DNA from: Clostridiales bacterium
GTDB taxonomy: Bacteria; Bacillota; Clostridia; Christensenellales; Aristaeellaceae
Reading direction: 5' to 3'
Assembly: GCA_015056325.1 (NCBI GenBank)
Contig: SVGL01000005.1
Coordinates: forward strand, 62,001 to 126,000
DNA: 64,000 nt
Positions 1-64,000 of this stretch are shown one piece after another (the first letter of the stretch is position 1; the number at the start of each line of letters is the position of its first letter). The notes beneath the pieces were generated by a model, which saw only the letters and a list, made by a program, of their open reading frames with translations, searched no databases and was not told where the DNA came from. Position numbers and translations under genes: made by a program.

Positions 1-1
1 C

Positions 2-1183
2 GAGGAGATGAGAAAAACCAATGATGAGTACTGGCCCTTCTTCACCGAGCGTAACTTTTACTACCTCACCGGCCTGGACAGCCATGACTTTGTCCTCCTG
101 GCGGTGAAGGACGTTTCCGGCGCGGTCAGCGAGCGGGTGTACATTCTGCCGCCGGACCTGATGGCCGAGCGCTGGACGGGCCGCCGCATCAAGCCCTGCG
201 AGGCGGAAGCCCTCTCCGGCATCCGGGATGTGCGCTTCGTCGACCGCTTCGAGGACGACCTCCATGCCCTGTGCGCCGGCGGACATTACTCCGCAGGGAG
301 CAGCGACCTTCAGCATGTGTACCTTGACCTGTTCCGCGTGAGCCCCAGGGACATCGACCGTCCGGCCCACAAGCTGCTGCGCCGTCTGCAGGCGGAATAT
401 CCCTACCTGCAGGTGGAGAACGCCAACGCCATCCTGCGGCAGCTGCGGCTCATCAAGCAGCCCTGCGAGATCGCCGCCCTCCGCGAGGCCGAGAAGGTCA
501 CCGGCGAGGGCATCCTCGCCATGATGAAGGCCAGCCGTCCCGGCATGTACGAATACCAGTACAAGGCGGAGTTCGACTACGCCCTGAGCCAGCACAGCCC
601 CTGCGGCCCCGGCTTTCCGTCCATCATCAGCGCCGGCGCGAACAACTTCTGCATCCACTACTACAGCTACACCGGCCAGGCCCACGACGGCGACATGATC
701 CTCAATGATGTGGGCGCCCAGCACGACAGCCTGATCACCGACGTAAGCCGCGGCTTCCCCTGCAACGGCAGGTTCAGTGACAAGCAGAAGCTCCTGTACA
801 ACTGCGCCCTGCAGACCTCGAATCACCTGTTTGAGATCATCAGGCCCGGCTATTCCATGGCGGAGGTGGACGGCGAGATCCGCCGCTACAACGCCGCCCT
901 TTTGGTGGACGCAGGCGTGCTGGACAAGGCGGAGAATGTGGGCAAGTACATGTGGCACGGCGGCGCGCATCACATCGGCTACGATGTGCATGACGTGGTC
1001 GCCCGGCCTGAGAAGGTCGCCCCGGGCATGGTGTTCTGCGTGGACGTGGGCATCTACCACGAGGAATGGGGCATCGGCTTCCGCCTGGAGGATAACTGCC
1101 TGGTGACCGAGGATGGCTGCGAGAACCTGTCGGCGGCCATTCCGAGGACGGTGAAGGATATTGAGGCGGTGATGCGGAAATAA
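2..1183 (+). CDS. Xaa-Pro aminopeptidase, M24B family (5' end cut by window)
   Basis: This is a metallopeptidase of the aminopeptidase P type, which removes an N-terminal residue in front of proline. The frame is open to the window edge. Only about 16 residues precede the family motif NFYYLTG, where about 40 are usual, so the true start is probably upstream and the ATG at 8 is internal. The pita-bread catalytic domain fills the C-terminal half: the metal-ligand aspartates are in NDVGAQ and TDVSR, the histidine region is HGGAHHIGYDVHD, and the last glutamate is in RLEDN. The usual glutamate of the T-V-E-P-G-I-Y motif is aspartate here (CVDVGIY). It is separate in sequence from the longer aminopeptidase P at 15660-17435. 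Family assignment is firm; the substrate is not known. Confidence 0.85.
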   Translation, partial: EEMRKTNDEYWPFFTERNFYYLTGLDSHDFVLLAVKDVSGAVSERVYILPPDLMAERWTGRRIKPCEAEALSGIRDVRFVDRFEDDLHALCAGGHYSAGSSDLQHVYLDLFRVSPRDIDRPAHKLLRRLQAEYPYLQVENANAILRQLRLIKQPCEIAALREAEKVTGEGILAMMKASRPGMYEYQYKAEFDYALSQHSPCGPGFPSIISAGANNFCIHYYSYTGQAHDGDMILNDVGAQHDSLITDVSRGFPCNGRFSDKQKLLYNCALQTSNHLFEIIRPGYSMAEVDGEIRRYNAALLVDAGVLDKAENVGKYMWHGGAHHIGYDVHDVVARPEKVAPGMVFCVDVGIYHEEWGIGFRLEDNCLVTEDGCENLSAAIPRTVKDIEAVMRK

Positions 1184-1242
1184 CTTACAGCAAAAGGAAA
1201 AACCTGTTACCATGAAGGCACACGAAGGGAGCGCTTCCATAT

Positions 1243-2235
1243 ATGAAGAAAATGTTGACTTTGTTGTTTGTTCTGCTGATGATGGCTATGCTGAGCTGTG
1301 CGGTGGCTGAGGATGAGCCGACCTGGTACGAATGTGGCGACTTTTATTACATTCTGTTGGAGGATGGAACAGCAGAAATCTCTCTCGTCAAACTCTCTTC
1401 AAACCATGTGACTGTCCCTGCCGAGCTCGATGGACACCTCGTTACCTCTATCGGAGAGTACGCGTTCGAATACCATACTGACCTGCTCACCGTTACACTC
1501 CCCGACAGCATCACCTCGATCGGATATATGGCGTTCAGCGAATGCTTCTCCCTCTTTAGCGTGAAGCTTCCTGATAATCTCCTTTCTATCGGAGACAAGG
1601 CCTTTTTTTCCTGCTCCGCCCTTTCCTCCATTGATCTGCCCGATCGTGTCATTTCCATCGGAGATCATGCATTTACCTGTTGTGATTCTCTGACCCTCAT
1701 CCGCCTCCCCGCCAGTGTCACCACCGTGGAAAAAAACACCTTCGACCAGCAGTTGATCCATGTTTCACCCGACAATCCCGTTCTGGCATCCATTGATGGT
1801 GTTCTATTTAACAAGGTTACTAAGGAACTCATCTACTATCCCCGTTCCAAAACTGCAGCGAATTATTGTATTCCGCAGGGGATTAAGTCTATCGGCGTTT
1901 CCGCATTCTCCAACCACCCTTATCTGACCAGCGTCACCATTCCCGACAGTGTCACGCATATAAGAGAGGAGGCTTTCGGCAGTTGTTCTGCCCTAAGCTC
2001 CATCATTCTTCCCGACAGCATCGTCTCCATCGAAGATTATGCTTTTGCCTGCTGCGATGCACTTGCCTCCATCAATCTCCCTCAAAGCATCACTTACATC
2101 GGATTTCAGGCGTTTTATTATTGCGACCGCTTAATCTCAATCACCGTCACCCCAGGTTCCTATGCCGAACAATACTGCAAGACGCTCGAACTTCCCTACA
2201 TCTACCCCGACACCAACGACTGGCTCCTCAACTGA
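1243..2235 (+). CDS. Secreted BspA-like leucine-rich repeat protein
   Basis: A 330-residue exported protein. A signal peptide (hydrophobic core after MKK, likely cleavage after CAVA) precedes about nine repeats of roughly 23 residues of the LRR_5/BspA type, with pattern SIGxxAFxxCxxLxxIxLPxS. Repeats run from about residue 60 to 165 and again from 215 to 310, separated by a short non-repeat spacer that includes NPVLASIDGVLFN. Such proteins in gut bacteria are thought to bind host or bacterial surfaces; no enzyme motif is visible. No sorting signal or anchor follows the repeats, so it may be released. Its codons are richer in A and T than those of its neighbours, which may mean recent acquisition. 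The ribosome site is weak (GAAGGGA about 14 nt upstream), so a start at the second ATG (1252) is possible. Confidence 0.8.
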   Translation: MKKMLTLLFVLLMMAMLSCAVAEDEPTWYECGDFYYILLEDGTAEISLVKLSSNHVTVPAELDGHLVTSIGEYAFEYHTDLLTVTLPDSITSIGYMAFSECFSLFSVKLPDNLLSIGDKAFFSCSALSSIDLPDRVISIGDHAFTCCDSLTLIRLPASVTTVEKNTFDQQLIHVSPDNPVLASIDGVLFNKVTKELIYYPRSKTAANYCIPQGIKSIGVSAFSNHPYLTSVTIPDSVTHIREEAFGSCSALSSIILPDSIVSIEDYAFACCDALASINLPQSITYIGFQAFYYCDRLISITVTPGSYAEQYCKTLELPYIYPDTNDWLLN

Positions 2236-2273
2236 CCCCAGCAAAAAATGCTGATTCCCCCGCATAATATGCA

Positions 2274-2302
2274 TTGACGAAATGCATCAAAGGTTGTATA
2301 CT
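2274..2302 (+). promoter_or_regulatory. Sigma-A promoter of the isomerase gene
   Basis: TTGACG (2274-2279), 17-bp spacer, TATACT (2297-2302), 74 bp before the start codon. The 5' UTR holds a small hairpin, GTCGG-ACAT-CCGAC, at about 2340-2353 just before the AGGAGG ribosome site; it could be an operator or a leader structure. Confidence 0.7.
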
Positions 2303-2375
2303 TATTGCAGATAATGTCCCAGTATGGACATTTGTGAGGTCGGACATCCGACTATCGTAGAGGAGGTAAATCAAC

Positions 2376-3860
2376 ATGCAGAACATTCCTGTTGTGAAGC
2401 TGGGCCTTGTGGCCGTGTCCCGCGACTGCTTCCCCATCACCCTGAGCGAGAAGCGCCGCGCCGCCATCGCTGAAAAGTGCGGCCAGAAGAACCTCGACAT
2501 CGTCGAGATCAAGACCACCGTTGAGAACGAGAAGGACATGCTCAAGGCCGTTGAAGAGCTCAAGGCCAACGAGTGCAACGCGGCGGTCGTCTTCCTGGGC
2601 AACTTCGGCCCCGAGACCCCCGAAACCCTGATCGCCAAGTACTTCGACGGCCCCTGCATGTTCGTGGCCGCCGCTGAGGGCGATGGTGACATGATCAACG
2701 GCCGCGGCGACGCTTACTGCGGCATGCTGAACTGCTCCTACAACCTGGGCATGCGCCACCTGAAGGGCTACATCCCCGAGTACCCCGTGGGCACCGCCTG
2801 CGAGCTGGCTGACAAGATCGCCGAGTTCGTGCCGATCGCCCGCGCCATCATCGGCGTGAAGAACCTGAAGGTCATCACCTTCGGCCCCCGTCCCCAGGAC
2901 TTCTTCGCGTGCAACGCCCCCATCAAGGGCCTGTACGAGCTGGGCATCGAGATCGAGGAGAACTCCGAGCTGGATCTGCTGGTCTCCTACCGCGAGCACA
3001 AGAACGATCCCCGCATCCCCGCCATCTGCGCCGACATGGCCGCCGAAATGGGCGAGGGCAAGTACTACCCCGACCTGTGCGAGCGCATGGCTCAGTTTGA
3101 GCTGACCCTGCTGGATTGGGCTGAGAACCACAAGGGCGCCCGTAAGTACGTTGTCTTCGCTGACAAGTGCTGGCCCGCCTTCCCCTCTCAGTTCGGCTTC
3201 GAGCCCTGCTACGTCAACTCCCGTCTGGCTTCCCGCGGCATCCCGGTGGCCTGCGAAGTGGACATCTACGGTGCTGTGTCCGAGTACATCGGCGCCTGCA
3301 TCACCGGTGACGCCGTCACCCTGCTGGACATCAACAACTCCGTGCCCGGCTACATCTACGACAAGGACATCGCCGGCAAGTTCGACTACCGCCTGACCGA
3401 GACCTTCATGGGCTTCCACTGCGGCAACACTCCCTCCTGCAAGATGTGCGAGGACCGCGCGGTCAAGTACCAGCTGATCCAGCACCGCGTGCTTGAGCCC
3501 GAAGGCTCCGAGCCCGACATCTCCCGCGGCACTCTGGAAGGCGACATCGCTCCCAGCGACATCACCTTCTACCGCCTGCAGTGCGATTCCGACGGCAACC
3601 TGCGCTCCTACATCGCTCAGGGCGAGGTTCTGCCCGTGGCCACCCAGTCCTTCGGCGGCATCGGCATCTTCGCCATCAAGGAGATGGACCGCTTCTACCG
3701 TCATGTGCTGGTGCAGAAGCGCTACCCCCACCACGGTGCTGTGGCCTTCGGTCACTGCGCGAAGGCCCTGTTCGAGGTCTTCAAGTACCTGGGCGTGCAG
3801 GACATCGCTTACAACCAGCCCAAGAACCTGCCCTACCCCACCGAGAATCCCTGGGCGTAA
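2376..3860 (+). CDS. L-fucose/L-arabinose isomerase family protein
   Basis: A 494-residue cytoplasmic protein of the L-fucose isomerase-like group (COG2407). Family members interconvert aldoses and ketoses such as L-fucose/L-fuculose or L-arabinose/L-ribulose with a divalent metal. The N-terminal half has the Rossmann-like layout of the group (VVFLGNFGPETPE, then VITFGPRPQDF). The C-terminal half carries MGFHCGNTPSCKMC and a conserved end with HHGAVAFGHCAKALFEVFKYLG, which fits the active-site histidine region. The start has a strong AGGAGG at 2361-2366. The gene stands alone with its own promoter and terminator. A GH127 arabinofuranosidase lies 1.4 kb downstream, so a role with L-arabinose or a related sugar is plausible but inferred; exact substrate unknown. 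Confidence 0.8.
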   Translation: MQNIPVVKLGLVAVSRDCFPITLSEKRRAAIAEKCGQKNLDIVEIKTTVENEKDMLKAVEELKANECNAAVVFLGNFGPETPETLIAKYFDGPCMFVAAAEGDGDMINGRGDAYCGMLNCSYNLGMRHLKGYIPEYPVGTACELADKIAEFVPIARAIIGVKNLKVITFGPRPQDFFACNAPIKGLYELGIEIEENSELDLLVSYREHKNDPRIPAICADMAAEMGEGKYYPDLCERMAQFELTLLDWAENHKGARKYVVFADKCWPAFPSQFGFEPCYVNSRLASRGIPVACEVDIYGAVSEYIGACITGDAVTLLDINNSVPGYIYDKDIAGKFDYRLTETFMGFHCGNTPSCKMCEDRAVKYQLIQHRVLEPEGSEPDISRGTLEGDIAPSDITFYRLQCDSDGNLRSYIAQGEVLPVATQSFGGIGIFAIKEMDRFYRHVLVQKRYPHHGAVAFGHCAKALFEVFKYLGVQDIAYNQPKNLPYPTENPWA

Positions 3861-3874
3861 GGCGCTTCGCTTTC

Positions 3875-3906
3875 AAAAAGATGGCTTCTTCGGAAGCCAT
3901 CTTTTT
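3875..3906 (+). terminator. Rho-independent terminator after the isomerase gene
   Basis: Perfect inverted repeat AAAAAGATGGCTTC-TTCG-GAAGCCATCTTTTT: a 14-bp stem with a UUCG tetraloop and a T run. Confidence 0.9.
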
Positions 3907-4118
3907 GAGTTTTGCAGATTTGGACTGGTCGCTGCGCTCCCGGCCGTCCAAATCTGTAAGGTATGTTTCCGGCAGAGCCGGAAACGCCCCGCCCCGGCGG
4001 CAAAGCCCCCGGATACGATTACAGTCGAAGGGCCTGCGGGCCCTCCGACGCCTCCCAGGCGGCTTGTTGGGTTTCCTCTGCCGACGGCGAGTTACTGTGG
4101 CCAATATGCATATAAACG
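3907..4118. other. Convergent intergenic region with palindromes
   Basis: No gene is visible between the two convergent genes. The stretch holds several inverted repeats, among them GATTTGGAC...GTCCAAATC (about 3916-3957) and GTTTCCGGC-AGA-GCCGGAAAC (about 3966-3986). This layout is typical of repetitive extragenic elements, but no second copy was found in the window. Confidence 0.4.
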
Positions 4119-4145
4119 CGGCTCCCCATCTATTCGGGGAGCCGC
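4119..4145 (-). terminator. Terminator of the secreted MBL-fold gene
   Basis: GCGGCTCCCC and GGGGAGCCGC form a 10-bp stem around an 8-nt loop just after the stop codon of the minus-strand gene. Confidence 0.75.
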
Positions 4146-4151
4146 TGTTGT

Positions 4152-5069
4152 TTACTTGCTCTTCTTATAGTTGGGCAGCTGCCAGATGTACCAGTCGTTG
4201 CCGTCGGTCTCCATGATGACGCTGCCTTCGCCGGAGTAGAGGGCGTTGTACTGGGCGAACTTGCGCTTCGTGCCGGACTTGATGCTGGCGTGGGATTTGT
4301 AGTTGGGGATGAAGATGAACTCCGGCTGGGCCACCTCCAGGAACTTGTCCTCAAAGCCGTTGATGCCGTGGTGGACAGCCTTCAAAATATCGCACTCCAG
4401 CAGACTGTGATCCACATTCTTGAGGAAGTAATTCTGCGGACGGCTGTCGCAGTCGCCCATGAGAAGCACCTTGCTGTCGCCGAAGACAATCTGGGTGCAG
4501 GCGCTGCGGGCGTTGGCACCCCAGCTCTCCTCGCAACGGAAGATGTTGATCGTCGCACCGCCCAGGGTCAGCACATCGCCATTATAAACCTGCACATAGG
4601 GGATGCTGTACTTGTTAATGGCGCGGACGGCAGCCACATGGTAGCTGGTGTTCTTGTACTCCTTCTTGACAGCGGTGTAGAAGCCGCCGATCGTGTACTT
4701 GGGGCCGATATCCGTCTTGCCGTCCTCCGCGGTGAGGCGGTGGTTCATCATCTTGGTCAGACCCTGGAGATGATCGTTGTCCGGATGGGTGTTGAAGAGG
4801 TACTTGAACTCGGTGATACCCTGTTCATCGAAGTACTCCTCCAGCCGGGGGTAGTACTGCACCGAGCCGCCGTCGATCATCATGTTCTCGCCGCCGCACT
4901 GCACCAGCATTGCGTCGGAGCGGTCAGTGTCGATGGCGGTCAGGCGGAAGAGCTCCTTGTCCTGCCAGCCCTCGGGCAGCTGGGATTCGTCTTCAATAAA
5001 GTAAATCTCCGCAAATGCGGCGGCAGGCAGCAGCGCCAGCATCAGCAGGATCAGAATCAGTTTCTTCAT
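4152..5069 (-). CDS. Secreted MBL-fold hydrolase, ComEC C-terminal type
   Basis: A secreted metallo-beta-lactamase fold protein of about 305 residues. The signal peptide (MKKLILILLMLALLPAAAFA) is followed by a nucleotide/phosphate-type MBL domain with the metal motif HPDNDH and a second aspartate in LLMGDCDS. The later histidines are in KAVHHGINGF, in the style of the free-standing ComEC/Rec2 C-terminal domain. These proteins are often extracellular phosphoesterases or nucleases; the substrate here is not known. The ORF-track start at 5102 adds an unlikely polar leader; GGAGG sits 5 nt before the ATG at 5069, which is the best start (the ATG at 5072 is too close). It is monocistronic and divergent from GH127. 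Confidence 0.8.
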   Translation of the reverse strand: MKKLILILLMLALLPAAAFAEIYFIEDESQLPEGWQDKELFRLTAIDTDRSDAMLVQCGGENMMIDGGSVQYYPRLEEYFDEQGITEFKYLFNTHPDNDHLQGLTKMMNHRLTAEDGKTDIGPKYTIGGFYTAVKKEYKNTSYHVAAVRAINKYSIPYVQVYNGDVLTLGGATINIFRCEESWGANARSACTQIVFGDSKVLLMGDCDSRPQNYFLKNVDHSLLECDILKAVHHGINGFEDKFLEVAQPEFIFIPNYKSHASIKSGTKRKFAQYNALYSGEGSVIMETDGNDWYIWQLPNYKKSK

Positions 5070-5173
5070 CATGTCCTCCGGTGGGGATTTTTGCCCTTTC
5101 ATGATACCCTATCGGGGGCGCTTCTGTCAAGCGAGAGGCCTGTGGGATTTGTAACAATTCCGCCCTGTACCCC

Positions 5174-5202
5174 TTGAATTTCCAGCCTTTTGCCTGTATA
5201 CT
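5174..5202 (+). promoter_or_regulatory. Sigma-A promoter of the GH127 gene
   Basis: TTGAAT (5174-5179), 17-bp spacer, TATACT (5197-5202), 40 bp before the start codon. AAAGGAG at 5224-5230 is the ribosome site. Confidence 0.7.
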
Positions 5203-5241
5203 ATAAGCAGAGTATTTTCGACAAAAGGAGAGGCTTCCCCT

Positions 5242-7299
5242 ATGAACAAGCAGGTTTTCTCCTCCCCCATCGACCTGAAGAAAGTCACTGTTGCCGACCC
5301 CTTCTGGCAGCGCGAGATGGAGCTGGTGCGCAACGAGGTCATCCCCTACCAGTGGGACGCCCTCAATGACCGCGTGCCCGGCGCCGATCCCTCCTGGTGC
5401 ATGCGCAACTTCCGCACCGCCGGCAAGATGATGGCCCAGCAGCGTGCCAATGTGCAGTATGTTCCCCCGAAGTATACCTACCGCGGCTTCAACGCCCTGC
5501 CGGAGGATCCCGCCCATCCCGAGGAGGACAAGTTCTACGGCTTCGTCTTCCAGGATACGGACTTCTCCAAGTGGATCGAGGCCGTGGGCTATTCCCTGAC
5601 CCAGCATCCCGATGTGGCGCTGGAGAAGCTCGCCGACGAGGCCATCGACGTCGTCTGCGCCGCCCAGACGCCCGAGGGTTATCTGGATACCTATTATATC
5701 ATCAACGGCATGGACGCCGCCCTGACCAACCTGCGGGATCACCATGAGCTGTACTGCCTGGGCCACCTGGTGGAGGGTGCTGTCGCCTATTATCAGGCCA
5801 CCGGCAAGGATAAGCTCCTGCGCGCCGCCGCCCGCTTTGCGGATTATGTTGCGGATCGCTTCGGCCCCGAGGAGGGCAAGTGCAAGGGCTACCCCGGCCA
5901 TGAGATCGCCGAGATGGCCCTGGTCCGCCTGTATGAGGTCACCGGCGAGGAGAAGTACCTGCGCCTGAGCAAGTTCTTCGTGGATCAGCGCGGCGTGTCC
6001 CCCTTCTACTTCGCTGAGGAAGACAAGGCCCGCGCCGAAAAGGAAGGCCGCACCTGGAAGGGCGACGTCAACGTCGGCTCCCCCTATCACCAGGCGCACA
6101 AGCCCGTCCGAGAACAGGAGGCGGCTGTGGGCCACGCCGTGCGCGCAACCTACCTGTACTCCGGCATGGCGGATATCGCCCGCCTCACCGGCGATGATGA
6201 GCTCCACGCCGCCTGTGAGCGCCTCTTTGACAACATCATGTACAAGCAGCTCTACGTGACCGGCGGCATCGGCGCTACCGTTCACGGCGAGGCCTTCACC
6301 TATGATTACGACCTGCCCAACGATACCGCCTACTCCGAAACCTGCGCCGCCATTGGCCTGGCCTTCTTCGCCCGCCGCATGCTGCAGATCAAGCCCGACA
6401 GCAAGTACGGCGACGTGATGGAGCTGGCGCTGTACAATACCGTCCTCTCCGGCATGGCCCTGGACGGCAAGAGCTTCTTCTACGTCAATCCCCTGGCCGT
6501 CGTGCCCGACGCCTGCCGCAAGGATGAGCGGCTGCGCCACGTTCAGCCCACCCGCCGCAAGTGGTTCGGCTGCGCCTGCTGCCCGCCCAACATCGCCCGC
6601 ATCGTGGCCTCCGTGGCCTCCTACGCCTACACCGAGAATGAGGACACCCTCTTCACCCACCTCTACATGGGCGGCTCGGTGGAAAAGGACTTCGCCGGCA
6701 AGAAGCTCACCATGGAGGTCAAGGCCCGCATGCCCTGGCACGGCCATGTGTATGTAACCCTGCACTGCGACGAAACCGTCAACGGCACCCTTGCCTTCCG
6801 CATCCCCCACTGGGCACAGGACGCGGTCATCACCTGCGGCGAAAAGGCCCCCGTCTACCGCGATGGCTACGCCTACATCACCGGCGAATGGCACGAGGGC
6901 GACATGATCACCCTGCACCTGCCCATGCAGGTACGGATGCTCGCCGCCAACCCCGCCGTCCGCGCGGATGTGGACAAGGTGGCATTCCGCCGCGGCCCGG
7001 TGACCTTCTGCGCCGAGCAGGCCGACAACGGTGACAACCTGCACCTCCTGCGCGTGGACACCCGCTACATCGGCGACCATGGCGAGGGCATCGAGTGGGA
7101 GTTCGACGAGACCACCTTCGGCCATGAGACCGTGAAGCTCCACGTCCCTGCCAAGCGCCTCCTGCCCCAGGACAGCGCCTCCCTGTACACCATCTGGCAG
7201 CCCCCCAAGGAGGAGACCGCCAAGATTCACCTCGTCCCCTACTACACCTGGGCCAACCGCGGCGAGGGCGAGATGCTCGTCTGGCTCAGAAGAAAATGA
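5242..7299 (+). CDS. Glycoside hydrolase family 127 (beta-L-arabinofuranosidase type)
   Basis: A 685-residue enzyme of the DUF1680/GH127 family. Its members release terminal beta-L-arabinofuranose, for instance from plant extensin-type arabino-oligosaccharides. The hallmark WFGCACCPPN at about residue 450 carries the adjacent cysteines; in the characterised enzyme one is the nucleophile and both help bind zinc. The partner glutamate and third cysteine are in YSETCAA. The fold is an (alpha/alpha)6 barrel followed by beta-sandwich domains, and the length is normal. No signal peptide, so it acts in the cytoplasm on imported oligosaccharides. The isomerase at 2376 may act on the released sugar; this link is inference. 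Confidence 0.9.
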   Translation: MNKQVFSSPIDLKKVTVADPFWQREMELVRNEVIPYQWDALNDRVPGADPSWCMRNFRTAGKMMAQQRANVQYVPPKYTYRGFNALPEDPAHPEEDKFYGFVFQDTDFSKWIEAVGYSLTQHPDVALEKLADEAIDVVCAAQTPEGYLDTYYIINGMDAALTNLRDHHELYCLGHLVEGAVAYYQATGKDKLLRAAARFADYVADRFGPEEGKCKGYPGHEIAEMALVRLYEVTGEEKYLRLSKFFVDQRGVSPFYFAEEDKARAEKEGRTWKGDVNVGSPYHQAHKPVREQEAAVGHAVRATYLYSGMADIARLTGDDELHAACERLFDNIMYKQLYVTGGIGATVHGEAFTYDYDLPNDTAYSETCAAIGLAFFARRMLQIKPDSKYGDVMELALYNTVLSGMALDGKSFFYVNPLAVVPDACRKDERLRHVQPTRRKWFGCACCPPNIARIVASVASYAYTENEDTLFTHLYMGGSVEKDFAGKKLTMEVKARMPWHGHVYVTLHCDETVNGTLAFRIPHWAQDAVITCGEKAPVYRDGYAYITGEWHEGDMITLHLPMQVRMLAANPAVRADVDKVAFRRGPVTFCAEQADNGDNLHLLRVDTRYIGDHGEGIEWEFDETTFGHETVKLHVPAKRLLPQDSASLYTIWQPPKEETAKIHLVPYYTWANRGEGEMLVWLRRK

Positions 7300-7319
7300 T
7301 AGAGCACAAATGATATCCC

Positions 7320-7351
7320 ACGTCCGTGCATTCCACTGCGCGGACGTTTTT
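7320..7351 (+). terminator. Terminator after GH127
   Basis: ACGTCCG and CGGACGT stem with a 16-nt loop followed by TTTTT. Confidence 0.7.
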
Positions 7352-7378
7352 CAGAACAATCATACCGCGAGGTGAGCC

Positions 7379-8776
7379 ATGAAGAAAATCCTGAGCCTCC
7401 TGCTCTTGCTCTGCCTTCTGGGTGCATCTGCCGCAGCAGAGGAAGATGCGCTCTGGTACCCGCAGCTCCCTCCGGAGCTGCCCGTCATCTCCATCACCAC
7501 CGGGGACAACAGCCACTTCGCCACCGCCTACGTCCGCGAAGACAAGCTGCAGGGGCGCATCGAATATGTGGACGCAGCCATCACCGTCAGCGACGGGGAG
7601 CAGCTGCTCCTCGCTGGCGAAAAAGCCCAGGTCAAGGCACGGGGCAACTGGACGCTGGATTACCCCAAGAAGTCCATCCGCATTAAGTTCGACCAGAAAC
7701 AAAGCATGCTGGGGCTGAACGGCAGCCGCCCGTACAAGAGCTGGGTGCTGCTGGCGGAGTGGAAGGATCTGTCCATGCTCAACAGTGCCACAGCCCTGTT
7801 CCTGGCCCATAACATCCTCGGGGCAGACGGCTACTACTGTACCGACTACCGCTTCGTTCACCTGGAGCTGAACGGCGAATACTGGGGCCTGTACCTGCTG
7901 GCAGAACAACAGGAGATCAATCCCGGCCGTGTGGACATTGCCGAAAACGAGGCCGGTAACACTGACCGCTACACCGGCTACCTGATGGAATATGACGCCT
8001 ACTTCAACGAGGAAGCCGCCCACCCCAACGGCGACCCGGTCTTCGAAGTGTATCACCAGGGCATCACAGGCGAGCAGTATGGCTACACCATTAAGAGCCG
8101 CATTGAAACCAGCCGCCAGGTGGCATTCCTGCGCAGCTGCATCCGCCTGACCTACCGCGCCTGTCATGCCGCCGTGACCGAAGGCAAGCACTACGCCTTC
8201 AATGAGAAGCACACGGAGCTTGTCCCCATGGAGAGTACCTCCGTCCGCGAGACGGTGGAGCGTTTCATCGACCTTCCCTCCCTGGTGGATACATACATTC
8301 TCAACGAGATCGTCTGCAACCCGGATCTGGGCTGGTCCAGCTTTTACATGTCCCTGGACCTGAGCGAGCGCGGCAACCGCAAGCTCACCTTCCAGGCGCC
8401 CTGGGATTTCGACTCCGCCTTCGGCATCCGCACAGACTATGAAGCTTCCCAGGGAGATTACGCCCGGTACGCCGGCAACCCCTGGCTGCAGTTGTTCGCG
8501 GATGAGCCCTGGTTCCAGGTGATGGTGAAAGCCCGCTGGGCGGAGCTCAAGGCCCAGAGGCTGCCGGAGAAGACGCTGGCGCTCATTTCCACCCTGACGG
8601 AGGCCTATGCTGCCGATTTCGCCCGCAACTACGATCGCTGGCCCAGCCGCATCACTGAGGGCAATCACGAGCTGGTGGAGGCGCTGAACAGCTGTCGTTC
8701 CCAGCAGGAGGCAGCGGATTACCTGACCCGCTGGCTCAGCGACCGCTTCGATTACTTGAATGACCGCTGGAAGTGA
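7379..8776 (+). CDS. Secreted CotH kinase-like protein
   Basis: A 465-residue exported protein with a signal peptide (MKKILSLLLLLCLLGASAAAEE) and a CotH domain. Typical family segments are visible: GNWTLDYPKKSIRIKF, then WVLLAEWKDLSMLNSATA, LELNGEYWGLYLLAEQ and, near the C-terminus, WDFDSAFG with the conserved acidic residues. The founding member, spore coat CotH, is a protein kinase. Secreted versions are common in clostridia and often act at the cell surface, sometimes linked to cellulosomes or cell-wall polymers. Nothing here points to spore coat. The RBS GAGGTG lies 5 nt before the ATG. Kinase activity is not assured from sequence. Confidence 0.8.
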   Translation: MKKILSLLLLLCLLGASAAAEEDALWYPQLPPELPVISITTGDNSHFATAYVREDKLQGRIEYVDAAITVSDGEQLLLAGEKAQVKARGNWTLDYPKKSIRIKFDQKQSMLGLNGSRPYKSWVLLAEWKDLSMLNSATALFLAHNILGADGYYCTDYRFVHLELNGEYWGLYLLAEQQEINPGRVDIAENEAGNTDRYTGYLMEYDAYFNEEAAHPNGDPVFEVYHQGITGEQYGYTIKSRIETSRQVAFLRSCIRLTYRACHAAVTEGKHYAFNEKHTELVPMESTSVRETVERFIDLPSLVDTYILNEIVCNPDLGWSSFYMSLDLSERGNRKLTFQAPWDFDSAFGIRTDYEASQGDYARYAGNPWLQLFADEPWFQVMVKARWAELKAQRLPEKTLALISTLTEAYAADFARNYDRWPSRITEGNHELVEALNSCRSQQEAADYLTRWLSDRFDYLNDRWK

Positions 8777-8789
8777 AGACACACAAACA

Positions 8790-8813
8790 GGGCCGCCCCT
8801 CACAGGACGGCCC
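8790..8813. terminator. Shared terminator between CotH-like and Lgt-like genes
   Basis: GGGCCG...CGGCCC hairpin between two convergent genes; it could serve either strand. Confidence 0.55.
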
Positions 8814-8826
8814 TCTTCATATGCGA

Positions 8827-9795
8827 TTATTCCTTGATGCTCTTCATGATCAGCTGATACGAGGTGACGCCGAAGCCCACGCTGCACAGCGCCATCACCG
8901 TATAGCACAGCCACGCGGGGATGTAGGCGGACTTCTGCACCGCGAACTGCATCCAGATGCTCACGCCCACGCAGACAAGGAAGATCACCCAGTTCAGGAT
9001 CACCCGCTGCTTGGGAAGACGGGCGGCAGTGTCAGTCTTGCGCCAACGGTGGAGCGTACGGAACATCATCCCCGCCAGCACCAGCACCGCCGTCAGCTGG
9101 GACACGCGGATGAACACCCGCGTCCAGTGCAGGAAGTTGTCTGCGCGCAGGCACTCCAGCAGAATCTGGCTGGCGCAGTAGAGGATCAGAAAAAGCTTGG
9201 TCTTCACGCCGTCGCGGCCGGGCTTCTTCGCCAGCAGGAGGGCGAAAATCACCAGCGCAGCCGCCGCCTCAAACACGCAGATGGCCCAGAACCACATCTC
9301 GTAATCCGCGTTGTACAGCGCAAAGGGGAAGCGCTGGAAGATGGGGCTGACCACCTCCAGGCCCTTGCCTTCGCCGTTGGTCAGCTCGGCCAGGCGGCCC
9401 AGGGCGATCATCAGCGCCGCAGGGGCAGCGAGCGCATCCAGCAGCTTCACGCAAGACTGCTTGGTGATCTTCGCCGTCAGGATGGCCGCAATCACCGCAC
9501 CGCCCACAGCGCCCCACAGGGCGTATCCGCCGTGCCACAGCAGGAACATCTCCTGCAGGCCCATTTCAATGTAAAAGTCCAGGCGGGCCAGGCAATAGAA
9601 CACGCGGGCGCCCAGCAGGCCCAGGGGCAGCGCCAGCAGCGCGAAGATCTCCGCCGTATCACCGTTCAAGCCATGCTTTTTCTGCTGCCAGGCAAGCAGC
9701 CCAAGGCCGATGGCCAGCGCCGCTGCCATGCACAGCGCGTATGCTGTCACCGGCAGGCCAAAAAGCTCAAAGAGAACATACTGCAGGTCGTACAT
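8827..9795 (-). CDS. Prolipoprotein diacylglyceryl transferase-like membrane protein
   Basis: A 322-residue integral membrane protein of the Lgt family with about seven hydrophobic segments. Lgt transfers diacylglycerol from phosphatidylglycerol to the lipobox cysteine of exported prelipoproteins. Family signatures are present: GARVFYC near the first catalytic region, HGGYALWGAVGGA, and GRLAELTNGEG at the place of the Lgt signature G-R-x-G-N-F-x-N-x-E. The last differs from the canonical motif, so this may be a divergent paralogue and not the housekeeping enzyme. AAGGAG lies 6 nt before the start. It is the last gene of an operon with a CapA-like protein and a phosphodiester glycosidase (10-bp gap), both exported. 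Confidence 0.75.
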   Translation of the reverse strand: MYDLQYVLFELFGLPVTAYALCMAAALAIGLGLLAWQQKKHGLNGDTAEIFALLALPLGLLGARVFYCLARLDFYIEMGLQEMFLLWHGGYALWGAVGGAVIAAILTAKITKQSCVKLLDALAAPAALMIALGRLAELTNGEGKGLEVVSPIFQRFPFALYNADYEMWFWAICVFEAAAALVIFALLLAKKPGRDGVKTKLFLILYCASQILLECLRADNFLHWTRVFIRVSQLTAVLVLAGMMFRTLHRWRKTDTAARLPKQRVILNWVIFLVCVGVSIWMQFAVQKSAYIPAWLCYTVMALCSVGFGVTSYQLIMKSIKE

Positions 9796-9805
9796 GGGAT
9801 ACTCC

Positions 9806-10711
9806 TTAATCGGGCTGATAAGCGCTGGCGAAGTAGATGATGTCCTTCAGGGGCCGGCGCTTGGGGTTGTTGGGGGAATTGACCTTGTCGCGGTTGAAGA
9901 CCATGGTGGAGGAGGAGCCGCCGTCCAGGTTGTAGGCATTGGTGACGCCCTCAAAGGAGGCGACCAGCTCAGCGAACTGCTCCAGGGTCAGGCCGGTGGA
10001 ACCGGGATCTTCCGGGCCCTCGGAGGAAATGCACAGGTACTCCAGCGGGCCCAGCTGCGCCAGGCACATACGCTGAGCTGCACGGTCAGCAGCGTTGTCC
10101 ATATTCACAAAGCCGGTCTGCTTCTCGCCGTTCACCACCAGGCCGGGACCGAAAGTATAGCCGTTGATAATCGAGCGGCCTTCCGCCTCCAGCGCGGCCT
10201 TGAAGTCGATCATGTCCTGCTTCTGGGGCGCCAGGATGATGTGCATGTTGCCCATGTCATCCAGCACCATGACGTCGTAGGTGCCGTTGCACTTATTCTT
10301 GTACTCGCGGCCCATGCGGGCGGTGTAGCCCACATTGCGGCGGGAGGAGAAGAAGTCGCCGTTGATAGCCAGGGCCGCATTGGTCGCCTTGGCCATAGCA
10401 ATGCCGCCGATGGTATCATCGGTGGAGTAGTTGCCGGACATGGTGGAGCGCACCTGGGTCGCATTTGCCACCTTGACATAGGCCACCATGTAGTTTGTCT
10501 CTTCAAACCTGCCGGTGGTGATCTTCACAATGATGGAGGGATCCTCGTAGGTCATGTTTTCCAGGTCGTAGCCATCCGTCTGGAGCGCCACGCCCTTCTT
10601 GTCCTTGAGATCGTACTGGATAATCTCCGCCGATGCAACGCTGGTGGGAACAAGCACCAGCAGGCAGCAAAGCATCAGCAGAATCGCCGCAATGCGGATG
10701 ATATGCTTCAT
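9806..10711 (-). CDS. Exported phosphodiester glycosidase (NAGPA domain)
   Basis: A 301-residue protein with a signal peptide ending near VASAE and a NAGPA/DUF2233 domain. Family members remove alpha-GlcNAc from phosphodiesters (mammalian uncovering enzyme) or act on cell-wall phosphoglycans in bacteria. Conserved pieces are ALAINGDFFSSRR, the NLDGGSSSTMVFNR glycine/serine motif, and the short C-terminal RRPLKDIIYF. The start has AAAGGAG 7 nt upstream. It lies 21 bp after the CapA-like gene and 10 bp before the Lgt-like gene, so the three are very likely one transcript devoted to envelope or surface polymer work. The natural substrate is unknown. Confidence 0.85.
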   Translation of the reverse strand: MKHIIRIAAILLMLCCLLVLVPTSVASAEIIQYDLKDKKGVALQTDGYDLENMTYEDPSIIVKITTGRFEETNYMVAYVKVANATQVRSTMSGNYSTDDTIGGIAMAKATNAALAINGDFFSSRRNVGYTARMGREYKNKCNGTYDVMVLDDMGNMHIILAPQKQDMIDFKAALEAEGRSIINGYTFGPGLVVNGEKQTGFVNMDNAADRAAQRMCLAQLGPLEYLCISSEGPEDPGSTGLTLEQFAELVASFEGVTNAYNLDGGSSSTMVFNRDKVNSPNNPKRRPLKDIIYFASAYQPD

Positions 10712-10732
10712 AATCAGGCTCCTTTACTTGGT

Positions 10733-12661
10733 TCAGGGCACGATCACGCCGTTTTCGAAGTTGACGATGCCGGTCTCCAGGAAGGATTCCGGGGGATTGT
10801 CGCACTTGGCGTAGCCCTTCTTGTACACCAGCTTCTTGAACACGTCCTTGCGGGCGGCCTCCTCGGTGAGGACGAAGGGGCGGAAGTCCGGGCTGGGCTG
10901 GGTCTGGCAGGGGATCACCTGCAATCTCTTGAGCTGCACTTCGCCGTTCACCCGTTCATACGCCAGCTGGAAGATGCCCGTAGCCGGATCCACCTGGGAC
11001 ATGGTACCAAAGGTGAAGTTGCCGGTGGAGAACATAATGGGCTTGCCCATGTAGAAGATGATGGGCTGAATCACATGGGGATGATGGCCCCAGATGACGT
11101 CCGCGCCAGCCTTGATGGCCTCCTTGGCAAAGATCACCTGGCCGGACTGGGGCGAAGGATGGGTCTCTCGGCCCCAATGGAGGCTGACAATCACGATGTC
11201 GCAGTCGTTCTCCTCCTTGAGGATCTTCACGCGGTTGGCAATGCGCTTCTGGTCAGAATCGCTGGGGTAGCTGAAGCCCATAAAGCCGAAACGGATGCCG
11301 TCGATCTCCTTGACCAGCAGATCGTCATAGCCGTTTTCCTGCCAGGGATAGATGGTGCCGAAGTGCTCCACGCCGGCGGCGCCGAGGGTGTCCAGGGTGT
11401 CCTGGTAACCGTCGCGGTGGAAGTCCATGCAGTGGTTGTTGACGGTATTGACGATCTCCACGCTGCCCTCGGTCAGGACATTGACGTGGTCAGGATCGCC
11501 CACCATGTTGTAGAGCTTGTCAGAGTGGGAATAACGCTCGGTGAAGACAACCTCCAGGTTGGCAATCGTCAGATCATCCGCCGCCAGGTGTTCCTGCACC
11601 AGGGAGAAGGGCCAGGCATAGCCGTTCTGGTCAATGCAGGCATGGTAGGAAGAGGCATAGGTGGCATACTGTTCAGAGTCGCCAATGGAGCAGTCACCCA
11701 CAAAGGACAGGAGCACCTCGCCGTCATCGGAGGGCTCATTTGCAGGCGCCGGAACAGCCGCCGCATCCGCAGGGGCAGCCGTAGCTTCGGCGGGCACAGC
11801 AGTGGGTTCCGCAGGGACAACCGCAGCCTCAGCGGGCACGGCAGTGGGTTCCGCAGGGGTGGGCGTCGGGACAGGCGTCGCCGTGGGTGCCGGGGTAGGC
11901 GTCGGATCACCGGTGTATGCCAGGATGAAAGGATTCTCGCGGGTACCCTTGCCGCTGGCAACCGCCAGGTCGCTCAGGTCCAGCCGGATGGACAGGCGCA
12001 GGCCCACATTCTGACGGGTATAGCCGCCCCAGCTCAGGTGGCCGTTATAGCCCACCAAGGCCAGACGATAGGCTTCCTCGTGCTTGATATCCGCAGCCCA
12101 ATAGGAAACCTTACCGTTTTCCGCCACATACAAGCCGCGCTGCTTGATCGCGTAGGGGGTGCCGGAAGCCTGACGGGAGGGCTGGTCGCCCCAGGTATTG
12201 GCCGAGAAGCCATACGCCGGGGTACGGAACTCATCCATGTTCAGGATGAACAGCTCGCCGCGAGTCTCATCGGGCACAAGGTGGCTGCGCAGCGGTTCAC
12301 TGCCGAAGAGCGTCTCGATGCACACGGTGTTCAGCCAGGGGTGCAGGTCGCTCTCCTCATAGCAGGAAATCAGCCGGTAGTCATAGTTGTCGATCTTCTT
12401 CTGATCCGTCTCGAAGATGACCTGCTGGGTGTCAATGACATATTCGGTAATCAGCAGCGCCACATCATCCTGAACATCCAGCACGCGCCACAGCACCGGG
12501 CGGACGGTGCCGTCCTTCTCATAGGGGTACTGACCCAGATGCACAAAGTTCCAGCCCTGGCCCTTGATGTAACCACGCAGGCCGTGCTCCTCTGCCATGG
12601 CAGGAATGCTACACAGCATCAGCAGCGCCAGCAGCCAAATCAACGCCTTTTTCACTCGCAT
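10733..12661 (-). CDS. Exported CapA-type phosphatase-fold protein with N-terminal DUF6273
   Basis: A two-domain exported protein of 642 residues. After a signal peptide (RVKKALIWLLALLMLCSIPAMA) comes a DUF6273-like domain (LGQYPYEKDG, VLWRVLD, DLHPWLNT), usually seen in clostridial surface proteins. A Thr/Pro/Ala/Val/Glu-rich linker follows, made of short repeats such as PTPTPAEPTAVPAEA. The C-terminal PGA_cap domain has metallophosphatase-type motifs: VGDCSIGD, NLEVVFTE, NNHCMDF, SLHWGRET and GHHPHVIQP. CapA-like proteins act in capsule or poly-gamma-glutamate export, but many homologues have unknown roles. The ORF-track start at 12715 is too early; GAGGAG lies 9 nt before the ATG at 12661. 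First gene of a three-gene operon. Confidence 0.85.
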   Translation of the reverse strand: MRVKKALIWLLALLMLCSIPAMAEEHGLRGYIKGQGWNFVHLGQYPYEKDGTVRPVLWRVLDVQDDVALLITEYVIDTQQVIFETDQKKIDNYDYRLISCYEESDLHPWLNTVCIETLFGSEPLRSHLVPDETRGELFILNMDEFRTPAYGFSANTWGDQPSRQASGTPYAIKQRGLYVAENGKVSYWAADIKHEEAYRLALVGYNGHLSWGGYTRQNVGLRLSIRLDLSDLAVASGKGTRENPFILAYTGDPTPTPAPTATPVPTPTPAEPTAVPAEAAVVPAEPTAVPAEATAAPADAAAVPAPANEPSDDGEVLLSFVGDCSIGDSEQYATYASSYHACIDQNGYAWPFSLVQEHLAADDLTIANLEVVFTERYSHSDKLYNMVGDPDHVNVLTEGSVEIVNTVNNHCMDFHRDGYQDTLDTLGAAGVEHFGTIYPWQENGYDDLLVKEIDGIRFGFMGFSYPSDSDQKRIANRVKILKEENDCDIVIVSLHWGRETHPSPQSGQVIFAKEAIKAGADVIWGHHPHVIQPIIFYMGKPIMFSTGNFTFGTMSQVDPATGIFQLAYERVNGEVQLKRLQVIPCQTQPSPDFRPFVLTEEAARKDVFKKLVYKKGYAKCDNPPESFLETGIVNFENGVIVP

Positions 12662-12805
12662 TTTACCATGCTCCTCATCTCTTCTGCACACGAAAAGCAG
12701 GGCGGATTTCGCCATACTTTTTCACTTTACAATATCACTTTTTCGCTGTTTTTTCAAGCCCTTGGATCGGTTTTATCCGTCTTTTCTCCACTTTTTACAA
12801 TTCAG

Positions 12806-12839
12806 CAAAAAAGAGCCGCCCGGTGCACCCGGACGACCC
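12806..12839 (-). terminator. Terminator of exonuclease III gene
   Basis: Read on the minus strand, GTCGTCCGG and CCGGGCGGC pair around GTGCA and are followed by a run of T. Confidence 0.75.
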
Positions 12840-12853
12840 TTTGGGATATGTGC

Positions 12854-13606
12854 TTATGCCATCACCAGCTCCACCGGGCAGTGATCGGAGCCCATCACAT
12901 CCGGGTGGATGCAGGCGCTGACCAGCCTGTCCTTGAGCTTTTCGGAGGCAATGAAGTAGTCGATGCGCCAGCCCACGTTCTTCTCGCGGGCCTTGAACAT
13001 GTAGCTCCACCAGGTGTAGGCGTCCACGGCATCTGGGTGGAAATGGCGGAAGGTATCGATGTAGCCCGCCTCGATCACCGCGGTGAGCTTATCGCGCTCC
13101 TCCTTAGTGAAGCCGGCGTTGCGGGTGTTGGACTTGGGATTTTTGAGGTCGATGGGCTTATGGGCGACGTTGAGATCGCCGCAGTAGACCACCGGCTTGT
13201 GCTGCTCCAGGCCCTTGATGTAGGAAAGGAACGCATCCTCCCAGGTCATGCGGTAGTCAAGCCGGGTCAGCTCGCGCTGGGCGTTGGGCACATACACGCA
13301 CACCAGGTAGAAATCCGCGAATTCCAGCGTGATGACGCGGCCCTCGTGGTCATGCTCCTCCACGCCGATGCCGTAGCGCACGCTCAGCGGCTCCACCCGG
13401 GTGAAGATCGCCGTGCCGGAGTAGCCCTTCTTCTCGGCGTAGTTCCAGTACTGGTGGTAGCCGGGCAATTCAAGGTCGTGCTGACCTGCCTGCAGCTTGG
13501 TCTCCTGTAGGCAGACGACATCCGCATCAAAGGCCGTGAAGGCTTCCATGAAGTTCTTGCCGAGGATGGCCCGCAGGCCGTTGACGTTCCAGGAAATCAG
13601 CTTCAT
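12854..13606 (-). CDS. xth: Exodeoxyribonuclease III (AP endonuclease)
   Basis: A 250-residue cytoplasmic base-excision-repair enzyme that cleaves the DNA backbone 5' to abasic sites and degrades duplex DNA from 3' ends. The start [13 protein letters not shown] is the standard family opening. Catalytic motifs are all present: [10 protein letters not shown] (metal-binding glutamate), YCGDLNVAH (Asp/Asn pair), WRIDYFIAS and the ending [11 protein letters not shown] (catalytic Asp-His). Length and motif spacing are typical. The ORF-track start at 13852 is wrong: the first 82 residues are non-coding. Intergenic 13607-13757 upstream holds hairpins such as CCAAAGGGC...GCCCTTTGG and GCCTCTGCGGAGGC. 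Confidence 0.95.
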
Positions 13607-13757
13607 CTTTATGTGAATCTCCTTATGCTTACATTTCTCGGAACGCAGGGATTCCGCCTCTGCGGAGGCGGCCAAAGGGCTTTCCGATCGCCCTTTGGAA
13701 ACCTTCGGCTCCATGCTTGATTGCTTTATACCAGAATTCCCGGCGGATGAAACAGCC

Positions 13758-15164
13758 TCAGCCAACCACGCCCACCGGCTGATACCGAATGCGCATCTTG
13801 GGCGCTTCCTCCAGGGTGGCGCGGTAGTTGATGTTCCAGTCCACGCTGCCATCGTTGACGTTCAGGCCGTCCGCCGGGGGCGCGAAGACCTTCATTGTCA
13901 GCGTAGCCGGGCCGTCCAGCGGCTTGTCGAAGAAGGCGCTCATCATGTCGATGGTCCGGGTAGCCGGGGCTTTGTAGAACCAGCGGCCATTCAGCTCCAC
14001 CATCAGGCCGATGGGCTGCTCCACAGTCATCTCGCAAAACTCCGGGTTACCTTCGAATTCGATCGGAATCGCCAGACCATCCGCATCCTCGGAGCCGCCC
14101 CAGCGCAGCTTCGCCGGGAATGCAGCTTCCTCGCCCTCGTCAAACTTGGGCATGAACCAGGGATCGAACAGCACCTCGTCGCGGTACTGCTTGAGCATCG
14201 GCTGCTCGATGCCCACGGCGCTGTTGTTGGGATCCTCGATCTCCAGGCCCAGGCGGCCGCGGTCACGGAACTGGTACAGGCTGATGCCCTTGAACCAATC
14301 CACCTTGTTGTCGCGCCAGTAGTGGGCAAAGCGCACCACGCTTTCGCCCTGCAGGCGGGGGCCGGTGACGTCGCCGTCGGTGTTGAACTCGGCGGTGACC
14401 ATGGGCCGCGGCACGGGGGCCAGCTCGCAGGCACGCTTGTAGGTGCGGGTGAACTGATCCACCAGCTTCTGCACGCTGTCGCACTTCCAGCCATCGCCGC
14501 CAATCTCAGCCACGTTGTAGGGCCAGCCGTAGTGCAGCGCCAGGTAGGTATCGCAGCTCCAGAAATCCGCCACGTCGTAGCAGAACTTGAAGGCCTCCTC
14601 CTGCTCCATGTGGCCGTCTTCCTTGCCCCAGCCGCCGCAGAAGATGATGCGCACATTGGGGGCTTCCTCGCGGATAATACGGGCGAACTTCACGAAGAAC
14701 GCGCCGACCTCAGCATAGGTGTAGCGCTTGTTGTGCTGGAACCAGGTGCCGCAGCACTCGTGGTTGATGCGGATGATCATCCGGCCATAGGGGCGGAACT
14801 GACGGGCCAGCTCACGCAGCTCATCGTCGGAAAGGCCGCAGTCCAGCGTCAGGGTCAGGATGACATCCTGGCCGTGGCGACGGATGTCCTCCATCTGCTG
14901 GAAGGGCTGGCCGCTCACGCCATAGGGGAAGTAATCATCATAGGGGTAATCCCAGGCAAAGGAGACGTTCTTGTCCTTCCACGCCTCGGAGATGCGGGCA
15001 GGCCACTCCTTGTCGTGGGGGTAGTAGGTGTACATCAGGTTGACGCCGCGATGGGGCCGTCCCAGCTTATGGAGGATGTAGTCCTGATTGACATACTCGG
15101 CGCGCTCGCTGCCGTCGCCCAGGTCAAGGGAACAGTTGGCAGGGCCCATGTGGAGGTGCTTCAT
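13758..15164 (-). CDS. Putative clan GH-A (GH26-like) glycoside hydrolase
   Basis: A 468-residue protein that appears to be a TIM-barrel glycosidase with a C-terminal beta domain. Two motifs fit the acid/base and nucleophile glutamates of clan [18 protein letters not shown] at about residues 127-141, resembling the R-x-x-H-E-x-x-G-x-W-F of GH26 mannanases, and [11 protein letters not shown] at about 265. Further barrel segments ([22 protein letters not shown]) are rich in aromatic residues, as in sugar-binding clefts. The last 110 residues look like a beta-sandwich. No signal peptide. GGAG is 9 nt upstream of the start. It is 18 bp downstream of the 154-residue gene. The exact family and substrate are not certain. 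Confidence 0.6.
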
Positions 15165-15182
15165 AGACGTGTCTCCTTTTGT

Positions 15183-15647
15183 TTATTTGACTTCTTTCAG
15201 CGTCCGCAGCGCCATACCGCGAACTTTGTCACGCTCGATATATGCCATCAGCAGCGCATGGCCGATGCTCACATTGACCTTCTCTCCATCCGCCGTTTCG
15301 CCCGCAAATTGCAGCGACAGCGAAATCGAAATTTGCCCCTTGCCGGACACCCTCAACCTGCTGCTGACTGTGCGCAGCTGCACATCATGCTTGTGCACCT
15401 TCACGCAATCATCCATGCGGCGCAGGGTTTCCACGTCCAGCGGAATGCGCAGTTCATCACGGCTGAATGCCTTGGCAGATATGAATTGCTCGGCATACTT
15501 GCCCTTGGGCAGCTTACCCAGATGCGCTTTTGTCAACGTGGCAATCAGGTCATCTTCATACTTCGGGCCACATTTGGGGAGAACAGACTCCAACACATCT
15601 GAGATGATGTCTGATAAATCTGGCAGCAGCCAATCAAGCAAGCGCAT
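15183..15647 (-). CDS. Conserved-looking protein of unknown function
   Basis: A 154-residue protein that I do not recognise. It has no signal peptide or membrane segment. The N-terminus (MRLLDWLLPDLSDIISDVLESV) is amphipathic; the middle contains several Lys/Arg-rich strands and the C-terminal part looks like alternating beta strands (LRVSGKGQISISLSLQF). A perfect AAGGAGG precedes the ATG, so it is probably translated. It lies 12 bp after an aminopeptidase P gene and 18 bp before the GH-A-like enzyme, in one apparent transcript. No function is assigned. Confidence 0.6.
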   Translation of the reverse strand: MRLLDWLLPDLSDIISDVLESVLPKCGPKYEDDLIATLTKAHLGKLPKGKYAEQFISAKAFSRDELRIPLDVETLRRMDDCVKVHKHDVQLRTVSSRLRVSGKGQISISLSLQFAGETADGEKVNVSIGHALLMAYIERDKVRGMALRTLKEVK

Positions 15648-15659
15648 TTCCGATCCTCC

Positions 15660-17435
15660 TTAAATCGCGCGGGTTGCCTCCGCCAACCAGGCATTCTCCT
15701 CAGCGGTCATGTAGGGAGCCAGCGTCTGGCGCACCTTCAGGTGGTAGGCATTCAGGATGCCGCGGCACTCCTCGCCCAGGAGCTCGGGGATGATGGCGTC
15801 CAGGTCGAAGGGCACCATGGTCAGCGTCTCAAAGCGCAGGAAGCGGCCGTAGCCGTTGGTGGCGACCTCCTTGACGGCGGTCAGGTTCTCCAGGCGCACG
15901 CCGAAGGCGCCCTCCAGGTAGAAGCCCGGCTCGTTGGAGGTGATCATACCGACTTCCAGAGGTGTTGCGCTCCCGCGGCCCCAGTGGATGGACTGCGGGC
16001 CCTCGTGCACGCTCAGGATATAGCCCACGCCGTGGCCGGTGCCGTGGTTGTAGTCTGCCTCCAGGCGCCACAGGGGCTCGCGGGCCAGGTAATCCAGGTT
16101 TGCGCCGGTGCAGCCGGCCTTCCACTGGGCGTTGCCCAGCTGCAGGTTGCCCTTGAGCACCAGGGTGTAGAACTTCTTCTCGTCGTCCGTCAGCTCGCCC
16201 AGGGCGAAGGTGCGGGTGATGTCCGTGCTGCCCTCGATGAAGTGAGCGCCGGTGTCACTCAGCAGGAAGGACTTCGCCTCCAGCTTCGCGCAGGACTCCT
16301 CCGTCGCGGAATAATGCACAATCGCGCCGTGGGGGCCATATCCCATAATAGGCTCGAAGCTCGGGCCGATGTAGCCGGGCTGCTCCTGGCGGAAGGCAGC
16401 GAGCTTCTCCGCGACGCTGATCTCATCCATGTCGATCTTGCCGACGTTGGTCTTCACCCAGCGCATGAACTTCGTCACCGCCGCGCCGTCCTTGATGTGG
16501 GCGATGCGGAAGTTATCGACTTCCTTCTCGTTCTTGCAGGCCTTGGGGAGGTTGGTGGGACTCACCTTGTCGATGACCTCCACACCCGCAGGCACGCAGG
16601 CGTTCAGCTTGCTGTTGACCACGTTCAGGTTCATCATGACCTTGCTGCCCGCATGCAGGCCGCGCACGAAGGCATACACATCCTCATAAGCGCGGATGGT
16701 CACGCCGTCATTGGCCAGGTTGCGCTTGATTTCATCGCTCAGCACTGCGGGGTTGACAAAGAGCACCGCTTCATCCGCCGTGACCGCCGCAAAGCTCAGC
16801 ATCACGGGGGTGCAGGCGACGTCCGCGCCGCGCAGGTTCATCAGCCAGCACACGTCCATGAGGGACGCAATCACCACCGCGTCCGCGCCCTCCTTGGCCA
16901 GGGCCGCGCGCAGGTCCATCAGCTTTTCCGCGCGGGATTTGCCCACCACGTCGGCCGCCAGCTCGAAGGCGGGCTCGGCGGATAGGGCCGGCCGATCCGT
17001 CCAGATCTCGCCCACCAGGTCGTCCTCGCAGGCGATGGACGCGCCGCACTTCTCCGCCAGCTTGCCCAGGCCCTCTGCCTGACGGGTGGACACCACGCGG
17101 CCGTCGAAGGCCAGCACCTGCCCCTTTTGCAGATGCTGCTCCAGATAGGCATTCAGCGTGGGGACGCCGGGCTCGCCCATCTTCTGGAGGTCAATGCCGG
17201 TGCCCTCCAGCTGATCCGCCGCCTGCAGGAAATAGCGGCCGTCGGTCCACAATCCGGCCCAGTCCTTGCTCACCAGCAGTGTACCGGCGCTGCCGGTGAA
17301 GCCGCTGACCCACTTGCGGGCCTTGAAATGGCTGGAGAGGTACTCCGAGCCATGGAAATCGTTGGAGGGGACGAGGCAATAATCCACGCCGTGCTTTTTC
17401 ATCGCGGCGCGCAATTCAACAAGCTGCTGACGCAT
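15660..17435 (-). CDS. Xaa-Pro aminopeptidase, three-domain M24B type
   Basis: A 591-residue cytoplasmic aminopeptidase P related to the long, eukaryote-like form (creatinase N domain, a second creatinase-like domain, M24 catalytic domain, C-terminal M24_C tail). The N-terminal segment has SNDFHGSEYLSSHF and WTDGRYFLQA, typical of the long form. Metal ligands are seen in LLSDTGAHF, STDITRTF, HGTGHGVGYILSVHEGP, TSNEPGFY and VRLENLT. It releases N-terminal residues before proline and so completes peptide breakdown. RBS AAGGAA precedes the ATG by 10 nt. A promoter of its own is at 17487-17515. It shares little with the shorter M24 enzyme at the window start. Confidence 0.95.
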   Translation of the reverse strand: MRQQLVELRAAMKKHGVDYCLVPSNDFHGSEYLSSHFKARKWVSGFTGSAGTLLVSKDWAGLWTDGRYFLQAADQLEGTGIDLQKMGEPGVPTLNAYLEQHLQKGQVLAFDGRVVSTRQAEGLGKLAEKCGASIACEDDLVGEIWTDRPALSAEPAFELAADVVGKSRAEKLMDLRAALAKEGADAVVIASLMDVCWLMNLRGADVACTPVMLSFAAVTADEAVLFVNPAVLSDEIKRNLANDGVTIRAYEDVYAFVRGLHAGSKVMMNLNVVNSKLNACVPAGVEVIDKVSPTNLPKACKNEKEVDNFRIAHIKDGAAVTKFMRWVKTNVGKIDMDEISVAEKLAAFRQEQPGYIGPSFEPIMGYGPHGAIVHYSATEESCAKLEAKSFLLSDTGAHFIEGSTDITRTFALGELTDDEKKFYTLVLKGNLQLGNAQWKAGCTGANLDYLAREPLWRLEADYNHGTGHGVGYILSVHEGPQSIHWGRGSATPLEVGMITSNEPGFYLEGAFGVRLENLTAVKEVATNGYGRFLRFETLTMVPFDLDAIIPELLGEECRGILNAYHLKVRQTLAPYMTAEENAWLAEATRAI

Positions 17436-17486
17436 CTATGATACATTCCTTTCACGCGGACGAAAGTCCGGTTCATTCTGCCCACC

Positions 17487-17515
17487 AGTATACCATCATT
17501 TATGGGAATTGGCAA
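17487..17515 (-). promoter_or_regulatory. Promoter of the aminopeptidase P operon
   Basis: On the minus strand, TTGCCA, 17-bp spacer, TATACT. It lies in the divergent region with the serine acetyltransferase gene. Confidence 0.65.
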
Positions 17516-17564
17516 GGCAGACGGACGGTATCTCTTGTGTATTCAGCCTCAAGGAGGTCTACGC

Positions 17565-18482
17565 ATGTCCGACACCCGTACCATCGCATCTTCCATCGGC
17601 GCGCTGACCGACGCGCTGATGGCCGACTACCGGCAAGGCCGCGCCATCGACCGCATCGAGCCCTACTCCCAGCCGGACAGGGAGGTCATCACCGACCTGA
17701 TCGGCAGGATGAAGCGGCTGCTCTTCCCTGGCTACTTCCGCGATTTGGAGCACCGGAGCTATGACATCCGCCACAGCCTGGCCGTGCTGATGGAGGACAT
17801 CGCCTTCCGCCTGGGGGAGCAGATCGCCATCGCGCTGCGCCTGGGCGCCTCGGTGGACGCAGACCGTGCCCGTTTGCTGGACGCTCAGGCCCAGGAGCTG
17901 ACGGTGCAGTTCCTTTCCCGTCTGCCGGAGGTACGCGCCCTCTTGCAAACCGACCTGGAAGCCTTCTTTGACGGCGACCCTGCCGCCACCTCCCCGGACG
18001 AGATCATCATCGCCTACCCGGGCATCTTCGCCATCATGGTAAGCCGCGTGGCCCATCTGCTCTTTGAGCTGGAGGTACCCCTCATCCCCCGCATCATGAC
18101 CGAGCATGCCCACAGCCGCACCGGCATCGACATCCACCCCGGCGCGACCATCGGGCGGTATTTCTTCATCGACCACGGCACGGGCATCGTCATCGGCGAG
18201 ACCACGGTCATCGGCGAGCATGTGAAGCTCTACCAGGGTGTGACCCTGGGCGCCCTCTCCACCCGCGGCGGCCAGAGCCTGCGGGGCAAGCGCCGCCACC
18301 CCACCATCCAGGACCGGGTGACGATCTACTCCGGCGCGTCGGTGCTGGGCGGAGACACCATCATCGGGCACGACGCGGTCATCGGCGGCAACGCCTTCAT
18401 CACGGCCTCCGTGGCCCCGGGGATGCGGGTGTCCGTCAAGAACCAGGAGCTGGAGATGCGGCCAGGCCGCCAGAGCTGGTGA
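17565..18482 (+). CDS. cysE: Serine O-acetyltransferase (EpsC type)
   Basis: A 305-residue enzyme that acetylates L-serine with acetyl-CoA, the first step of cysteine synthesis. The N-terminal two thirds are helical (SATase region), followed by a left-handed beta-helix of hexapeptide repeats: GIDIHPGATIGRYFFIDHG, GIVIGETTVIGEHVKLYQG, TLGALSTRGG and a final VIGGNAFITASVAPG. The length fits the clostridial/Bacteroides EpsC-like form, longer than E. coli CysE. The ORF-track start at 17502 is too early: AAGGAGG sits 7 nt before the ATG at 17565. No cysteine synthase gene is in the window. No T-box or S-box leader was recognised. Confidence 0.9.
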   Translation: MSDTRTIASSIGALTDALMADYRQGRAIDRIEPYSQPDREVITDLIGRMKRLLFPGYFRDLEHRSYDIRHSLAVLMEDIAFRLGEQIAIALRLGASVDADRARLLDAQAQELTVQFLSRLPEVRALLQTDLEAFFDGDPAATSPDEIIIAYPGIFAIMVSRVAHLLFELEVPLIPRIMTEHAHSRTGIDIHPGATIGRYFFIDHGTGIVIGETTVIGEHVKLYQGVTLGALSTRGGQSLRGKRRHPTIQDRVTIYSGASVLGGDTIIGHDAVIGGNAFITASVAPGMRVSVKNQELEMRPGRQSW

Positions 18483-18510
18483 AAACGCACGTTATTTCCC
18501 AGCGTTCCCC

Positions 18511-18539
18511 TTGCATCCCGTGGGAATTGATGGTATGAT
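18511..18539 (+). promoter_or_regulatory. Promoter of the DUF3737 gene
   Basis: TTGCAT (18511-18516), 17-bp spacer, TATGAT (18534-18539), 34 bp before the start. The ORF-track start at 18511 lies inside this promoter. Confidence 0.6.
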
Positions 18540-18573
18540 ATATACTGTGAAAATATTTGCCAAGGAGAATCCC

Positions 18574-19431
18574 ATGGAACGCTACGAAGCTCTCACGCTG
18601 GACGAAGAACGCGCGCTGTATGGTCTGAATGGCGCCGAGGTCGTCCGCTGTAAATTTGAAGGCCCCGCCGACGGCGAATCCGCGCTGAAGGAGTGCCGCG
18701 ACGTTCACCTGATGGACTGCGACCTGAAGCTGCGTTATCCCCTGTGGCATGTGTCCGGCGGCTCCATGACCGACTGCCGCATGACCGACACCTGCCGCGC
18801 CGCCCTGTGGTATGACGACCACATGACGCTGAAGAACTGCGATTTCGGCGGCATCAAGGCCCTGCGCGAGTGCCGGGATATGGTCATCGACGGCGGCAAT
18901 GGCACCTCCACTGAGTTCGGCTGGATGTGTGAGCGCCTGCGCATCCGCGATTTCGCCCTCACCAGCGAGTACCCCTTCCTCCACACCACCGACGCGGAGT
19001 TCGACGGCTTCCGCTTGAAGGGCAAGTACTCCTTCCAGTACACCAAGAACCTGGTCTTCCGCAACTGTATCCTGGACACCAAGGATGCCTTCTGGCACGC
19101 AGAAAACATCACCGTGTACGACAGCGTGGTCAAGGGCGAATACCTGGCTTGGTACTCCCAGAACCTCCGCCTGGTGCGCTGCAAGATCAGCGGCACCCAG
19201 CCCCTGTGCTACTGCAAGGGTCTGATCCTGGAGGACTGCACGATGGAGGGCTGCGACCTGTCTTTCGAGAACAGCGAGGTCACCGCGACCGTCAGCGGCC
19301 ACATCGACAGCGTGAAGAACCCGGTTTCCGGCTCCATCACGGCGGATTCCATCGGGGAGATCATCACCGACGAGTACCAGTGGAAGGGCGACTGCCACAT
19401 CACCGTGCGCACGGCGGATGAAATCGCATAA
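18574..19431 (+). CDS. DUF3737 family beta-helix protein
   Basis: A 285-residue cytoplasmic protein of family DUF3737, built of short repeated strand units: NCDFGGIKALRECRDM, NCILDTKDAFWHAENI and similar, roughly every 20-22 residues. This predicts a right-handed parallel beta-helix like pentapeptide-repeat or pectate-lyase-type folds. The opening LDEERALYGLNGAEV is the family hallmark. No signal peptide or catalytic motif is visible, and the biological role of the family is not known. The chosen ATG at 18574 has AAGGAGA 5 nt upstream. It is monocistronic, with its own promoter and terminator. Confidence 0.8.
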   Translation: MERYEALTLDEERALYGLNGAEVVRCKFEGPADGESALKECRDVHLMDCDLKLRYPLWHVSGGSMTDCRMTDTCRAALWYDDHMTLKNCDFGGIKALRECRDMVIDGGNGTSTEFGWMCERLRIRDFALTSEYPFLHTTDAEFDGFRLKGKYSFQYTKNLVFRNCILDTKDAFWHAENITVYDSVVKGEYLAWYSQNLRLVRCKISGTQPLCYCKGLILEDCTMEGCDLSFENSEVTATVSGHIDSVKNPVSGSITADSIGEIITDEYQWKGDCHITVRTADEIA

Positions 19432-19445
19432 CAGGCATAATGAAA

Positions 19446-19473
19446 GCGCCGCTTCCGATGAGGAAGCGGCGCC
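19446..19473. terminator. Bidirectional terminator between DUF3737 and the ABC importer operon
   Basis: GCGCCGCTTCC-GATGA-GGAAGCGGCGC: an 11-bp GC-rich stem between two convergent genes, followed by T on the plus strand and preceded by A-rich sequence. Confidence 0.8.
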
Positions 19474-19497
19474 ATTTTATTTGGGGAAGGTGGTGAC

Positions 19498-21342
19498 TCA
19501 GTTGCCCACAGCCAGCTGCTCCTGGGTCAGCTGCCACTTCTTGGCGGCCTCGCCGCGGACCCAGGCGTCACACTCGGCAAAGCCGTAGGCCTTGCACTGG
19601 TTGCGCATGTTCATCAGGTGCATGTTGAACTCGCCGTCCGCCTTGGCGAAGATGGCGCGCCAGCTGTTGGTGGTGATGGCCTTGGCGCACTGATCCCACT
19701 TGACCTTCAACTCATCGGACTTGGGGGTCTCGGAATAGGGCACATCGGGCATGATGGTGTAGCGGTGGAGGGCCTCGAAGTACTGGTCAGACAGGGAGAT
19801 GGGAGTGTCGGAGGTCACGTTGGCAGCAGCCCAGTTCCGCCAGTCTTCCTGGATCTCGTAGGTCGCAGCGGCCTGTTCGGAAACCCAGTAGTCCTTGTTG
19901 AAGGCCTCGCCCAGCTTGCCATCGGGGTTCACCATGTCCTTGGACAGGGTGGTGTTGTTGATCTGCAGGGAACCATCGTTGTAGGTGCCGGACAGGGTGT
20001 ACTGCTTGCCGGTGTAGGGGGAAGTCCACACGATGCCGTTCATGTCGTACTTGGAATCGGTGCTGGTCTTTTTACCCAGCTCGGTGAAGTACATGCCGCC
20101 CTGCTCGTTGTAATCCCAGGTGAGGCCGCGGGGACCGTACCACATGGTCATGGAGCCTTCGGGGGTGGAGAGGTAATCCATGATGGCCAGGCAGAGCTCA
20201 GGATACGCGGTGTATGCGCCGACGGACCAGACGCGGTTGCCGCCCAGGGTGGACATGCCGTACACGATGGGGTTGGCCTCGTCAGGCAGGCGGGAGTACA
20301 TCATCTTGCCAGCCTCCAGGTGATCCTGGGTGTTGTAGGCCATGGAGGAAGCGTAGTTGAAGATACCCCAGTACACGCCGCCGTTCTTGACCTTGGTACC
20401 CATCTCGTCATAGGTCTGGGTCATGGAGTTGGGATCCAGCAGGCCTTCGCGGTAGAGCTTGTTGAAGAACCTGAGCATCTCGATGTAGGGGGTGTCATTG
20501 GTGGGCTGAGCCAGGGCCGCGCCGGTGGCAGAATCGAACATGCCCAGGCAGTCGTAGTACTCGCCGTTATTGGGGTTGTACAGGCCAAAGCCGAGCTCGT
20601 CATAGCCGTAGTAGGCGGTAGCCAGGGCCTTGACGTACATAACCATGTTGCCGTCCCAGTCAGGCCAGAGGGAAGCGGCGTAGGCTTCGTTGCCCAGTTC
20701 GTCCGTGGGGGCGATTGCCTTCATCTGCTTGAAGACCTCGATCAGGTCATCCAGGTTCTTGATCTCCGGATAGCCCAGCTGCTTGTACAGATCCCAGCGC
20801 AGATCCCAGGAGTACATGAAGGACTGATGGCTGCCGCGCTCCAGCGCCACGTTGAAGCCATATCCGTAGCAGTTGCCGTCGCCTGAGATGCTGCGGTTGG
20901 TGGCCAGGGCATCGCCATAGTTGGCAGCCACATAGGGGGCGTACAGCTCGACATAGGAGTGCTCATCGTCATAGAGGTCGTCCCAGTTGAGGAGCATGCC
21001 CTTTTCGACAGCCTGCTGATAATCAGCGCCATTGTCGCCCCAGATGACCAGGTCGCCCAGGTTGCCGTTGGCCATGCGGGTCTCGTAGGTGCCGTCCATA
21101 TCGGGGATGATGACGACCTCCACGTTGAACAGATCCTTCAGGAGGGCAGCACTCCAGCCGGTCTGCAGGCCATTGTAGTTGGCCAGCTGGCTGTAGACTT
21201 CCAGGGTGATGGTGTCATCCTCCAGGGGGAAGATGTCATAGATGTCACTGGTGACGGTGTAGTAGGGGATCTCCTCCGCCAGGGCGGACAGGCAGCCCAG
21301 CAGCATCGCCAGCGCCAGCATAAGGGAAACGAGCTTCTTCAT
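19498..21342 (-). CDS. Carbohydrate ABC transporter substrate-binding protein (LipO type)
   Basis: A 614-residue exported binding protein of the large family that pairs with LplB/LplC (YtcP) permeases. The signal peptide MKKLVSLMLALAMLLGCLSALAEE has a possible lipobox cysteine (LLGC) but also a good type I site after ALA, so lipid anchoring is uncertain. The mature part has two lobes with many Trp/Tyr residues, typical for oligosaccharide binding, and the family segment DNGADYQQAVEKGMLLNW. AAAGGAGA is 9 nt before the ATG at 21342; the ORF-track start at 21381 is too early. It is the last gene of the operon but lies 370 bp after the second permease, with a dispersed palindrome between, so it may have its own promoter or processing. 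Confidence 0.85.
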   Translation of the reverse strand: MKKLVSLMLALAMLLGCLSALAEEIPYYTVTSDIYDIFPLEDDTITLEVYSQLANYNGLQTGWSAALLKDLFNVEVVIIPDMDGTYETRMANGNLGDLVIWGDNGADYQQAVEKGMLLNWDDLYDDEHSYVELYAPYVAANYGDALATNRSISGDGNCYGYGFNVALERGSHQSFMYSWDLRWDLYKQLGYPEIKNLDDLIEVFKQMKAIAPTDELGNEAYAASLWPDWDGNMVMYVKALATAYYGYDELGFGLYNPNNGEYYDCLGMFDSATGAALAQPTNDTPYIEMLRFFNKLYREGLLDPNSMTQTYDEMGTKVKNGGVYWGIFNYASSMAYNTQDHLEAGKMMYSRLPDEANPIVYGMSTLGGNRVWSVGAYTAYPELCLAIMDYLSTPEGSMTMWYGPRGLTWDYNEQGGMYFTELGKKTSTDSKYDMNGIVWTSPYTGKQYTLSGTYNDGSLQINNTTLSKDMVNPDGKLGEAFNKDYWVSEQAAATYEIQEDWRNWAAANVTSDTPISLSDQYFEALHRYTIMPDVPYSETPKSDELKVKWDQCAKAITTNSWRAIFAKADGEFNMHLMNMRNQCKAYGFAECDAWVRGEAAKKWQLTQEQLAVGN

Positions 21343-21712
21343 GGGGACAGGTCTCCTTTCGGGATTGTATTTTGAGGTCAACGACCAATGGGAACGGAAA
21401 ACGATGACGGGGACTCCCTCAGTCGCCTTTCGGCGACAGCTCCCTCGAGAGGGAGAGCCTTTGGGGGCATTTTTCTTTTCAGACAGGCGGCATAGTTACT
21501 TGCGCGGGCGCCCTTACGTACACCCCGGCAGCCCGCGCCATGAGGGCGCGGCAGGTCAACTCCAGGTTACGCGCCAACTTTCACTCGGGTACAGTCGAAC
21601 CGAAGGTGCGCAGCTCAATCGCGAGTTGGGTGCAGCGTCACGCTGCCGCAAGCCGCACGCGGGCACAGCCGAACCGCAGGCGCGCAACTCGATCGCGCGA
21701 AATGTGACGAAG
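21343..21712. other. Intergenic region with palindrome and imperfect direct repeat
   Basis: This 370-bp gap inside the importer gene set has no gene I can support. It holds one copy of the dispersed palindrome (21412-21459) and two imperfect copies of a 39-bp sequence (21586-21624 and 21660-21698; both contain CAG-C/T-CGAACCG and end in ATCGCG). The ribosome site of the binding-protein gene is at its left end. No clear promoter was found. Confidence 0.5.
21412..21459 (-). repeat. Dispersed palindromic repeat, copy 1
   Basis: Read on the minus strand: a GAGGGAG hairpin, then CTGTCGCC-GAAA-GGCGACTGAGGGAG. Two related copies lie at 31291-31342 and 38109-38155. All are intergenic. Confidence 0.75.
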
Positions 21713-22630
21713 TCACCCTTTGACAGCACCGAGCATGATGCCCTTGACGAAATAACGCTGCATGAAGGGGTAAACCAGAAGGATCGGGATGATGGATACC
21801 ATGGAAACGGTGTACTTGATGACGCGGGTGTTGAGCATGTTCTGGGCCGCCTGAGTGGACAAGCCGCCGGAGCCGGATACCAGCGCGCCCAGGTTGGAGG
21901 AGGAGTTCAGGTACACATACAGGCGGTGCTGCAGGGTGTAAAGGTGGGTCTGCTTGTTCATCAGCAGGAGGGAATCCTGGAAGGAATTCCAGTTGCCCAC
22001 AGCGCCAAAGATGGCAATGGTGGCCAGGATCGGCACAGACAGAGGCAGGATGATCCTCAGGAATACCTGCGGGGTGCTGGCGCCGTCAATGACCGCACTC
22101 TCCTCCAGGGAGGCCGGGATGGACTCAATGTAGGTCTTCACCAGAATGATGTTGTAGGGCGCGATCACGCCAGGAATGATATAGGCCCAGAAGCTCTCGG
22201 TCAGGCCCAGCATCAGCATGTTCATGTACCAGGGGATCAGGCCCGCGTTGAAGTACATGGTGATGACCAGCAGGCGGTACATCAGCGAGCGCTTGTACAT
22301 CTTCTGCTTGGTGACCAGGTAACCGGCCCATGCGGACACCATGACCATCAGCGCGGTACCGATGATGGTGCGGGCGATGGTCACCAGGATGGAGGAGCCC
22401 AGATCAGCCACGTCCTTCAGGGCGATGTAATTCTGCAGATGAACGCTGACGGGTAAGAAGTTCACCTTGCCCGACACCACCGCATCGTTGGCAGAGATGG
22501 TGTTGATGAACAGGTAGTAGAATGGGAACACACACAGGAGCGTGAACAGGCCGAAGAAGATGTACAGGGCCGTTTCAAAAACGATATCACCCGGGGTGCG
22601 GGCAATGTGGTTGCGTACTTTCTTGCTCAT
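21713..22630 (-). CDS. Carbohydrate ABC transporter permease (LplC/YtcP type)
   Basis: A 305-residue inner-membrane permease, the second of the pair that forms the translocation path of a carbohydrate importer. It has six expected membrane helices and the EAA loop (SLEESAVIDGASTPQVFLRIILPLS) that contacts the ATPase. The C-terminus QRYFVKGIMLGAVKG is the family ending. The ATG at 22630 has AAGGAGGG 7 nt upstream and follows the first permease by 13 bp; the ORF-track start at 22684 overlaps it and is unlikely. No ATPase gene is in the cluster, as usual for this family, which often shares a distant MsmK-like ATPase. Confidence 0.9.
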   Translation of the reverse strand: MSKKVRNHIARTPGDIVFETALYIFFGLFTLLCVFPFYYLFINTISANDAVVSGKVNFLPVSVHLQNYIALKDVADLGSSILVTIARTIIGTALMVMVSAWAGYLVTKQKMYKRSLMYRLLVITMYFNAGLIPWYMNMLMLGLTESFWAYIIPGVIAPYNIILVKTYIESIPASLEESAVIDGASTPQVFLRIILPLSVPILATIAIFGAVGNWNSFQDSLLLMNKQTHLYTLQHRLYVYLNSSSNLGALVSGSGGLSTQAAQNMLNTRVIKYTVSMVSIIPILLVYPFMQRYFVKGIMLGAVKG

Positions 22631-22643
22631 CGCATTGCCCTCC

Positions 22644-24128
22644 TTAAATGATGCTTTCGCCGCGGACAAGCTTGGAGATGCCATTCGCGCCGAAGAGCAG
22701 CGTCACGCCGATGAGGGACTTGAAGATGCCCACCACTGTGGACAGCGGGATCAGGCCGGACTTGATGCCGATGTTGTACACATACAGGTCCAGCACCTCG
22801 ATGACGTCCTTATTGATGGCGTTTTCAAACACCAGGTACTGCTCCATGCCGTTGGAGAGCATGCCTGCAATGGACATGAGCAGCATGACCATGTAGGTGG
22901 GGATCAGGCCGGGAATGGTGATGTGCCAGATGCAGTGGAAGCGGTTGGCGCCGTCCACCTTGGCGGCCTCGTAGAGCTGCTGGTCGATGCCGGCAATGCC
23001 CGCGATGTAGACAATGGCGCTCCAGCCCAGGCCCTTCCAGGTGCCCCAGAGGAGCATCTTGACCCAGGTCCAGTCAGCGCTGGCCAGGTAGTCCGTGTTG
23101 GCGCCGGTCACCCCCAGGACATTGCGCAGGAAGGAGTTGATGAAGCCATCGGTGGAGAAGATGGCGAAGGCGATGGCGTACACCAGCACCCAGGAAATGA
23201 AGTTGGGGATGGTCGTGAGCGTCTGCACTACGCGCTGGAACTTGGAAGAGCGGATCTCCGCCAGCATCACCGCAAAGGCGATGGGCAGCCAGCTGGTAGC
23301 AATGCCCAGGCCGGACATGATCAGCGTGTTGCGCAGCACGCGCACCAGGTCGGAGCGAGTAGCAGCGTTCTCAAACAGGTAGGTGAACCACTTCAAGCCC
23401 GTGAAATTCTCCGCCGAAAGCGTGTCGCCGATTTTGTAATCAAAGAAGGCGAAGCGCCACCCATAGATGGGCAGGTAGCAGAAGATAAAGGTCAGCAGCA
23501 GCACGGGCAGAAACATCAGCAGGAGGCGGAACTTCTCTTCCATCTCCATCTTCTCCTCGCGCCGGCGGGGCAGGGCCAAGCGGGTTGCCAGGGACAAAAC
23601 CAGTATCAGCGCAGCGCCCGCGCCGAAGATGAACAGTCCACCGGGCAGCATGGGCAGCAGGCGCTTCATGGCCTGGGCGTTGGCCGCAGCCGCCGTCTCC
23701 AGCAGGGTGTAGGCATAGTAAATGGCGCCAAGGCCCGCCAGCACCACCAGCGCACCGATCACCGGCAGCCACAATCCGCGGTGCTTCATGCGGTTGTTGC
23801 CCAGGCTCATGCAGGCGCCGGCCGCACACGCCAGGATGCCCAGCAGCACAACCGCCGCACCGGCCATGAGGATGTAGAAATTCCAGGGCTCCACCATGCC
23901 GCGGCGCAGCGGATAGGCCATGGTGTTGGTGATGGTGGCATAGCTGGTGGCCGTGGTGAACAGCGACGCATTGATGTTGATCAGTTCAGAGATGCGTCCG
24001 GGATTGAGGGACGGAAAAAACACCATCAGGCCAAAGATGGTGATCACCGTACGGGTCAGCCGCAGGAGCCAGTTGGCTCCCTTGCCCGGCTGGATCACTG
24101 CGCCCTGGGCCAATGCTTCGTTCTGCAT
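22644..24128 (-). CDS. Carbohydrate ABC transporter permease (LplB type) with N-terminal membrane extension
   Basis: A 494-residue permease. The C-terminal 300 residues are a standard LplB-type protein, beginning at KFRLLLMFLPVLLLTFIFCYLPIYG and with the EAA loop LYEAAKVDGANRFHCIWHITIPG. In front of it lie about 190 extra residues with around four hydrophobic segments (LTRTVITIFGLMVFFPSL, NFYILMAGAAVVLLGILACA, LWLPVIGALVVLAGLGAIYY, LPGGLFIFGAGAALILVL) and a basic link RLALPRRREEK. Usual homologues are 300-320 residues. The ATG at 24128 has GGGGAG 6 nt upstream; the TTG at 24149 used by the ORF track is weaker. It is the second gene after the coiled-coil protein, 141 bp downstream. Confidence 0.85.
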   Translation of the reverse strand: MQNEALAQGAVIQPGKGANWLLRLTRTVITIFGLMVFFPSLNPGRISELININASLFTTATSYATITNTMAYPLRRGMVEPWNFYILMAGAAVVLLGILACAAGACMSLGNNRMKHRGLWLPVIGALVVLAGLGAIYYAYTLLETAAAANAQAMKRLLPMLPGGLFIFGAGAALILVLSLATRLALPRRREEKMEMEEKFRLLLMFLPVLLLTFIFCYLPIYGWRFAFFDYKIGDTLSAENFTGLKWFTYLFENAATRSDLVRVLRNTLIMSGLGIATSWLPIAFAVMLAEIRSSKFQRVVQTLTTIPNFISWVLVYAIAFAIFSTDGFINSFLRNVLGVTGANTDYLASADWTWVKMLLWGTWKGLGWSAIVYIAGIAGIDQQLYEAAKVDGANRFHCIWHITIPGLIPTYMVMLLMSIAGMLSNGMEQYLVFENAINKDVIEVLDLYVYNIGIKSGLIPLSTVVGIFKSLIGVTLLFGANGISKLVRGESII

Positions 24129-24221
24129 ATCCAACTCCCCTTTTGTCAAGATACGGGTGCGCTGATGAAGCGGCGGAGCATCAGTTTTTCACGCCCCGTG
24201 CGCCTCATCAGCACACCCCGA

Positions 24222-24253
24222 GGGGCATCCGCCGACAAGCGGCGGATGCCCCG
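24222..24253 (-). other. Hairpin between coiled-coil gene and first permease
   Basis: GGCATCCGCCG-CTTGT-CGGCGGATGCC on the minus strand, 16 nt past the coiled-coil stop codon. The stem is strong but has no T run, so it may stabilise or attenuate the transcript, giving more coiled-coil protein than permease. Confidence 0.6.
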
Positions 24254-24269
24254 GGAATATGTAGCTCGA

Positions 24270-27263
24270 TTACTTGGCCAGGCCGTTCACAGTGAAGGTG
24301 AAGACGACGGGAGTGTTGGCGCCGGGCAGGGTGTAGCCGAAGCCAGCGTCCAGCTTGTTGTACTCGTCGGTAACGACGATCTTCAACCAGTCACCCTCGG
24401 TGTGGATGATCAGGCCTTCCTGGGTCTTGCCCTCGCCGATCTTGACCTTGGCGTCGGTGATGGTCACATGACCTTCCTTCACCAGGCGCGCGGGAATATC
24501 GGTGGCAACGCGGAAGTAGCGGAAGAAGCTGTCAGTGCCGAAGCCCATCTCGCCGGTGGTCATGGTCACGGTGTAGGTGCCATTGCCGGTGATGGTGGCA
24601 TCCTCGAAGACGCCGCCGTAGTCGATGGCGTTGTTCTCAGCATCCCAGCCGGTCAGGTGGGTGAAGAAGTCAGCCTGCTCGCCGTCGCGGCCGTAGGTGG
24701 CGTCTTCAAAGTCATTGCGGAAGATGTAGTTCTCGGACTGCAGGGCCACATAGGCGTGGTACTCGGCGTTCAGCATGGCAGCGAGCTCTTCCTCGGTCAG
24801 AGGAGCGACCTCAGCGGCCGGGGGCTCACCGTAGATGAAGTCGAAGGTGATCTCGATGGAGGACACGTTGGACAGCACTTCAGCGGGGGCGATCATGGCG
24901 GTGGTGCCTTCCAGGTTGCCATCAGCAATACGGGCCTGGGCGGGCAGCTCGGTCACCCACTCGTTCCAGATGTTGGCGCGGGTGGTGATGCCTTCGTCGG
25001 TGGTGGTGAAGTCCTTGCCGATCTCGATGGCTTCGCCGTTGATCTTGATCTCGGTGATGTCCATGAAGTGGCCGGGGAAGGTCTGCTCGCCGGTGGCGAT
25101 GCCGGCCGCCAGGAAGGCGTAGCCCGCCAGAGGCTCATCGTATTCCATTTTCAGGGTGTAGGTGCCGGGGCCCTCGATCTTCACAGCGTTGGTCTCGGCA
25201 TACTCGCCGGGATTCCAGGCGGAAACGGCCCAATCGGAAGAAGCGAACATGATGAAGGCAGTGTCGGTCACGGGAATCAGGGAGAAGTCGATCTCGATGG
25301 TCTTGACCTCAGCCAGCTTCTCCTTGGCGATGACGATGGGGGAAGCGCCATCCAGGGAGGCATCCCAGGAACGGGCGTCCTTGGGCAGCTCGGTGACCCA
25401 CTCGTTCATCAGGTTCATGCGGGTCTCGATCTGGTCATCGGAGGAGGTGTAGCCCTTGACGACGTCGACGGCCTCGCCGTTGATGCGCACTTCGTTCAGC
25501 TTGATCATCATGCCGGGGAAGAGCTTCTCACCGTGTTTGATGCCCAGCGCCGCAAAGGCAACGCCGGAAGCCTTGCCAGCTTCGGTATTGGTGAAGTCCA
25601 GACCGACGGTATAGTCGCCGGCGCCCTTGATGACGGCGTTGGTGGCAGCCACGGGATACTCATTGCCGTCCAGCCAGTACTGCTGGGCCCAGTTGGCGTC
25701 AGCGTACATGATGTAGGCAGTATCGATGCCGTACTTGATGAAGGAGAAATCCACCTCGAAGGATTCCACGGAGGCGAAGTCTTCCTTGTTGACGATGATC
25801 CAGCTGGCGTCAGCAGTCTCGCCGTCAAAGGAACGGGCGTCGGCGGGGATCTCGCCCACCCACTCGTTGAAGATATTCATGCGGGTGACGATGCCCTCGT
25901 CGGTGGAGGTGTAGCCCTTGCCCACTTCGATGGCCTGGCCATTGACGCGGATCTCATTGATCTTGATCTTCCAGCCGGGGAAGTTCAGTTCGCCATCAGC
26001 GATGCCCAGCGCGGTGAAGGCAACGCCCTCAGCGGGGGTTTCGAAGGCCAGGCCGACGGTGTAATCGCCCTCGCCGGTGATGGTGGCTTCGGTGACGGTC
26101 ATGCCAGCAGGGGTCTCGCCGGCGTTCCAGACCTGGTTGACCCAGGCGCCGTCAGCAAACATCAGGAAGGCCTGGGAGGTGGGGCCGTCATAGGCGGGCG
26201 CCTCAGCAACGGGCTCTTCCACGGGAGCGGGCTCCTCAGCGGGAACCTCGGCAGGCACGGCAGCAGCCTTGGCGGCTTCCAGCTCGGCCTTCAGGGTCTC
26301 GATTTCAGCCTGGGCAGCAGCAAGATCAGCCTGGGCAGCAGCCAGCTCGGCCTTGACAGCTTCCAGCTCAGCATGGCCGGCTTCCAGGGCAGCCTTGGCG
26401 GAGGCCAGCTCAGCGTTGGCGGACTCCAGGGCGGCCTTGGCAGTCGCCAGCTCGGCATTAGCCGCTTCCAGGGCAGCCTTGGTAGCCGCCAGGTCGGCCT
26501 CGGTATTGGCTTCCTCAGCGCTCAGCGCGGAGACGCTCGCCTCCAGCTCAGCCACCTTCGCAACAGAGGCTTCCAGGTCCAGCTTCGCGGTGGCCAGGCC
26601 CTGGTTGGCGCTCTCCAGCGCCGCATGGACATCAGCCAGCTCAGCCGCAGAGGCCTCGCCCCTGGCAGTCAGCTCGGCAGCGGCAGCCTCCTGCTCCACG
26701 TCCTTGGCGGCAGCGGCGTCCAGGCCCGCCTGGGCAGCAGCCAGCTCAGCCTTGACAGCTTCCAGCTCGGCATTGGCAGTTTCCAGCGCAGCCTGCGCAG
26801 CAGCCAGCTCGGCATTGGCGGTTTCCAGCTCGGCCTTAGCCGCAGCCAGCTCAGCAGCGGCAGCCTCGGCTTGGGCAGTCAGATCCGCAACATTGGCTTC
26901 CAGCGCAGCCTTCTCGGCAGCCGCAGCCTCCAGATCAGCCTTGGCGGCAGCCAGTTCGGCATTGGCAGCGTCGGCAGCGGCCTGGGCAGCAGCCAGGTCA
27001 GCCGCAGCGACCTCCGCTTGAGCGGTCAGGTCAGCGACGTTGGTCTCCAGCGCAGCGCCATTGGCGGCAGCGGCGTCCAGCTCAGCCTTGGCGGCAGCCA
27101 GCTCGCCGGTCAGGGTTTCGACGCTGCCCTTGCTGGCCTTCAGCTCAGCTTCCAGCGCGGCGACCTTGTCGTTCAGATCGCCCTTCTGGGAACCGAAGAC
27201 ACCCGCCACAACGATGGCGACGACCAGCAGGATGGCAAGTACAGGCGTCAACTTTTTCTGCAT
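24270..27263 (-). CDS. Membrane-anchored coiled-coil stalk with four tandem beta repeats
   Basis: A 997-residue surface protein I do not recognise as a named family. Residues 1-24 form a signal anchor (MQKKLTPVLAILLVVAIVVAG). Residues 28-335 are an almost pure Ala/Glu/Leu/Lys coiled coil with an 11- or 7-residue pattern (ELAAAKAELETANAELAAA). A Pro/Glu linker (340-358) leads to three clear repeats of about 150 residues (about 362-510, 512-660, 665-800), each with the pattern AxIMFAxxxWxxxxWN...TNAxIxGxGxYTV...FPGxxIxxxExxxNGExxxxxKGYTxxDxxIxTRxNxxNEWVxELPxxAR, and a divergent fourth (about 825-997). They look like carbohydrate-binding beta-sandwiches. It is first in the operon with two sugar permeases, so a glycan-capture role is inferred. 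RBS AAGGAGG is 9 nt upstream. Confidence 0.7.
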   Translation of the reverse strand: MQKKLTPVLAILLVVAIVVAGVFGSQKGDLNDKVAALEAELKASKGSVETLTGELAAAKAELDAAAANGAALETNVADLTAQAEVAAADLAAAQAAADAANAELAAAKADLEAAAAEKAALEANVADLTAQAEAAAAELAAAKAELETANAELAAAQAALETANAELEAVKAELAAAQAGLDAAAAKDVEQEAAAAELTARGEASAAELADVHAALESANQGLATAKLDLEASVAKVAELEASVSALSAEEANTEADLAATKAALEAANAELATAKAALESANAELASAKAALEAGHAELEAVKAELAAAQADLAAAQAEIETLKAELEAAKAAAVPAEVPAEEPAPVEEPVAEAPAYDGPTSQAFLMFADGAWVNQVWNAGETPAGMTVTEATITGEGDYTVGLAFETPAEGVAFTALGIADGELNFPGWKIKINEIRVNGQAIEVGKGYTSTDEGIVTRMNIFNEWVGEIPADARSFDGETADASWIIVNKEDFASVESFEVDFSFIKYGIDTAYIMYADANWAQQYWLDGNEYPVAATNAVIKGAGDYTVGLDFTNTEAGKASGVAFAALGIKHGEKLFPGMMIKLNEVRINGEAVDVVKGYTSSDDQIETRMNLMNEWVTELPKDARSWDASLDGASPIVIAKEKLAEVKTIEIDFSLIPVTDTAFIMFASSDWAVSAWNPGEYAETNAVKIEGPGTYTLKMEYDEPLAGYAFLAAGIATGEQTFPGHFMDITEIKINGEAIEIGKDFTTTDEGITTRANIWNEWVTELPAQARIADGNLEGTTAMIAPAEVLSNVSSIEITFDFIYGEPPAAEVAPLTEEELAAMLNAEYHAYVALQSENYIFRNDFEDATYGRDGEQADFFTHLTGWDAENNAIDYGGVFEDATITGNGTYTVTMTTGEMGFGTDSFFRYFRVATDIPARLVKEGHVTITDAKVKIGEGKTQEGLIIHTEGDWLKIVVTDEYNKLDAGFGYTLPGANTPVVFTFTVNGLAK

Positions 27264-27312
27264 GGTATGGTCCTCCTTAACAATATGGATCGCCTTTCAG
27301 GGCGGATTGACA

Positions 27313-27322
27313 AAACTGGTTT
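27313..27322. promoter_or_regulatory. LacI-operator-like site upstream of the coiled-coil operon
   Basis: AAACTGGTTT, one base from the perfect palindrome AAACCGGTTT found in front of the LacI gene (32510-32519). It lies between the promoter and the start codon, the same arrangement as at the LacI gene. Confidence 0.4.
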
Positions 27323-27367
27323 CTCAAAAAGGGACACTCCGCCCCTGCAAACGATCCTCTTGTGTTT

Positions 27368-27396
27368 ATCATATCGCTTTTTTTCCAGAATGTCAA
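27368..27396 (-). promoter_or_regulatory. Promoter of the coiled-coil/ABC importer operon
   Basis: On the minus strand TTGACA, 17-bp spacer, TATGAT, about 105 bp before the start codon. Confidence 0.75.
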
Positions 27397-27484
27397 GGCG
27401 GAAGCTGCCTCTGTGGCAGAATTGGTGACGTTCCGACCACTTTTCGCTCCGCCCGACGGGCATCGTATTGCCCATATGCAGCAC

Positions 27485-27513
27485 AAAAAGCCCCCCGTCT
27501 TTCGACAGGGGGC
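27485..27513 (-). terminator. Terminator of the PFOR gene
   Basis: GCCCCCTGTC-GAAA-GACGGGGGGC followed by TTTTT on the minus strand. Confidence 0.9.
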
Positions 27514-27535
27514 CGATGTTAACCGTTAATCAGGA

Positions 27536-30500
27536 TTACTCCTGGCCGGCCAGCTTCTTGTAGGAAGCCAGACGGTACTTGGCGTCCTCCTCAGCCTGCG
27601 CGAAGAGCTTCTCGGCGGCTTCGGGGAACATCTTGGCCAGGGTGGTGTAACGAACCTCGCCCTTGATGAACTCCTGGTAATCGCCGGTGGGCTCCTTGGA
27701 GTCGATGGTCATGGGCTGCTCGTTGTCGGGGTTGAAGCGGTACAGGGGCCAGTAGCCGCACTCCACAGCCTTCTTCTGCTCAGCCTGGGCCTTGCCCATG
27801 TTGATGCCGTGGTTGATGCAGGGAGCGTAGGCGATGATCAGGGAGGGACCATTGTAGGCCTCAGCCTCGGTCATGGCCTTGAGCAGCTGCTGGGGATTGG
27901 CGCCCATGGCGACGGTGGCAACGTAAACGTAGCCGTAGCTCATGGCCATCATGCCCAGATCCTTCTTCTTGGTGCGCTTGCCGGCGGCAGCGAACTTCGC
28001 CACGGAGCCGGTGGGGGTGGACTTGGAGGCCTGACCGCCGGTGTTGGAGTACACCTCGGTATCCAGCACCAGGATGTTGACGTCCTGATTCTGAGCCAGC
28101 ACGTGGTCAACGCCGCCGTAGCCGATGTCGTAAGCCCAGCCGTCGCCGCCGAAGATCCACACGGACTTCTTGACCAGCATGTCCTTCATGCCGTAGATTT
28201 CCTCGCACAGACCGTCGCACTCGCAGCCGCAGTTCTTGCAGCCCTCGACGCAGGCGATGATCTTCTTCGCAGCAGCCTTGGAGCCCTCGGCGTTGTCCTT
28301 GTTGGCCAGCCACTCAGCGGCAGCCTCCTGGTACTCGGCCCAATCGGGGCACTTCTCAGCCAGCGCCTTGATCAGGTCAGCCAGCTTGGCGCGGCGCTGC
28401 TGCACAGCCAGGTTCATGCCGAAGCCGAACTCAGCGTTGTCCTCGAACAGGGAGTTCGCCCAGGCGGGGCCGTGACCAGCGTTGTTGGTGGTGTAGGGGC
28501 AGGTGGGGGCGGAACCGCCGTAGATGGAAGAACAGCCGGTAGCGTTGGCAACGATCATGCGATCGCCGAACAGCTGGGTAACGAGCTTGACATAGGGAGT
28601 CTCGCCGCAGCCAGCGCAGGCGCCGGAGAACTCGAACAGGGGCTTGAGGGCCTGGGAGTTCTTGACGGTGGCCTTGTTGACGACCTTGTCGTTCACTTCG
28701 GGCTGAGCCATAGCGAAGGTCCAGTTGTCCTGCTCGGCCATCTGGGTAGCCAGGGGCTCCATGGACAGGGCCTTCACCTTGGCGGGGCAGACCTCAACAC
28801 AGTTGCCGCAGCCGGTGCAGTCCAGGGGGCTGACCTGCATACGGTACTGCATGCCGGCGAATTCCTTGCCGGTGGCCTTCTTGGTCACATAGCCCTCGGG
28901 CAGCTCGACGCCATCCTCAGTGTAGATGGGACGGATGCAGGCATGGGGGCAGACCAGGGCGCAGTTGCCGCACTGGATGCAGTTCTCGGGGATCCACATG
29001 GGAACCTTCACGCCGATGCCGCGCTTCTCGAACTTGGTGGTGCCGGTGGGCACGATGCCGCGGGGATCCAGCGCGGAGACGGGCAGCTTGTCGCCTTCCT
29101 GGGACAGGACGGGCTTGACGAACTCGTCGAAGTACTTGGTGGTGCCTTCAACCTTGGCAGCCACAGCGCCCTCGGTGGCGTTGGCCCACTCAGCGGGCAC
29201 GTCAACCTTCACCAGGCCGGAGATGGCGATGTCGATGGCGTCCCAGTTCTTCTGAACGATGGCGTCGCCCTTCTTGCCGTAGGTCTTCTTGGCATAGGCC
29301 TTCATGTACTCGTCAGCCTGCTCGTAGGGGATGACGTCCGCGAGCTTAAAGAAGGCAGCCTGCATGATGGTGTTGATGCGGTTGCCCATGCCGACCTTGG
29401 CAGCCAGCTCGATGGCGTTGATGATGTACATCTTGGCGTTCTTCTTGGCCAGCAGCTGCTTCATCTCAGCGGGCAGGTGAGCATCCAGCTCATCAGCGCC
29501 CCACTGGCAGTTCAGCAGGAACACGCCGTTGTCCTTCAGGGAGGACACCATGTCATACTGGGTGACATAGGCGGGATTGTGGCAGGCGATGAAGTCGGCC
29601 GCATCGATCAGGTAGGGGCTCTGGATGGGGGTCGTGCCGAAACGCAGGTGAGAAACGGTCAGACCGCCGGACTTCTTGGAATCGTAGGAGAAGTAAGCCT
29701 GAGCGTACAGATCGGTGTGGTCGCCGATGATCTTGATGGAGTTCTTGTTGGCGCCAACGGTGCCGTCGGAGCCCAGACCATAGAACTTGCAGGAGATGGA
29801 GCCTTCGGGAGCGGCGTTGAACAGCTCGCCCACGGGCAGGGAGGTGCCGGTCACGTCATCGTTGATGCCAACGGTGAAGTGGTTCTTGCACTCGCCGTCC
29901 AGGTTGGCGAACACAGCCTTGACGTGGGTGGGGGTGAACTCCTTGGAGCCCAGGCCGTAGCGGCCGCCGACCACCTTGATGTCGCTGCGGCCGGCCTCGA
30001 GCAGAGCGGCGCAGACGTCCAGGTACAGGGGCTCGCCCAGGGAGCCGGATTCCTTGGTGCGGTCCAGCACAGCGATCTTCTTGCAGGTCGCGGGGATGGC
30101 GCCCAGGAAGTGCTTCACGGAGAAGGGACGGTAGAGGTGGACCTTGATCAGGCCGACCTTCTCGCCCATGGCGACCAGCTTGTTGACAGCCTCGTGAGCC
30201 ACGTCACAGCCGGAGCCCATGGCAATGATGACCTTCTCAGCGTCGGGAGCGCCGACGTAGTCGAACAGGTTGTACTTGCGGCCGGTCAGTTCCTCGACCT
30301 GCTTCATGGTCTCTTCCACGATCTCGGGCACGGCCAGGTAGTACTTGTTGCCAGCCTCACGGCCCTGGAAGTAGATGTCGGGGTTCTGGGCGGTGCCAGC
30401 CTGGTGGGGATGCTCGGGGTTCAGGCCGCGGGCGCGGAACTCGGCAACCTTGTCCCAGGGCATGATCTTCGCGATCTCCTCGTAATCGGGAGCGTCGATC

Positions 30501-31039
30501 TTCTGAATCTCGTGAGAGGTACGGAAGCCGTCGAAGAAGTGCAGGAAGGGCACAGAGCTCTTCAGGGTAGCCACGTGGGCAACCAGAGCCATGTCGCAGG
30601 CTTCCTGGACGGAGTTGGACGCCAGCATGGCGAAGCCGGTCTGACGGCAGGCCATAACGTCGGAGTGATCGCCGAAGATGGACAGAGCGTGGTAAGCCAG
30701 GGCGCGGGCGCTCACGTGGAACACGGAGGGCGTCAGCTCACCAGCGATCTTGTACATGTTGGGGATCATCAGCAGCAGGCCCTGGGAAGCGGTGAAGGTG
30801 GTGGTCAGGGCGCCGGCGGCCAGGGAGCCGTGGACAGCGCCGGCAGCACCGGCCTCAGACTGCATTTCGGCAATCTTGACGGTCTGACCGAACAGGTTCT
30901 CACGCTTCTGAGCGGACCACTCATCAGCAACTTCCGCCATGGGGGAGGAAGGAGTGATGGGGTAGATGGCGGCCACATCGCTGAATGCATAAGCGACATG
31001 GCTGACGGCGGTATTGCCGTCGCAAGTGTACTTAAACAT
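27536..31039 (-). CDS. nifJ: Pyruvate:ferredoxin (flavodoxin) oxidoreductase
   Basis: A 1167-residue single-chain PFOR, which converts pyruvate and CoA to acetyl-CoA and CO2 and reduces ferredoxin, the central step of anaerobic pyruvate breakdown. The domain order is standard: domain I (IYPITPSSPMAE), the gamma domain, a two-[4Fe-4S] ferredoxin domain with CIQCGNCALVCPHACIRP and CTGCGNCVEVCPAK at about residues 690-760, then the thiamine-diphosphate domain with CAGCGETPYV, the GDGWAYDIG motif and the metal site TEVYSNTGGQ. A further cysteine cluster (CKNCGCECDG) lies in the C-terminal part. AGGAGG is 10 nt before the ATG. It has its own promoter and terminator. Confidence 0.97.
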   Translation of the reverse strand: MFKYTCDGNTAVSHVAYAFSDVAAIYPITPSSPMAEVADEWSAQKRENLFGQTVKIAEMQSEAGAAGAVHGSLAAGALTTTFTASQGLLLMIPNMYKIAGELTPSVFHVSARALAYHALSIFGDHSDVMACRQTGFAMLASNSVQEACDMALVAHVATLKSSVPFLHFFDGFRTSHEIQKIDAPDYEEIAKIMPWDKVAEFRARGLNPEHPHQAGTAQNPDIYFQGREAGNKYYLAVPEIVEETMKQVEELTGRKYNLFDYVGAPDAEKVIIAMGSGCDVAHEAVNKLVAMGEKVGLIKVHLYRPFSVKHFLGAIPATCKKIAVLDRTKESGSLGEPLYLDVCAALLEAGRSDIKVVGGRYGLGSKEFTPTHVKAVFANLDGECKNHFTVGINDDVTGTSLPVGELFNAAPEGSISCKFYGLGSDGTVGANKNSIKIIGDHTDLYAQAYFSYDSKKSGGLTVSHLRFGTTPIQSPYLIDAADFIACHNPAYVTQYDMVSSLKDNGVFLLNCQWGADELDAHLPAEMKQLLAKKNAKMYIINAIELAAKVGMGNRINTIMQAAFFKLADVIPYEQADEYMKAYAKKTYGKKGDAIVQKNWDAIDIAISGLVKVDVPAEWANATEGAVAAKVEGTTKYFDEFVKPVLSQEGDKLPVSALDPRGIVPTGTTKFEKRGIGVKVPMWIPENCIQCGNCALVCPHACIRPIYTEDGVELPEGYVTKKATGKEFAGMQYRMQVSPLDCTGCGNCVEVCPAKVKALSMEPLATQMAEQDNWTFAMAQPEVNDKVVNKATVKNSQALKPLFEFSGACAGCGETPYVKLVTQLFGDRMIVANATGCSSIYGGSAPTCPYTTNNAGHGPAWANSLFEDNAEFGFGMNLAVQQRRAKLADLIKALAEKCPDWAEYQEAAAEWLANKDNAEGSKAAAKKIIACVEGCKNCGCECDGLCEEIYGMKDMLVKKSVWIFGGDGWAYDIGYGGVDHVLAQNQDVNILVLDTEVYSNTGGQASKSTPTGSVAKFAAAGKRTKKKDLGMMAMSYGYVYVATVAMGANPQQLLKAMTEAEAYNGPSLIIAYAPCINHGINMGKAQAEQKKAVECGYWPLYRFNPDNEQPMTIDSKEPTGDYQEFIKGEVRYTTLAKMFPEAAEKLFAQAEEDAKYRLASYKKLAGQE

Positions 31040-31074
31040 AGGGGGTCGACCTCCTTTGGGAGTATTCTTCGGAC

Positions 31075-31103
31075 ATTATACACCTTTACGCGATTTGTTG
31101 CAA
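31075..31103 (-). promoter_or_regulatory. Promoter of the PFOR gene
   Basis: On the minus strand TTGCAA, 17-bp spacer, consensus TATAAT, 36 bp before the start codon. Confidence 0.8.
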
Positions 31104-31396
31104 CACCTTGCAGAAAAAAAACCGAATATTGCCGGGAACTCACGGCGGAAATGTGGCGTGAAAGACAGACATTGATGGAAAATCGGCAGGACACAGCATG
31201 CTTGTCACACATTCTCCCTCAGTCAGCGGGCTTCCCTGCTGCAATACGAAACAGATGACTGATGAACGTACAAGACGCTGTACACACCGAGGCTCCCTCC
31301 GGGAGGGAGCTGGATTCGCGCGTGCGCGAAGCCTGAGGGAGAACGCGGTAGTCACACAGATGCCTATTCCCAGGGAGTGCGCATTGCCTACACACA
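31104..31396. other. Intergenic region upstream of PFOR
   Basis: Apart from the PFOR promoter at its left edge and the dispersed palindrome at 31291-31342, I see no gene or known element here. It separates the LacI gene from PFOR. Confidence 0.5.
31291..31342 (+). repeat. Dispersed palindromic repeat, copy 2
   Basis: GGCTCCCTCCGGGAGGGAGC hairpin, then CTGGATTCGCG-CGTG-CGCGAAGCCTGAGGGAG. It is related to the copies at 21412 and 38109; the second stem differs in sequence but still pairs, so structure is conserved. Confidence 0.75.
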
Positions 31397-31427
31397 AAAC
31401 GCTCCCCCGCATACACAGGGGAGCGTT
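31397..31427 (-). terminator. Terminator of the LacI gene
   Basis: ACGCTCCCC...GGGGGAGCGT followed by TTTTG on the minus strand. Confidence 0.75.
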
Positions 31428-31436
31428 GTTGTATCT

Positions 31437-32453
31437 TTACGTCTTCACCTTCCCCACCGACTCGCCCTTCACCAGCGTCGTGGGCACCATGGCCGTCTCG
31501 CTGCCGGCGGTGCGGGGATTCTCGATCCGTTCGATCAGGAAGCGTGCTGCCTGGCGGCCCATGCGGTCGCTATCCTGGGCCACAGTGGTCAGGCGGGGAC
31601 GGGTGAGCGCGGCGATGCGGGTCTCGTCGTACCCGGCAATGGACACGTCCTCCGGCACGCGCAGGCCCATTTCCTTGGCGGCGTCCAGCGCGCCCAGGGC
31701 GGCATGGTCATCCGGCAGAAGGATGCAGGTGGGCGGCAAAGGCAGGGCCATGAGCTTCCTCACGGCTTCAGCGCCGGCCTCGGGACTGTCGTAGACGGAC
31801 TCCACCAGGTAATCCGGGTTGGCGTCAATGCCGTGGGCCGCCAGGCCGCGGTAGTAACCGGTGATGCGGTTCTCCGTGACGCTGGCCTTTTCGCCGTGAA
31901 CATAGGCGATGCGGGTATGCCCCAGGGACGCGGCATACTCCACCAGGCTCTTCATGCCCTCCACATTCTCCGACAGCACGCAGGAACGGTTGGCAAAGGC
32001 ATGGTCGATGGTCACCACAGGGATGCTGCTGGCCACCAGCTCCATCACCTCGCGGCTGTAGAAGTCGGCGCAGGCCACACACACGCCGTCCACATTGCGG
32101 TAGCGGCAGTGCTCCAGGTAGGTCATGCCGTTCCAGCCGATGTTGTGGTTGATGAAGGTGATATCATAGCCATGCTTCTCCGCCTCCTCCTTGAATGCCT
32201 GCAGCACCTGGGCAAAGAAGGCATGGGTCAGTCCCGTGCCGCTCTCCTCCTGGAACAGCACGCCCAGATTGTAGGAACGGTTGGTCTTCAGCGTACGGGC
32301 GATGGCATTGGGATAGTAGCCGATCTCCTTGGCGGCGCGCTGCACGGCCTCACGGGTCTCGGCGCTGATATCCGCATAGTTATTGAAGGCCTTGCTGACC
32401 GTGGAGATGGACAGACCGCACTTCGCGGCCACATCCTTGATCGTCACTGCCAT
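31437..32453 (-). CDS. LacI family transcriptional regulator (sugar repressor)
   Basis: A 338-residue repressor. The N-terminal helix-turn-helix and hinge (VTIKDVAAKCGLSISTVSKAFNNYADISAETREAV) are followed by a periplasmic-binding-protein-like effector domain (SYNLGVLFQEESG...DGVCVACADFY...IPVVTIDHAF...FLIERI). The ATG at 32453 has GGGGGA 7 nt upstream; the ORF track uses a TTG 6 nt earlier. It lies downstream of the GH4 gene on the same strand but has its own promoter (32529-32557), with two perfect palindromes between promoter and start that suggest autorepression. A near-identical site precedes the coiled-coil/ABC operon, so control of that operon is a reasonable guess. Confidence 0.9.
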   Translation of the reverse strand: MAVTIKDVAAKCGLSISTVSKAFNNYADISAETREAVQRAAKEIGYYPNAIARTLKTNRSYNLGVLFQEESGTGLTHAFFAQVLQAFKEEAEKHGYDITFINHNIGWNGMTYLEHCRYRNVDGVCVACADFYSREVMELVASSIPVVTIDHAFANRSCVLSENVEGMKSLVEYAASLGHTRIAYVHGEKASVTENRITGYYRGLAAHGIDANPDYLVESVYDSPEAGAEAVRKLMALPLPPTCILLPDDHAALGALDAAKEMGLRVPEDVSIAGYDETRIAALTRPRLTTVAQDSDRMGRQAARFLIERIENPRTAGSETAMVPTTLVKGESVGKVKT

Positions 32454-32490
32454 GGGCAAGTCCCCCTTTCATCTGTTTTTCGCATCAAGA

Positions 32491-32519
32491 CGAAACTTTC
32501 GTAAAACCTAAACCGGTTT
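32491..32519. promoter_or_regulatory. Two candidate LacI operators
   Basis: CGAAA-C-TTTCG (32491-32501) and AAACCGGTTT (32510-32519) are perfect palindromes just downstream of the LacI promoter. Binding there would block transcription. Confidence 0.6.
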
Positions 32520-32528
32520 CGCATGGCC

Positions 32529-32557
32529 AGTATACAATGCTCAGGAAAAAATTGCAA
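32529..32557 (-). promoter_or_regulatory. Promoter of the LacI gene
   Basis: On the minus strand TTGCAA, 17-bp spacer, TATACT. Confidence 0.7.
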
Positions 32558-32585
32558 GTGTCATCTCTGTCTTTTTCAAGTACTG

Positions 32586-32615
32586 AAAAGGCCCGCCTCC
32601 CCGAGGGACGCGGGC
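32586..32615 (-). terminator. Terminator of the GH4 gene
   Basis: GCCCGC...GCGGGC hairpin followed by CTTTTC on the minus strand, directly after the GH4 stop codon. Confidence 0.7.
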
Positions 32616-32624
32616 TGATACTGC

Positions 32625-34013
32625 TTATTCAAACCACTTGGCAGGCAGATACTTTTTCTGGTTCTCCAGCATGTCGTTGAACAGCGCCTTGCCATCCTCC
32701 AGGGTGACAGCAGCCATCATGGGGTCGTTCATAAAGGTGGTGAAGGCCAGCTCGCGGTCACAGGTCAGGGCGGCGCGCAGGGTGTTCTCCTGGTTGTAGA
32801 CGTGGCGGGCGATCAGGGGCAGGATGTTCTGGGGCACGGGGCCGGCGTAGACGGGCTCGATGCGATTGAGTCCGAAGAGGGCGTTGGTCTCCACCACCGC
32901 ACCGATGGGAAGGTTGGGGATCTGGCCCCGGTTGGGGACGTTCACGTTGCTCACGAGATCCCCCAAGCCGAGAATCGCCTTGATGAGCAGATGGCCTTCC
33001 TCGCCGGAGCCCTTCAGGTCGATCTCCTCCTTGCCGGAGATGAGGTCGTCAGAGCGCTGCATGCGGCGCTGGAGGTCTCCCTTGCGCCAATCCACGGTGG
33101 TCAGGCCGAACTTCCAGGAGGTGACAGTCTCCGGGTCGCGGGTGTAGATGGGGGCCATGAACTCCGCCAGGTGACGGTCGCCCGCCGCGGCAATGGCGCC
33201 GTAGCGGTTGAACAGGTCGAACTTGATCATATCCGCGCTGGCGAAGGAGGAATTCATCCAATTCTTGTCGCCGCCCTTGTCGTAGCCGTCGGCGTACTTT
33301 TTCGCAAACCCGGCATACAGAGGCATGAGGTCCACGTCCTTGTAGGAGGCGCGGGTCAGCCAGGTAAAGTGGTTGATGCCGGTGACGGTTGTGTAGATCT
33401 CATGGCGCTGTACGCCCTCGATTCCCAGTTCATCCGCGATCATCTTGCACAGCAGGTGCTGGGTGCCGAAGACCTCGTGGCAGCAGCCGAAGGCCTTCAC
33501 CTGGGGGAATACCTCGTACAGCGTGCGGATGCACAGCGTCATGGGGTTGGTGTAGTTGATGACCCAGGCGTCGGGGGCATAGTCGCGGATGGCCTCGCCA
33601 ATCTCCACAAACATGGGGATGGTGCGCATCGCACGCATGAAGCCGCCGGGGCCCACGGTATCGCCCACGGGCTGGTAGATGCCCAGGCGCTCCGGCAGAT
33701 GGACGTCGGAGGCCATCTCGTCAAAGGTGCCGGGCAGGATGGAGATCACCACAAAATCCGCGCCGGTGAGGGCCTCCTTGAGAGAGTCGGCCACCTGGTA
33801 CTTCCAGGGGGACTTGGCGTCGGGGTGGGCGCTGATCTTGTTGCCGATCATCTCGTTCCTCCGGGCAGCATCATGGTCGATATCGTACAGGCGGACGCTG
33901 CCGCACAGCTGCTCGTCCATGGCCAGATCCTTCATAAAGCCCCAGGCCCAGCCTCGGCTGCCGCCGCCGATGTAGGCCACCGTCAGATTCTTCGCCTTGT
34001 TGGTCACACTCAT
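32625..34013 (-). CDS. Glycoside hydrolase family 4 (NAD- and Mn-dependent)
   Basis: A 462-residue GH4 enzyme, which cleaves alpha- or beta-glycosides by an NAD-linked redox mechanism with Mn2+. The NAD-binding glycine motif is at the N-terminus (TVAYIGGGSRGWAWGFMKDL), followed by DADFVVISI-type strands (TGADFVVISILPG), VINYTNPMT, the metal-binding region GCCHEVFGTQ and TGINHFTW. GH4 enzymes with a CHE/CHS motif include alpha-galactosidases, alpha-glucosidases and alpha-glucuronidases; I cannot choose one. The ATG at 34013 has AAGGAGG 9 nt upstream; the ORF-track start (34034) is too early. It lies next to a LacI regulator, as is common for sugar-utilisation sets. Confidence 0.9.
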   Translation of the reverse strand: MSVTNKAKNLTVAYIGGGSRGWAWGFMKDLAMDEQLCGSVRLYDIDHDAARRNEMIGNKISAHPDAKSPWKYQVADSLKEALTGADFVVISILPGTFDEMASDVHLPERLGIYQPVGDTVGPGGFMRAMRTIPMFVEIGEAIRDYAPDAWVINYTNPMTLCIRTLYEVFPQVKAFGCCHEVFGTQHLLCKMIADELGIEGVQRHEIYTTVTGINHFTWLTRASYKDVDLMPLYAGFAKKYADGYDKGGDKNWMNSSFASADMIKFDLFNRYGAIAAAGDRHLAEFMAPIYTRDPETVTSWKFGLTTVDWRKGDLQRRMQRSDDLISGKEEIDLKGSGEEGHLLIKAILGLGDLVSNVNVPNRGQIPNLPIGAVVETNALFGLNRIEPVYAGPVPQNILPLIARHVYNQENTLRAALTCDRELAFTTFMNDPMMAAVTLEDGKALFNDMLENQKKYLPAKWFE

Positions 34014-34135
34014 GGTGAATATCCTCCTTATCATATCAAAGCGGGATTTGCTGCTGTTCTATTTCGACCCGGCGCAGCATATTTCCTGCCGGAACGGCAC
34101 TCCGCCATATCGGTTTTTACAGGCATCCCATGATA

Positions 34136-34164
34136 TTGACAAAGTTAAAGACGCGTCATATAAT
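34136..34164 (+). promoter_or_regulatory. Perfect consensus sigma-A promoter of the WG-repeat gene
   Basis: TTGACA (34136-34141), exactly 17 bp, TATAAT (34159-34164), 53 bp before the start codon. Strong constitutive expression is expected. Confidence 0.9.
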
Positions 34165-34216
34165 GATGAAAAAAGCGCCATGTAAGCATACCGGCGCATC
34201 GGAAAGGAATACACAC

Positions 34217-35560
34217 ATGAAGAAGCTTGTTGCCATGATCGCTCTCCTGCTGGCTTTGCTGCTGTCCTGCGGCGCGCTGGCGGAAACCGCCGTCCTGCTG
34301 TGGGAGGCCGACCAAATCAACCCGCTGTACAGCGACACGACGCGCGTCAAGGTCTACATGCAGGATCAGGGGTATGGTATCGCCACCCTGGCAGGCGAGG
34401 TCACCGTCAACCTGGAGCATGACTCCCTGAGTGACATCAACTGCATGCCCGGTTATGTCATTTCCGCCGTCCGCAATTCCGGCATCCACGATTCCAGGCT
34501 GATCAGCCCCGAGGGCGACGTCCTGACCGAGGAGCTCTACGGCGACATCATCATGTTCTCCCAGACCTGGTATGCCGGCGTCATGCTGACGGAGACCGCC
34601 AGCGATGATGGCGACTACTATAGCGGCGGCCAGGAATATCTGATCGACCGCGTGGATATCTATCACGCCGCCAACGGCAAGGTCGGCGCCCTGACCCGCG
34701 ATCAGTACCTCAGGGCTGTCGCTTACGGCGATCACCTGCTGGTTCTGGACCGCGAAAGCAACGTGCAGCTCTATGACAGCAAGTTCACTCCCGTGGAATC
34801 CACCTTCAAGACCTCCGTCGACGGTGAATACTACTCCGCCAGCAAGGGCCTGACCCGCGGTATCTTCTCCCGTATCACCGGCGAACAGATTGCCACCGGC
34901 TACAGCAAGGTCAGCTCCGAGGTATACAACGGCAATCGCCTCCTGGTCTACTCCGAGCCCGCCCAGGGCTGGGGCATGATCGATCTGCAGGGCAATGTCC
35001 TCATCCCCTGCGCAAAGGATGTTGAGTTCTACGATCTGCGCGCTGACCGCTACATCAAGTTCACCCAGAACGGCACCTACGGCATTTTCGGCCTGTACGA
35101 TATGGAAACCGGCAAGCAGGTCGTTCCCTGTGAGTACAACAGCTTCCTCTCCGCTGATTACGAGCACTACAATTTCTGCGGCTACTTCGCCGTGGAAAAG
35201 GACGGCATGGTCGGCTATGTGGACGAGAACGGCGCTGTCACCGTTGCGCTGACCTACGATGAAGACGATGTGGACGTCCTGGGCTGCACCATGGTCAAGG
35301 AAGACAACGGCGTTTACTCCCTGATCGCCGCAGATGGCGTGATCACCGCCCTCGAAGGCGTGACTGAGGTCTACACAAACGGCAACGGCGCTTCGCTGGG
35401 CCGCTACATCGCCGTGAAGAATGCGGACGGCCTGTGGGGCCTGGTTGACTGGCACGGCAATCTGATCGTTGACTACACCGCCCGCTATGATTCTCAGTTC
35501 CGGTTCATCGACGCCACCCACTTCATCTACGACAGCAAGTTCATGTACGAGATCCAGTAA
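34217..35560 (+). CDS. Exported WG-repeat protein
   Basis: A 447-residue exported protein. The signal peptide MKKLVAMIALLLALLLSCGALAE contains a cysteine (LLSC) that may be a lipobox, or cleavage may occur after ALA. The mature part is built of WG/KWG beta repeats, e.g. GWGMIDLQGNVLIPC, YGIFGLYDMETGKQVVPC, MVGYVDENGAVTV and LWGLVDWHGNLIVDY, spaced about 45-55 residues. WG-repeat proteins are widespread in gut clostridia; function unknown, and binding at the cell surface is the usual guess. AAAGGA is 8 nt before the ATG at 34217; the ORF-track start at 34130 lies before the promoter. Convergent with dnaA. Confidence 0.85.
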   Translation: MKKLVAMIALLLALLLSCGALAETAVLLWEADQINPLYSDTTRVKVYMQDQGYGIATLAGEVTVNLEHDSLSDINCMPGYVISAVRNSGIHDSRLISPEGDVLTEELYGDIIMFSQTWYAGVMLTETASDDGDYYSGGQEYLIDRVDIYHAANGKVGALTRDQYLRAVAYGDHLLVLDRESNVQLYDSKFTPVESTFKTSVDGEYYSASKGLTRGIFSRITGEQIATGYSKVSSEVYNGNRLLVYSEPAQGWGMIDLQGNVLIPCAKDVEFYDLRADRYIKFTQNGTYGIFGLYDMETGKQVVPCEYNSFLSADYEHYNFCGYFAVEKDGMVGYVDENGAVTVALTYDEDDVDVLGCTMVKEDNGVYSLIAADGVITALEGVTEVYTNGNGASLGRYIAVKNADGLWGLVDWHGNLIVDYTARYDSQFRFIDATHFIYDSKFMYEIQ

Positions 35561-35573
35561 TGCCATACAAAAA

Positions 35574-35811
35574 GGGCTGCTCCTGTGGGAGCAGCCCTCA
35601 AAGCATCGACAAAGTCGATGGTTTGCAGGCCTTCAAAAATGGCCGCAAGGCAAGGCGACAAGGCTGCAAATGAGGGAGTTTACACAGACGTAAATGACCG
35701 AAATTTGCAGCCGCCGTCAACGCAGCAAGCAAAAAATCCTGCCTGCCGGCAGGATCCTTTGCGGTTGTGGGCTTTTTTGATGGTCTGAGGGCTGCTCCTG
35801 TGGGAGCAGCC
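35574..35811. repeat. Hairpin-rich element flanked by identical terminator hairpins
   Basis: The hairpin GGGCTGCTCC-TGT-GGGAGCAGCC occurs at 35574-35597 and again, same orientation, at 35789-35811, where it is followed by a T run. The right copy ends transcripts from the left; the left copy can end dnaA. Between them lie 190 bp with three more inverted repeats: ATCGAC-AAA-GTCGAT, GGCTGCAAAT...ATTTGCAGCC (35662-35671 and 35703-35712, with a nested TTTAC/GTAAA), and ATCCTGCC-TGCC-GGCAGGAT. No ORF is supported. It looks like a small non-coding mobile or REP-like insertion. Confidence 0.6.
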
Positions 35812-35819
35812 TTTTTGCT

Positions 35820-37157
35820 TTACTTCGTCTCAGCAATCATATTCTTGATATCCCCTACCACGCTCTGCATGCCGGAGGCGGCGTCCTTCACGCCGGCAGC
35901 CACCTTATCGCAGCCGTGGAGTACGGTGGTGTGGTCGCGGTTGCCAAACACCTGGCCGATCTGCGGCAGGCTCAGGTTGGTCATCTCGCGGGTCAGGTAC
36001 ATGGCAATTTGACGGGGCACGGTGATCTCCCGGCGGCGGGAATGGCTGATCAGGTCGTTCACCGTGATGGAGTAGTAATCCGCCACGGTCTGCATGATAG
36101 CCTGGGCAGTGATCTCCTTGCGGGTCTGGGTGGAGAAGAGGTCGCGCAGGGCCTCGTTGCACAGCGCCACGGAGAGGGGCTTCTTGGTCAGATTGGCGTA
36201 GGCCACCAGACGGGTCAGGCTGCCCTCCAGCTCACGGATGTTGGAGTCGATATGACTGGCGATGGTCTCCAGGATGGCGGGATCCACCTTGATGTGCTCG
36301 GATTCCGCCTTGGCCTGCAGGATGGCGATACGGGTCTCGAAGTCCGGCTTCTTGATGTCTGCCAGCAGACCCCAGGCGAAGCGGCTCTTCAGGCGGTCCT
36401 CCAGACGGGCGATCTCCTGCGGGGGGCGGTCGGAGGTGAGGATGATCTGCTTGCCTGCGGTGTGCAGGGCGTTGAAGGTGTGGAAGAACTCCTCCTGGGT
36501 GGACTCCTTGCCCGCGATGAACTGGATATCGTCCACCATCAGCACGTCCACATTGCGGAAGCGGTTGCGGAACTGAATGTTGCGGTTCTGCTGGATGGCA
36601 GTGATCAGCTCGGTGGTGAACTGCTCGCCGGGAATGTAGAGGATGCGCTTGGTGGGATCAACCTCCAGGATGAAGTGGCCGATGGCGTGCATCAGGTGGG
36701 TCTTGCCCAGGCCGACGCCGCCATAAATAAACAGGGGGTTGTAGGCCTGCGCAGGCGCCTCGGCAACGGCCAGGGACGCCGCATGGGCGAAGCGGTTGCC
36801 GCTGCCCACCACGAAGGTATCGAAGGTATACTTGGGGTTGAGGGCGATGCCAGTGATCTCGTCCTCGGCCTTTTCCGCCTCAGCCTTGGGGGCGGTGCGC
36901 TCCTGCAGCTCGGCGCTGGTGAGGATTTCCACCTTCATTGCGCGGCCGGCAGCACGGCTGACCGCGTCGGTGATGCGGCCGTGATGCATGTTCATCAGCT
37001 GGCGCTGCATGTTCTCCATCGTGATGCGCAGGATGAGGGTATCCTCCTCCAGGGCAATCACGGTCAGATTATTGGCGATCCAGGTCGTATACACGATCCG
37101 GTTCATTTCGGATTCCATCAGGGCACATGCCCGTTCCCATAGCTCTTTCATTTCCAT
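35820..37157 (-). CDS. dnaA: Chromosomal replication initiator protein DnaA
   Basis: A 445-residue AAA+ initiator that binds DnaA boxes and opens the origin. Domain I starts at MKELWERACALMESEMNRI; after a variable acidic linker (KAEAEKAEDE) domain III begins at NPKYTFDTFVVGSGNRFAHAA. Walker A is GGVGLGKTHL, Walker B is VLMVDDIQFI, and sensor motifs follow. The domain IV signature is FGNRDHTTVLHGCDKV. The ATG at 37157 has AAGAGG about 10 nt upstream; the next ATG at 37151 is also possible. The ORF-track start (37265) is too early. No dnaN, recF or gyrB follows; a convergent WG-repeat gene lies downstream, so the usual dnaA-dnaN order is broken. Confidence 0.95.
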   Translation of the reverse strand: MEMKELWERACALMESEMNRIVYTTWIANNLTVIALEEDTLILRITMENMQRQLMNMHHGRITDAVSRAAGRAMKVEILTSAELQERTAPKAEAEKAEDEITGIALNPKYTFDTFVVGSGNRFAHAASLAVAEAPAQAYNPLFIYGGVGLGKTHLMHAIGHFILEVDPTKRILYIPGEQFTTELITAIQQNRNIQFRNRFRNVDVLMVDDIQFIAGKESTQEEFFHTFNALHTAGKQIILTSDRPPQEIARLEDRLKSRFAWGLLADIKKPDFETRIAILQAKAESEHIKVDPAILETIASHIDSNIRELEGSLTRLVAYANLTKKPLSVALCNEALRDLFSTQTRKEITAQAIMQTVADYYSITVNDLISHSRRREITVPRQIAMYLTREMTNLSLPQIGQVFGNRDHTTVLHGCDKVAAGVKDAASGMQSVVGDIKNMIAETK

Positions 37158-37560
37158 TCGCTTCTGCGCCTCTTGCTTCTCAAGTGTGGTGCCCGCACAG
37201 GCGGACTTCAATAAAGGGCGGTATGCAGACAAAAATCCGCCGCCCCACCGTTTATGCAAGCCCACTGCCGGATGGCGGTGGGCTGTAACAGGCTGTGGAT
37301 AACTTTTTGTTCCCTGCTATCATAGCACAGACACCGCGAAATTTCAAGCATTTCGCCAAAAGGCAGAATGCTGCATGGGCACCGCGCCTGTTGATAACTT
37401 GCCCCGGATATCTTGTGTCGGGACATCCGTTCGACACAATCCGTGCCGCATCCAATGAATAAAAATGAACAAACGTGCATATTATGCAAAATCCTTTGGG
37501 GGATTTTCTGAAAAAACCTCGAAAAAAAACATCTTGCAGGATTCTCCCCTGCCCGCGTCG
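37158..37560. other. Probable replication origin (oriC) upstream of dnaA
   Basis: About 450 bp without a gene lie between dnaA and the next plus-strand gene. They hold a perfect DnaA box TGTGGATAA (37294-37302), a one-mismatch box TGTTGATAA (37389-37397), an 8-bp inverted repeat TTGTGTCG/CGACACAA (37413-37439), the palindrome TGCATATTATGCA (37476-37488) and an A/T-rich stretch about 37455-37545 suited to unwinding. Most large genes left of here are on the minus strand and most on the right are on the plus strand, as expected around an origin. The dnaA promoter must also be here. Confidence 0.6.
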
Positions 37561-37614
37561 AACATATGAACGCTGCGATCTGTCGCTGCCACACATCCGC
37601 AGGAGGTGCTCCCC

Positions 37615-38100
37615 ATGGCCATCACCATCCGCCCCGAGGACGTATTTGCCGCCCTGGAACCGATGCTGGGCACGCAGTTCCTTGCCGCCACGCCCCTGTG
37701 CGGAGACGCTGCCGACTGCCTGAGCCGCTATGCGCCCTCCTGCATGACGCTGAACGACATGTACCTCAAGGTGCGGGAGGTCATCTTCGGCGACCTGTAC
37801 GCTGCCCTGGGCCAGGGGATGGTGCTGACGCTGGAAAGCGGCGTGCGCCTCCGGTTGCGCCTCAAGGATATCGACACCCTGGCGGATGAAGCCCTGGGGC
37901 TGCTGCTGGACGACCTCCCCGGCGATCAGCTGCCGCTGACCTTCCTGCGGCCCTTCGCACTGGAATCGGGGCTGCTGTGCGCCATGCGGGTGCTTTTGCA
38001 GCGCTACGGCGCGGTGCTCCCCGCCATGGAGCGGGAGATGCTCATCCGCATCGTCAAGGAAAATCACCCGGCAGACAGGTATGCCGCCTGGCTGAAGTGA
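37615..38100 (+). CDS. Protein of unknown function next to oriC
   Basis: A 161-residue cytoplasmic protein I do not recognise. AGGAGG sits 8 nt before the ATG at 37615. It is mostly helical, with leucine-rich acidic segments (IDTLADEALGLLLDDLPGD) and no signal peptide, membrane span or metal motif. A middle stretch, MVLTLESGVRLRLRLKDID, could be a small beta hairpin. Genes right after oriC are often linked to replication or chromosome biology, but nothing in the sequence shows this. Confidence 0.65.
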   Translation: MAITIRPEDVFAALEPMLGTQFLAATPLCGDAADCLSRYAPSCMTLNDMYLKVREVIFGDLYAALGQGMVLTLESGVRLRLRLKDIDTLADEALGLLLDDLPGDQLPLTFLRPFALESGLLCAMRVLLQRYGAVLPAMEREMLIRIVKENHPADRYAAWLK

Positions 38101-38108
38101 CATCAGAA

Positions 38109-38155
38109 GACTCCCCTTCATCGGGGAGCTGTCGCCGATCAGGCGACTGAGGGTT
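38109..38155 (+). repeat. Dispersed palindromic repeat, copy 3
   Basis: GACTCCCC-TTCAT-CGGGGAGC, then CTGTCGCC-GATCA-GGCGACTGAGGG and a T run, in the gap between the oriC-proximal gene and the zinc-binding protein gene. Here it may also act as a terminator. Confidence 0.75.
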
Positions 38156-38194
38156 TTTCCCCAAATCCCCTATACTATTATGGAAAGGAATCCC

Positions 38195-39097
38195 ATGAAG
38201 AAGCTCATTTCCCTCATTCTCGCGACGCTTATGATGACGTCCGCACTGGCCTCGGCGGAGACCGTGGTCACGTCTTTCTACCCCATCCACCTCTTCGCCC
38301 GCAACCTGCTCGACGGTATCGACGGCATCGAAATTGCCTCCCTGGCCGAGCCCACCTCCGGCTGCCTGCACGATTATCAGCTGCAAACCGGCGACATGAA
38401 GACCCTCGCCCGGGCAGATGTGTTCCTGATCAACGGCGCCGGCATGGAGGGCTACCTGGAAGGTGTGTTTGAGGCCTTCCCCTCCCTGCCGGTGGTGGAC
38501 GCCTCCCAGGGCGTCACCCTGCTGGAGGACTGCTCCGACCACAGACATGATGATCACGACGACCACGATCATGAACACGCCTTCAACGCCCACATCTGGC
38601 TGGACGCGGAAAACGCCGCCCTGATGATCGCCAACCTGGCAGATGGGCTGATCGCCGCCCTGCCCCAGCACGAAGCCGCCATCGCCGCCAACCGCGACGC
38701 CTATGTCGCCCGCCTCGCCGCTCTGGACGCGGAGCTCACCGCCGCCCTGGGAGACCTCCCACGCAAGGACATCATCACCTTCCACGAGGCATTCCCCTAC
38801 TTCGCCAACGCCTACGGGCTGCATGTGGCTGCTGTCATCACCCGCGATCCTGACGACGCCCTCTCCCCCCGTCAGCTCGCTGAACTGTGCAAAACCGTCC
38901 AGGCCCTGGGCGCCCCGCCGCTCTTCGTGGAGCCCCAGTACGAGGACATGGCCGCCACGACCATCTCCCGCGAGACCGGCGCGCCCCTTTTCACCCTGGA
39001 CCCCATCGTCACCGGCCCGGCAGACGCGCCCCTCGCCCACTACGAGGACGCAATGCGCCAGAACCTGGCCGTGCTGCTGGAAGCGCTGGGAGGATAA
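38195..39097 (+). CDS. znuA: Zinc-type ABC transporter substrate-binding protein (ZnuA/AdcA family)
   Basis: A 300-residue exported metal-binding protein of the cluster A-I family. A signal peptide (MKKLISLILATLMMTSALASA) is followed by the N-terminal lobe with VVTSFYPIHLFARNL and the first ligand in CLHDYQL. A histidine/aspartate-rich loop (DHRHDDHDDHDHEH) at about residues 117-130 is the mark of zinc rather than manganese proteins. Other ligand regions are NAHIWLDAENA and ITFHEAFPYF. GAAAGGA lies 5 nt before the ATG at 38195. The ZnuB permease and ZnuC ATPase genes are not next to it, so it is an orphan here. No Zur box was recognised. Confidence 0.9.
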   Translation: MKKLISLILATLMMTSALASAETVVTSFYPIHLFARNLLDGIDGIEIASLAEPTSGCLHDYQLQTGDMKTLARADVFLINGAGMEGYLEGVFEAFPSLPVVDASQGVTLLEDCSDHRHDDHDDHDHEHAFNAHIWLDAENAALMIANLADGLIAALPQHEAAIAANRDAYVARLAALDAELTAALGDLPRKDIITFHEAFPYFANAYGLHVAAVITRDPDDALSPRQLAELCKTVQALGAPPLFVEPQYEDMAATTISRETGAPLFTLDPIVTGPADAPLAHYEDAMRQNLAVLLEALGG

Positions 39098-39147
39098 TTA
39101 CAACAAGCCAGCCGATGTACATTCGATCAATGCAGGAGGTACAATCC

Positions 39148-40057
39148 GTGAGTATGACGCCTCAGAATGATCTGCTAGAATACACGAAGGCTGCCATCGA
39201 TCTCGAGACCGATTTGGCAACGCAGAAACTGGTTCTTGATCAATGCTGCGCCGAGATTCAGCAGCGCAAGCCCACGCTTGAATTGGATGACCTACCGTAT
39301 GCACCCGAATACAAGGTTGATGATTTTCCCTCTTACCGCCGTGGACACCTCTTTCTTGATGCAGGTCTCCTTGTTTTCATTCTTTTTTCTTCAAGCTTTC
39401 AGCAAAATTGCATATGGCCCCTTTATCCTTGCGATCCTCGTATGTACTACGCTGCTGTTTCCCGGTTTGCTCTCGATTATCCGAACCAGAAAGAAGATAA
39501 ACCAGCGTGTACAAAAATACGCAACCTATCAAGACAATCTGGCAAGCATCCAGCAACAAAATCAACAGCGCCAAGAGACATATGATGCTGCAATTCGTCA
39601 GTGCGACGAATCCATACTCGCTCTTCGCACTGCCGCACAGCCACACATAGATGAGACAAACAGCCTCCTGGAAAGGTTGTACGATAAGAATATCATTTAC
39701 CGCAAGTACTGCAACCTCCCCGCACTCACCAGCATCTACGAGTACTTCATCACCGGTCGCTGCACTGAACTCATCGGCCCCCACGGCGCCTACAATATGT
39801 ACGAAGACGAGCTCCGAAAGGACACCGTCATCAGCCAGCTGAACACCGTCATCGAGAACCTGGAGCAGATCAAGCAGAACCAGTATATGCTCTACCAACA
39901 AGTGAAGTCCATCAACGAAAACACGCAGGTCATCGCCTCCGAGCTGCGGCAGATCAAGGGCTACACGGTGCAGATTGCCCAGCTTTCCGCCCTCAATGCC
40001 TACTACGCCGCCCTGAACGAGCGCAACACCCGCATCACCATGTACTACCACCTGTAA
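39148..40057 (+). pseudogene. Membrane protein with coiled coils, frame broken at a T run
   Basis: A gene of unknown function with one frameshift. It starts at GTG 39148 (AGGAGG 8 nt upstream, MSMTPQNDLLEYTKAAIDLE) in frame 1. Past the six-T run at 39383-39388 the sensible frame becomes frame 2 (ORF-track protein 39236-40057). Taking out one T joins both parts into 302 residues: an N-terminal helical part, a double membrane segment (LLVFILF...FILAILVCTTLLFPGLLSII), a coiled coil (YATYQDNLASIQQQNQQRQ) and a soluble C-terminal part with NMYEDELRKDTVISQLN. Both parts are intact otherwise, so the shift is recent, a sequencing error, or used for phase variation or slippage. Confidence 0.65.
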
Positions 40058-40138
40058 GCCCCTCTGCCCCGTGCAGGGACCTTTTCAAACCACCGCAAAC
40101 CCCGCCGCATTTCGTCAGGACTTCCCCCGCGGAAAACC

Positions 40139-40167
40139 TTGACAACTCCGCCTGATTGTGCTATCAT
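40139..40167 (+). promoter_or_regulatory. tRNA promoter
   Basis: TTGACA (40139-40144), 17 bp, TATCAT (40162-40167). It lies 12 bp before the displaced tRNA-Arg 5' half and 98 bp before the intact tRNA-Arg, which it probably still drives. Confidence 0.75.
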
Positions 40168-40178
40168 AATTAGGCTGC

Positions 40179-40220
40179 GCGCCCGTAGCTCAGTTGGATA
40201 GAGTGTCAGACTCCGACTCT
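40179..40220 (+). pseudogene. 5' half of a split tRNA-Arg(CCG) gene
   Basis: GCGCCCG acceptor arm, D arm and 5' anticodon stem TCAGA, loop CTCCGAC, then TCT. After 40220 the sequence no longer pairs. The missing 3' half is at 44201-44242. The shared 10 bp CTCCGACTCT (40211-40220 and 44201-44210) mark the break. Confidence 0.8.
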
Positions 40221-40264
40221 CACGGCGTTCGCAGTCCCAGCGGTGGGAATACCGCAAGCCATTA

Positions 40265-40338
40265 GCGCCCGTAGCTCAGTTGGATAGAGTGTTGGACTCC
40301 GACTCCAAAGGTCGCTGGTTCGAATCCAGTCGGGCGTA
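40265..40338 (+). tRNA. tRNA-Arg (anticodon CCG)
   Basis: A complete 74-nt cloverleaf: acceptor GCGCCCG/CGGGCGT (first pair G-U), D arm GCTC/GAGT, anticodon stem TTGGA/TCCAA with loop CTCCGAC, T arm GCTGG-TTCGAAT-CCAGT, discriminator A; CCA not encoded. It reads CGG arginine codons. It differs from the split copy in the anticodon stem, so it is a separate gene, lying 44 bp inside the left end of the island. Confidence 0.95.
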
Positions 40339-40341
40339 CTG

Positions 40342-40376
40342 AAAGTGCCGCAATTCAAGCAATTGCGGCACTTTTT
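40342..40376 (+). terminator. Terminator after tRNA-Arg
   Basis: AAAGTGCCGCAATT and AATTGCGGCACTTT form a 14-bp stem around CAAGC, with a T run. Confidence 0.9.
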
Positions 40377-40442
40377 GTTGTCTGAGTATCATGCTTTTGC
40401 GGTTCCGAACAACGCTTCGCAATGATTTATTTTCAACCTTTC

Positions 40443-40525
40443 ATTAGCAATCTCCCTGCTAAGCGGATTCGAAGCGTTTCCGCACTTTTTCTCCATTTGC
40501 TAATGGAATTTCAAAAGTTGCTAAT
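40443..40525. repeat. Three TTGCTAAT repeats, possible recombinase arm sites
   Basis: TTGCTAAT occurs inverted at 40443-40450 and direct at 40497-40504 and 40518-40525, between the tRNA and the recombinase remnant. The rest of 40377-40524 shows no gene. Confidence 0.4.
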
Positions 40526-40770
40526 CAGGATGTTATGCTTCCTGCAAGCAGCTTTGCTAAGGAGTTCAGTAAGTCCGGAGACTCCTTCAGTTGCGCCAGC
40601 AGATGCTCCGCACTGACCGGCTGCGCAGAAGGCACTGAAACCTTGCGCAGATCAGGATTAGAGTAGAATTCAGAGTCGAATTTCTGTGCATTGAGTTTGC
40701 GATCCTCGTCCAGAATGTGAGCATATACCTTGGTGATCATTTCGATTTCAGAGTGACCAGTATCACCTTG
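40525..40770 (-). pseudogene. Tyrosine recombinase (integrase) C-terminal remnant
   Basis: The frame reads QGDTGHSEIEMITKVYAHILDEDRKLNAQKF and ends after about 70 more residues. This is the last part of a phage/ICE-type tyrosine recombinase: GH-S with the catalytic histidine and K-V-Y-A-H with the catalytic tyrosine. Everything upstream (the Arg and Lys of the active site, and the DNA-binding domain) is missing. Translation cannot start normally; the ATG at 40740 lies inside the homology. Upstream it joins directly, out of frame, to a Y-family polymerase fragment. It is oriented towards the tRNA attachment site, as integrases of such islands often are. Confidence 0.8.
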
Positions 40771-41036
40771 GGTACCAGTTTGGAATACTTGAGGTACAGC
40801 TCATAATGTGGTGGCACACAAATCAGCCCTGGACAGGCTTGTTTCGCCTGCCAGTTGGCTGCACCAGTCTTTACGCCCATGCGTTTTGCCGGATATGATG
40901 CGGTCAATACAATTCCATGTCGGTCTTCAGTACTTCCGCACACTGCGATGGCCTTACCCCGCAAAGAGGGATTTTCATTCATCTCAACAGAAGCATAAAA
41001 GCAATTGAGGTCGCTATGCAAAATGATCTCTGCCAT
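40737..41036 (-). pseudogene. Truncated Y-family DNA polymerase (UmuC/DinB-like)
   Basis: The first about 85 residues of a translesion polymerase: AEIILHSDLNCFYASVEMNE with the metal-binding aspartate, RGIVLT-type segment (HGIVLTASYPAKRMGVKTG) and CPPHYELYLKYSKL (here CVPPHYELYLKYSKL). Full proteins have about 400 residues. At about 40775 the reading frame passes into the integrase remnant in the wrong frame and stops. GGAGG precedes the ATG at 41036 by 8 nt and an SOS box lies just upstream (41055), so the stub may still be SOS-expressed, but the palm is incomplete and it cannot be an active polymerase. Confidence 0.85.
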
Positions 41037-41054
41037 AAATGATACCTCCACAAA

Positions 41055-41066
41055 GAACATTTGTTC
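41055..41066. promoter_or_regulatory. LexA-type SOS box 1
   Basis: GAACATTTGTTC, a perfect match to the Gram-positive core GAAC-N4-GTTC, 18 bp upstream of the polymerase stub. Confidence 0.85.
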
Positions 41067-41183
41067 TCATGCATAAGAATAACACACATCGACGATTGCT
41101 GTAAAGCGAACATCCAGAAATTCTCACGGTTTTCTTGGAAAAAGTGCTTTACAGCTTTGGACTTCCTGTGCTAATATAAATAA

Positions 41184-41195
41184 GAACATTTGTTC
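41184..41195. promoter_or_regulatory. LexA-type SOS box 2
   Basis: A second identical GAACATTTGTTC, 23 bp upstream of the 96-residue protein gene. Both divergent genes are thus likely induced by DNA damage. Confidence 0.85.
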
Positions 41196-41218
41196 TTTGT
41201 TCATCTGGAGGGATAGTT

Positions 41219-41509
41219 ATGAGCAATCAGAACCGCACTCTCAAAACCTATGTTCAGGTTGATGTAGAGTTTAATAATGAAGGCATCATGCGCCCCAGGG
41301 GCATCTTGTGGGAAGACGGCCAGTATTTTGAAGTTGATAAGGTACTGGATATACGTTCTGCACCAGCTGCAAAAGCTGGCGGTCAAGGTGATCGGTACAC
41401 AGTCCGCCTTGGTGGAAAAACCACCTTCCTGTTCTTTGAGCATAACCCCGATTACGGCAGCAGCGTGCTGGGAAGATGGTTCGTGGAACGAAAGGTACAG
41501 CATACATAG
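41219..41509 (+). CDS. Small SOS-linked protein of unknown function
   Basis: A 96-residue protein, divergent from the polymerase stub, with GGAGGG 7 nt before the ATG and its own SOS box. Sequence features are a beta-rich core (TYVQVDVEFNNEG, RPRGILWEDGQYFEVDKVLDIR, RYTVRLGGKTTFLFFE) and a tail WFVERKVQ. Small proteins of this look commonly sit beside Y-family polymerases in clostridial elements, which is from memory and not checked. No signal peptide or catalytic motif. It appears intact although its partner is destroyed. Confidence 0.7.
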   Translation: MSNQNRTLKTYVQVDVEFNNEGIMRPRGILWEDGQYFEVDKVLDIRSAPAAKAGGQGDRYTVRLGGKTTFLFFEHNPDYGSSVLGRWFVERKVQHT

Positions 41510-41512
41510 CCG

Positions 41513-41541
41513 TTGCGCGTGAATCGCATATCTGCTATAAT
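41513..41541 (+). promoter_or_regulatory. Promoter inside the island
   Basis: TTGCGC (41513-41518), 17 bp, TATAAT (41536-41541), directly after the SOS-linked gene. It would drive the short frame at 41575. Confidence 0.6.
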
Positions 41542-41574
41542 TACTTCATAAGCCTTTCTGGATGAAATAAGGAG

Positions 41575-41739
41575 ATGTACATAGTTGGTATTTCCGGAGA
41601 ATTCATAGGGGCAGGGAAACTGCATGAGTTTTTTTCCAAGCATGGTATTCAGTTCAGTATTATTAATACATGGATTGTATTTTGGTCTTGTCTATTGCTT
41701 TTATGCTTGACAAGCTTTGCTAAAAAGAAATTATTTTAG
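41575..41739 (+). CDS. Possible small membrane peptide
   Basis: A 54-residue frame too short for the ORF track: MYIVGISGEFIGAG..., then one hydrophobic helix (INTWIVFWSCLLLLCLTSF) and a basic tail KKKLF. A promoter lies 34 bp upstream. AAGGAG directly touches the ATG, which is poor spacing. Small hydrophobic peptides with a basic tail occur as type I toxins and as membrane regulators, but nothing proves translation. From 41740 to about 41830 I see only A/T-rich sequence. Confidence 0.25.
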   Translation: MYIVGISGEFIGAGKLHEFFSKHGIQFSIINTWIVFWSCLLLLCLTSFAKKKLF

Positions 41740-41830
41740 TTCTAACGAGTTTATTTGCAAATAGTTATGAATATTTGATTAATAATCCCCGAAGAAGTTG
41801 ACTTTACACAATTCGATTATTCATACATTT

Positions 41831-41855
41831 GGCCATCCGGCATTGCCGGGTGGCC
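41831..41855. terminator. Hairpin before RHS cassette 1
   Basis: GGCCATCCGGC-ATT-GCCGGGTGGCC, an 11-bp stem then a T-rich tail. A related hairpin (GGCCA...TGGCC) followed by TTTT precedes RHS cassette 2 at about 43340-43366. Confidence 0.65.
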
Positions 41856-41874
41856 ACTTCTTTTGCTTGCTATT

Positions 41875-42831
41875 AAGACCAACTACGCGCTACATGGTAA
41901 GAACGTCGTGCACATGACCACGGGCAATGACAACCTGCACTTCTTCTATGATGCGCAGAACTAGCCTGCGGTTGTCGCTTTCAACGGGACCCCGTACAGC
42001 TATGTGAAGAACCTGCAGGGCGACTTTGTGGCCATTCTTGACAGCAACGGCACCGCTGTGGTACAGTATAAGTACGATGCGTGGGGTAAGCCGATTAGTA
42101 AGACTGGTAGCATGGCCAGCACGCTGGGCACGGTGCAGCCTTTCCGCTAACGTGGATATGTGTACGACGAAGAGACCGGGCTGTATTACCTCAGAAGTAG
42201 GTATTTTGATTCTAATTCCTGCAGGTTCCTCAATGTCGATTCTATCTTGACAACAGACCTTCTTCTTTCCAACCAACAAGCGTACTGCGCGAACAACGCC
42301 GTGATGCATTCAGATCACAATGGACGCAATATTTTCGAAGATATCTGGAATCTGTTTTGCGATACTGTAAACGCAGCACAGGAAATAGAACAGTATAATA
42401 CACAGCTCAGTGCCGCACAAATCCTTTCTGCTACTGCAGGAACTGTAAATCCCCTTCGAAATGCCGCAGATTATACAAAACATCATTTCATTCAATGGAT
42501 TTGCTCAGGCATAGGAACTGCTATTGCAAGTATGTATATGAAAGCTGGGACTGAGTTAGGCTATCCACTAGAGGGAAAAATGCTTGCAACAATATCTATT
42601 GCTGGAGCTGTGCAGTTCGGTCTCGCTCTGCAAAATGCATTTAATGTAAATGTGTTGGGGGAACCGTCTTCTTCCGAAGATGAATTAACGCAAGACACTA
42701 TTGATGGATTACTTGATCATTATCTGAACATGACAGTGGTCATTTTCGAGAACATGTTTCAGAGCATGCCAACATTGACCGACTATTACCTTCAACAACA
42801 TCCTGAGAATTACGTTATCCCAATTGCTTGA
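41875..42831 (+). pseudogene. Silent RHS-core/C-terminal cassette 1 with toxin-like tail
   Basis: One reading frame codes the end of an RHS/wall-associated (WapA-like) protein: GKNVVHMTTGNDNLHFFYDAQN, NLQGDFVAILDSNGTAVV, YDAWGKPISKTG, then the core ending RGYVYDEETGLYYLRSRYF and RFLNVDSILTT. About 175 residues of unique tail follow (from about AYCANNAVMHSDHNG, ending NYVIPIA) with a hydrophobic stretch; such tails are usually toxin domains. Two in-frame stops (TAG 41962, TAA 42148) interrupt the core; cassette 2 has AAG and TAT at these places. There is no start codon and no shell domain upstream, so it is a displaced module. The region from 42160 to 42831 is open. Confidence 0.75.
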
Positions 42832-42845
42832 AAGGGGTTATTGTA

Positions 42846-43283
42846 TTGAATTCTGTCTTGTTTGCTTTTTTTATCCTCATACTCTATGCTATTGCTCATT
42901 ACATCGCAAAAATAAGAACATCCAAACAGTTTACAAAGGGAATAATCCAGCTGCTAGAACAATCACATACCGGACGGATAAAATCATTGGACTGGACTTT
43001 TCGGGTTGATGAGCAAGTAAAGCATGATTTGATATATCCTCTCTCTTTAGAGCAAGTCATTCAAATCAGGCAGTGTAAAGATCCTCTAGAAAAATCTTTT
43101 GTCTATCAGATTGCCAAGTTTGAAATGAGCCAACAAATTGCAGTAGCAAAAGTAAATGTTAGTATAGATTTTGACGATCCACTTAGTCAGACCCGTATAC
43201 ACCTATCCAATATACCGATAACTATTCACTGTCGTCTTGTTTCAAAAGAAGGATGGGTCGTTTGGAAAGTATGTCATTCATAA
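42846..43283 (+). CDS. Possible immunity protein of RHS cassette 1
   Basis: A 145-residue protein starting at TTG 42846 (GAAAGGGG 8 nt upstream); the ORF-track start at 42828 overlaps the toxin-like tail. It has one N-terminal membrane helix (SVLFAFFILILYAIAHYIA) and a soluble C-terminal part with alternating strands (IAVAKVNVSIDFDD, IHLSNIPITIHCRLV). Position immediately after an RHS C-terminal module is where immunity genes lie, and membrane-anchored immunity proteins are known. I do not recognise the family. Base composition is AT-rich like the rest of the island. Confidence 0.55.
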   Translation: MNSVLFAFFILILYAIAHYIAKIRTSKQFTKGIIQLLEQSHTGRIKSLDWTFRVDEQVKHDLIYPLSLEQVIQIRQCKDPLEKSFVYQIAKFEMSQQIAVAKVNVSIDFDDPLSQTRIHLSNIPITIHCRLVSKEGWVVWKVCHS

Positions 43284-43380
43284 TTTGACGAACATAGTAT
43301 GGTGGCAAGACAAGTATCTTTAACCCTTATTCTTCTGCTGGCCATCCAGTCACACGCCGAGTGGCCTTTTCTCTTGTCTG

Positions 43381-43704
43381 CACTTCTTCTACGATGCCAG
43401 CAATAAGCCTGCCATCGTTGAGTTCAATGGCACCAAGTATGCCTATGTGCACAACCTGCAAGGCGATATCGTTGCAATTCTAGACAGTGATGGCACTGCC
43501 GTTGTCAACTATGTGTATGATGCTTGGGGCCATCCCATCAACAAGACTGGCGGCATGGCTAACACCTTGGGCGCTGTGCAGCCCTTCCGGTATCGTGGCT
43601 ATGTTTACGATGAAGAGACGGGGCTGTATTATCTCAGAAGCCGCTACTACAATGAAGTACAGTGTCGCTTTGCTAATGCTGATGCAATAGTAACCAGAAA
43701 TTAA
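43381..43704 (+). pseudogene. Silent RHS-core cassette 2, truncated tail
   Basis: HFFYDASNKPAIVEFNGTKYAYVHNLQGD continues without stops through YDAWGHPINKTGG and RGYVYDEETGLYYLRSRYY, then ends nearly at once (RFANADAIVTRN, stop). It is closely similar to cassette 1 in the core but diverges completely after the conserved tyrosine-rich motif, which is where RHS toxin tips are exchanged. Upstream lies a GGCCA/TGGCC hairpin like that before cassette 1. No toxin or immunity gene follows. Confidence 0.75.
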
Positions 43705-43796
43705 TACCATATGGCACATCGCTTTTCAAGATTTTACAATTTTCTCACTAGCGTTTTTATGCTTTACTTGCTCTTAGTTCAAAGCTCGGCAATACA

Positions 43797-44108
43797 CTAT
43801 ATCAGAGGGTCTATTTACAAACTGATGTTGATTACATCAAGTTCAAAACGGGAATGCAAACCAACGCAAAATACAATCCCAGTCGTGAACTCGAAATCAT
43901 TGGACATTCTCTAGATATCACAGACAAAGACATTATCGTGGATATGTTTCAATTAGCAACTACGATAAAAATATACTGTCATAACCATAGCGCAATTGGT
44001 TCCTATATCCGAAACCTGATAGCCATCTTTGGAAAAAACAGGTTCGATTCGATTCGCGAAAGCAAACAACTCGAATTTGTTCTACTCAACAATATGGTGT
44101 GGAATTAA
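43797..44108 (+). pseudogene. AbiH-like abortive-infection protein, C-terminal remnant
   Basis: The frame reads YQRVYLQTDVDYIKF then ELEIIGHSLDITDKDIIVDMF and ends with SYIRNLIAIFGKNRFDSIR and a short tail. The G-H-S-L-D-x-T-D-K-D-I motif is the best known signature of AbiH-family phage-defence proteins, where it lies near the C-terminus. The N-terminal about 200 residues are absent; the upstream DNA joins the end of RHS cassette 2. The ATG at 43854 is internal. The gene is therefore a fragment and not an active defence protein. Confidence 0.65.
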
Positions 44109-44200
44109 TGTTCAACCAACAATATCCCACAAATCTCCATATGTGACTATTATCTTTTGAACACGTTGCTCATGATGCGTACATACGTTCTCTTGATGAG

Positions 44201-44242
44201 CTCCGACTCTGAAGGTCGCTGGTTCGAATCCAGTCGGGCGTA
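44201..44242 (+). pseudogene. 3' half of the split tRNA-Arg(CCG) gene
   Basis: CTCCGAC loop, TCTGA stem, AGGTC, T arm GCTGG-TTCGAAT-CCAGT, CGGGCGT and A. Its TCTGA pairs perfectly with TCAGA of the half at 40179-40220; it does not pair with the intact tRNA's TTGGA. Confidence 0.8.
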
Positions 44243-44322
44243 CGTGGAAATCCCCCGGAATCTTGCGAGGTTCCGGGGAATTGTTTTTTTGGAGGATGCA
44301 GGGAATGTGTATGAGGTACATG
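44209..44322 (+). repeat. tRNA-tail direct repeat, copy A
   Basis: A 114-bp unit: tRNA-Arg 3' end, a hairpin terminator (ATCCCCCGGAA...TTCCGGGGAA) and a tail ending TGTATGAGGTACATG. An imperfect copy lies 508 bp further at 44717-44831. Confidence 0.75.
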
Positions 44323-44492
44323 GTGGGCGTACATACCAGCCGCTTTCCGCCACGCAGAAGATCCGGTACTTTACGCTCTGTCTGCCTGAGCTGTGGTCTT
44401 CCCGGCATAGAAGGCGTGCAGAAAAGCTCGCAGACCTTGCCATTCCACGTCAGTTATGATATCATGAAGAAAATCCTTCATGAAAGGTGAAG

Positions 44493-44675
44493 ATGCTGCA
44501 TATGGAACCGAAGGACTACACAGTAGTGAGAATTGAAGGCGAGTACGCCTATCTTTGTGCCGATAATGCCCCGGCAGACGAAGCGCTTTTCATTGCAATG
44601 GCGTTGCTTCCCGCCGAGGTTGACGTAGGCACTAGGCTGCATTACGAGATGTTCTCCTATACGATCATTGAGTAA
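44493..44675 (+). CDS. Small protein of unknown function between tRNA-tail repeats
   Basis: A 60-residue acidic protein (MLHMEPKDYTVVRIEGEYAYLCADN...LPAEVDVGTRLHYEMFSYTIIE). AAAGGTG precedes the ATG; another ATG at 44502 is possible. The layout (strand, strand, ALLP, strand) weakly resembles DUF3006-type proteins, but this is not secure. Its base composition is closer to the chromosome than to the island. It is the only gene in the unit bounded by the two tRNA-tail repeats. Confidence 0.5.
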   Translation: MLHMEPKDYTVVRIEGEYAYLCADNAPADEALFIAMALLPAEVDVGTRLHYEMFSYTIIE

Positions 44676-44716
44676 GGCCCAGACTCCCCCACACCAAGCA
44701 CTTGATCATCCTATTG

Positions 44717-44831
44717 CTGAAGGTCGCTGGTTCGAATCCAGTCGGGCGTACATGAAAATCCCCCGGAATCTTCGCGATTCTGGGGGATTGGTTTGTTTTG
44801 GGAGCAGGCGCTGATATGTATGAGGTACATG
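44717..44831 (+). repeat. tRNA-tail direct repeat, copy B
   Basis: Starts with CTGAAGGTCGCTGG, continues through the tRNA 3' end (to 44750), then a hairpin ATCCCCCGGAATC...GATTCTGGGGGAT and TATGAGGTACATG. It is a second tRNA-Arg 3' half without a 5' half. From here to 44979 no gene is seen. Confidence 0.75.
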
Positions 44832-44979
44832 CAGTATGTACAGCGTTATCACTCGTCTGTCTGCTTAACGGATACATTTTTCAGATACTGCCTCCTCCAT
44901 AGCTGCTGATGCTCAGATATGCTCAGCATGCATTTGGCGGTTATAATCGCAGGATAACCCCAATTATGGAAGAGCAACC

Positions 44980-45675
44980 TTACAATTCTTCTACGTAAGT
45001 GACCCCTTTCATTCCCCTCACGGCTGCAAGCGTGTTATTGTGACTGTGAGGCTTACTGCCTTTTAGGGTGACCACAAAAGCGAGAGTATTGCCGGTCATC
45101 TCATCATGTTCCAACTGAATGCCGCTGGGTTCGATGCCCAAAGCCCGGATGTTGCGCAAAAAATCCCCAAGGGCGGTCTTTTTGTTTAACTCCACATAGA
45201 CCTCCACCACGCGCGTGTTGCGGCGCATACGGTAGTCCATTTCGTGCAGCGTTGTAAGTACCAGGAATACCATCAGCGCTCCGATGAAGGCAATCTCATA
45301 CAGGCCCAAACCGATACTCAGGCCGATACAAGCGCTGGCCCACAAGCCTGCTGCTGTGGTTAGGCCTTTGATCTGGTTATGCCGGGTAACGATGATGGTT
45401 CCTGCACCCAGGAAGCCAATACCACTGATGACCTGAGCGCCAAGGCGAACAGGATCTCCGGTGTGGAAGCATTGATAGACATACTGATTGGTCATCATGA
45501 TCGCACATGCTCCCAGGCAGACCAGCATGTGGGTACGCAGGCCGGCAGGGCGATTCTTCATGCCACGTTCCAGTCCGATAATACCGCCCACAATAACTGC
45601 TACTACCGCGCGTATCATGACTGCCAATGGCGTCAGCGTGCGAATACCGTCAAATGCAGTGACAAAATAATCCAT
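44980..45675 (-). CDS. MgtC/SapB family membrane protein
   Basis: A 231-residue inner-membrane protein. The N-terminal 150 residues are the MgtC domain with four to five helices and the signatures GGIIGLERGMKNRPAGLRTHMLVCLGA and ISGIGFLGAGTIIV. The C-terminal 80 residues are a soluble ACT-like domain (VVEVYVELNKKTALGDFLRNIRALGI). MgtC proteins adapt cells to low magnesium or acid and inhibit the F-ATPase in some pathogens; in many bacteria the role is unclear. GGAG is 8 nt before the ATG. It follows the MBL-fold gene by only 3 bp and shares its transcript. Confidence 0.9.
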   Translation of the reverse strand: MDYFVTAFDGIRTLTPLAVMIRAVVAVIVGGIIGLERGMKNRPAGLRTHMLVCLGACAIMMTNQYVYQCFHTGDPVRLGAQVISGIGFLGAGTIIVTRHNQIKGLTTAAGLWASACIGLSIGLGLYEIAFIGALMVFLVLTTLHEMDYRMRRNTRVVEVYVELNKKTALGDFLRNIRALGIEPSGIQLEHDEMTGNTLAFVVTLKGSKPHSHNNTLAAVRGMKGVTYVEEL

Positions 45676-45678
45676 ATT

Positions 45679-46944
45679 TTATTCTCCATTCTGAACGGAA
45701 AATCCATGTTCAATCTGCTGGTAAAGGGTAGTGCATTTTTCGTGTGGCGCATGGAAAAGCATGACCTGGGCAGTACCAAGCCGACGGCACATATGCAGCG
45801 CATCTGCATCGTCCAGATGGACCTTGATCACGCTTCGATAAGACTGGATAACTGCATTGTGCTTCTCACGCCAATCAGGATCCAGCAGTTGAGCAGCAGG
45901 GGTGCCGGCAGCTGCGTGCCCGGAAATCACCACTGCATTGGCTGCGTCGTGCAGGAAGTGTGCAAGGTATTCCTGACCTTCTGATGTGGTCAGCATACCG
46001 TCGGTGGTAAAATATATGCCACAGGGCGCCTGACAAACCTCGTTCCTCTGTGCGGGTGTGGAGACAGGTCGTACCCCTGCCAGGCAAGCCTCATCGGCAA
46101 TGTCAGTACGAATCCAATCGTTCTGCAGCATCAGCGCTTTGCAGCTGTGCAGAATGCTTTCTTCTGCATAGATGGGTGCATCAGGCAGGCGACGAGCCAG
46201 ATCCAGCAGCATATCGCAGCCGCGGCCTTGAGCGGGCACGGGCAGGAGCAGATGTCCGCCCCGCGCAAGGGTATCACGGGCGATCTGGTGGAGTTCCGCA
46301 TATTGTTCAGCCTGATTTAACGCGGAGGATGCATAGGCGCAGTTGAGCACCGCCGCCTGGCAGCGCGGAGGCATATCCACTGCCAGCGTGGCAGAGCAAA
46401 GGCACATGTCGCCGGAATAGAACAGCGGCCAGGCCACTTGGTTTTCCCAGCCAATGGCGTACCAGAAGCTGCCGGCAGTATGGCCGCTGCGGCCGGCCAG
46501 CACCTGGAAGTCCGCCGCCTGATTCATGCCGTGCAGCAGAGGGGTAAAGCGGATCGCCTGGACATGGCTCTCGTCAAAAGGAACGGGCACATCATGTGCG
46601 CGGCAGTAAGCCATCCACTTGCGGATCATCTTCGGGGTCGCTGCAATGGTCTCTGGGGAAGCGTAAACGCATCCTGTATAGCCCAGCGCATACAGCAAAG
46701 GAAGCGCTGCGGAATGATCCTCGTGGCAATGGGTGAGCAGCACGCCGTCGATCTCCGAAACGATATCAGCATCCAGGGCAGGATAAATCCCTGCAGGATT
46801 GTTCAGTTCGCGCTTGACACCGCAGTCCAGAAGAAGCGTTCCGCGCGGCGAACGGTACAGAAAACAGTTGCGGCCGTTTTCACCGCTGCCGCCCAGGGAT
46901 ATAACGGTTCCCTGTTCAAAATGCAATACAGGCATGGAAGGCAT
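45679..46944 (-). CDS. MBL-fold hydrolase, beta-CASP-like
   Basis: A 421-residue cytoplasmic metallo-hydrolase. The metal motif HCHEDHS is at about residue 72, followed by GHTAGSFWY and FYSGDMC. The C-terminal half (CQAAVLNCAYASSALNQAEQ...HLLLPVPAQGRGCDMLLDLARRL...VISGHAAAGTPA) has the layout of the beta-CASP insert of RNA-processing nucleases, and the last histidine is in MLFHAPHEK. RNase or another phosphoesterase activity is therefore plausible, but the protein is not RNase J. The start has GGTGG 8 nt upstream. It is divergent from a LysR gene with shared operator sequences, and cotranscribed with mgtC. Confidence 0.75.
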   Translation of the reverse strand: MPSMPVLHFEQGTVISLGGSGENGRNCFLYRSPRGTLLLDCGVKRELNNPAGIYPALDADIVSEIDGVLLTHCHEDHSAALPLLYALGYTGCVYASPETIAATPKMIRKWMAYCRAHDVPVPFDESHVQAIRFTPLLHGMNQAADFQVLAGRSGHTAGSFWYAIGWENQVAWPLFYSGDMCLCSATLAVDMPPRCQAAVLNCAYASSALNQAEQYAELHQIARDTLARGGHLLLPVPAQGRGCDMLLDLARRLPDAPIYAEESILHSCKALMLQNDWIRTDIADEACLAGVRPVSTPAQRNEVCQAPCGIYFTTDGMLTTSEGQEYLAHFLHDAANAVVISGHAAAGTPAAQLLDPDWREKHNAVIQSYRSVIKVHLDDADALHMCRRLGTAQVMLFHAPHEKCTTLYQQIEHGFSVQNGE

Positions 46945-46997
46945 ATGGATCCCACCTTTTAATATTCCAAACAGTAATAAAAGAAATGGATGAACTA

Positions 46998-47066
46998 ATT
47001 ATATCACACAATATGTTGTTTTTCACATTCCATTGTGTTATACTGATATGACAAGGTGGAATGTGA
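46998..47066. promoter_or_regulatory. Divergent promoters with a 10-bp inverted repeat
   Basis: The LysR promoter is TTGTTT (47016-47021), 17 bp, TATACT (47039-47044). A minus-strand TATAAT (46998-47003) would serve the MBL-mgtC operon. The perfect inverted repeat TCACATTCCA (47023-47032) and TGGAATGTGA (47057-47066), with a 24-nt spacer, overlaps the LysR promoter and leader and is the likely LysR binding site. Confidence 0.7.
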
Positions 47067-47086
47067 GGAAAGGAGGTATTTGCCCT

Positions 47087-47980
47087 GTGGACAGCGAAAA
47101 AATCAAAAGCCTGTGTGCTGTGGTTGAGACTGGCAGCATGTCGGAGGCGGCGCGGATCCTGTATTGCTCCCAGCCGGCTGTCACCAAGCATATTGCTGCG
47201 CTGGAAAGCGAATTCGGCGTGAAGATATTTCAGCGGGAGGGCAAGCGGCTACTGCTCACGGAGGCAGGCAGGCGCATCCATGCATTTGCCAGCCGCTTTC
47301 TGGATGATTATCAGCAACTTCAGCAGGCGCTCTATCACCTCCGGATGCAGGAGAATCACTGCATTAATTTTGGTGCGACAAATTTCATCGGTACTTACTT
47401 GGTACCGGAGGCGCTGGCTGCCTACAAGGAAGCCCATCCGGACAGACAAGTCATGGTAACCATTGATTTCTGGTCAAACCTCCTGCAACTGCTGCATCGG
47501 GATGAAATTGCCTTTGCGTTGGCGCCACAGACAGAGGAGCTGCTCAATATGGAGGAGCTGGAGCACCTCCCCGTGGCAGAAGACGCGATGTGTCTGATCC
47601 TGCCGCCGGAACATCCGCTGGCCATGCAGGAGGAGATCAGCACCGAAAACCTGCGGGAGATTCCCTTTCTGGTGCCGCAGGGGTTATCGGCCACACGCCG
47701 CTATGTGATGGAACAGTTTGAAAGCCTGGGATTCACTCCGCATGCGCTGCTGGATCTCGGTACGGCACAGGCCGTCAAGCAGGGCGTGATCAACGGTCTG
47801 GGTGTTGGTATTGTTTCCCGCAGATCGGTGCGCATGGAGGAGCTGGCGCAGCGGTTGGTGTGCCGTCCGGTACAAGGTATGCATATGACACGGACGCTGT
47901 GCGTTGTTAAGCGTAAAGACCGGCGGATGACTGCGGAGGAAGCAGCCTGGATCGAAACAGTACGAAACCTGTCGGTGTAA
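47087..47980 (+). CDS. LysR family transcriptional regulator
   Basis: A 297-residue regulator. The helix-turn-helix is MSEAARILYCSQPAVTKHIAALESEFGVKIFQREGK; the C-terminal part is the usual two-lobed effector domain (NFGATNFIGTYLVPEALAAY...VKQGVINGLGVGIVSR). The start is GTG 47087 with AAAGGAGG 10 nt upstream; the ORF-track start at 47033 lies in the operator region. The gene is divergent from the MBL-mgtC operon and 32 bp before the permuted phosphoglycerate mutase, which is probably in its transcript. Genes on both sides are thus likely targets. The effector is unknown. Confidence 0.9.
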   Translation: MDSEKIKSLCAVVETGSMSEAARILYCSQPAVTKHIAALESEFGVKIFQREGKRLLLTEAGRRIHAFASRFLDDYQQLQQALYHLRMQENHCINFGATNFIGTYLVPEALAAYKEAHPDRQVMVTIDFWSNLLQLLHRDEIAFALAPQTEELLNMEELEHLPVAEDAMCLILPPEHPLAMQEEISTENLREIPFLVPQGLSATRRYVMEQFESLGFTPHALLDLGTAQAVKQGVINGLGVGIVSRRSVRMEELAQRLVCRPVQGMHMTRTLCVVKRKDRRMTAEEAAWIETVRNLSV

Positions 47981-48012
47981 GTGAAGCAGATACACGAAAG
48001 GAGTGTTTGAAT

Positions 48013-49587
48013 ATGATGGAAAAGAAATATGGCGGCGCGGCGCTTGCGGAGGCAGTCAGGGCGGCCTATGCAAAGGGCGAAACGGATTACTACCTCAACC
48101 CCATGGTGCTGACCGACGGCGAAGGAAACCCCATCGGCAATGTGCAGGATGGCGACTCGGTCATCTTCTGCTGTCGCCGTGGTGAGCGTGAGATCGAGCT
48201 GACGGATATGTTTGTCGATCCTGCCTTTGACAAGGTCGACCGCAAGTATCTGCCCAATGTGGATTTCTCCATCCTGACGCTCTATCACGATAAGTTCAAG
48301 CATCTCCCGGTGGCCTTCGCCCCTGCCAAGGTAGAGCTGCCTCTGGCACAGGTGATCAGCGAAAGCGGAAAGACCCAGCTGCACTGTGCCGAGTCGGAGA
48401 AATACGCCCATGTGACGTTCTTCTTCAACGGCGGCCGCAATGAGGCTTTCCAGGGAGAGGAGGACATCCGCGTGCCCTCTCCCAAGGGCGTACCTTTCGA
48501 CACCGTTCCTGCACTGAGCCTGCATGAGGTCGTGGAAAAAACCACTGCCAAACTGGGCCAGGTTGACTTCGCTGTCGTTAACTTTGCCAACGGCGACGTG
48601 GTGGGCCATACCGCCAACAGCGAGGCGAAAAAGGCCGCTGCTGCTGCTGTCAGCGCCGAGCTGGAGATCCTGACGAAGGATGCGCTGCAGAAAGGGTATG
48701 TGGTGATGATCACCGCTGACCACGGCAATATAGAGACGCTCTATGGAAAGAATGGTCAGCCCCATGTGGCCCACACAAAGAATCAGGTGCCCTTCCTGGT
48801 GCTGGACGCCAAGGCGGATGCGATCCAGCCCCGCAGCGGCGTGTTGGGCGATGTTGCGCCTACCGTCCTGCAAGCAATGGGCATTGCTCAGCCTGCGATC
48901 ATGACAGGTTCCTCCCTGACGCCTGACCATAACTATGGCGAGGATCGTCAAGTGCTGCTGGTGATCCTGGATGGCTGGGGCTTCGGCACCGGCGACGAGA
49001 ATGATGCGATCCACCTGGGAGAAACGCCCTACTGGGATCAGCTGCTGCGTACCACGCCTTACGCCCGGCTGGACGCCTCCGGCGCAGCGGTGGGCCTGTG
49101 CAGCGGCAAGGCGGGCAACTCCGAGGCTGGTCACATGAACCTTGGCGCCGGCCGTATTGTCCCCCAGGATGATATGCGTCTGGAAAGCGCCATGGCGGAG
49201 GGAACCTTTGCACAGAATCCCGTGTTTGTCCAACAGGTGGAGCGCTGCATCGCAAACAAAAAGGCCCTGCATCTGCTGTCCTACCTGACCCGTGCGTCTT
49301 CCCACGGCTCGATTGATTACCCCCTCTCCCTGACCCGCATGGCCGAAGCGAAGGGATTGAAGGATATCTTCCTGCATATCATCTTTGATGGCCGCAGCAC
49401 GGAGCCCGGCAGCGCGCCCCAGCTTCTGGAAGAACTGGATGCTGAACTGGCGCAAATCGGCGCAGGCAAGGTTGTCAGCGGCGTTGGCCGCGGCCTGGCA
49501 CTGGACCGTGACGGCAATTTCGACAAAGTCAAAAAAGCCTACGACAGCATGGTCGCAGGCGTAGGGGCAGTGTATACGGAGGCTTAA
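48013..49587 (+). CDS. Circularly permuted cofactor-independent phosphoglycerate mutase-like protein
   Basis: A 524-residue member of the alkaline phosphatase superfamily whose halves are in reverse order compared with GpmI. Residues 5-302 match the C-terminal part of GpmI (AYAKGETDYY, DGDSVIF, AESEKYAHVTFFFNGG, NFANGDVVGHT, ITADHGN, VAHTKNQVPF, GDVAPTVLQAMG). Residues 312-524 match its N-terminal part (VLLVILDGWGFG, KAGNSEAGHMNLGAGRIV, FDGRSTEP, DKVKKAYDSMV). Expected metal ligands and the nucleophile serine are kept: Asp195, His199, Asp236, His237, His254, Asp320, Ser370. Substrate positions differ (GRST for GRDT, FCCRRGE for FNFRPDR). ATG 48013 has AAAGGAG 9 nt upstream. Mutase or another phosphotransfer activity is likely; the substrate may have changed. 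Confidence 0.85.
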   Translation: MMEKKYGGAALAEAVRAAYAKGETDYYLNPMVLTDGEGNPIGNVQDGDSVIFCCRRGEREIELTDMFVDPAFDKVDRKYLPNVDFSILTLYHDKFKHLPVAFAPAKVELPLAQVISESGKTQLHCAESEKYAHVTFFFNGGRNEAFQGEEDIRVPSPKGVPFDTVPALSLHEVVEKTTAKLGQVDFAVVNFANGDVVGHTANSEAKKAAAAAVSAELEILTKDALQKGYVVMITADHGNIETLYGKNGQPHVAHTKNQVPFLVLDAKADAIQPRSGVLGDVAPTVLQAMGIAQPAIMTGSSLTPDHNYGEDRQVLLVILDGWGFGTGDENDAIHLGETPYWDQLLRTTPYARLDASGAAVGLCSGKAGNSEAGHMNLGAGRIVPQDDMRLESAMAEGTFAQNPVFVQQVERCIANKKALHLLSYLTRASSHGSIDYPLSLTRMAEAKGLKDIFLHIIFDGRSTEPGSAPQLLEELDAELAQIGAGKVVSGVGRGLALDRDGNFDKVKKAYDSMVAGVGAVYTEA

Positions 49588-51782
49588 GCTTCCTCATGGC
49601 CCTGGCTCAGGCGGTATTGCTTGGGCGTCATGCCGGTGGCCGCCTTGAACTGCACGAAGAAATACTGGATGTTCTCCACGCCGATCAGCGGGCCGAAGTC
49701 CTTGATTTTGACGTCCGTCTCCCGCAGCAGGCGCTTAGCCTCCTCGATTCGCAGACCGTTGATACATTCAGAAACGGACATCCCGTGCGTCTGTCGGAAT
49801 ACACGCCCCAGATAAGCCGACGACATGGAGAAATGGTCAGCCAACATCTGCAGGCTCAGCGCAGGATCCCGGAATTGCTCCTGGATCATCCGCATGATCG
49901 CTTCCGGAAGCTGCCCCTGGCGCGCACGCCGCTCCTGACGGGTTTTCTCTGTAATGGGATTGAACAGCTCAAAGAAGTAACGATCCACATCCGCCAGTTT
50001 CTCCGCCTGTTGGAGGCGCAGAACGAACTCCTTACGTGCCTCCTTGTAGGGCGGTGTTGTCTCAGGGAACAATTCATAATACAGTTTTAGCACAGAACGT
50101 GCCAGATGCGTCAATGAAAACTCGACGCTCTGGTACGTTTTTCCGTTCAACAGATCAATGAAGGTCCGGTAGGCGTCCTTTACATCATCATCATTGCCCA
50201 GGCGCAGTGCCTCGATGATGCGCTCACACTGTTGTTCCGCCATCACAGAAGAATCCTCCAGGGCAGGCAGCTCGGAAATGCAGCGTACGGGCTTCTCATC
50301 ATACAGCAGACGCAGCTGATAGGCTTCAACAAGCTGGTTGTAGCTGCCGGAAAGCTCGCCCCAGGTGGATACCGGCTCACCAATGACGATAGACCAGCGC
50401 GGATAGGTGCCGACCATCTGGGAGCACAAATTCATCACAGCCTGATGGTCAGCCGGCTGCACCAGCAGAACGGTATGATCATCAGGAACCGAAACTGCCT
50501 CGCTGGCAGGGAAATAAGGGCGAACGAAATCCATCAAATGCTCAAGGCGGTTTGTGCTGACAAAAATGGGAATAAGCGCTTCGCCATCACGCAGAGACAT
50601 GTCGTATTCCGCGGCGATGCTTCCGCTGGTTTTTTCTTGGCCCAGGAGGAGTCCGGACAAAACGGAATCCCGCAGCATCCGGCGAAGTGCGTCGTTGATG
50701 CGGTTGGAGTCTGCTGATTGACTGATCAGCGCGTTGAGCTGTTCAACAGGGGTTTTTTTACCATCCTTGGCATTGTTAATGCCGGAAAGGGAGACCTGTA
50801 TATCGTGGAAAGGCATCCACACCCTGACAACGACCAGCACCGTACCGATCATCAGCGCGATAAAAGCCAGGATCACCGTCAGGTAAACGCTGCTTTCCAT
50901 ACGGGTCAAACCAGTTAAATGCTTATCGTAGGGGAGCAGCCGGGCGTAATACCAGTCCCGGTTCTTCATGCGCGTGAAAAGGCACAGCTGCTTTGTTCCA
51001 TACTCATCCGTCCAAACGAAATTGGCGGTGTTTTTGCCTTGAGCCAGTTGCGTCCGCAGCTCATCCAGTAGGCGGGCATCTTCTATTTGACAAGCCTCAG
51101 TGGTTGCGATCACATTTCCCTGGGCATCCATCATCAGGGCGGGCTCATCCGGTTCGGTGCCCAGGTAGAGTTCGGCAAACCAACGGCTGCTGATGTTGAG
51201 CATCATCACATTGTCGGCGGTTCCGCCGTTGCCGGTGAGGTCAAAATAGAGGATGGAGAACATCGCTCGGTTGGCGCTGGAGGAAGAGGAGACGGAGTAA
51301 CGTGGAATGGGCTGAAGCCGCTGTGAAGATGTCTTGTTCAGCATCAGTTGCAGGGCGTCCTGATCGCGGAAAACGGGTGCAGGGTCGCTTACCGCACCGG
51401 AGGAAAGGGTGCTGTAGACATAATCCTGCTTGCCGTTGTACACATAGATGGAGTCAATCACAGAGCTGGAGGCGGTGAAATCATTCAAAGCGCGCAAGCC
51501 GTCGATCATATCTGAGTTGCTAAGCTCACTATAGGTGCGCAGCTTCTTCACGCTATGGATATTGTAGATCTGCGCGGACAGATTCTGCAGCACGCCCTCA
51601 GCCATGGAGGCGGTGCTGTTGACCTGCTTGACAAAATCGCTGCTCAGGGTGTTTATGGACTGCCATAAAGCAGACTGAAAACCAAAGTACATCGACAGAA
51701 ACACGCCGATGACCACAACCGAAATACCAAGCAAGAGAATATATAGATTGCGATAAGCAGATCTGTGTTCTGGGTATTTCAT
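49584..51782 (-). CDS. Membrane-bound AraC-family sensor-regulator
   Basis: A 732-residue one-component regulator. An N-terminal helix (NLYILLLGISVVVIGVFLSMYF), an extracellular sensor domain of about 270 residues (Cache-like), and a second helix (YLTVILAFIALMIGTVLVVVRVW) precede a cytoplasmic part that ends in an AraC DNA-binding domain (LSLQMLADHFSMSSAYLGRVFRQTHG, YFFVQFKAATGMTPKQYR). Such proteins in Firmicutes sense extracellular sugars and activate nearby ABC importers. ATG 51782 has TTGGAGGA upstream. It overlaps the end of the convergent mutase gene by 4 bp and is divergent from the importer operon, its likely target. Confidence 0.9.
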   Translation of the reverse strand: MKYPEHRSAYRNLYILLLGISVVVIGVFLSMYFGFQSALWQSINTLSSDFVKQVNSTASMAEGVLQNLSAQIYNIHSVKKLRTYSELSNSDMIDGLRALNDFTASSSVIDSIYVYNGKQDYVYSTLSSGAVSDPAPVFRDQDALQLMLNKTSSQRLQPIPRYSVSSSSSANRAMFSILYFDLTGNGGTADNVMMLNISSRWFAELYLGTEPDEPALMMDAQGNVIATTEACQIEDARLLDELRTQLAQGKNTANFVWTDEYGTKQLCLFTRMKNRDWYYARLLPYDKHLTGLTRMESSVYLTVILAFIALMIGTVLVVVRVWMPFHDIQVSLSGINNAKDGKKTPVEQLNALISQSADSNRINDALRRMLRDSVLSGLLLGQEKTSGSIAAEYDMSLRDGEALIPIFVSTNRLEHLMDFVRPYFPASEAVSVPDDHTVLLVQPADHQAVMNLCSQMVGTYPRWSIVIGEPVSTWGELSGSYNQLVEAYQLRLLYDEKPVRCISELPALEDSSVMAEQQCERIIEALRLGNDDDVKDAYRTFIDLLNGKTYQSVEFSLTHLARSVLKLYYELFPETTPPYKEARKEFVLRLQQAEKLADVDRYFFELFNPITEKTRQERRARQGQLPEAIMRMIQEQFRDPALSLQMLADHFSMSSAYLGRVFRQTHGMSVSECINGLRIEEAKRLLRETDVKIKDFGPLIGVENIQYFFVQFKAATGMTPKQYRLSQGHEEA

Positions 51783-51817
51783 GCCGCTTCCTCCAATGTA
51801 TTCGTTTCCGCATGGAC

Positions 51818-51846
51818 ATAATACCACACTTTTTGAACATTTCAAA
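51818..51846 (-). promoter_or_regulatory. Promoter of the AraC-type gene with palindromic operator
   Basis: On the minus strand TTGAAA, 16 bp, TATTAT (51818-51845). The palindrome TTTGAA-CAT-TTCAAA (51832-51846) covers the -35 box, and GAACAT...ATGTTC overlaps it. This suggests autoregulation or control of both divergent genes. Confidence 0.55.
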
Positions 51847-51905
51847 CATGTTCGAAAAAATACTTTGAAATTTGTATATTGTCGAAAAGGTTCGATTTTT
51901 GCACT

Positions 51906-51933
51906 TTACAATGCGAAGGCTTGATTTTATACT
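51906..51933 (+). promoter_or_regulatory. Promoter of the AfuA-like importer operon
   Basis: TTACAA (51906-51911), 16 bp, TATACT (51928-51933), 62 bp before the start codon. The weak -35 fits an activated promoter. Confidence 0.5.
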
Positions 51934-51994
51934 GAAGTCAACAACGGAGTCCGGGAGAGATGACTCCGAATTTAATAAGAAAGAGGGTTCCCAC

Positions 51995-53008
51995 ATGAAG
52001 AAGATCCTTGCTCTCGTTTTGGCATGCATGATGCTGCTGTCCGTCTCTGCGTTTGCAGAGGAAAAGGACCCTGCAAGCTACTCCGGCAATGTCATGATGT
52101 ACTCCTCCGCCGGTGAAGACATCGTTCTGGCCATCAAGGAAGCTTTCGAAGCCAAGTATCCCAATGTGACCCTGGACTACTACGCTGCCACCTCCGGCAA
52201 GTGCGTGACCAAGCTGGCCACCGAAATCCAGGCCAACGCCGTTGCCTGCGACGTGTTCTGGCCCGCTGACTTCTCCACCACCATCTCCATGAAGAACCAG
52301 GGCCAGCTGCAGCACTACGTGTCCAAGCACGACGCTGCCATCGATCCCCAGTTCAAGGATCCCGACGGCTACTTCACCGGCGCCCGTATGCTGGTCTTCG
52401 GCTTCACCTACTCCACCATCGCCTGCGATCCCTCCGAGATCCCCGCGAACTATGACGAGATCCTGACCGATAACTTCTATAACCAGATCCTGCTGTCCGA
52501 TCCCACCGGCTCCGCTTCCACCCGCGCCCTGGTGTATGCTTTCGTGAACAACGAGAAGTACGGCTGGGAGTACTTCGAGAAGCTGAAGGAACTGCGCGCT
52601 GAGCTCGAGTCCTCCTCCGGCGCCGTGAACAACAAGGTTGCATCCGGCTCCTACAAGCTGGCTTTCGGTCTGGACTACACCACCCGCAACCTGATCGCCA
52701 CCGGTTCTCCCGTTGATTTCAAGAACACCACCGACATGATCGCCATGGCGGCTCCCATCTGCATCCCCGTTGGTTGCCCCAACACTGAGCTGGCTCAGCT
52801 GCTGTATGACTTCATTCTGGATCCCGCCGGCGGCCAGAAGATCCTGACCCAGTTCTACACCACCCCCGTTGCCAGCGGCGTTGAGCTGCCCGAAGGCATG
52901 CTGGATTCCGCTTACATCGCTGCCAACTGCATGCCCATCGACTTTGTGGATCTGTCCAACACCTCCACCGAGCTGCTGGATAAGTTCGACGCTATCTTCA
53001 AGAAGTAA
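51995..53008 (+). CDS. ABC transporter substrate-binding protein, AfuA/FbpA type
   Basis: A 337-residue exported binding protein of the family that includes iron (FbpA), 2-aminoethylphosphonate, hexose-phosphate (AfuA) and phosphoglycerate (PgtC) proteins. The signal peptide (MKKILALVLACMMLLSVSAFA) has a possible lipobox (VLAC) but also a good type I site. The mature part opens VMMYSSAGEDIVLAIKEAFE and holds YYAATSGKCVTKLATEIQA and CDVFWPADFS. The conserved tyrosine pair that binds iron in FbpA is not evident, which favours an organic ligand. ATG 51995 has AGAGGG upstream; the ORF-track start at 51872 precedes the promoter. Confidence 0.85.
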   Translation: MKKILALVLACMMLLSVSAFAEEKDPASYSGNVMMYSSAGEDIVLAIKEAFEAKYPNVTLDYYAATSGKCVTKLATEIQANAVACDVFWPADFSTTISMKNQGQLQHYVSKHDAAIDPQFKDPDGYFTGARMLVFGFTYSTIACDPSEIPANYDEILTDNFYNQILLSDPTGSASTRALVYAFVNNEKYGWEYFEKLKELRAELESSSGAVNNKVASGSYKLAFGLDYTTRNLIATGSPVDFKNTTDMIAMAAPICIPVGCPNTELAQLLYDFILDPAGGQKILTQFYTTPVASGVELPEGMLDSAYIAANCMPIDFVDLSNTSTELLDKFDAIFKK

Positions 53009-53043
53009 GCTATTCGCAGCTGAACGTCAACAGTCATAATACG

Positions 53044-53083
53044 GGCCGGCAGACAGGTTATGTCAACTTGGCTGCCGGCCTTT
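53044..53083 (+). other. Attenuator-like hairpin between binding protein and ATPase genes
   Basis: GGCCGGCAG and CTGCCGGCC form a 9-bp stem with a 19-nt loop, then TTTCCTC. Partial termination here would give more binding protein than transporter, a common design. Confidence 0.65.
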
Positions 53084-53142
53084 CCTCAAAAGATGCGGCG
53101 CTTCGCGTGCTGCATAAGATCCACAGAGAGGAGATTCCGCAC

Positions 53143-54228
53143 TTGGTTAAGTATGATAACATTACTATCCGCTACGGAGCTCACACCGTTGTGGAAGATT
53201 TCTCCCTGGAGATTCACAAGGGAGAAATTCTGGGCATTGTTGGGCCCTCCGGCTGCGGCAAAACCTCGCTGGTTCGTGCACTGGGCGGCTTCCTGAATCC
53301 CGTGCAAGGTGAGATCTACATCAATGGTGATCTGGTGTACAGCAAGCAGAAGCGTGTCAATCGCTCGCCGGAGTCCCGCCATCTGGGCATCGTGTTCCAG
53401 GATTATGCCGTGTGGCCCCATCTGTCCGTGTGGGACAACGTGATGTACCCCCTGAAGAAGCGCCGAGTCCCCAAGGAGCAGGCGAAGGAAATGGTCGCCC
53501 ATGCGTTGGAACAGGTGCAGATGAAGGGCTACGAGAAGTACATGCCTTCCCAGCTGTCCGGCGGCCAGCAGCAGCGTGTCGCCATCGCCCGTGCACTGAC
53601 CTGCTCCAACGAGCTGATCATCATGGACGAGCCCATCACCAACCTGGACGCTAAGCTGCGCGAGGGCATGCTGGATGAGATTCGCATGCTGCAGCAGCGT
53701 CTGCATACCACCATCATCTACATCACCCACGATCAGGAAGCTGCCCTGCAGCTTTGTGACCGTGTGGTCATCATGGAGCCCAACGGCAAAATCAGCCAGA
53801 TCGGCACAGATGAAGAGATCATCGAACATCCCGCCAACCGCTTTGTGTTCAGCTTCATCGGCGTGAGCAACTTCATCCCCGTGGTGGAGAAGGCTGGAAA
53901 GTACTATCTCTGGAAGGCAGAGGGTGCCCTCTGCTTTGCAGACAAGACGCCTGCCGGCTATCTCTCTGGCAAGCAGAATGTGATGGGTATCCGCCCGATG
54001 GATATCGTCTTTGATGACGCCAGCCCTGTCAAGGGTGAGATCACCCAGGCGGTGTTCCTGGGCAGCATGTACAACTTCTTCGTGAAGGTCAACGATGTGG
54101 AGCTGCGCGTGCAGCGTTCCACCCTGGATTCGCTGGATGGCCGTGAATATCTTGAGGGCGAGACGGTTGGTCTGCGGTTCCTGAACGAGAAGTACTACGA
54201 AGCAGAAGAGGGCGAGGTGTCTGTATGA
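53143..54228 (+). CDS. ABC transporter ATP-binding protein 1
   Basis: A 361-residue ATPase of the importer. Walker A is GPSGCGKTS, the signature is LSGGQQQRVAIARAL, Walker B is ELIIMDEPITNLD, and the switch histidine is in ITHDQEAA. A C-terminal TOBE-like regulatory domain follows (VMGIRPMDIVFDD). The start is best placed at TTG 53143 with GAGGAG about 10 nt upstream, giving MVKYDNITIRYG; the ORF-track start at 53068 lies within the attenuator hairpin. It overlaps the permease start by 4 bp (ATGA), so translation is coupled. Confidence 0.85.
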   Translation: MVKYDNITIRYGAHTVVEDFSLEIHKGEILGIVGPSGCGKTSLVRALGGFLNPVQGEIYINGDLVYSKQKRVNRSPESRHLGIVFQDYAVWPHLSVWDNVMYPLKKRRVPKEQAKEMVAHALEQVQMKGYEKYMPSQLSGGQQQRVAIARALTCSNELIIMDEPITNLDAKLREGMLDEIRMLQQRLHTTIIYITHDQEAALQLCDRVVIMEPNGKISQIGTDEEIIEHPANRFVFSFIGVSNFIPVVEKAGKYYLWKAEGALCFADKTPAGYLSGKQNVMGIRPMDIVFDDASPVKGEITQAVFLGSMYNFFVKVNDVELRVQRSTLDSLDGREYLEGETVGLRFLNEKYYEAEEGEVSV

Positions 54229-55952
54229 AAATGAGTTTCAATCGTACAAACCGTGACCTGGCCCGCATGGATGGCAAGAAGTTTGGTCTGGATCAGATCA
54301 TGACCACGCTTTGCTTCCTCATCATGACGACGGTGGTCATTCTGCCCGTGGTCATGATCATCTACAACACCTTCTGGGACGGTACCAAGCTGGATCTGGA
54401 GATGTTCGCCCGTGTCATCCTGCGCGAAGAAAATCTGACCGCCATGAAGAACACGGTCATCATCGCCATTTTTGCAACGCTGCTTGCAACCATCGTGGGT
54501 GTGTTCTTTGCCTGGCTTCTGGGCCGCAGCGACATTCCCATGAAGGGCCTGATGCGATGGCTGTTCTCCATCCCCTTCATGATTCCGCCCTTCCTGGCAG
54601 CCATGGCGTGGGACATGATGTTCTCCGGCCGCGGCGGCTACATCAACCGTTTGTTGATGAATATCTTTAACCTCCGCGATGCGCCCTTTAACATCAATAC
54701 CGTTGCAGGCATCATCGTCATCGAGGTCATCTATTACTTCCCCTTCGTGTACATGCAGGTGGTTTCTGCGCTGGAGCGCATGGACCCCACCCTGGAGGAA
54801 TCCGCCCGCATTGCCGGCGCCAAGCAGTGGTACGTTATCCGCAAGATCACTCTGCCGCTGACCATCCCTGCCATCTCCTCCGGTACGCTGCTGGTGCTGA
54901 TCACCTCCCTGTCCAACTACGGCATTCCTTCCATGTTGGGCTACTCCAAGAACATCTTCACCCTGCCGACAATGATCGTTGAGCGCGTGAACCGTGCCGG
55001 CGGCGATTTCCAGGGCATCCGTGAAGCGACCGCCCTGTCCGTCGTGCTGGTGATTGTGGTGTCTATTGCCCTGTTTGTGCAGCGCAAACTCCTCAAGGCT
55101 GGTCGTTATGACATCATCAAGGGTAAGTCCATGCGCCCAGCGATGATCAAGCTCCGTGCAGCGAAATATCCGCTGCTGGTGTTCTCCATCATCTTCCTGG
55201 TGCTGGTCGTGCTGACTCCCCTGGTGATCATTCTGCTGGTCAGCTTCCTGCGCGCGTACGGCCTGCCCTTCGAGCTCAAGAATTTCTCCTTTGTCAACTA
55301 CCAGAAGATTCTCATCGGCAACAAGGCGGTTACCGACTCGATCAAGAACAGCTTGTTCCTGGGCTTCGGTTCCGGCTTTGTGTGCCTGTTCCTGGGCGTC
55401 ATGCTGTCCTACGTGATCTACAAGGTCAAGCCCCGCGGCAGCGGCGCGCTGGAAACCCTGGCGGTGCTGCCCTACTCCCTGCCCGGCACGGTCATGGCCA
55501 TTGGCTGTATCCTGGCCTGGAGCGGCGCTGTGTTCGGCATTACGCTGTACAACACCATCTGGATCATCATGGTGGCATACATTGCCCGCTATCTGAGCTA
55601 CACGCTCAAATCCTGCTCCGCATCGCTGCAGCAGGTGCATCTGTCGCTGGAGGAAGCCAGCCGTTCCTGCGGTGCGACCCACATGCAGTCCCTGATGGAT
55701 ATCACCCTGCCGCTGATCAAGCCGGCCATGGTGTCCAGCTTCTTCCTCGTCTTCCTGCCTGCCATGCGTGAGCTGACCACCTCCGTCCTGCTGTATGGCC
55801 CCAACAGCCGTACCCTGGGCGTGCAGATCCAGCAGCTTCGTGTCAATGGCTACATGACGCAGGCTGCAGCACTTTCCGTGGTCGCCATTGCCATCATCAT
55901 GATCTGCAACGGCGTCGTCAAATCCATCACAAAGGATAGGAAGGGCGTGTAA
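54225..55952 (+). CDS. ABC transporter permease, fused two-unit FbpB/AfuB type
   Basis: A 575-residue membrane protein with about twelve helices, made of two permease units in tandem. Each has an EAA loop: EESARIAGAKQWYVIRKITLPLT in the first and EEASRSCGATHMQSLMDITLPLI in the second. This is the usual architecture for iron, phosphonate and sugar-phosphate importers of this family, in which a single chain replaces two subunits. Its start overlaps the first ATPase stop (ATGA), and a second ATPase gene follows after 2 bp. Length and helices are normal. Confidence 0.9.
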   Translation: MKMSFNRTNRDLARMDGKKFGLDQIMTTLCFLIMTTVVILPVVMIIYNTFWDGTKLDLEMFARVILREENLTAMKNTVIIAIFATLLATIVGVFFAWLLGRSDIPMKGLMRWLFSIPFMIPPFLAAMAWDMMFSGRGGYINRLLMNIFNLRDAPFNINTVAGIIVIEVIYYFPFVYMQVVSALERMDPTLEESARIAGAKQWYVIRKITLPLTIPAISSGTLLVLITSLSNYGIPSMLGYSKNIFTLPTMIVERVNRAGGDFQGIREATALSVVLVIVVSIALFVQRKLLKAGRYDIIKGKSMRPAMIKLRAAKYPLLVFSIIFLVLVVLTPLVIILLVSFLRAYGLPFELKNFSFVNYQKILIGNKAVTDSIKNSLFLGFGSGFVCLFLGVMLSYVIYKVKPRGSGALETLAVLPYSLPGTVMAIGCILAWSGAVFGITLYNTIWIIMVAYIARYLSYTLKSCSASLQQVHLSLEEASRSCGATHMQSLMDITLPLIKPAMVSSFFLVFLPAMRELTTSVLLYGPNSRTLGVQIQQLRVNGYMTQAAALSVVAIAIIMICNGVVKSITKDRKGV

Positions 55953-55954
55953 CA

Positions 55955-57058
55955 ATGGATCAGATCGTATTGAATCATGTCACAAAACGGTTTACCACCA
56001 AAACGCTGGGCACTGTTACAGCTGTTGGCGATTTCAACCTCAATGTGAAGGAAGGCGAATGCTTCTCCTTCCTTGGCCCTTCCGGCTGCGGCAAGACCAC
56101 TACGCTGCGCATGATCGCCGGCTTTGAGGATCTGTCTGAAGGCGAGATCTATCTGGGCGGCAAGCCTGTGTCCATCCGCTCCAAGAACCTCTATGTTCCT
56201 CCAGAGGATCGCGGACTGGGCATGGTGTTCCAGGCTTTCGCCGTGTGGCCCCACATGAACATCTTCGATAACGTAGCCTTCCCCCTCAAGGTGCAGAAAC
56301 GCCCCCGCGCAGAGATTCAGGAGCGGGTCGCCAAGGCGCTGAAGCATTGTAGCCTGGATGGCATGGAGAAGGTTTTCCCCTCTGATCTGTCCGGCGGTCA
56401 GCAGCAGCGTATCGCCCTGGCCCGTGCCATTGTGACCAATCCCAAGGTCATGCTGCTGGACGAGCCCCTGTCCAACCTGGATCCCAAGCTGCGTGAAAGC
56501 ATGCGCTTTGAGATCAAGAAGCTGCAGAAGGAATTCAACTTCACCATCATCTTTGTGACTCATGACCAGTCTGAGGCGATGGCGCTGTCTGACCGCATGC
56601 TGGTGATGGACATGGGCAAGGTTGTGCAGATCGGCACCCCGACGGAGCTTTACAACAAGCCCACCAGCCGCTTTGTGCACAGCTTCCTGGGCCAGTCCAA
56701 CTTTACTGATGTGGATATTGTGGGCGGCCGCGTCTATCCCAAGGGCGACCACAGTCAGCCTCTGGGCGTAGATGCTCCTGCAAGCAGCGCTTCCACCATG
56801 GTGCTGGCGACCCGCCCCAACACCATTGACATGAACCACGAAGAAGGTTTCCGCGCCAAGGTCATCAAGCGTGCCTTCCTGACGGACTTCACCGAGTACT
56901 TTGTGGCAATCGGCGATCAGGTCATTCGCGTACAGACCCCGCATCGCAACATGTTCCATGCCGGCGACGATTGCTTCCTGCGCTTCCCGAACCCCGTGTG
57001 GTACGAGAGCGGAAAGGATGAAGCGGACGCTGAGCGCGAGCGTCGCACCCTTGTGTAA
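55955..57058 (+). CDS. ABC transporter ATP-binding protein 2
   Basis: A 367-residue ATPase, clearly different from the first. Walker A GPSGCGKTT, signature LSGGQQQRIALARAI, Walker B VMLLDEPLSNLD, switch histidine VTHDQSEA, then a TOBE-like domain (VLATRPNTIDMNHEEG). It begins 2 bp after the permease stop and ends the operon before a strong terminator. Because each FbpB/AfuB-type importer needs two ATPase domains and normally uses a homodimer, two genes suggest a heterodimer or two exchangeable motors. Confidence 0.9.
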   Translation: MDQIVLNHVTKRFTTKTLGTVTAVGDFNLNVKEGECFSFLGPSGCGKTTTLRMIAGFEDLSEGEIYLGGKPVSIRSKNLYVPPEDRGLGMVFQAFAVWPHMNIFDNVAFPLKVQKRPRAEIQERVAKALKHCSLDGMEKVFPSDLSGGQQQRIALARAIVTNPKVMLLDEPLSNLDPKLRESMRFEIKKLQKEFNFTIIFVTHDQSEAMALSDRMLVMDMGKVVQIGTPTELYNKPTSRFVHSFLGQSNFTDVDIVGGRVYPKGDHSQPLGVDAPASSASTMVLATRPNTIDMNHEEGFRAKVIKRAFLTDFTEYFVAIGDQVIRVQTPHRNMFHAGDDCFLRFPNPVWYESGKDEADAERERRTLV

Positions 57059-57104
57059 GGTCTGCTGAGTTCAAGCATTGTGTTTGGGCTTGAGAACTGA
57101 TTCG

Positions 57105-57132
57105 GCTCCAGGGATTATCCCTGGAGCTTTTT
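57105..57132 (+). terminator. Terminator of the importer operon
   Basis: GCTCCAGGGAT-TATCCCTGGAGC with TTTTT. A second hairpin at 57140-57180 (AATCCCCC...GGGGGATT with inner ATGTAG/CTACAT) follows and may serve as a back-up. Confidence 0.9.
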
Positions 57133-57215
57133 GCTAACGAATCCCCCCAATGTAGTTATTATACCTACATCAGGGGGATTCTGTCTATTGTCCGTTTTTA
57201 CTGGTTCGGTTCATA

Positions 57216-57244
57216 CGAGGTTCCGGGGGATTGGTTTGTTTGGG
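57216..57244 (+). repeat. Fragment of the tRNA-tail repeat
   Basis: CGAGGTTCCGGGGGATTGG and then TTTGTTTGGG match the terminator part of the repeats at 44209 and 44717. The neighbouring CTGGTTCG may be a trace of the T arm. No other part of the unit is visible. Confidence 0.45.
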
Positions 57245-57305
57245 CGGTTCGTACTGAGGGCATAAAAGCTTCAATACCTTCCCGGCCTTCATTGACACGC
57301 GGAAC

Positions 57306-58220
57306 TCACAAAAGGCTGCACACGTGAAGCCTGCCGCCACAGCGTTCCTGAAGGGTGGTCATCGCTGCTTGAACTAGTTTGCTTCCATCTATACCGAGAT
57401 TAAACGACCCTCCCTGGAGGTTCAAGGCCCGGTACTTGTCCTGCGCGTGATTCATAACAGGGAACAAGTCCACTTGCTGGACGGAGGGGATTTCCATCAG
57501 AAAGTCCGCCATTGCATGCAGTTCCTCTGACAGCGCGTTTTCACCTTGAACCAGCGGAACTCGTATCCAGATGGGTTTCCGCATTTCTCCCAACAGTCGG
57601 ATGTTCTCCAGAATCTGATGGTTGCCCGTTCCGCATAAGCGCTGATGGCGCGCTTCATCCATCGCCTTGAGGTCAATCAGGAAGAGATCGCAGTATTCCG
57701 CGACCCGCAGAATGCTTTCCTGCGGCACATTGGCAGCCGTATCCACGCAGGTATGCAATCCCTGCCCCTTGCAAAGGGCCAAACAACTCCGCAGGAATTC
57801 TGCCTGCAGCATCGCTTCACCGCCAGAAAAAGTCACGCCGCCATTCTCGCCATAGAAGAGGCGATCCCTTGCCAGGAGGCTAACAAGCTCCTCCGGGGTG
57901 TATTCGCGTCCACATACTACCATGGCTTCCCCGGGACAGCACGCTTCACACAACGCCTGCTTGTCGCAGCCCATGCAAAACGACAGGTCTACCCGATGTC
58001 CCTCCGCATCAAAATGATGCGCCCCCTTTGGGCACAGCGGCACGCATTTTCCGCATTGCCTGCAGCGATTTCCGTAAAACATCATCCGTGGGGTCATGAG
58101 CCAGGACTCCGGATTATGACACCACCGACAGCGCAGATTGCAACCCATCAAAAAAGCAGTTGTACGAATTCCGGGCCCATCGTGCAGCGAGAACCTCTGG
58201 ACATCCATCACAAGGCCCAT
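57306..58220 (-). CDS. Glycyl radical enzyme activating enzyme (radical SAM)
   Basis: A 304-residue radical SAM activase that makes the glycyl radical on its partner. The opening FSLHDGPGIRTTAFLMGCNLRCRWCHNPES has the CxxxCxxC cluster motif. A ferredoxin-like insert with CRQCGKCVPLCPKGAHHF and CMGCDKQALCEACCPG supplies two extra Fe-S clusters, as in activases other than that of pyruvate formate-lyase itself. The SAM-binding glycine motif is GGVTFSGGEAM. GGAGG precedes the start. It lies 13 bp after the glycyl radical enzyme gene, so both are one operon. Confidence 0.95.
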   Translation of the reverse strand: MGLVMDVQRFSLHDGPGIRTTAFLMGCNLRCRWCHNPESWLMTPRMMFYGNRCRQCGKCVPLCPKGAHHFDAEGHRVDLSFCMGCDKQALCEACCPGEAMVVCGREYTPEELVSLLARDRLFYGENGGVTFSGGEAMLQAEFLRSCLALCKGQGLHTCVDTAANVPQESILRVAEYCDLFLIDLKAMDEARHQRLCGTGNHQILENIRLLGEMRKPIWIRVPLVQGENALSEELHAMADFLMEIPSVQQVDLFPVMNHAQDKYRALNLQGGSFNLGIDGSKLVQAAMTTLQERCGGRLHVCSLL

Positions 58221-58233
58221 GCTGTAAACCTCC

Positions 58234-60273
58234 TTACAGGATGCGGCTCATCACATGGTGCTTCAGCCCTTCATCCAGATCAATGAAGCGGGCATTGAAA
58301 CCCCACACCCGCACAACAAGATCCTCATGCTTCTCCGGGTGAAGCATCGCATCCTCCAGCACGCTTCTGTCATAAATGGAGATGCTGACCACCGGCAGGC
58401 CCGCTTCGCCGCAGCTTTTTATCATTTGGCCGATCATTCGGGCATCCACCGCGCCGAGCCCCCGGGGCAGCACCAGATACAGGGGCGAGGAGGCACATCC
58501 GCGCTGCAGATCCGCCTTTGCTGCAGACTGAATCACAGCGGTAGGGCCGTTTTTCGCATTGCCCGGCGTGGGCGAGTAGTGCTCGCAGATCAGCTCGCCA
58601 CCCTTTCGGCCGTCCGGCGTGGCGCCGATGGAGCCCGCAAAGGTGTTGAAATCAATGTTGTAGATTCCCGGAAGAGGCTTGATGCCCAGGGGGGTGGGAT
58701 AGTTCTCTACACGTTGGCAGAAGAAGGCCGCCAAATCTGCCGCCAAGCGATCCACGCCATCGATGTCATTGCCGAACTTCGGCAGCCTTTTCAGTGCAAG
58801 GCGAAGATCCTCATGGCCCTCGAAATCCACGCTGAGCGCATGAATCAGCTCTGCCATCGTGCAAAGTCCGCGGGCAAAAACGCCCTCCTGAATGGCATAG
58901 AGCGCGTCTGCCAGCGTGGGGATGGAGCCCGACAGCAGCTGATAATTCGGCACCGCCCAGCCGCCCCGCATGGGATCCACGCCGACATCGAGGGCATTCT
59001 CATTCAAGCCCGCGACAATGGGGGATGTATGGTGCAGGTCTTCATCTGCATTCTCCAGCACCTGGGCAGCCAGCACGTCCATATAGCGGTCGATCTGATA
59101 GCCATACTGATCCAGAAATGCTGCATACACCTCGTCAAAGCTGGTCATCTGTGCAAAATCGCCGCTGTCATGGCCCAGGGTCAGCCGCGTACGGTATACG
59201 CCCGGCTTCTGGAAATGCGCCCATTTCGTAAACGGCGCAAACGGCGTGCTGGGATTCTCCTGCCCGCGGAACAGCGCCAGCTCAAGGCTCTTGACCGATT
59301 CCATCTGATAGAACCAGATGCCGCTGAGACCGTCGAAGGTAATCTCCGTGCAGCCGTCATTGGCATATTGCCGGGCATATTCCAGCGGTATGCCTCTGCG
59401 GACAAGGCTGGGAATGATGTTCTCGTCATAATACAGCACGCCCTGCCCCTGCCCCATCGCGACCAGTCGCGCCGCAGCATCCAGAAAATCCGCCCGGCTG
59501 CCTGCATGAATGCGGACATTGATATGAGGCTCCGGCTTGGCGACCCGCATTGTGGCCTCCAGGATTAAAACAGACAGATCGCTGGACACATCCTGCCCAT
59601 CTGCGTCCACGCCGCCGACCATCAGGTTCATCAGCGTGTCGCCTGCATACACCTCATTCAGCTTCTCCCACAGCTCGCACAGCAGAGCAAGCGCATCCTC
59701 CCGGCTGATCCGCTGCGGCACATCCCGCTCATACAGCGCCCGCAGATGCACATCCATACGGCCGATGCAGGATGTAAAGGAGCTCCGCAGCCGCCAGATG
59801 AACCAGAACAGCTGCAGCCCTTGTTCAAAGGTTTCCGGGGCCTGGCGGGTCAATGCCAGGCAGTTTTCAGCGATCCGGTTCAGCCGTGCGGCATCCCAGG
59901 GCTGATCGGCTGCACGCGCCTGCGCTGCCTCCCCATGCTGGCGGATGTAATCCCGGATCCTGCTCCAATATTGCACGATCAGTTCCCGGTACATCTGCTG
60001 CGCTACCGGCAGATCATCGCGGGGCACGCTGGCACGCGCAATAATCCCGGGAATCCCCTCCTGCATCAGCAGCCGATAATCCAGCGGGAAATGGGCATTG
60101 TCCCACCCCATATCCCCTCTGCGGAACTGACCTGCCTCTATCATCGGCCTGACAGGGCAAACCGGCCCGGCCAGAATGCCTCTGTCCGGAATCTCAACAC
60201 CCCGGTATTCGATGTATGAAACAAACCTTTCATACATCTCATCAAACCTCTGTTTGATTTTCTTCTGTTCCAC
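58234..60273 (-). CDS. Glycyl radical enzyme of unassigned subfamily
   Basis: A 679-residue glycyl radical enzyme. The radical site is RVWGFNARF near the C-terminus (Gly at about 658); the active-site cysteine is in YANDGCTEITFDG (about Cys308). Pyruvate formate-lyase has two adjacent cysteines and choline, glycerol and hydroxyproline enzymes have GCVE, so the GCTE loop marks another group. The length is also shorter than usual (about 750-850). The start is GTG 60273, since GGAGG lies 7 nt upstream; the ORF-track start at 60588 lies beyond the LacI promoter. The activase follows and a LacI regulator is divergent, so a sugar-derived substrate is likely but unknown. Confidence 0.85.
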   Translation of the reverse strand: MEQKKIKQRFDEMYERFVSYIEYRGVEIPDRGILAGPVCPVRPMIEAGQFRRGDMGWDNAHFPLDYRLLMQEGIPGIIARASVPRDDLPVAQQMYRELIVQYWSRIRDYIRQHGEAAQARAADQPWDAARLNRIAENCLALTRQAPETFEQGLQLFWFIWRLRSSFTSCIGRMDVHLRALYERDVPQRISREDALALLCELWEKLNEVYAGDTLMNLMVGGVDADGQDVSSDLSVLILEATMRVAKPEPHINVRIHAGSRADFLDAAARLVAMGQGQGVLYYDENIIPSLVRRGIPLEYARQYANDGCTEITFDGLSGIWFYQMESVKSLELALFRGQENPSTPFAPFTKWAHFQKPGVYRTRLTLGHDSGDFAQMTSFDEVYAAFLDQYGYQIDRYMDVLAAQVLENADEDLHHTSPIVAGLNENALDVGVDPMRGGWAVPNYQLLSGSIPTLADALYAIQEGVFARGLCTMAELIHALSVDFEGHEDLRLALKRLPKFGNDIDGVDRLAADLAAFFCQRVENYPTPLGIKPLPGIYNIDFNTFAGSIGATPDGRKGGELICEHYSPTPGNAKNGPTAVIQSAAKADLQRGCASSPLYLVLPRGLGAVDARMIGQMIKSCGEAGLPVVSISIYDRSVLEDAMLHPEKHEDLVVRVWGFNARFIDLDEGLKHHVMSRIL

Positions 60274-60316
60274 TATATCGCCTCCGTGGCCTTCCTTATG
60301 CAATGTGCATGGGGCA

Positions 60317-60345
60317 AATGTAAACAACGATATCGCCTTTACATT
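60317..60345. promoter_or_regulatory. Inverted repeat in the divergent control region
   Basis: AATGTAAA (60317-60324) and TTTACATT (60338-60345) with 13 nt between, around the palindrome CGATATCG. It lies between the GRE gene and the LacI promoter and is a candidate operator. Confidence 0.55.
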
Positions 60346-60349
60346 ACAT

Positions 60350-60379
60350 TTGACAATTAACCGCTGCAAATGGTATACT
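60350..60379 (+). promoter_or_regulatory. Promoter of the second LacI gene
   Basis: TTGACA (60350-60355), 18 bp, TATACT (60374-60379), about 45 bp before the first ATG. Confidence 0.75.
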
Positions 60380-60424
60380 TGATTTGCTTTTACATGCTTT
60401 TCCCAGAGACGTTTTTCCCTTCCC

Positions 60425-61450
60425 ATGAGAAGAAAGGCGGTTGCTTTCACAATGTCCAGCAGAGTCAGCATTGCCGATATCGCCAATGCTTTGGGCTTAT
60501 CCCGCAACACGGTATCCAAGGCCCTGAACGGAAGCGCCGGGATCACCAATGAGACCCGCCAGCGCGTATTGGACCAGGCTGTGCGCATGAATTATAAGAT
60601 GATGGGCTCCCATGTGGCACGCGTACAGCCCACGGACGCCTCTACCATCCTCCTGATCTGCAAGGATCATCAGTTGATCAGCTCCTTCTTCGGGCCGTTG
60701 ATCCTGCAGCTGCAGCATCTTGCCCGTGCAAAGGGCGCAATCATCACCATGCAGTACATGTCCCCTGAGGAAATCCGAGATGGCATTATTCCCTCGCAGA
60801 TTCAGTCTGCCGACGGCGTGATCGGCCTGGAGCTGCTGGATCACGACTATGTCCGTAGGATCGTGGAATGTGGAAAGCCCTGCGTTTTTTTTGACTGTGC
60901 GATCGATACGGATGATATCGGAACGCCCTTCGACATTGTCCTGCAGGGGGAACGAGGGCTCTATTCGGCCATCGACGCGCTCTACCAGAAGGGCTATACC
61001 CGCTTTGGCTTTGTGGGCGATCCCAATCACTGTATCGGCTTCCGCAACCGTTATGATTACTTCCGCCTTGCGCTGGCTGACCACGGTCTGAGCGGGCATG
61101 AAAAGCACTCTATCCTCACCCCTGACGAATTGATGCATCAGCCGAATTCCTACCGCCAGGCACTGCGCGCACTGGACGTGCCGGAGGTATTTGTCTGCGC
61201 GAATGCCATGATCGCCATTCAGCTGATGAATGCCGTGCGTGATGAGCACATTACGCTGCCGGATCGGGCTGGCCTGATCGTTTTCGAGACGACCCATGAC
61301 CTCGTTACAAACGGCAGAATGCTCGTAACTGTGAACGTCAGCCGCAAACAGATTGCATCCTCCCTGTGCATGCTGCTGTTTGACCGCATGCAAAATCCCG
61401 AAGCCGCCAGACGGACCATCAAGCTTGATTCCCGCATTGAGATTTTCTGA
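60425..61450 (+). CDS. LacI family transcriptional regulator 2
   Basis: A 341-residue repressor with the helix-turn-helix VSIADIANALGLSRNTVSKALNGSAGITNETRQRV and a sugar-binding-like effector domain (TILLICKDHQLISSFFG...GVIGLELLDHDY...FGFVGDPNHCIGF...LIVFETTHDL). The first ATG (60425) adds nine basic residues; the ATG at 60452 would begin MSSRVSIADI, and neither has an ideal ribosome site (AAAGGCGG is 11 nt before the second). It is divergent from the glycyl radical enzyme operon, with an inverted repeat between, and probably controls it. The PfkB/GH32/esterase operon ends just beyond and is convergent. Confidence 0.9.
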   Translation: MRRKAVAFTMSSRVSIADIANALGLSRNTVSKALNGSAGITNETRQRVLDQAVRMNYKMMGSHVARVQPTDASTILLICKDHQLISSFFGPLILQLQHLARAKGAIITMQYMSPEEIRDGIIPSQIQSADGVIGLELLDHDYVRRIVECGKPCVFFDCAIDTDDIGTPFDIVLQGERGLYSAIDALYQKGYTRFGFVGDPNHCIGFRNRYDYFRLALADHGLSGHEKHSILTPDELMHQPNSYRQALRALDVPEVFVCANAMIAIQLMNAVRDEHITLPDRAGLIVFETTHDLVTNGRMLVTVNVSRKQIASSLCMLLFDRMQNPEAARRTIKLDSRIEIF

Positions 61451-61465
61451 ACAATTTCAAACGTA

Positions 61466-61502
61466 CCGCTGCCTGTGCCGCTGATGCATAGGCAGCGGTT
61501 TT
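61466..61502. terminator. Terminator between LacI 2 and the esterase gene
   Basis: CCGCTGCC and GGCAGCGG stem followed by TTTTATT on the plus strand. Confidence 0.75.
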
Positions 61503-61506
61503 ATTG

Positions 61507-62280
61507 TCAGACCTTGTTCCTGCCCATCTGGCTGTATACGTCCTCCCGGCGGATCCACTCCAGGAATGCCTCCAGCTCCTTATCCCAGAAGGAAAACTCA
61601 TGCTCATAGCCGGGAATGTCATCATACCGGCAGCGGGACGCCGTCCACTGGTCCAGGAAGGCTTTGCGATAGCTGGTGACCCGCTCATACAGGAAATCCC
61701 CATCGCCGATACACATGAACAGATCCGGCAGTTTCTCCCCTGAAGCAAGTGCCTTCCGGGTCACATCATACAGGTTTGCGCGAGCAATCCGGTTCAGGTC
61801 GGGATCCGCATTTTCCGCAGGGATGCCGGGGGAAAACGCACCGATGGCGCTGTACTTGCCAGGATTGGTCAACCCGTGCAGCAGCGCGCCGTAGCCACCC
61901 ATTGACAACCCCGCAATGTAGCGCTCCTCCGCCTTGCCGGAAATGGGGAAATAGTTCTCCACAAACTCAGGCAGTTCCTCATTGAGGAAATCGTAGAAAT
62001 TCTCCCCCAGAGGCGCATTCTGATAGGCCTTGTTGTGGCAGGAGAAGGTCACCACCGCCATACGATATTCCTCCGCATAACGTTCGGCGCTGGTGTATCG
62101 CAGCCATGCCTGATAATCATTGCCATGCCCGTGCAGCAGGTACAGCACAGGAAACTTTCCCGACAGGGCGTGGGTGTGAGGCAGATGCAGATTGCAGGAC
62201 GTGAAGGACGGAACCGTCACCTCGATGTCCACCGGGTAACCGAGGGAGTAGGAATAGAAATTGCAATGAATCTGTGCCAT
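61507..62280 (-). CDS. Alpha/beta-hydrolase esterase (esterase D / FrmB type)
   Basis: A 257-residue cytoplasmic esterase. The catalytic serine is in GLSMGGYGAL, the aspartate probably in CIGDGDFLYE, and the histidine in GYEHEFSFWD; the oxyanion region is YLLHGHGNDYQAW. Members of this group remove acetyl or feruloyl groups from plant sugars, or act on S-formylglutathione. Next to a GH32-like enzyme and a PfkB kinase, deacetylation of a sugar or oligosaccharide is more likely. ATG 62280 is preceded by a GGGGGA site; the ORF-track start at 62304 overlaps the upstream gene. Gap of 14 bp to the GH32-like gene. Confidence 0.85.
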   Translation of the reverse strand: MAQIHCNFYSYSLGYPVDIEVTVPSFTSCNLHLPHTHALSGKFPVLYLLHGHGNDYQAWLRYTSAERYAEEYRMAVVTFSCHNKAYQNAPLGENFYDFLNEELPEFVENYFPISGKAEERYIAGLSMGGYGALLHGLTNPGKYSAIGAFSPGIPAENADPDLNRIARANLYDVTRKALASGEKLPDLFMCIGDGDFLYERVTSYRKAFLDQWTASRCRYDDIPGYEHEFSFWDKELEAFLEWIRREDVYSQMGRNKV

Positions 62281-62294
62281 GTTGATTCCCCCCG

Positions 62295-63692
62295 TCATTC
62301 CCACAGACGGATCTGCCGGAAGGATGCGCTGCCGTCGGACACAAACAGCCCGAACTGGCGGCCAGCCCGGTCCAGCATGCGGGTGCCCAGGGCGATCTGG
62401 TCATCCACATAGAGCAGCAGAATCGAGCCCTGCACAAAGATGCGCACCTTGTAGTCGCGTCCGGCCTCCCACTTGATAGGACGCTCCTGCTCCACCTCGT
62501 AGGGGAACATCTTGCCGCCGTCCTCATACATCCGCAGGCCCGTCTTGTACTGTACCCTGCCCCGCTTGGGCTCAAAGTTCAGGTAGTAGCCCATGGCAAA
62601 GTCCTGATCCACCTGCAGCGCGACGCCGAACTCCCGGGGCGCTTCGTCAAAGCGAACCAGCATTTCCAGTTTGCAGCATTCCGGCACCCGGTTCATCAGC
62701 AGGCAGGCATAGCCGTCCATCGACTGCACCGATGCTGCCTCCTTCTCCATCTGCCAATCGCCGTTCAGGGGCTCCATTTCCAGCTCAATGGGCTGTGTGA
62801 AGGCCTGATCCACCGCCTCGGGCACGGTAACGGTCAGATCGCCGTTTTCCTGCTGGATCAGCTTGTGGGCAATCATCGTGCCGCCCCAGTCCCAGGTGTT
62901 GTAATCCTGTCCGGGATACTTCTGGGGGTTGAAGTTCCACAGGTTCTTTTCGCGCGTGGGATTCCAGCCGTACATCAGGTGCTCCGTGCCGTCGGTAGCG
63001 TGCTTGGCGGCATAGAAGCAGCGGGTATCAAAGGTATCCACATCCGGGGTGATCCAGGGGCCTCGGGGAGAACGCGCCTTGCGGTAGAGCGTCACAAAGC
63101 GGTCCGTATACACGGAATAGGTCAGATACCACCAGTCCCCCCATTGGAAGATGTCCGGGCATTCGCTGGCGCTCTGGTTGGTCTTGGGGGCATACAGCGG
63201 CTGCTGAATCTCCCAGTGCTTCAAATCTTTGGACGTGCACAGGCCCACGCAGCCCTTGCGCATCGTCTTGCCCTTTGCCTGAGCCGCCAGCAGCATCCAC
63301 CAGCACTGCTCCTCCTCGTTCCATATCACATGAGGATCGCGCCAGTCGCTCATCTCGTAGATCACGTCATCCGGCTGGAAGGTCTCCTCCGGATGCTCCA
63401 CCCAGTTGACCATATCCTCGCTGGTGGCGTGGCACACATACTGGCGCATGTAGGGATGGAAGGTGAACTTGCAGTAGAACATGTGGTACATACCGTCCAC
63501 CTTCAGCACCGAGCCGGTGCCGCCGTGGATCCCCGTACGGAACTCATCGTGGAAATGGAGATGATCCTTTGTGCTGACGCAGGTCCAGCCCTTGCCCAGG
63601 AAGAACAGCCGGTACTCCCCGTTGTCATAGAAGGGAATGATATCGCCGCCCGCACCATTGGGGGATGTATAGAAAATCTCTCGTTTGCTCAT
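62295..63692 (-). CDS. GH32-like five-bladed propeller glycosidase
   Basis: A 465-residue cytoplasmic protein of the GH32/GH43-type beta-propeller clan with a C-terminal beta-sandwich. GH32 enzymes cleave fructans or sucrose. The expected WMNDPNG nucleophile motif is replaced by GGDIIPFYDNGEYRLFF; the second and third acidic motifs are seen as DWRDPHVIWN (R-D-P) and ECPDIFQWG (E-C). The C-terminal domain (from about residue 330) has GYYLNFEPKRG and the levanase-like ending LFVSDGSASFRQIRLWE. It matches GH32-related proteins of uncertain specificity. AAGGAG lies upstream of the ATG at 63692. Same operon as the esterase. Confidence 0.75.
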   Translation of the reverse strand: MSKREIFYTSPNGAGGDIIPFYDNGEYRLFFLGKGWTCVSTKDHLHFHDEFRTGIHGGTGSVLKVDGMYHMFYCKFTFHPYMRQYVCHATSEDMVNWVEHPEETFQPDDVIYEMSDWRDPHVIWNEEEQCWWMLLAAQAKGKTMRKGCVGLCTSKDLKHWEIQQPLYAPKTNQSASECPDIFQWGDWWYLTYSVYTDRFVTLYRKARSPRGPWITPDVDTFDTRCFYAAKHATDGTEHLMYGWNPTREKNLWNFNPQKYPGQDYNTWDWGGTMIAHKLIQQENGDLTVTVPEAVDQAFTQPIELEMEPLNGDWQMEKEAASVQSMDGYACLLMNRVPECCKLEMLVRFDEAPREFGVALQVDQDFAMGYYLNFEPKRGRVQYKTGLRMYEDGGKMFPYEVEQERPIKWEAGRDYKVRIFVQGSILLLYVDDQIALGTRMLDRAGRQFGLFVSDGSASFRQIRLWE

Positions 63693-63727
63693 ATTCAACG
63701 CTCCTTATCGCAGATCTATACGCAGAA

Positions 63728-63751
63728 GGGCCCATCCATTCGGATGAGCCC
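63728..63751 (-). terminator. Hairpin between PfkB and GH32-like genes
   Basis: GGGCTCATCC-GAAT-GGATGGGCCC on the minus strand, followed by TTCTGC. It may be a weak terminator or attenuator; read-through to the GH32-like gene is expected. Confidence 0.5.
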
Positions 63752-63785
63752 CATGAATGCAGGTTCCCGGTTGGGGCTTCTGCCA

Positions 63786-64000
63786 TTATTCCATTGTATT
63801 GACCAGACTGCGGACATCCGCTTCCTCGGGGACGCTGGAGATGCCGCCCTGCTTCTGCGTGGACAGGCTCGCCGCACAGCAGGCGAACCGGACGATGCCC
63901 TTCAACTCCTCCGCGCTCAGCTCCTGGGGATGCTTACCGGTCTTCAGCAGCTGGCTCATGGCGCTGCCGCCGAAGATATCGCCTGCACCGGTGGTATCCA
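63786..64000 (-). CDS. PfkB family carbohydrate kinase (C-terminal part, runs off the window)
   Basis: Not in the ORF track because it is cut by the window edge. The minus-strand frame reads DTTGAGDIFGGSAMSQLL, then a short helical tail with ACCAASLSTQKQGG and the end VRSLVNTME. DTTGAGD is the PfkB signature that holds the catalytic aspartate and the anion hole, and GGISSVP is a typical final loop. Family members phosphorylate fructose, ribose or similar sugars with ATP. In front of a GH32-like gene, a fructokinase is the simplest guess. About 70 residues of perhaps 310 are visible. Confidence 0.85.
   Translation of the reverse strand, partial: DTTGAGDIFGGSAMSQLLKTGKHPQELSAEELKGIVRFACCAASLSTQKQGGISSVPEEADVRSLVNTME

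Follow-up and report, generated by a model that had tools for sequence, protein, structure and literature searches.

Tandem RHS toxin-tip modules beside a tRNA-Arg gene: the probable relic of a contact-toxin locus in a clostridial genome

The window analysed here is a stretch of 64,000 nucleotides from a member of the Aristaeellaceae (contig SVGL01000005.1, positions 62,001 to 126,000). Positions 41830-43704 of the window carry the 3' ends of two RHS genes in tandem, and translation of 41875-42834 and 43312-43704 shows both core ends in the same orientation. The modules and the elements around them are the following.

40265-40339, + strand: intact tRNA-Arg (CCG), upstream border of the probable island (ARAGORN)
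40737-41060, - strand: truncated Y-family DNA polymerase gene, N-terminal part (IMS domain), island cargo (Pfam PF00817, E 2e-22)
41830-41856, + strand: hairpin before cassette 1, most simply a terminator, with a 12 bp stem and a 3 nt loop; a copy lies behind the full-length RHS locus
41877-42206, + strand: cassette 1, RHS core 3' end (translation; tblastn, 73% amino acid identity to the resident full-length core)
42207-42831, + strand: cassette 1 tip, a conserved linker to about 42324 followed by a variable putative toxin domain of no known family
42846-43283, + strand: probable immunity gene of cassette 1 (from its position), TTG start with AAAGGGG upstream, one N-terminal transmembrane helix
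43339-43366, + strand: decayed hairpin of the same putative terminator type, between cassettes 1 and 2
43378-43650, + strand: cassette 2, RHS core 3' end without internal stop (tblastn, 75% amino acid identity to the resident core)
43651-43704, + strand: residual tail of cassette 2, 17 codons after RSRYY and then a stop; tip lost
44201-44243, + strand: direct repeat of the tRNA-Arg 3' end, 41 of 43 bases (local alignment)
44720-44751, + strand: second direct repeat of the tRNA-Arg 3' end, 32 bases exact (local alignment)

The order within a module is hairpin, core end, tip, and downstream gene. The open parts of the two RHS core ends (41877-42206 and 43378-43650) score 43.9 and 47.0 bits against TIGR03696 (Rhs_assc_core), for which the curated cut-off is 32.5 bits. 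Several elements proposed in the initial annotation are borne out by the translation and by feature prediction. These are the GGCC hairpins at the start of the modules (the second of them decayed), the two stop codons in core 1 (TAG at 41962-41964 and TAA at 42148-42150, as read in one assembly), the loss of the tail from cassette 2, and the membrane-anchored product of the gene downstream of the cassette 1 tail, which has one strong predicted N-terminal transmembrane segment (hydropathy maximum 2.75). From 42160, a possible GTG start, a short frame is open, and this could be taken to mean that these are independent small genes merely resembling RHS ends, but such a reading is hardly credible in view of the core identity, the Rhs_assc_core scores, the stops, and the missing starts, and is already contradicted by the core match. 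Beyond cassette 2, an 84-residue open frame (43854-44108) resembles by eye an AbiH-type C-terminus (IIGHSLDITDKDI), with no HMM support in four libraries.

The genome (3.06 Mb in 63 contigs, 85% complete and 5% contaminated) contains one DUF6531 gene; given this incompleteness, the assembly may lack a shell that is nearer or more similar. This gene is a 2062-residue open frame on another contig (G000:C41), with CBM96/DNRLRE, DUF6531, and RHS-repeat domains. The combination of DUF6531 and RHS/YD repeats with an RHS-associated core, a variable tip, and a downstream immunity candidate is that of an RHS/WapA polymorphic toxin. Its core end aligns with both cassettes: DNA identity is 77% across 315 bases for cassette 1 and 72% across 257 bases for cassette 2. 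The lack of an RHS gene with a matching core, which the initial annotation named together with a non-toxic tail as grounds for abandoning its reading, is thus not what the genome shows. On the 3' side of the resident tip lies a 180-residue gene with two predicted transmembrane segments, followed by a hairpin as in the window and by a core stub (L007:12211-12327), an arrangement of core, tip, immunity gene, hairpin, and core stub that the window layout matches. By contig positions, the cassettes and the shell are at least about 84 kb apart. A tblastn search with the full-length protein found no shell fragment in the window or in two 20-kb flanks, where only the two cassettes match, and the cassettes do lie far from the shell gene, as had been proposed. 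Upstream of the resident gene we note by eye a large serine-recombinase-like gene (L007:1145-2809) and a single-strand-binding-protein-like gene (L007:4930-5328), whose presence suggests a mobile element as the location of the shell.

DNA similarity between the modules stops just after the motif LYYLRSRYF/Y, where the G+C content also drops. In a profile of ten core ends of the genus, taken in 15-base bins, mean pairwise DNA identity is about 0.67-0.86 before the motif, 0.63 in the last 15 bases of the motif, and 0.33 right after it; beyond the divergence point, a short RFxNAD block is conserved. At the protein level, the RHS-associated core extends about 38 residues past the motif (RFLNVDS...AYCANN...DHNG) and ends 55 residues into the frame that opens at 42160. 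The proposal that the modules diverge exactly after YYLRSRYF/Y therefore holds for DNA, with a fall from about 0.8 to 0.33, but not for protein. Similarly, the tail described for cassette 1 is present, but its variable part comprises 168 residues (42325-42828) and does not begin at 42235. The G+C content falls from 0.53 in core 1 to 0.41 in tip 1 and 0.36 in the gene behind it, and is 0.51 again in core 2. An array in the relative G012 alternates likewise, the values overall being 0.51-0.54 in cores and 0.36-0.49 in tips and partners.

The common core, the identical order of the parts, and the open tip and immunity frames would be compatible with a live silent store, in which cassettes 1 and 2 recombine with the resident RHS gene and change its toxin, as has been demonstrated for a Salmonella orphan (PMC3967940). 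In that proven case, however, the homology is 95% over 522 bp, whereas the resident core is 76% identical to cassette 1 over 273 bases, with a longest exact match of 20 bp, and 70% identical to cassette 2 over 273 bases, with a longest exact match of 23 bp. For neither cassette is the resident gene a closer match than other species are, and the long near-identical core that characterizes a silent store is absent. Given also the stops in core 1, the tipless cassette 2, and the location of cassettes and resident gene on different contigs, a live store is very unlikely, and the initial description of the locus as a stock of tips able to recombine into a full gene is not sustained. With its diverged cores, interrupted core 1, and tipless cassette 2, the locus is read here as debris.

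The hairpin at 41830-41856 folds with -24.3 kcal/mol (z -4.6, no shuffle as good), and that at 43339-43366 with -9.9 kcal/mol (z -0.75). In a whole-genome search allowing up to two mismatches, the hairpin sequence is confined to the two RHS loci. Both in the window and behind the shell it follows a partner gene and precedes the next core, and it is also found at four of the five junctions in G012 and behind both units in G016. Among nine sequences, 3 of the 11 stem pairs show double changes with pairing kept, and a T-rich run follows the stem on its 3' side. In G158, a different GC-rich hairpin with TTTTT occupies the equivalent place. The hairpin is most simply interpreted as an intrinsic transcription terminator, since this accounts for its location, the double changes in the stem, the T-rich run, and the substitute hairpin of G158 alike.

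It is very improbable that the hairpin is instead an attC-like recombination site and the modules cassettes mobilised by an integrase. One hairpin family does occupy nearly every junction in the genus and, in this genome, RHS loci only, and the hairpin-core junction CTGTRCCATTRGYAACCCGCT is near-identical in the resident locus, G012, and G016, which represent three species; this may be one inherited ancestral junction. Against a recombination site stand the T-rich run past the stem, the unrelated sequence of the G158 hairpin, and the variable core lengths, which are expected of homologous exchange, while no integrase was recognised in the island. An integron-like cassette array was rejected on the terminator-like character of the hairpin, its replacement in G158, and the lack of an integrase among the island frames. 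Under the terminator interpretation, the hairpin at 41830-41856 is presumed to mark the end of a lost upstream tip-immunity unit.

The modules probably lie in a decayed tRNA island, because they have tRNA-Arg(CCG) on one side and two direct copies of the 3' end of this tRNA on the other. The first repeat (44201-44243) is likely an att-site remnant closing an island of 3.9 kb, and the interval from the tRNA to the repeat contains the truncated Y-family polymerase gene, small frames, and the two cassettes. Direct repeats of the tRNA 3' end thus flank the cargo as in a tRNA island, and we call the island decayed because no integrase is recognised among its frames. Immediately upstream of the intact tRNA-Arg(CCG), positions 40172-40264 carry a degenerate second tRNA-Arg 5' half. 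In a congener with no detected shell gene (G010:C39), about 500 bases separate tRNA-Arg(CCG) from a decayed RHS core fragment upstream of it (L080:4711-5455). A general association of RHS fragments with tRNAs was not found (1 of 43 loci), and the fragment near the same tRNA in G010 is a lead only, other RHS loci being away from tRNAs.

RHS core ends are present in 6 of the 18 genomes of the genus, the present one included, and in 44 of 308 genomes of the family (E 1e-20). Two of the relatives contain long arrays. In G012 (contig C158), five core-tip-partner units stand in a row, and a stub of a sixth core comes after them; because the first unit extends beyond the contig edge, its shell is not visible. 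In G158 (contig C68), a full-length shell is followed by five core fragments, the last of which is a stub. The starts of the core fragments vary in these two arrays, and all fragments except the terminal stubs reach the motif, as expected under the displacement model of Jackson et al. (PMC2935791). Furthermore, contig C79 of G016 has an orphan tip and partner behind a core interrupted by a TAG; they share 45% and 59% identity, respectively, with the tip and partner attached to the full-length gene of G158, which belongs to another genus. This is direct evidence that such modules exist both attached and orphaned. A Pfam match was obtained for one of ten other tips scanned (a peptidoglycan-binding domain), and most of the downstream genes encode a predicted transmembrane or signal segment. 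A tree of the core ends gave no firm branch. Two observations on relatives may be added: a G012 tip (C158, L029:6661-7452) has an H...NC pattern that by eye resembles permuted NlpC/P60-like papain-fold enzymes, with no Pfam match, and G115 (C88, L068) carries two tandem RHS genes (core 1-1229 + 1189-1350, then 346-1350), the first with an apparent frame change near the core end.

Tip 1 and its partner are open reading frames, and neither matches a family in the libraries searched. We found no homologue of tip 1, attached or free, in other genomes: the search of 18 congeners, 308 family genomes, plasmids, viral contigs, genome_contigs, and solved structures returned none, and three matches among 396 genomes of the order (E 0.005-0.008, 16-17 bits) are not credible. 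For the partner, too, no homologue was detected. A 194-residue match to G016 C79 was discarded as due to the core part, the tip alone giving no match. Structure models computed from single sequences, with no alignment, are uninformative (mean pLDDT 38 and 42), the N-terminal helix being the sole confident part of the partner model. Tentatively, tip 1 and its partner may represent a new family of interbacterial toxin-immunity pairs, preserved as an orphan in the tRNA island, and would then be one of many uncatalogued tips traded among the RHS loci of the family, most with membrane- or signal-bearing partners. It is rather doubtful that the locus has been kept as an orphan immunity locus, the product of 42846-43283 protecting against siblings or neighbours with a matching tip. 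In favour of this, the gene has an open frame and a ribosome-binding-like AAAGGGG of its own, the tip is likewise open while the core has stops, and orphan immunity genes are described for Rhs effectors (PMC10539506), but the difference in stops between core 1 and the tip-partner region is not significant (P 0.07), and no homologue was found from which to gauge selection.

Taken together, the locus is best explained as a relic of an RHS/WapA-type contact-toxin locus, consisting of displaced and decaying RHS tips, to which we assign a probability of roughly 0.87. The core is homologous to that of a full-length gene in the same genome, and divergence sets in at the core end. The initial annotation had already regarded the modules as displaced tips, and the matching full-length gene, the arrays in relatives, and the tip that is attached in one genome and orphaned in another lend weight to this. 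In the G158 array, the modules lie downstream of a shell; in the window they do not, and the claim is therefore one of a relic of an array and not of an array in place. Each module would once have been the 3' end of a full-length gene, comprising core, tip, immunity gene, and terminator, with the hairpin terminating each toxin-immunity operon. A newer core-tip-immunity unit would enter by recombination in the core and push the older module downstream, a displacement that at the window locus we infer by analogy with the relatives. A piece of the array may later have parted from its shell, within or carried by the tRNA-Arg island. Decay since then would account for the two stops in core 1, the loss of tip 2, and the broken second hairpin, and anything still useful would be the partner gene, as an orphan immunity gene.

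The modules are displaced RHS tips as described by Jackson et al. (2009) and not a new system. That study described dissociated or displaced rhs C-terminal tips in Enterobacteriaceae and modelled circular core-tip intermediates (PMC2935791). As in those loci, core fragments that vary in length stand in tandem, their tips and downstream genes differ from one to the next, premature stops interrupt some of them, and they derive from a full-length gene. In contrast, the enterobacterial cores are identical within a locus, whereas those of the present genome are 70-76% identical; the piece of array in the window is far from the shell, at a tRNA; and a conserved GGCC terminator hairpin closes the units of this genus. 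The window also resembles the rhs orphan toxin of Salmonella Typhimurium LT2 in being a tip-immunity fragment without start and export parts, but in Salmonella the orphan immediately follows the main gene and recombines with it (PMC3967940), through homology that the window lacks. The architecture of Bacillus subtilis WapA and other Gram-positive RHS toxins, a DUF6531 and RHS-repeat shell with a variable tip and then an immunity gene, is likewise shared, and solo or standalone toxin cassettes near such genes were reported by Zhang et al. (2012, PMC3482391); unlike those toxins, tip 1 and its partner have no family match in the libraries searched.

Most of the window locus is debris, of a known type that toxin-tip swapping leaves in genomes. 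Displaced RHS tip arrays are best described in enterobacteria, and our analysis extends them to a clostridial family in which they have been little described; it includes one tip-immunity pair that is attached in one genus and orphaned in another. The uncatalogued tips and their membrane-anchored partners also form a set that can be tested.
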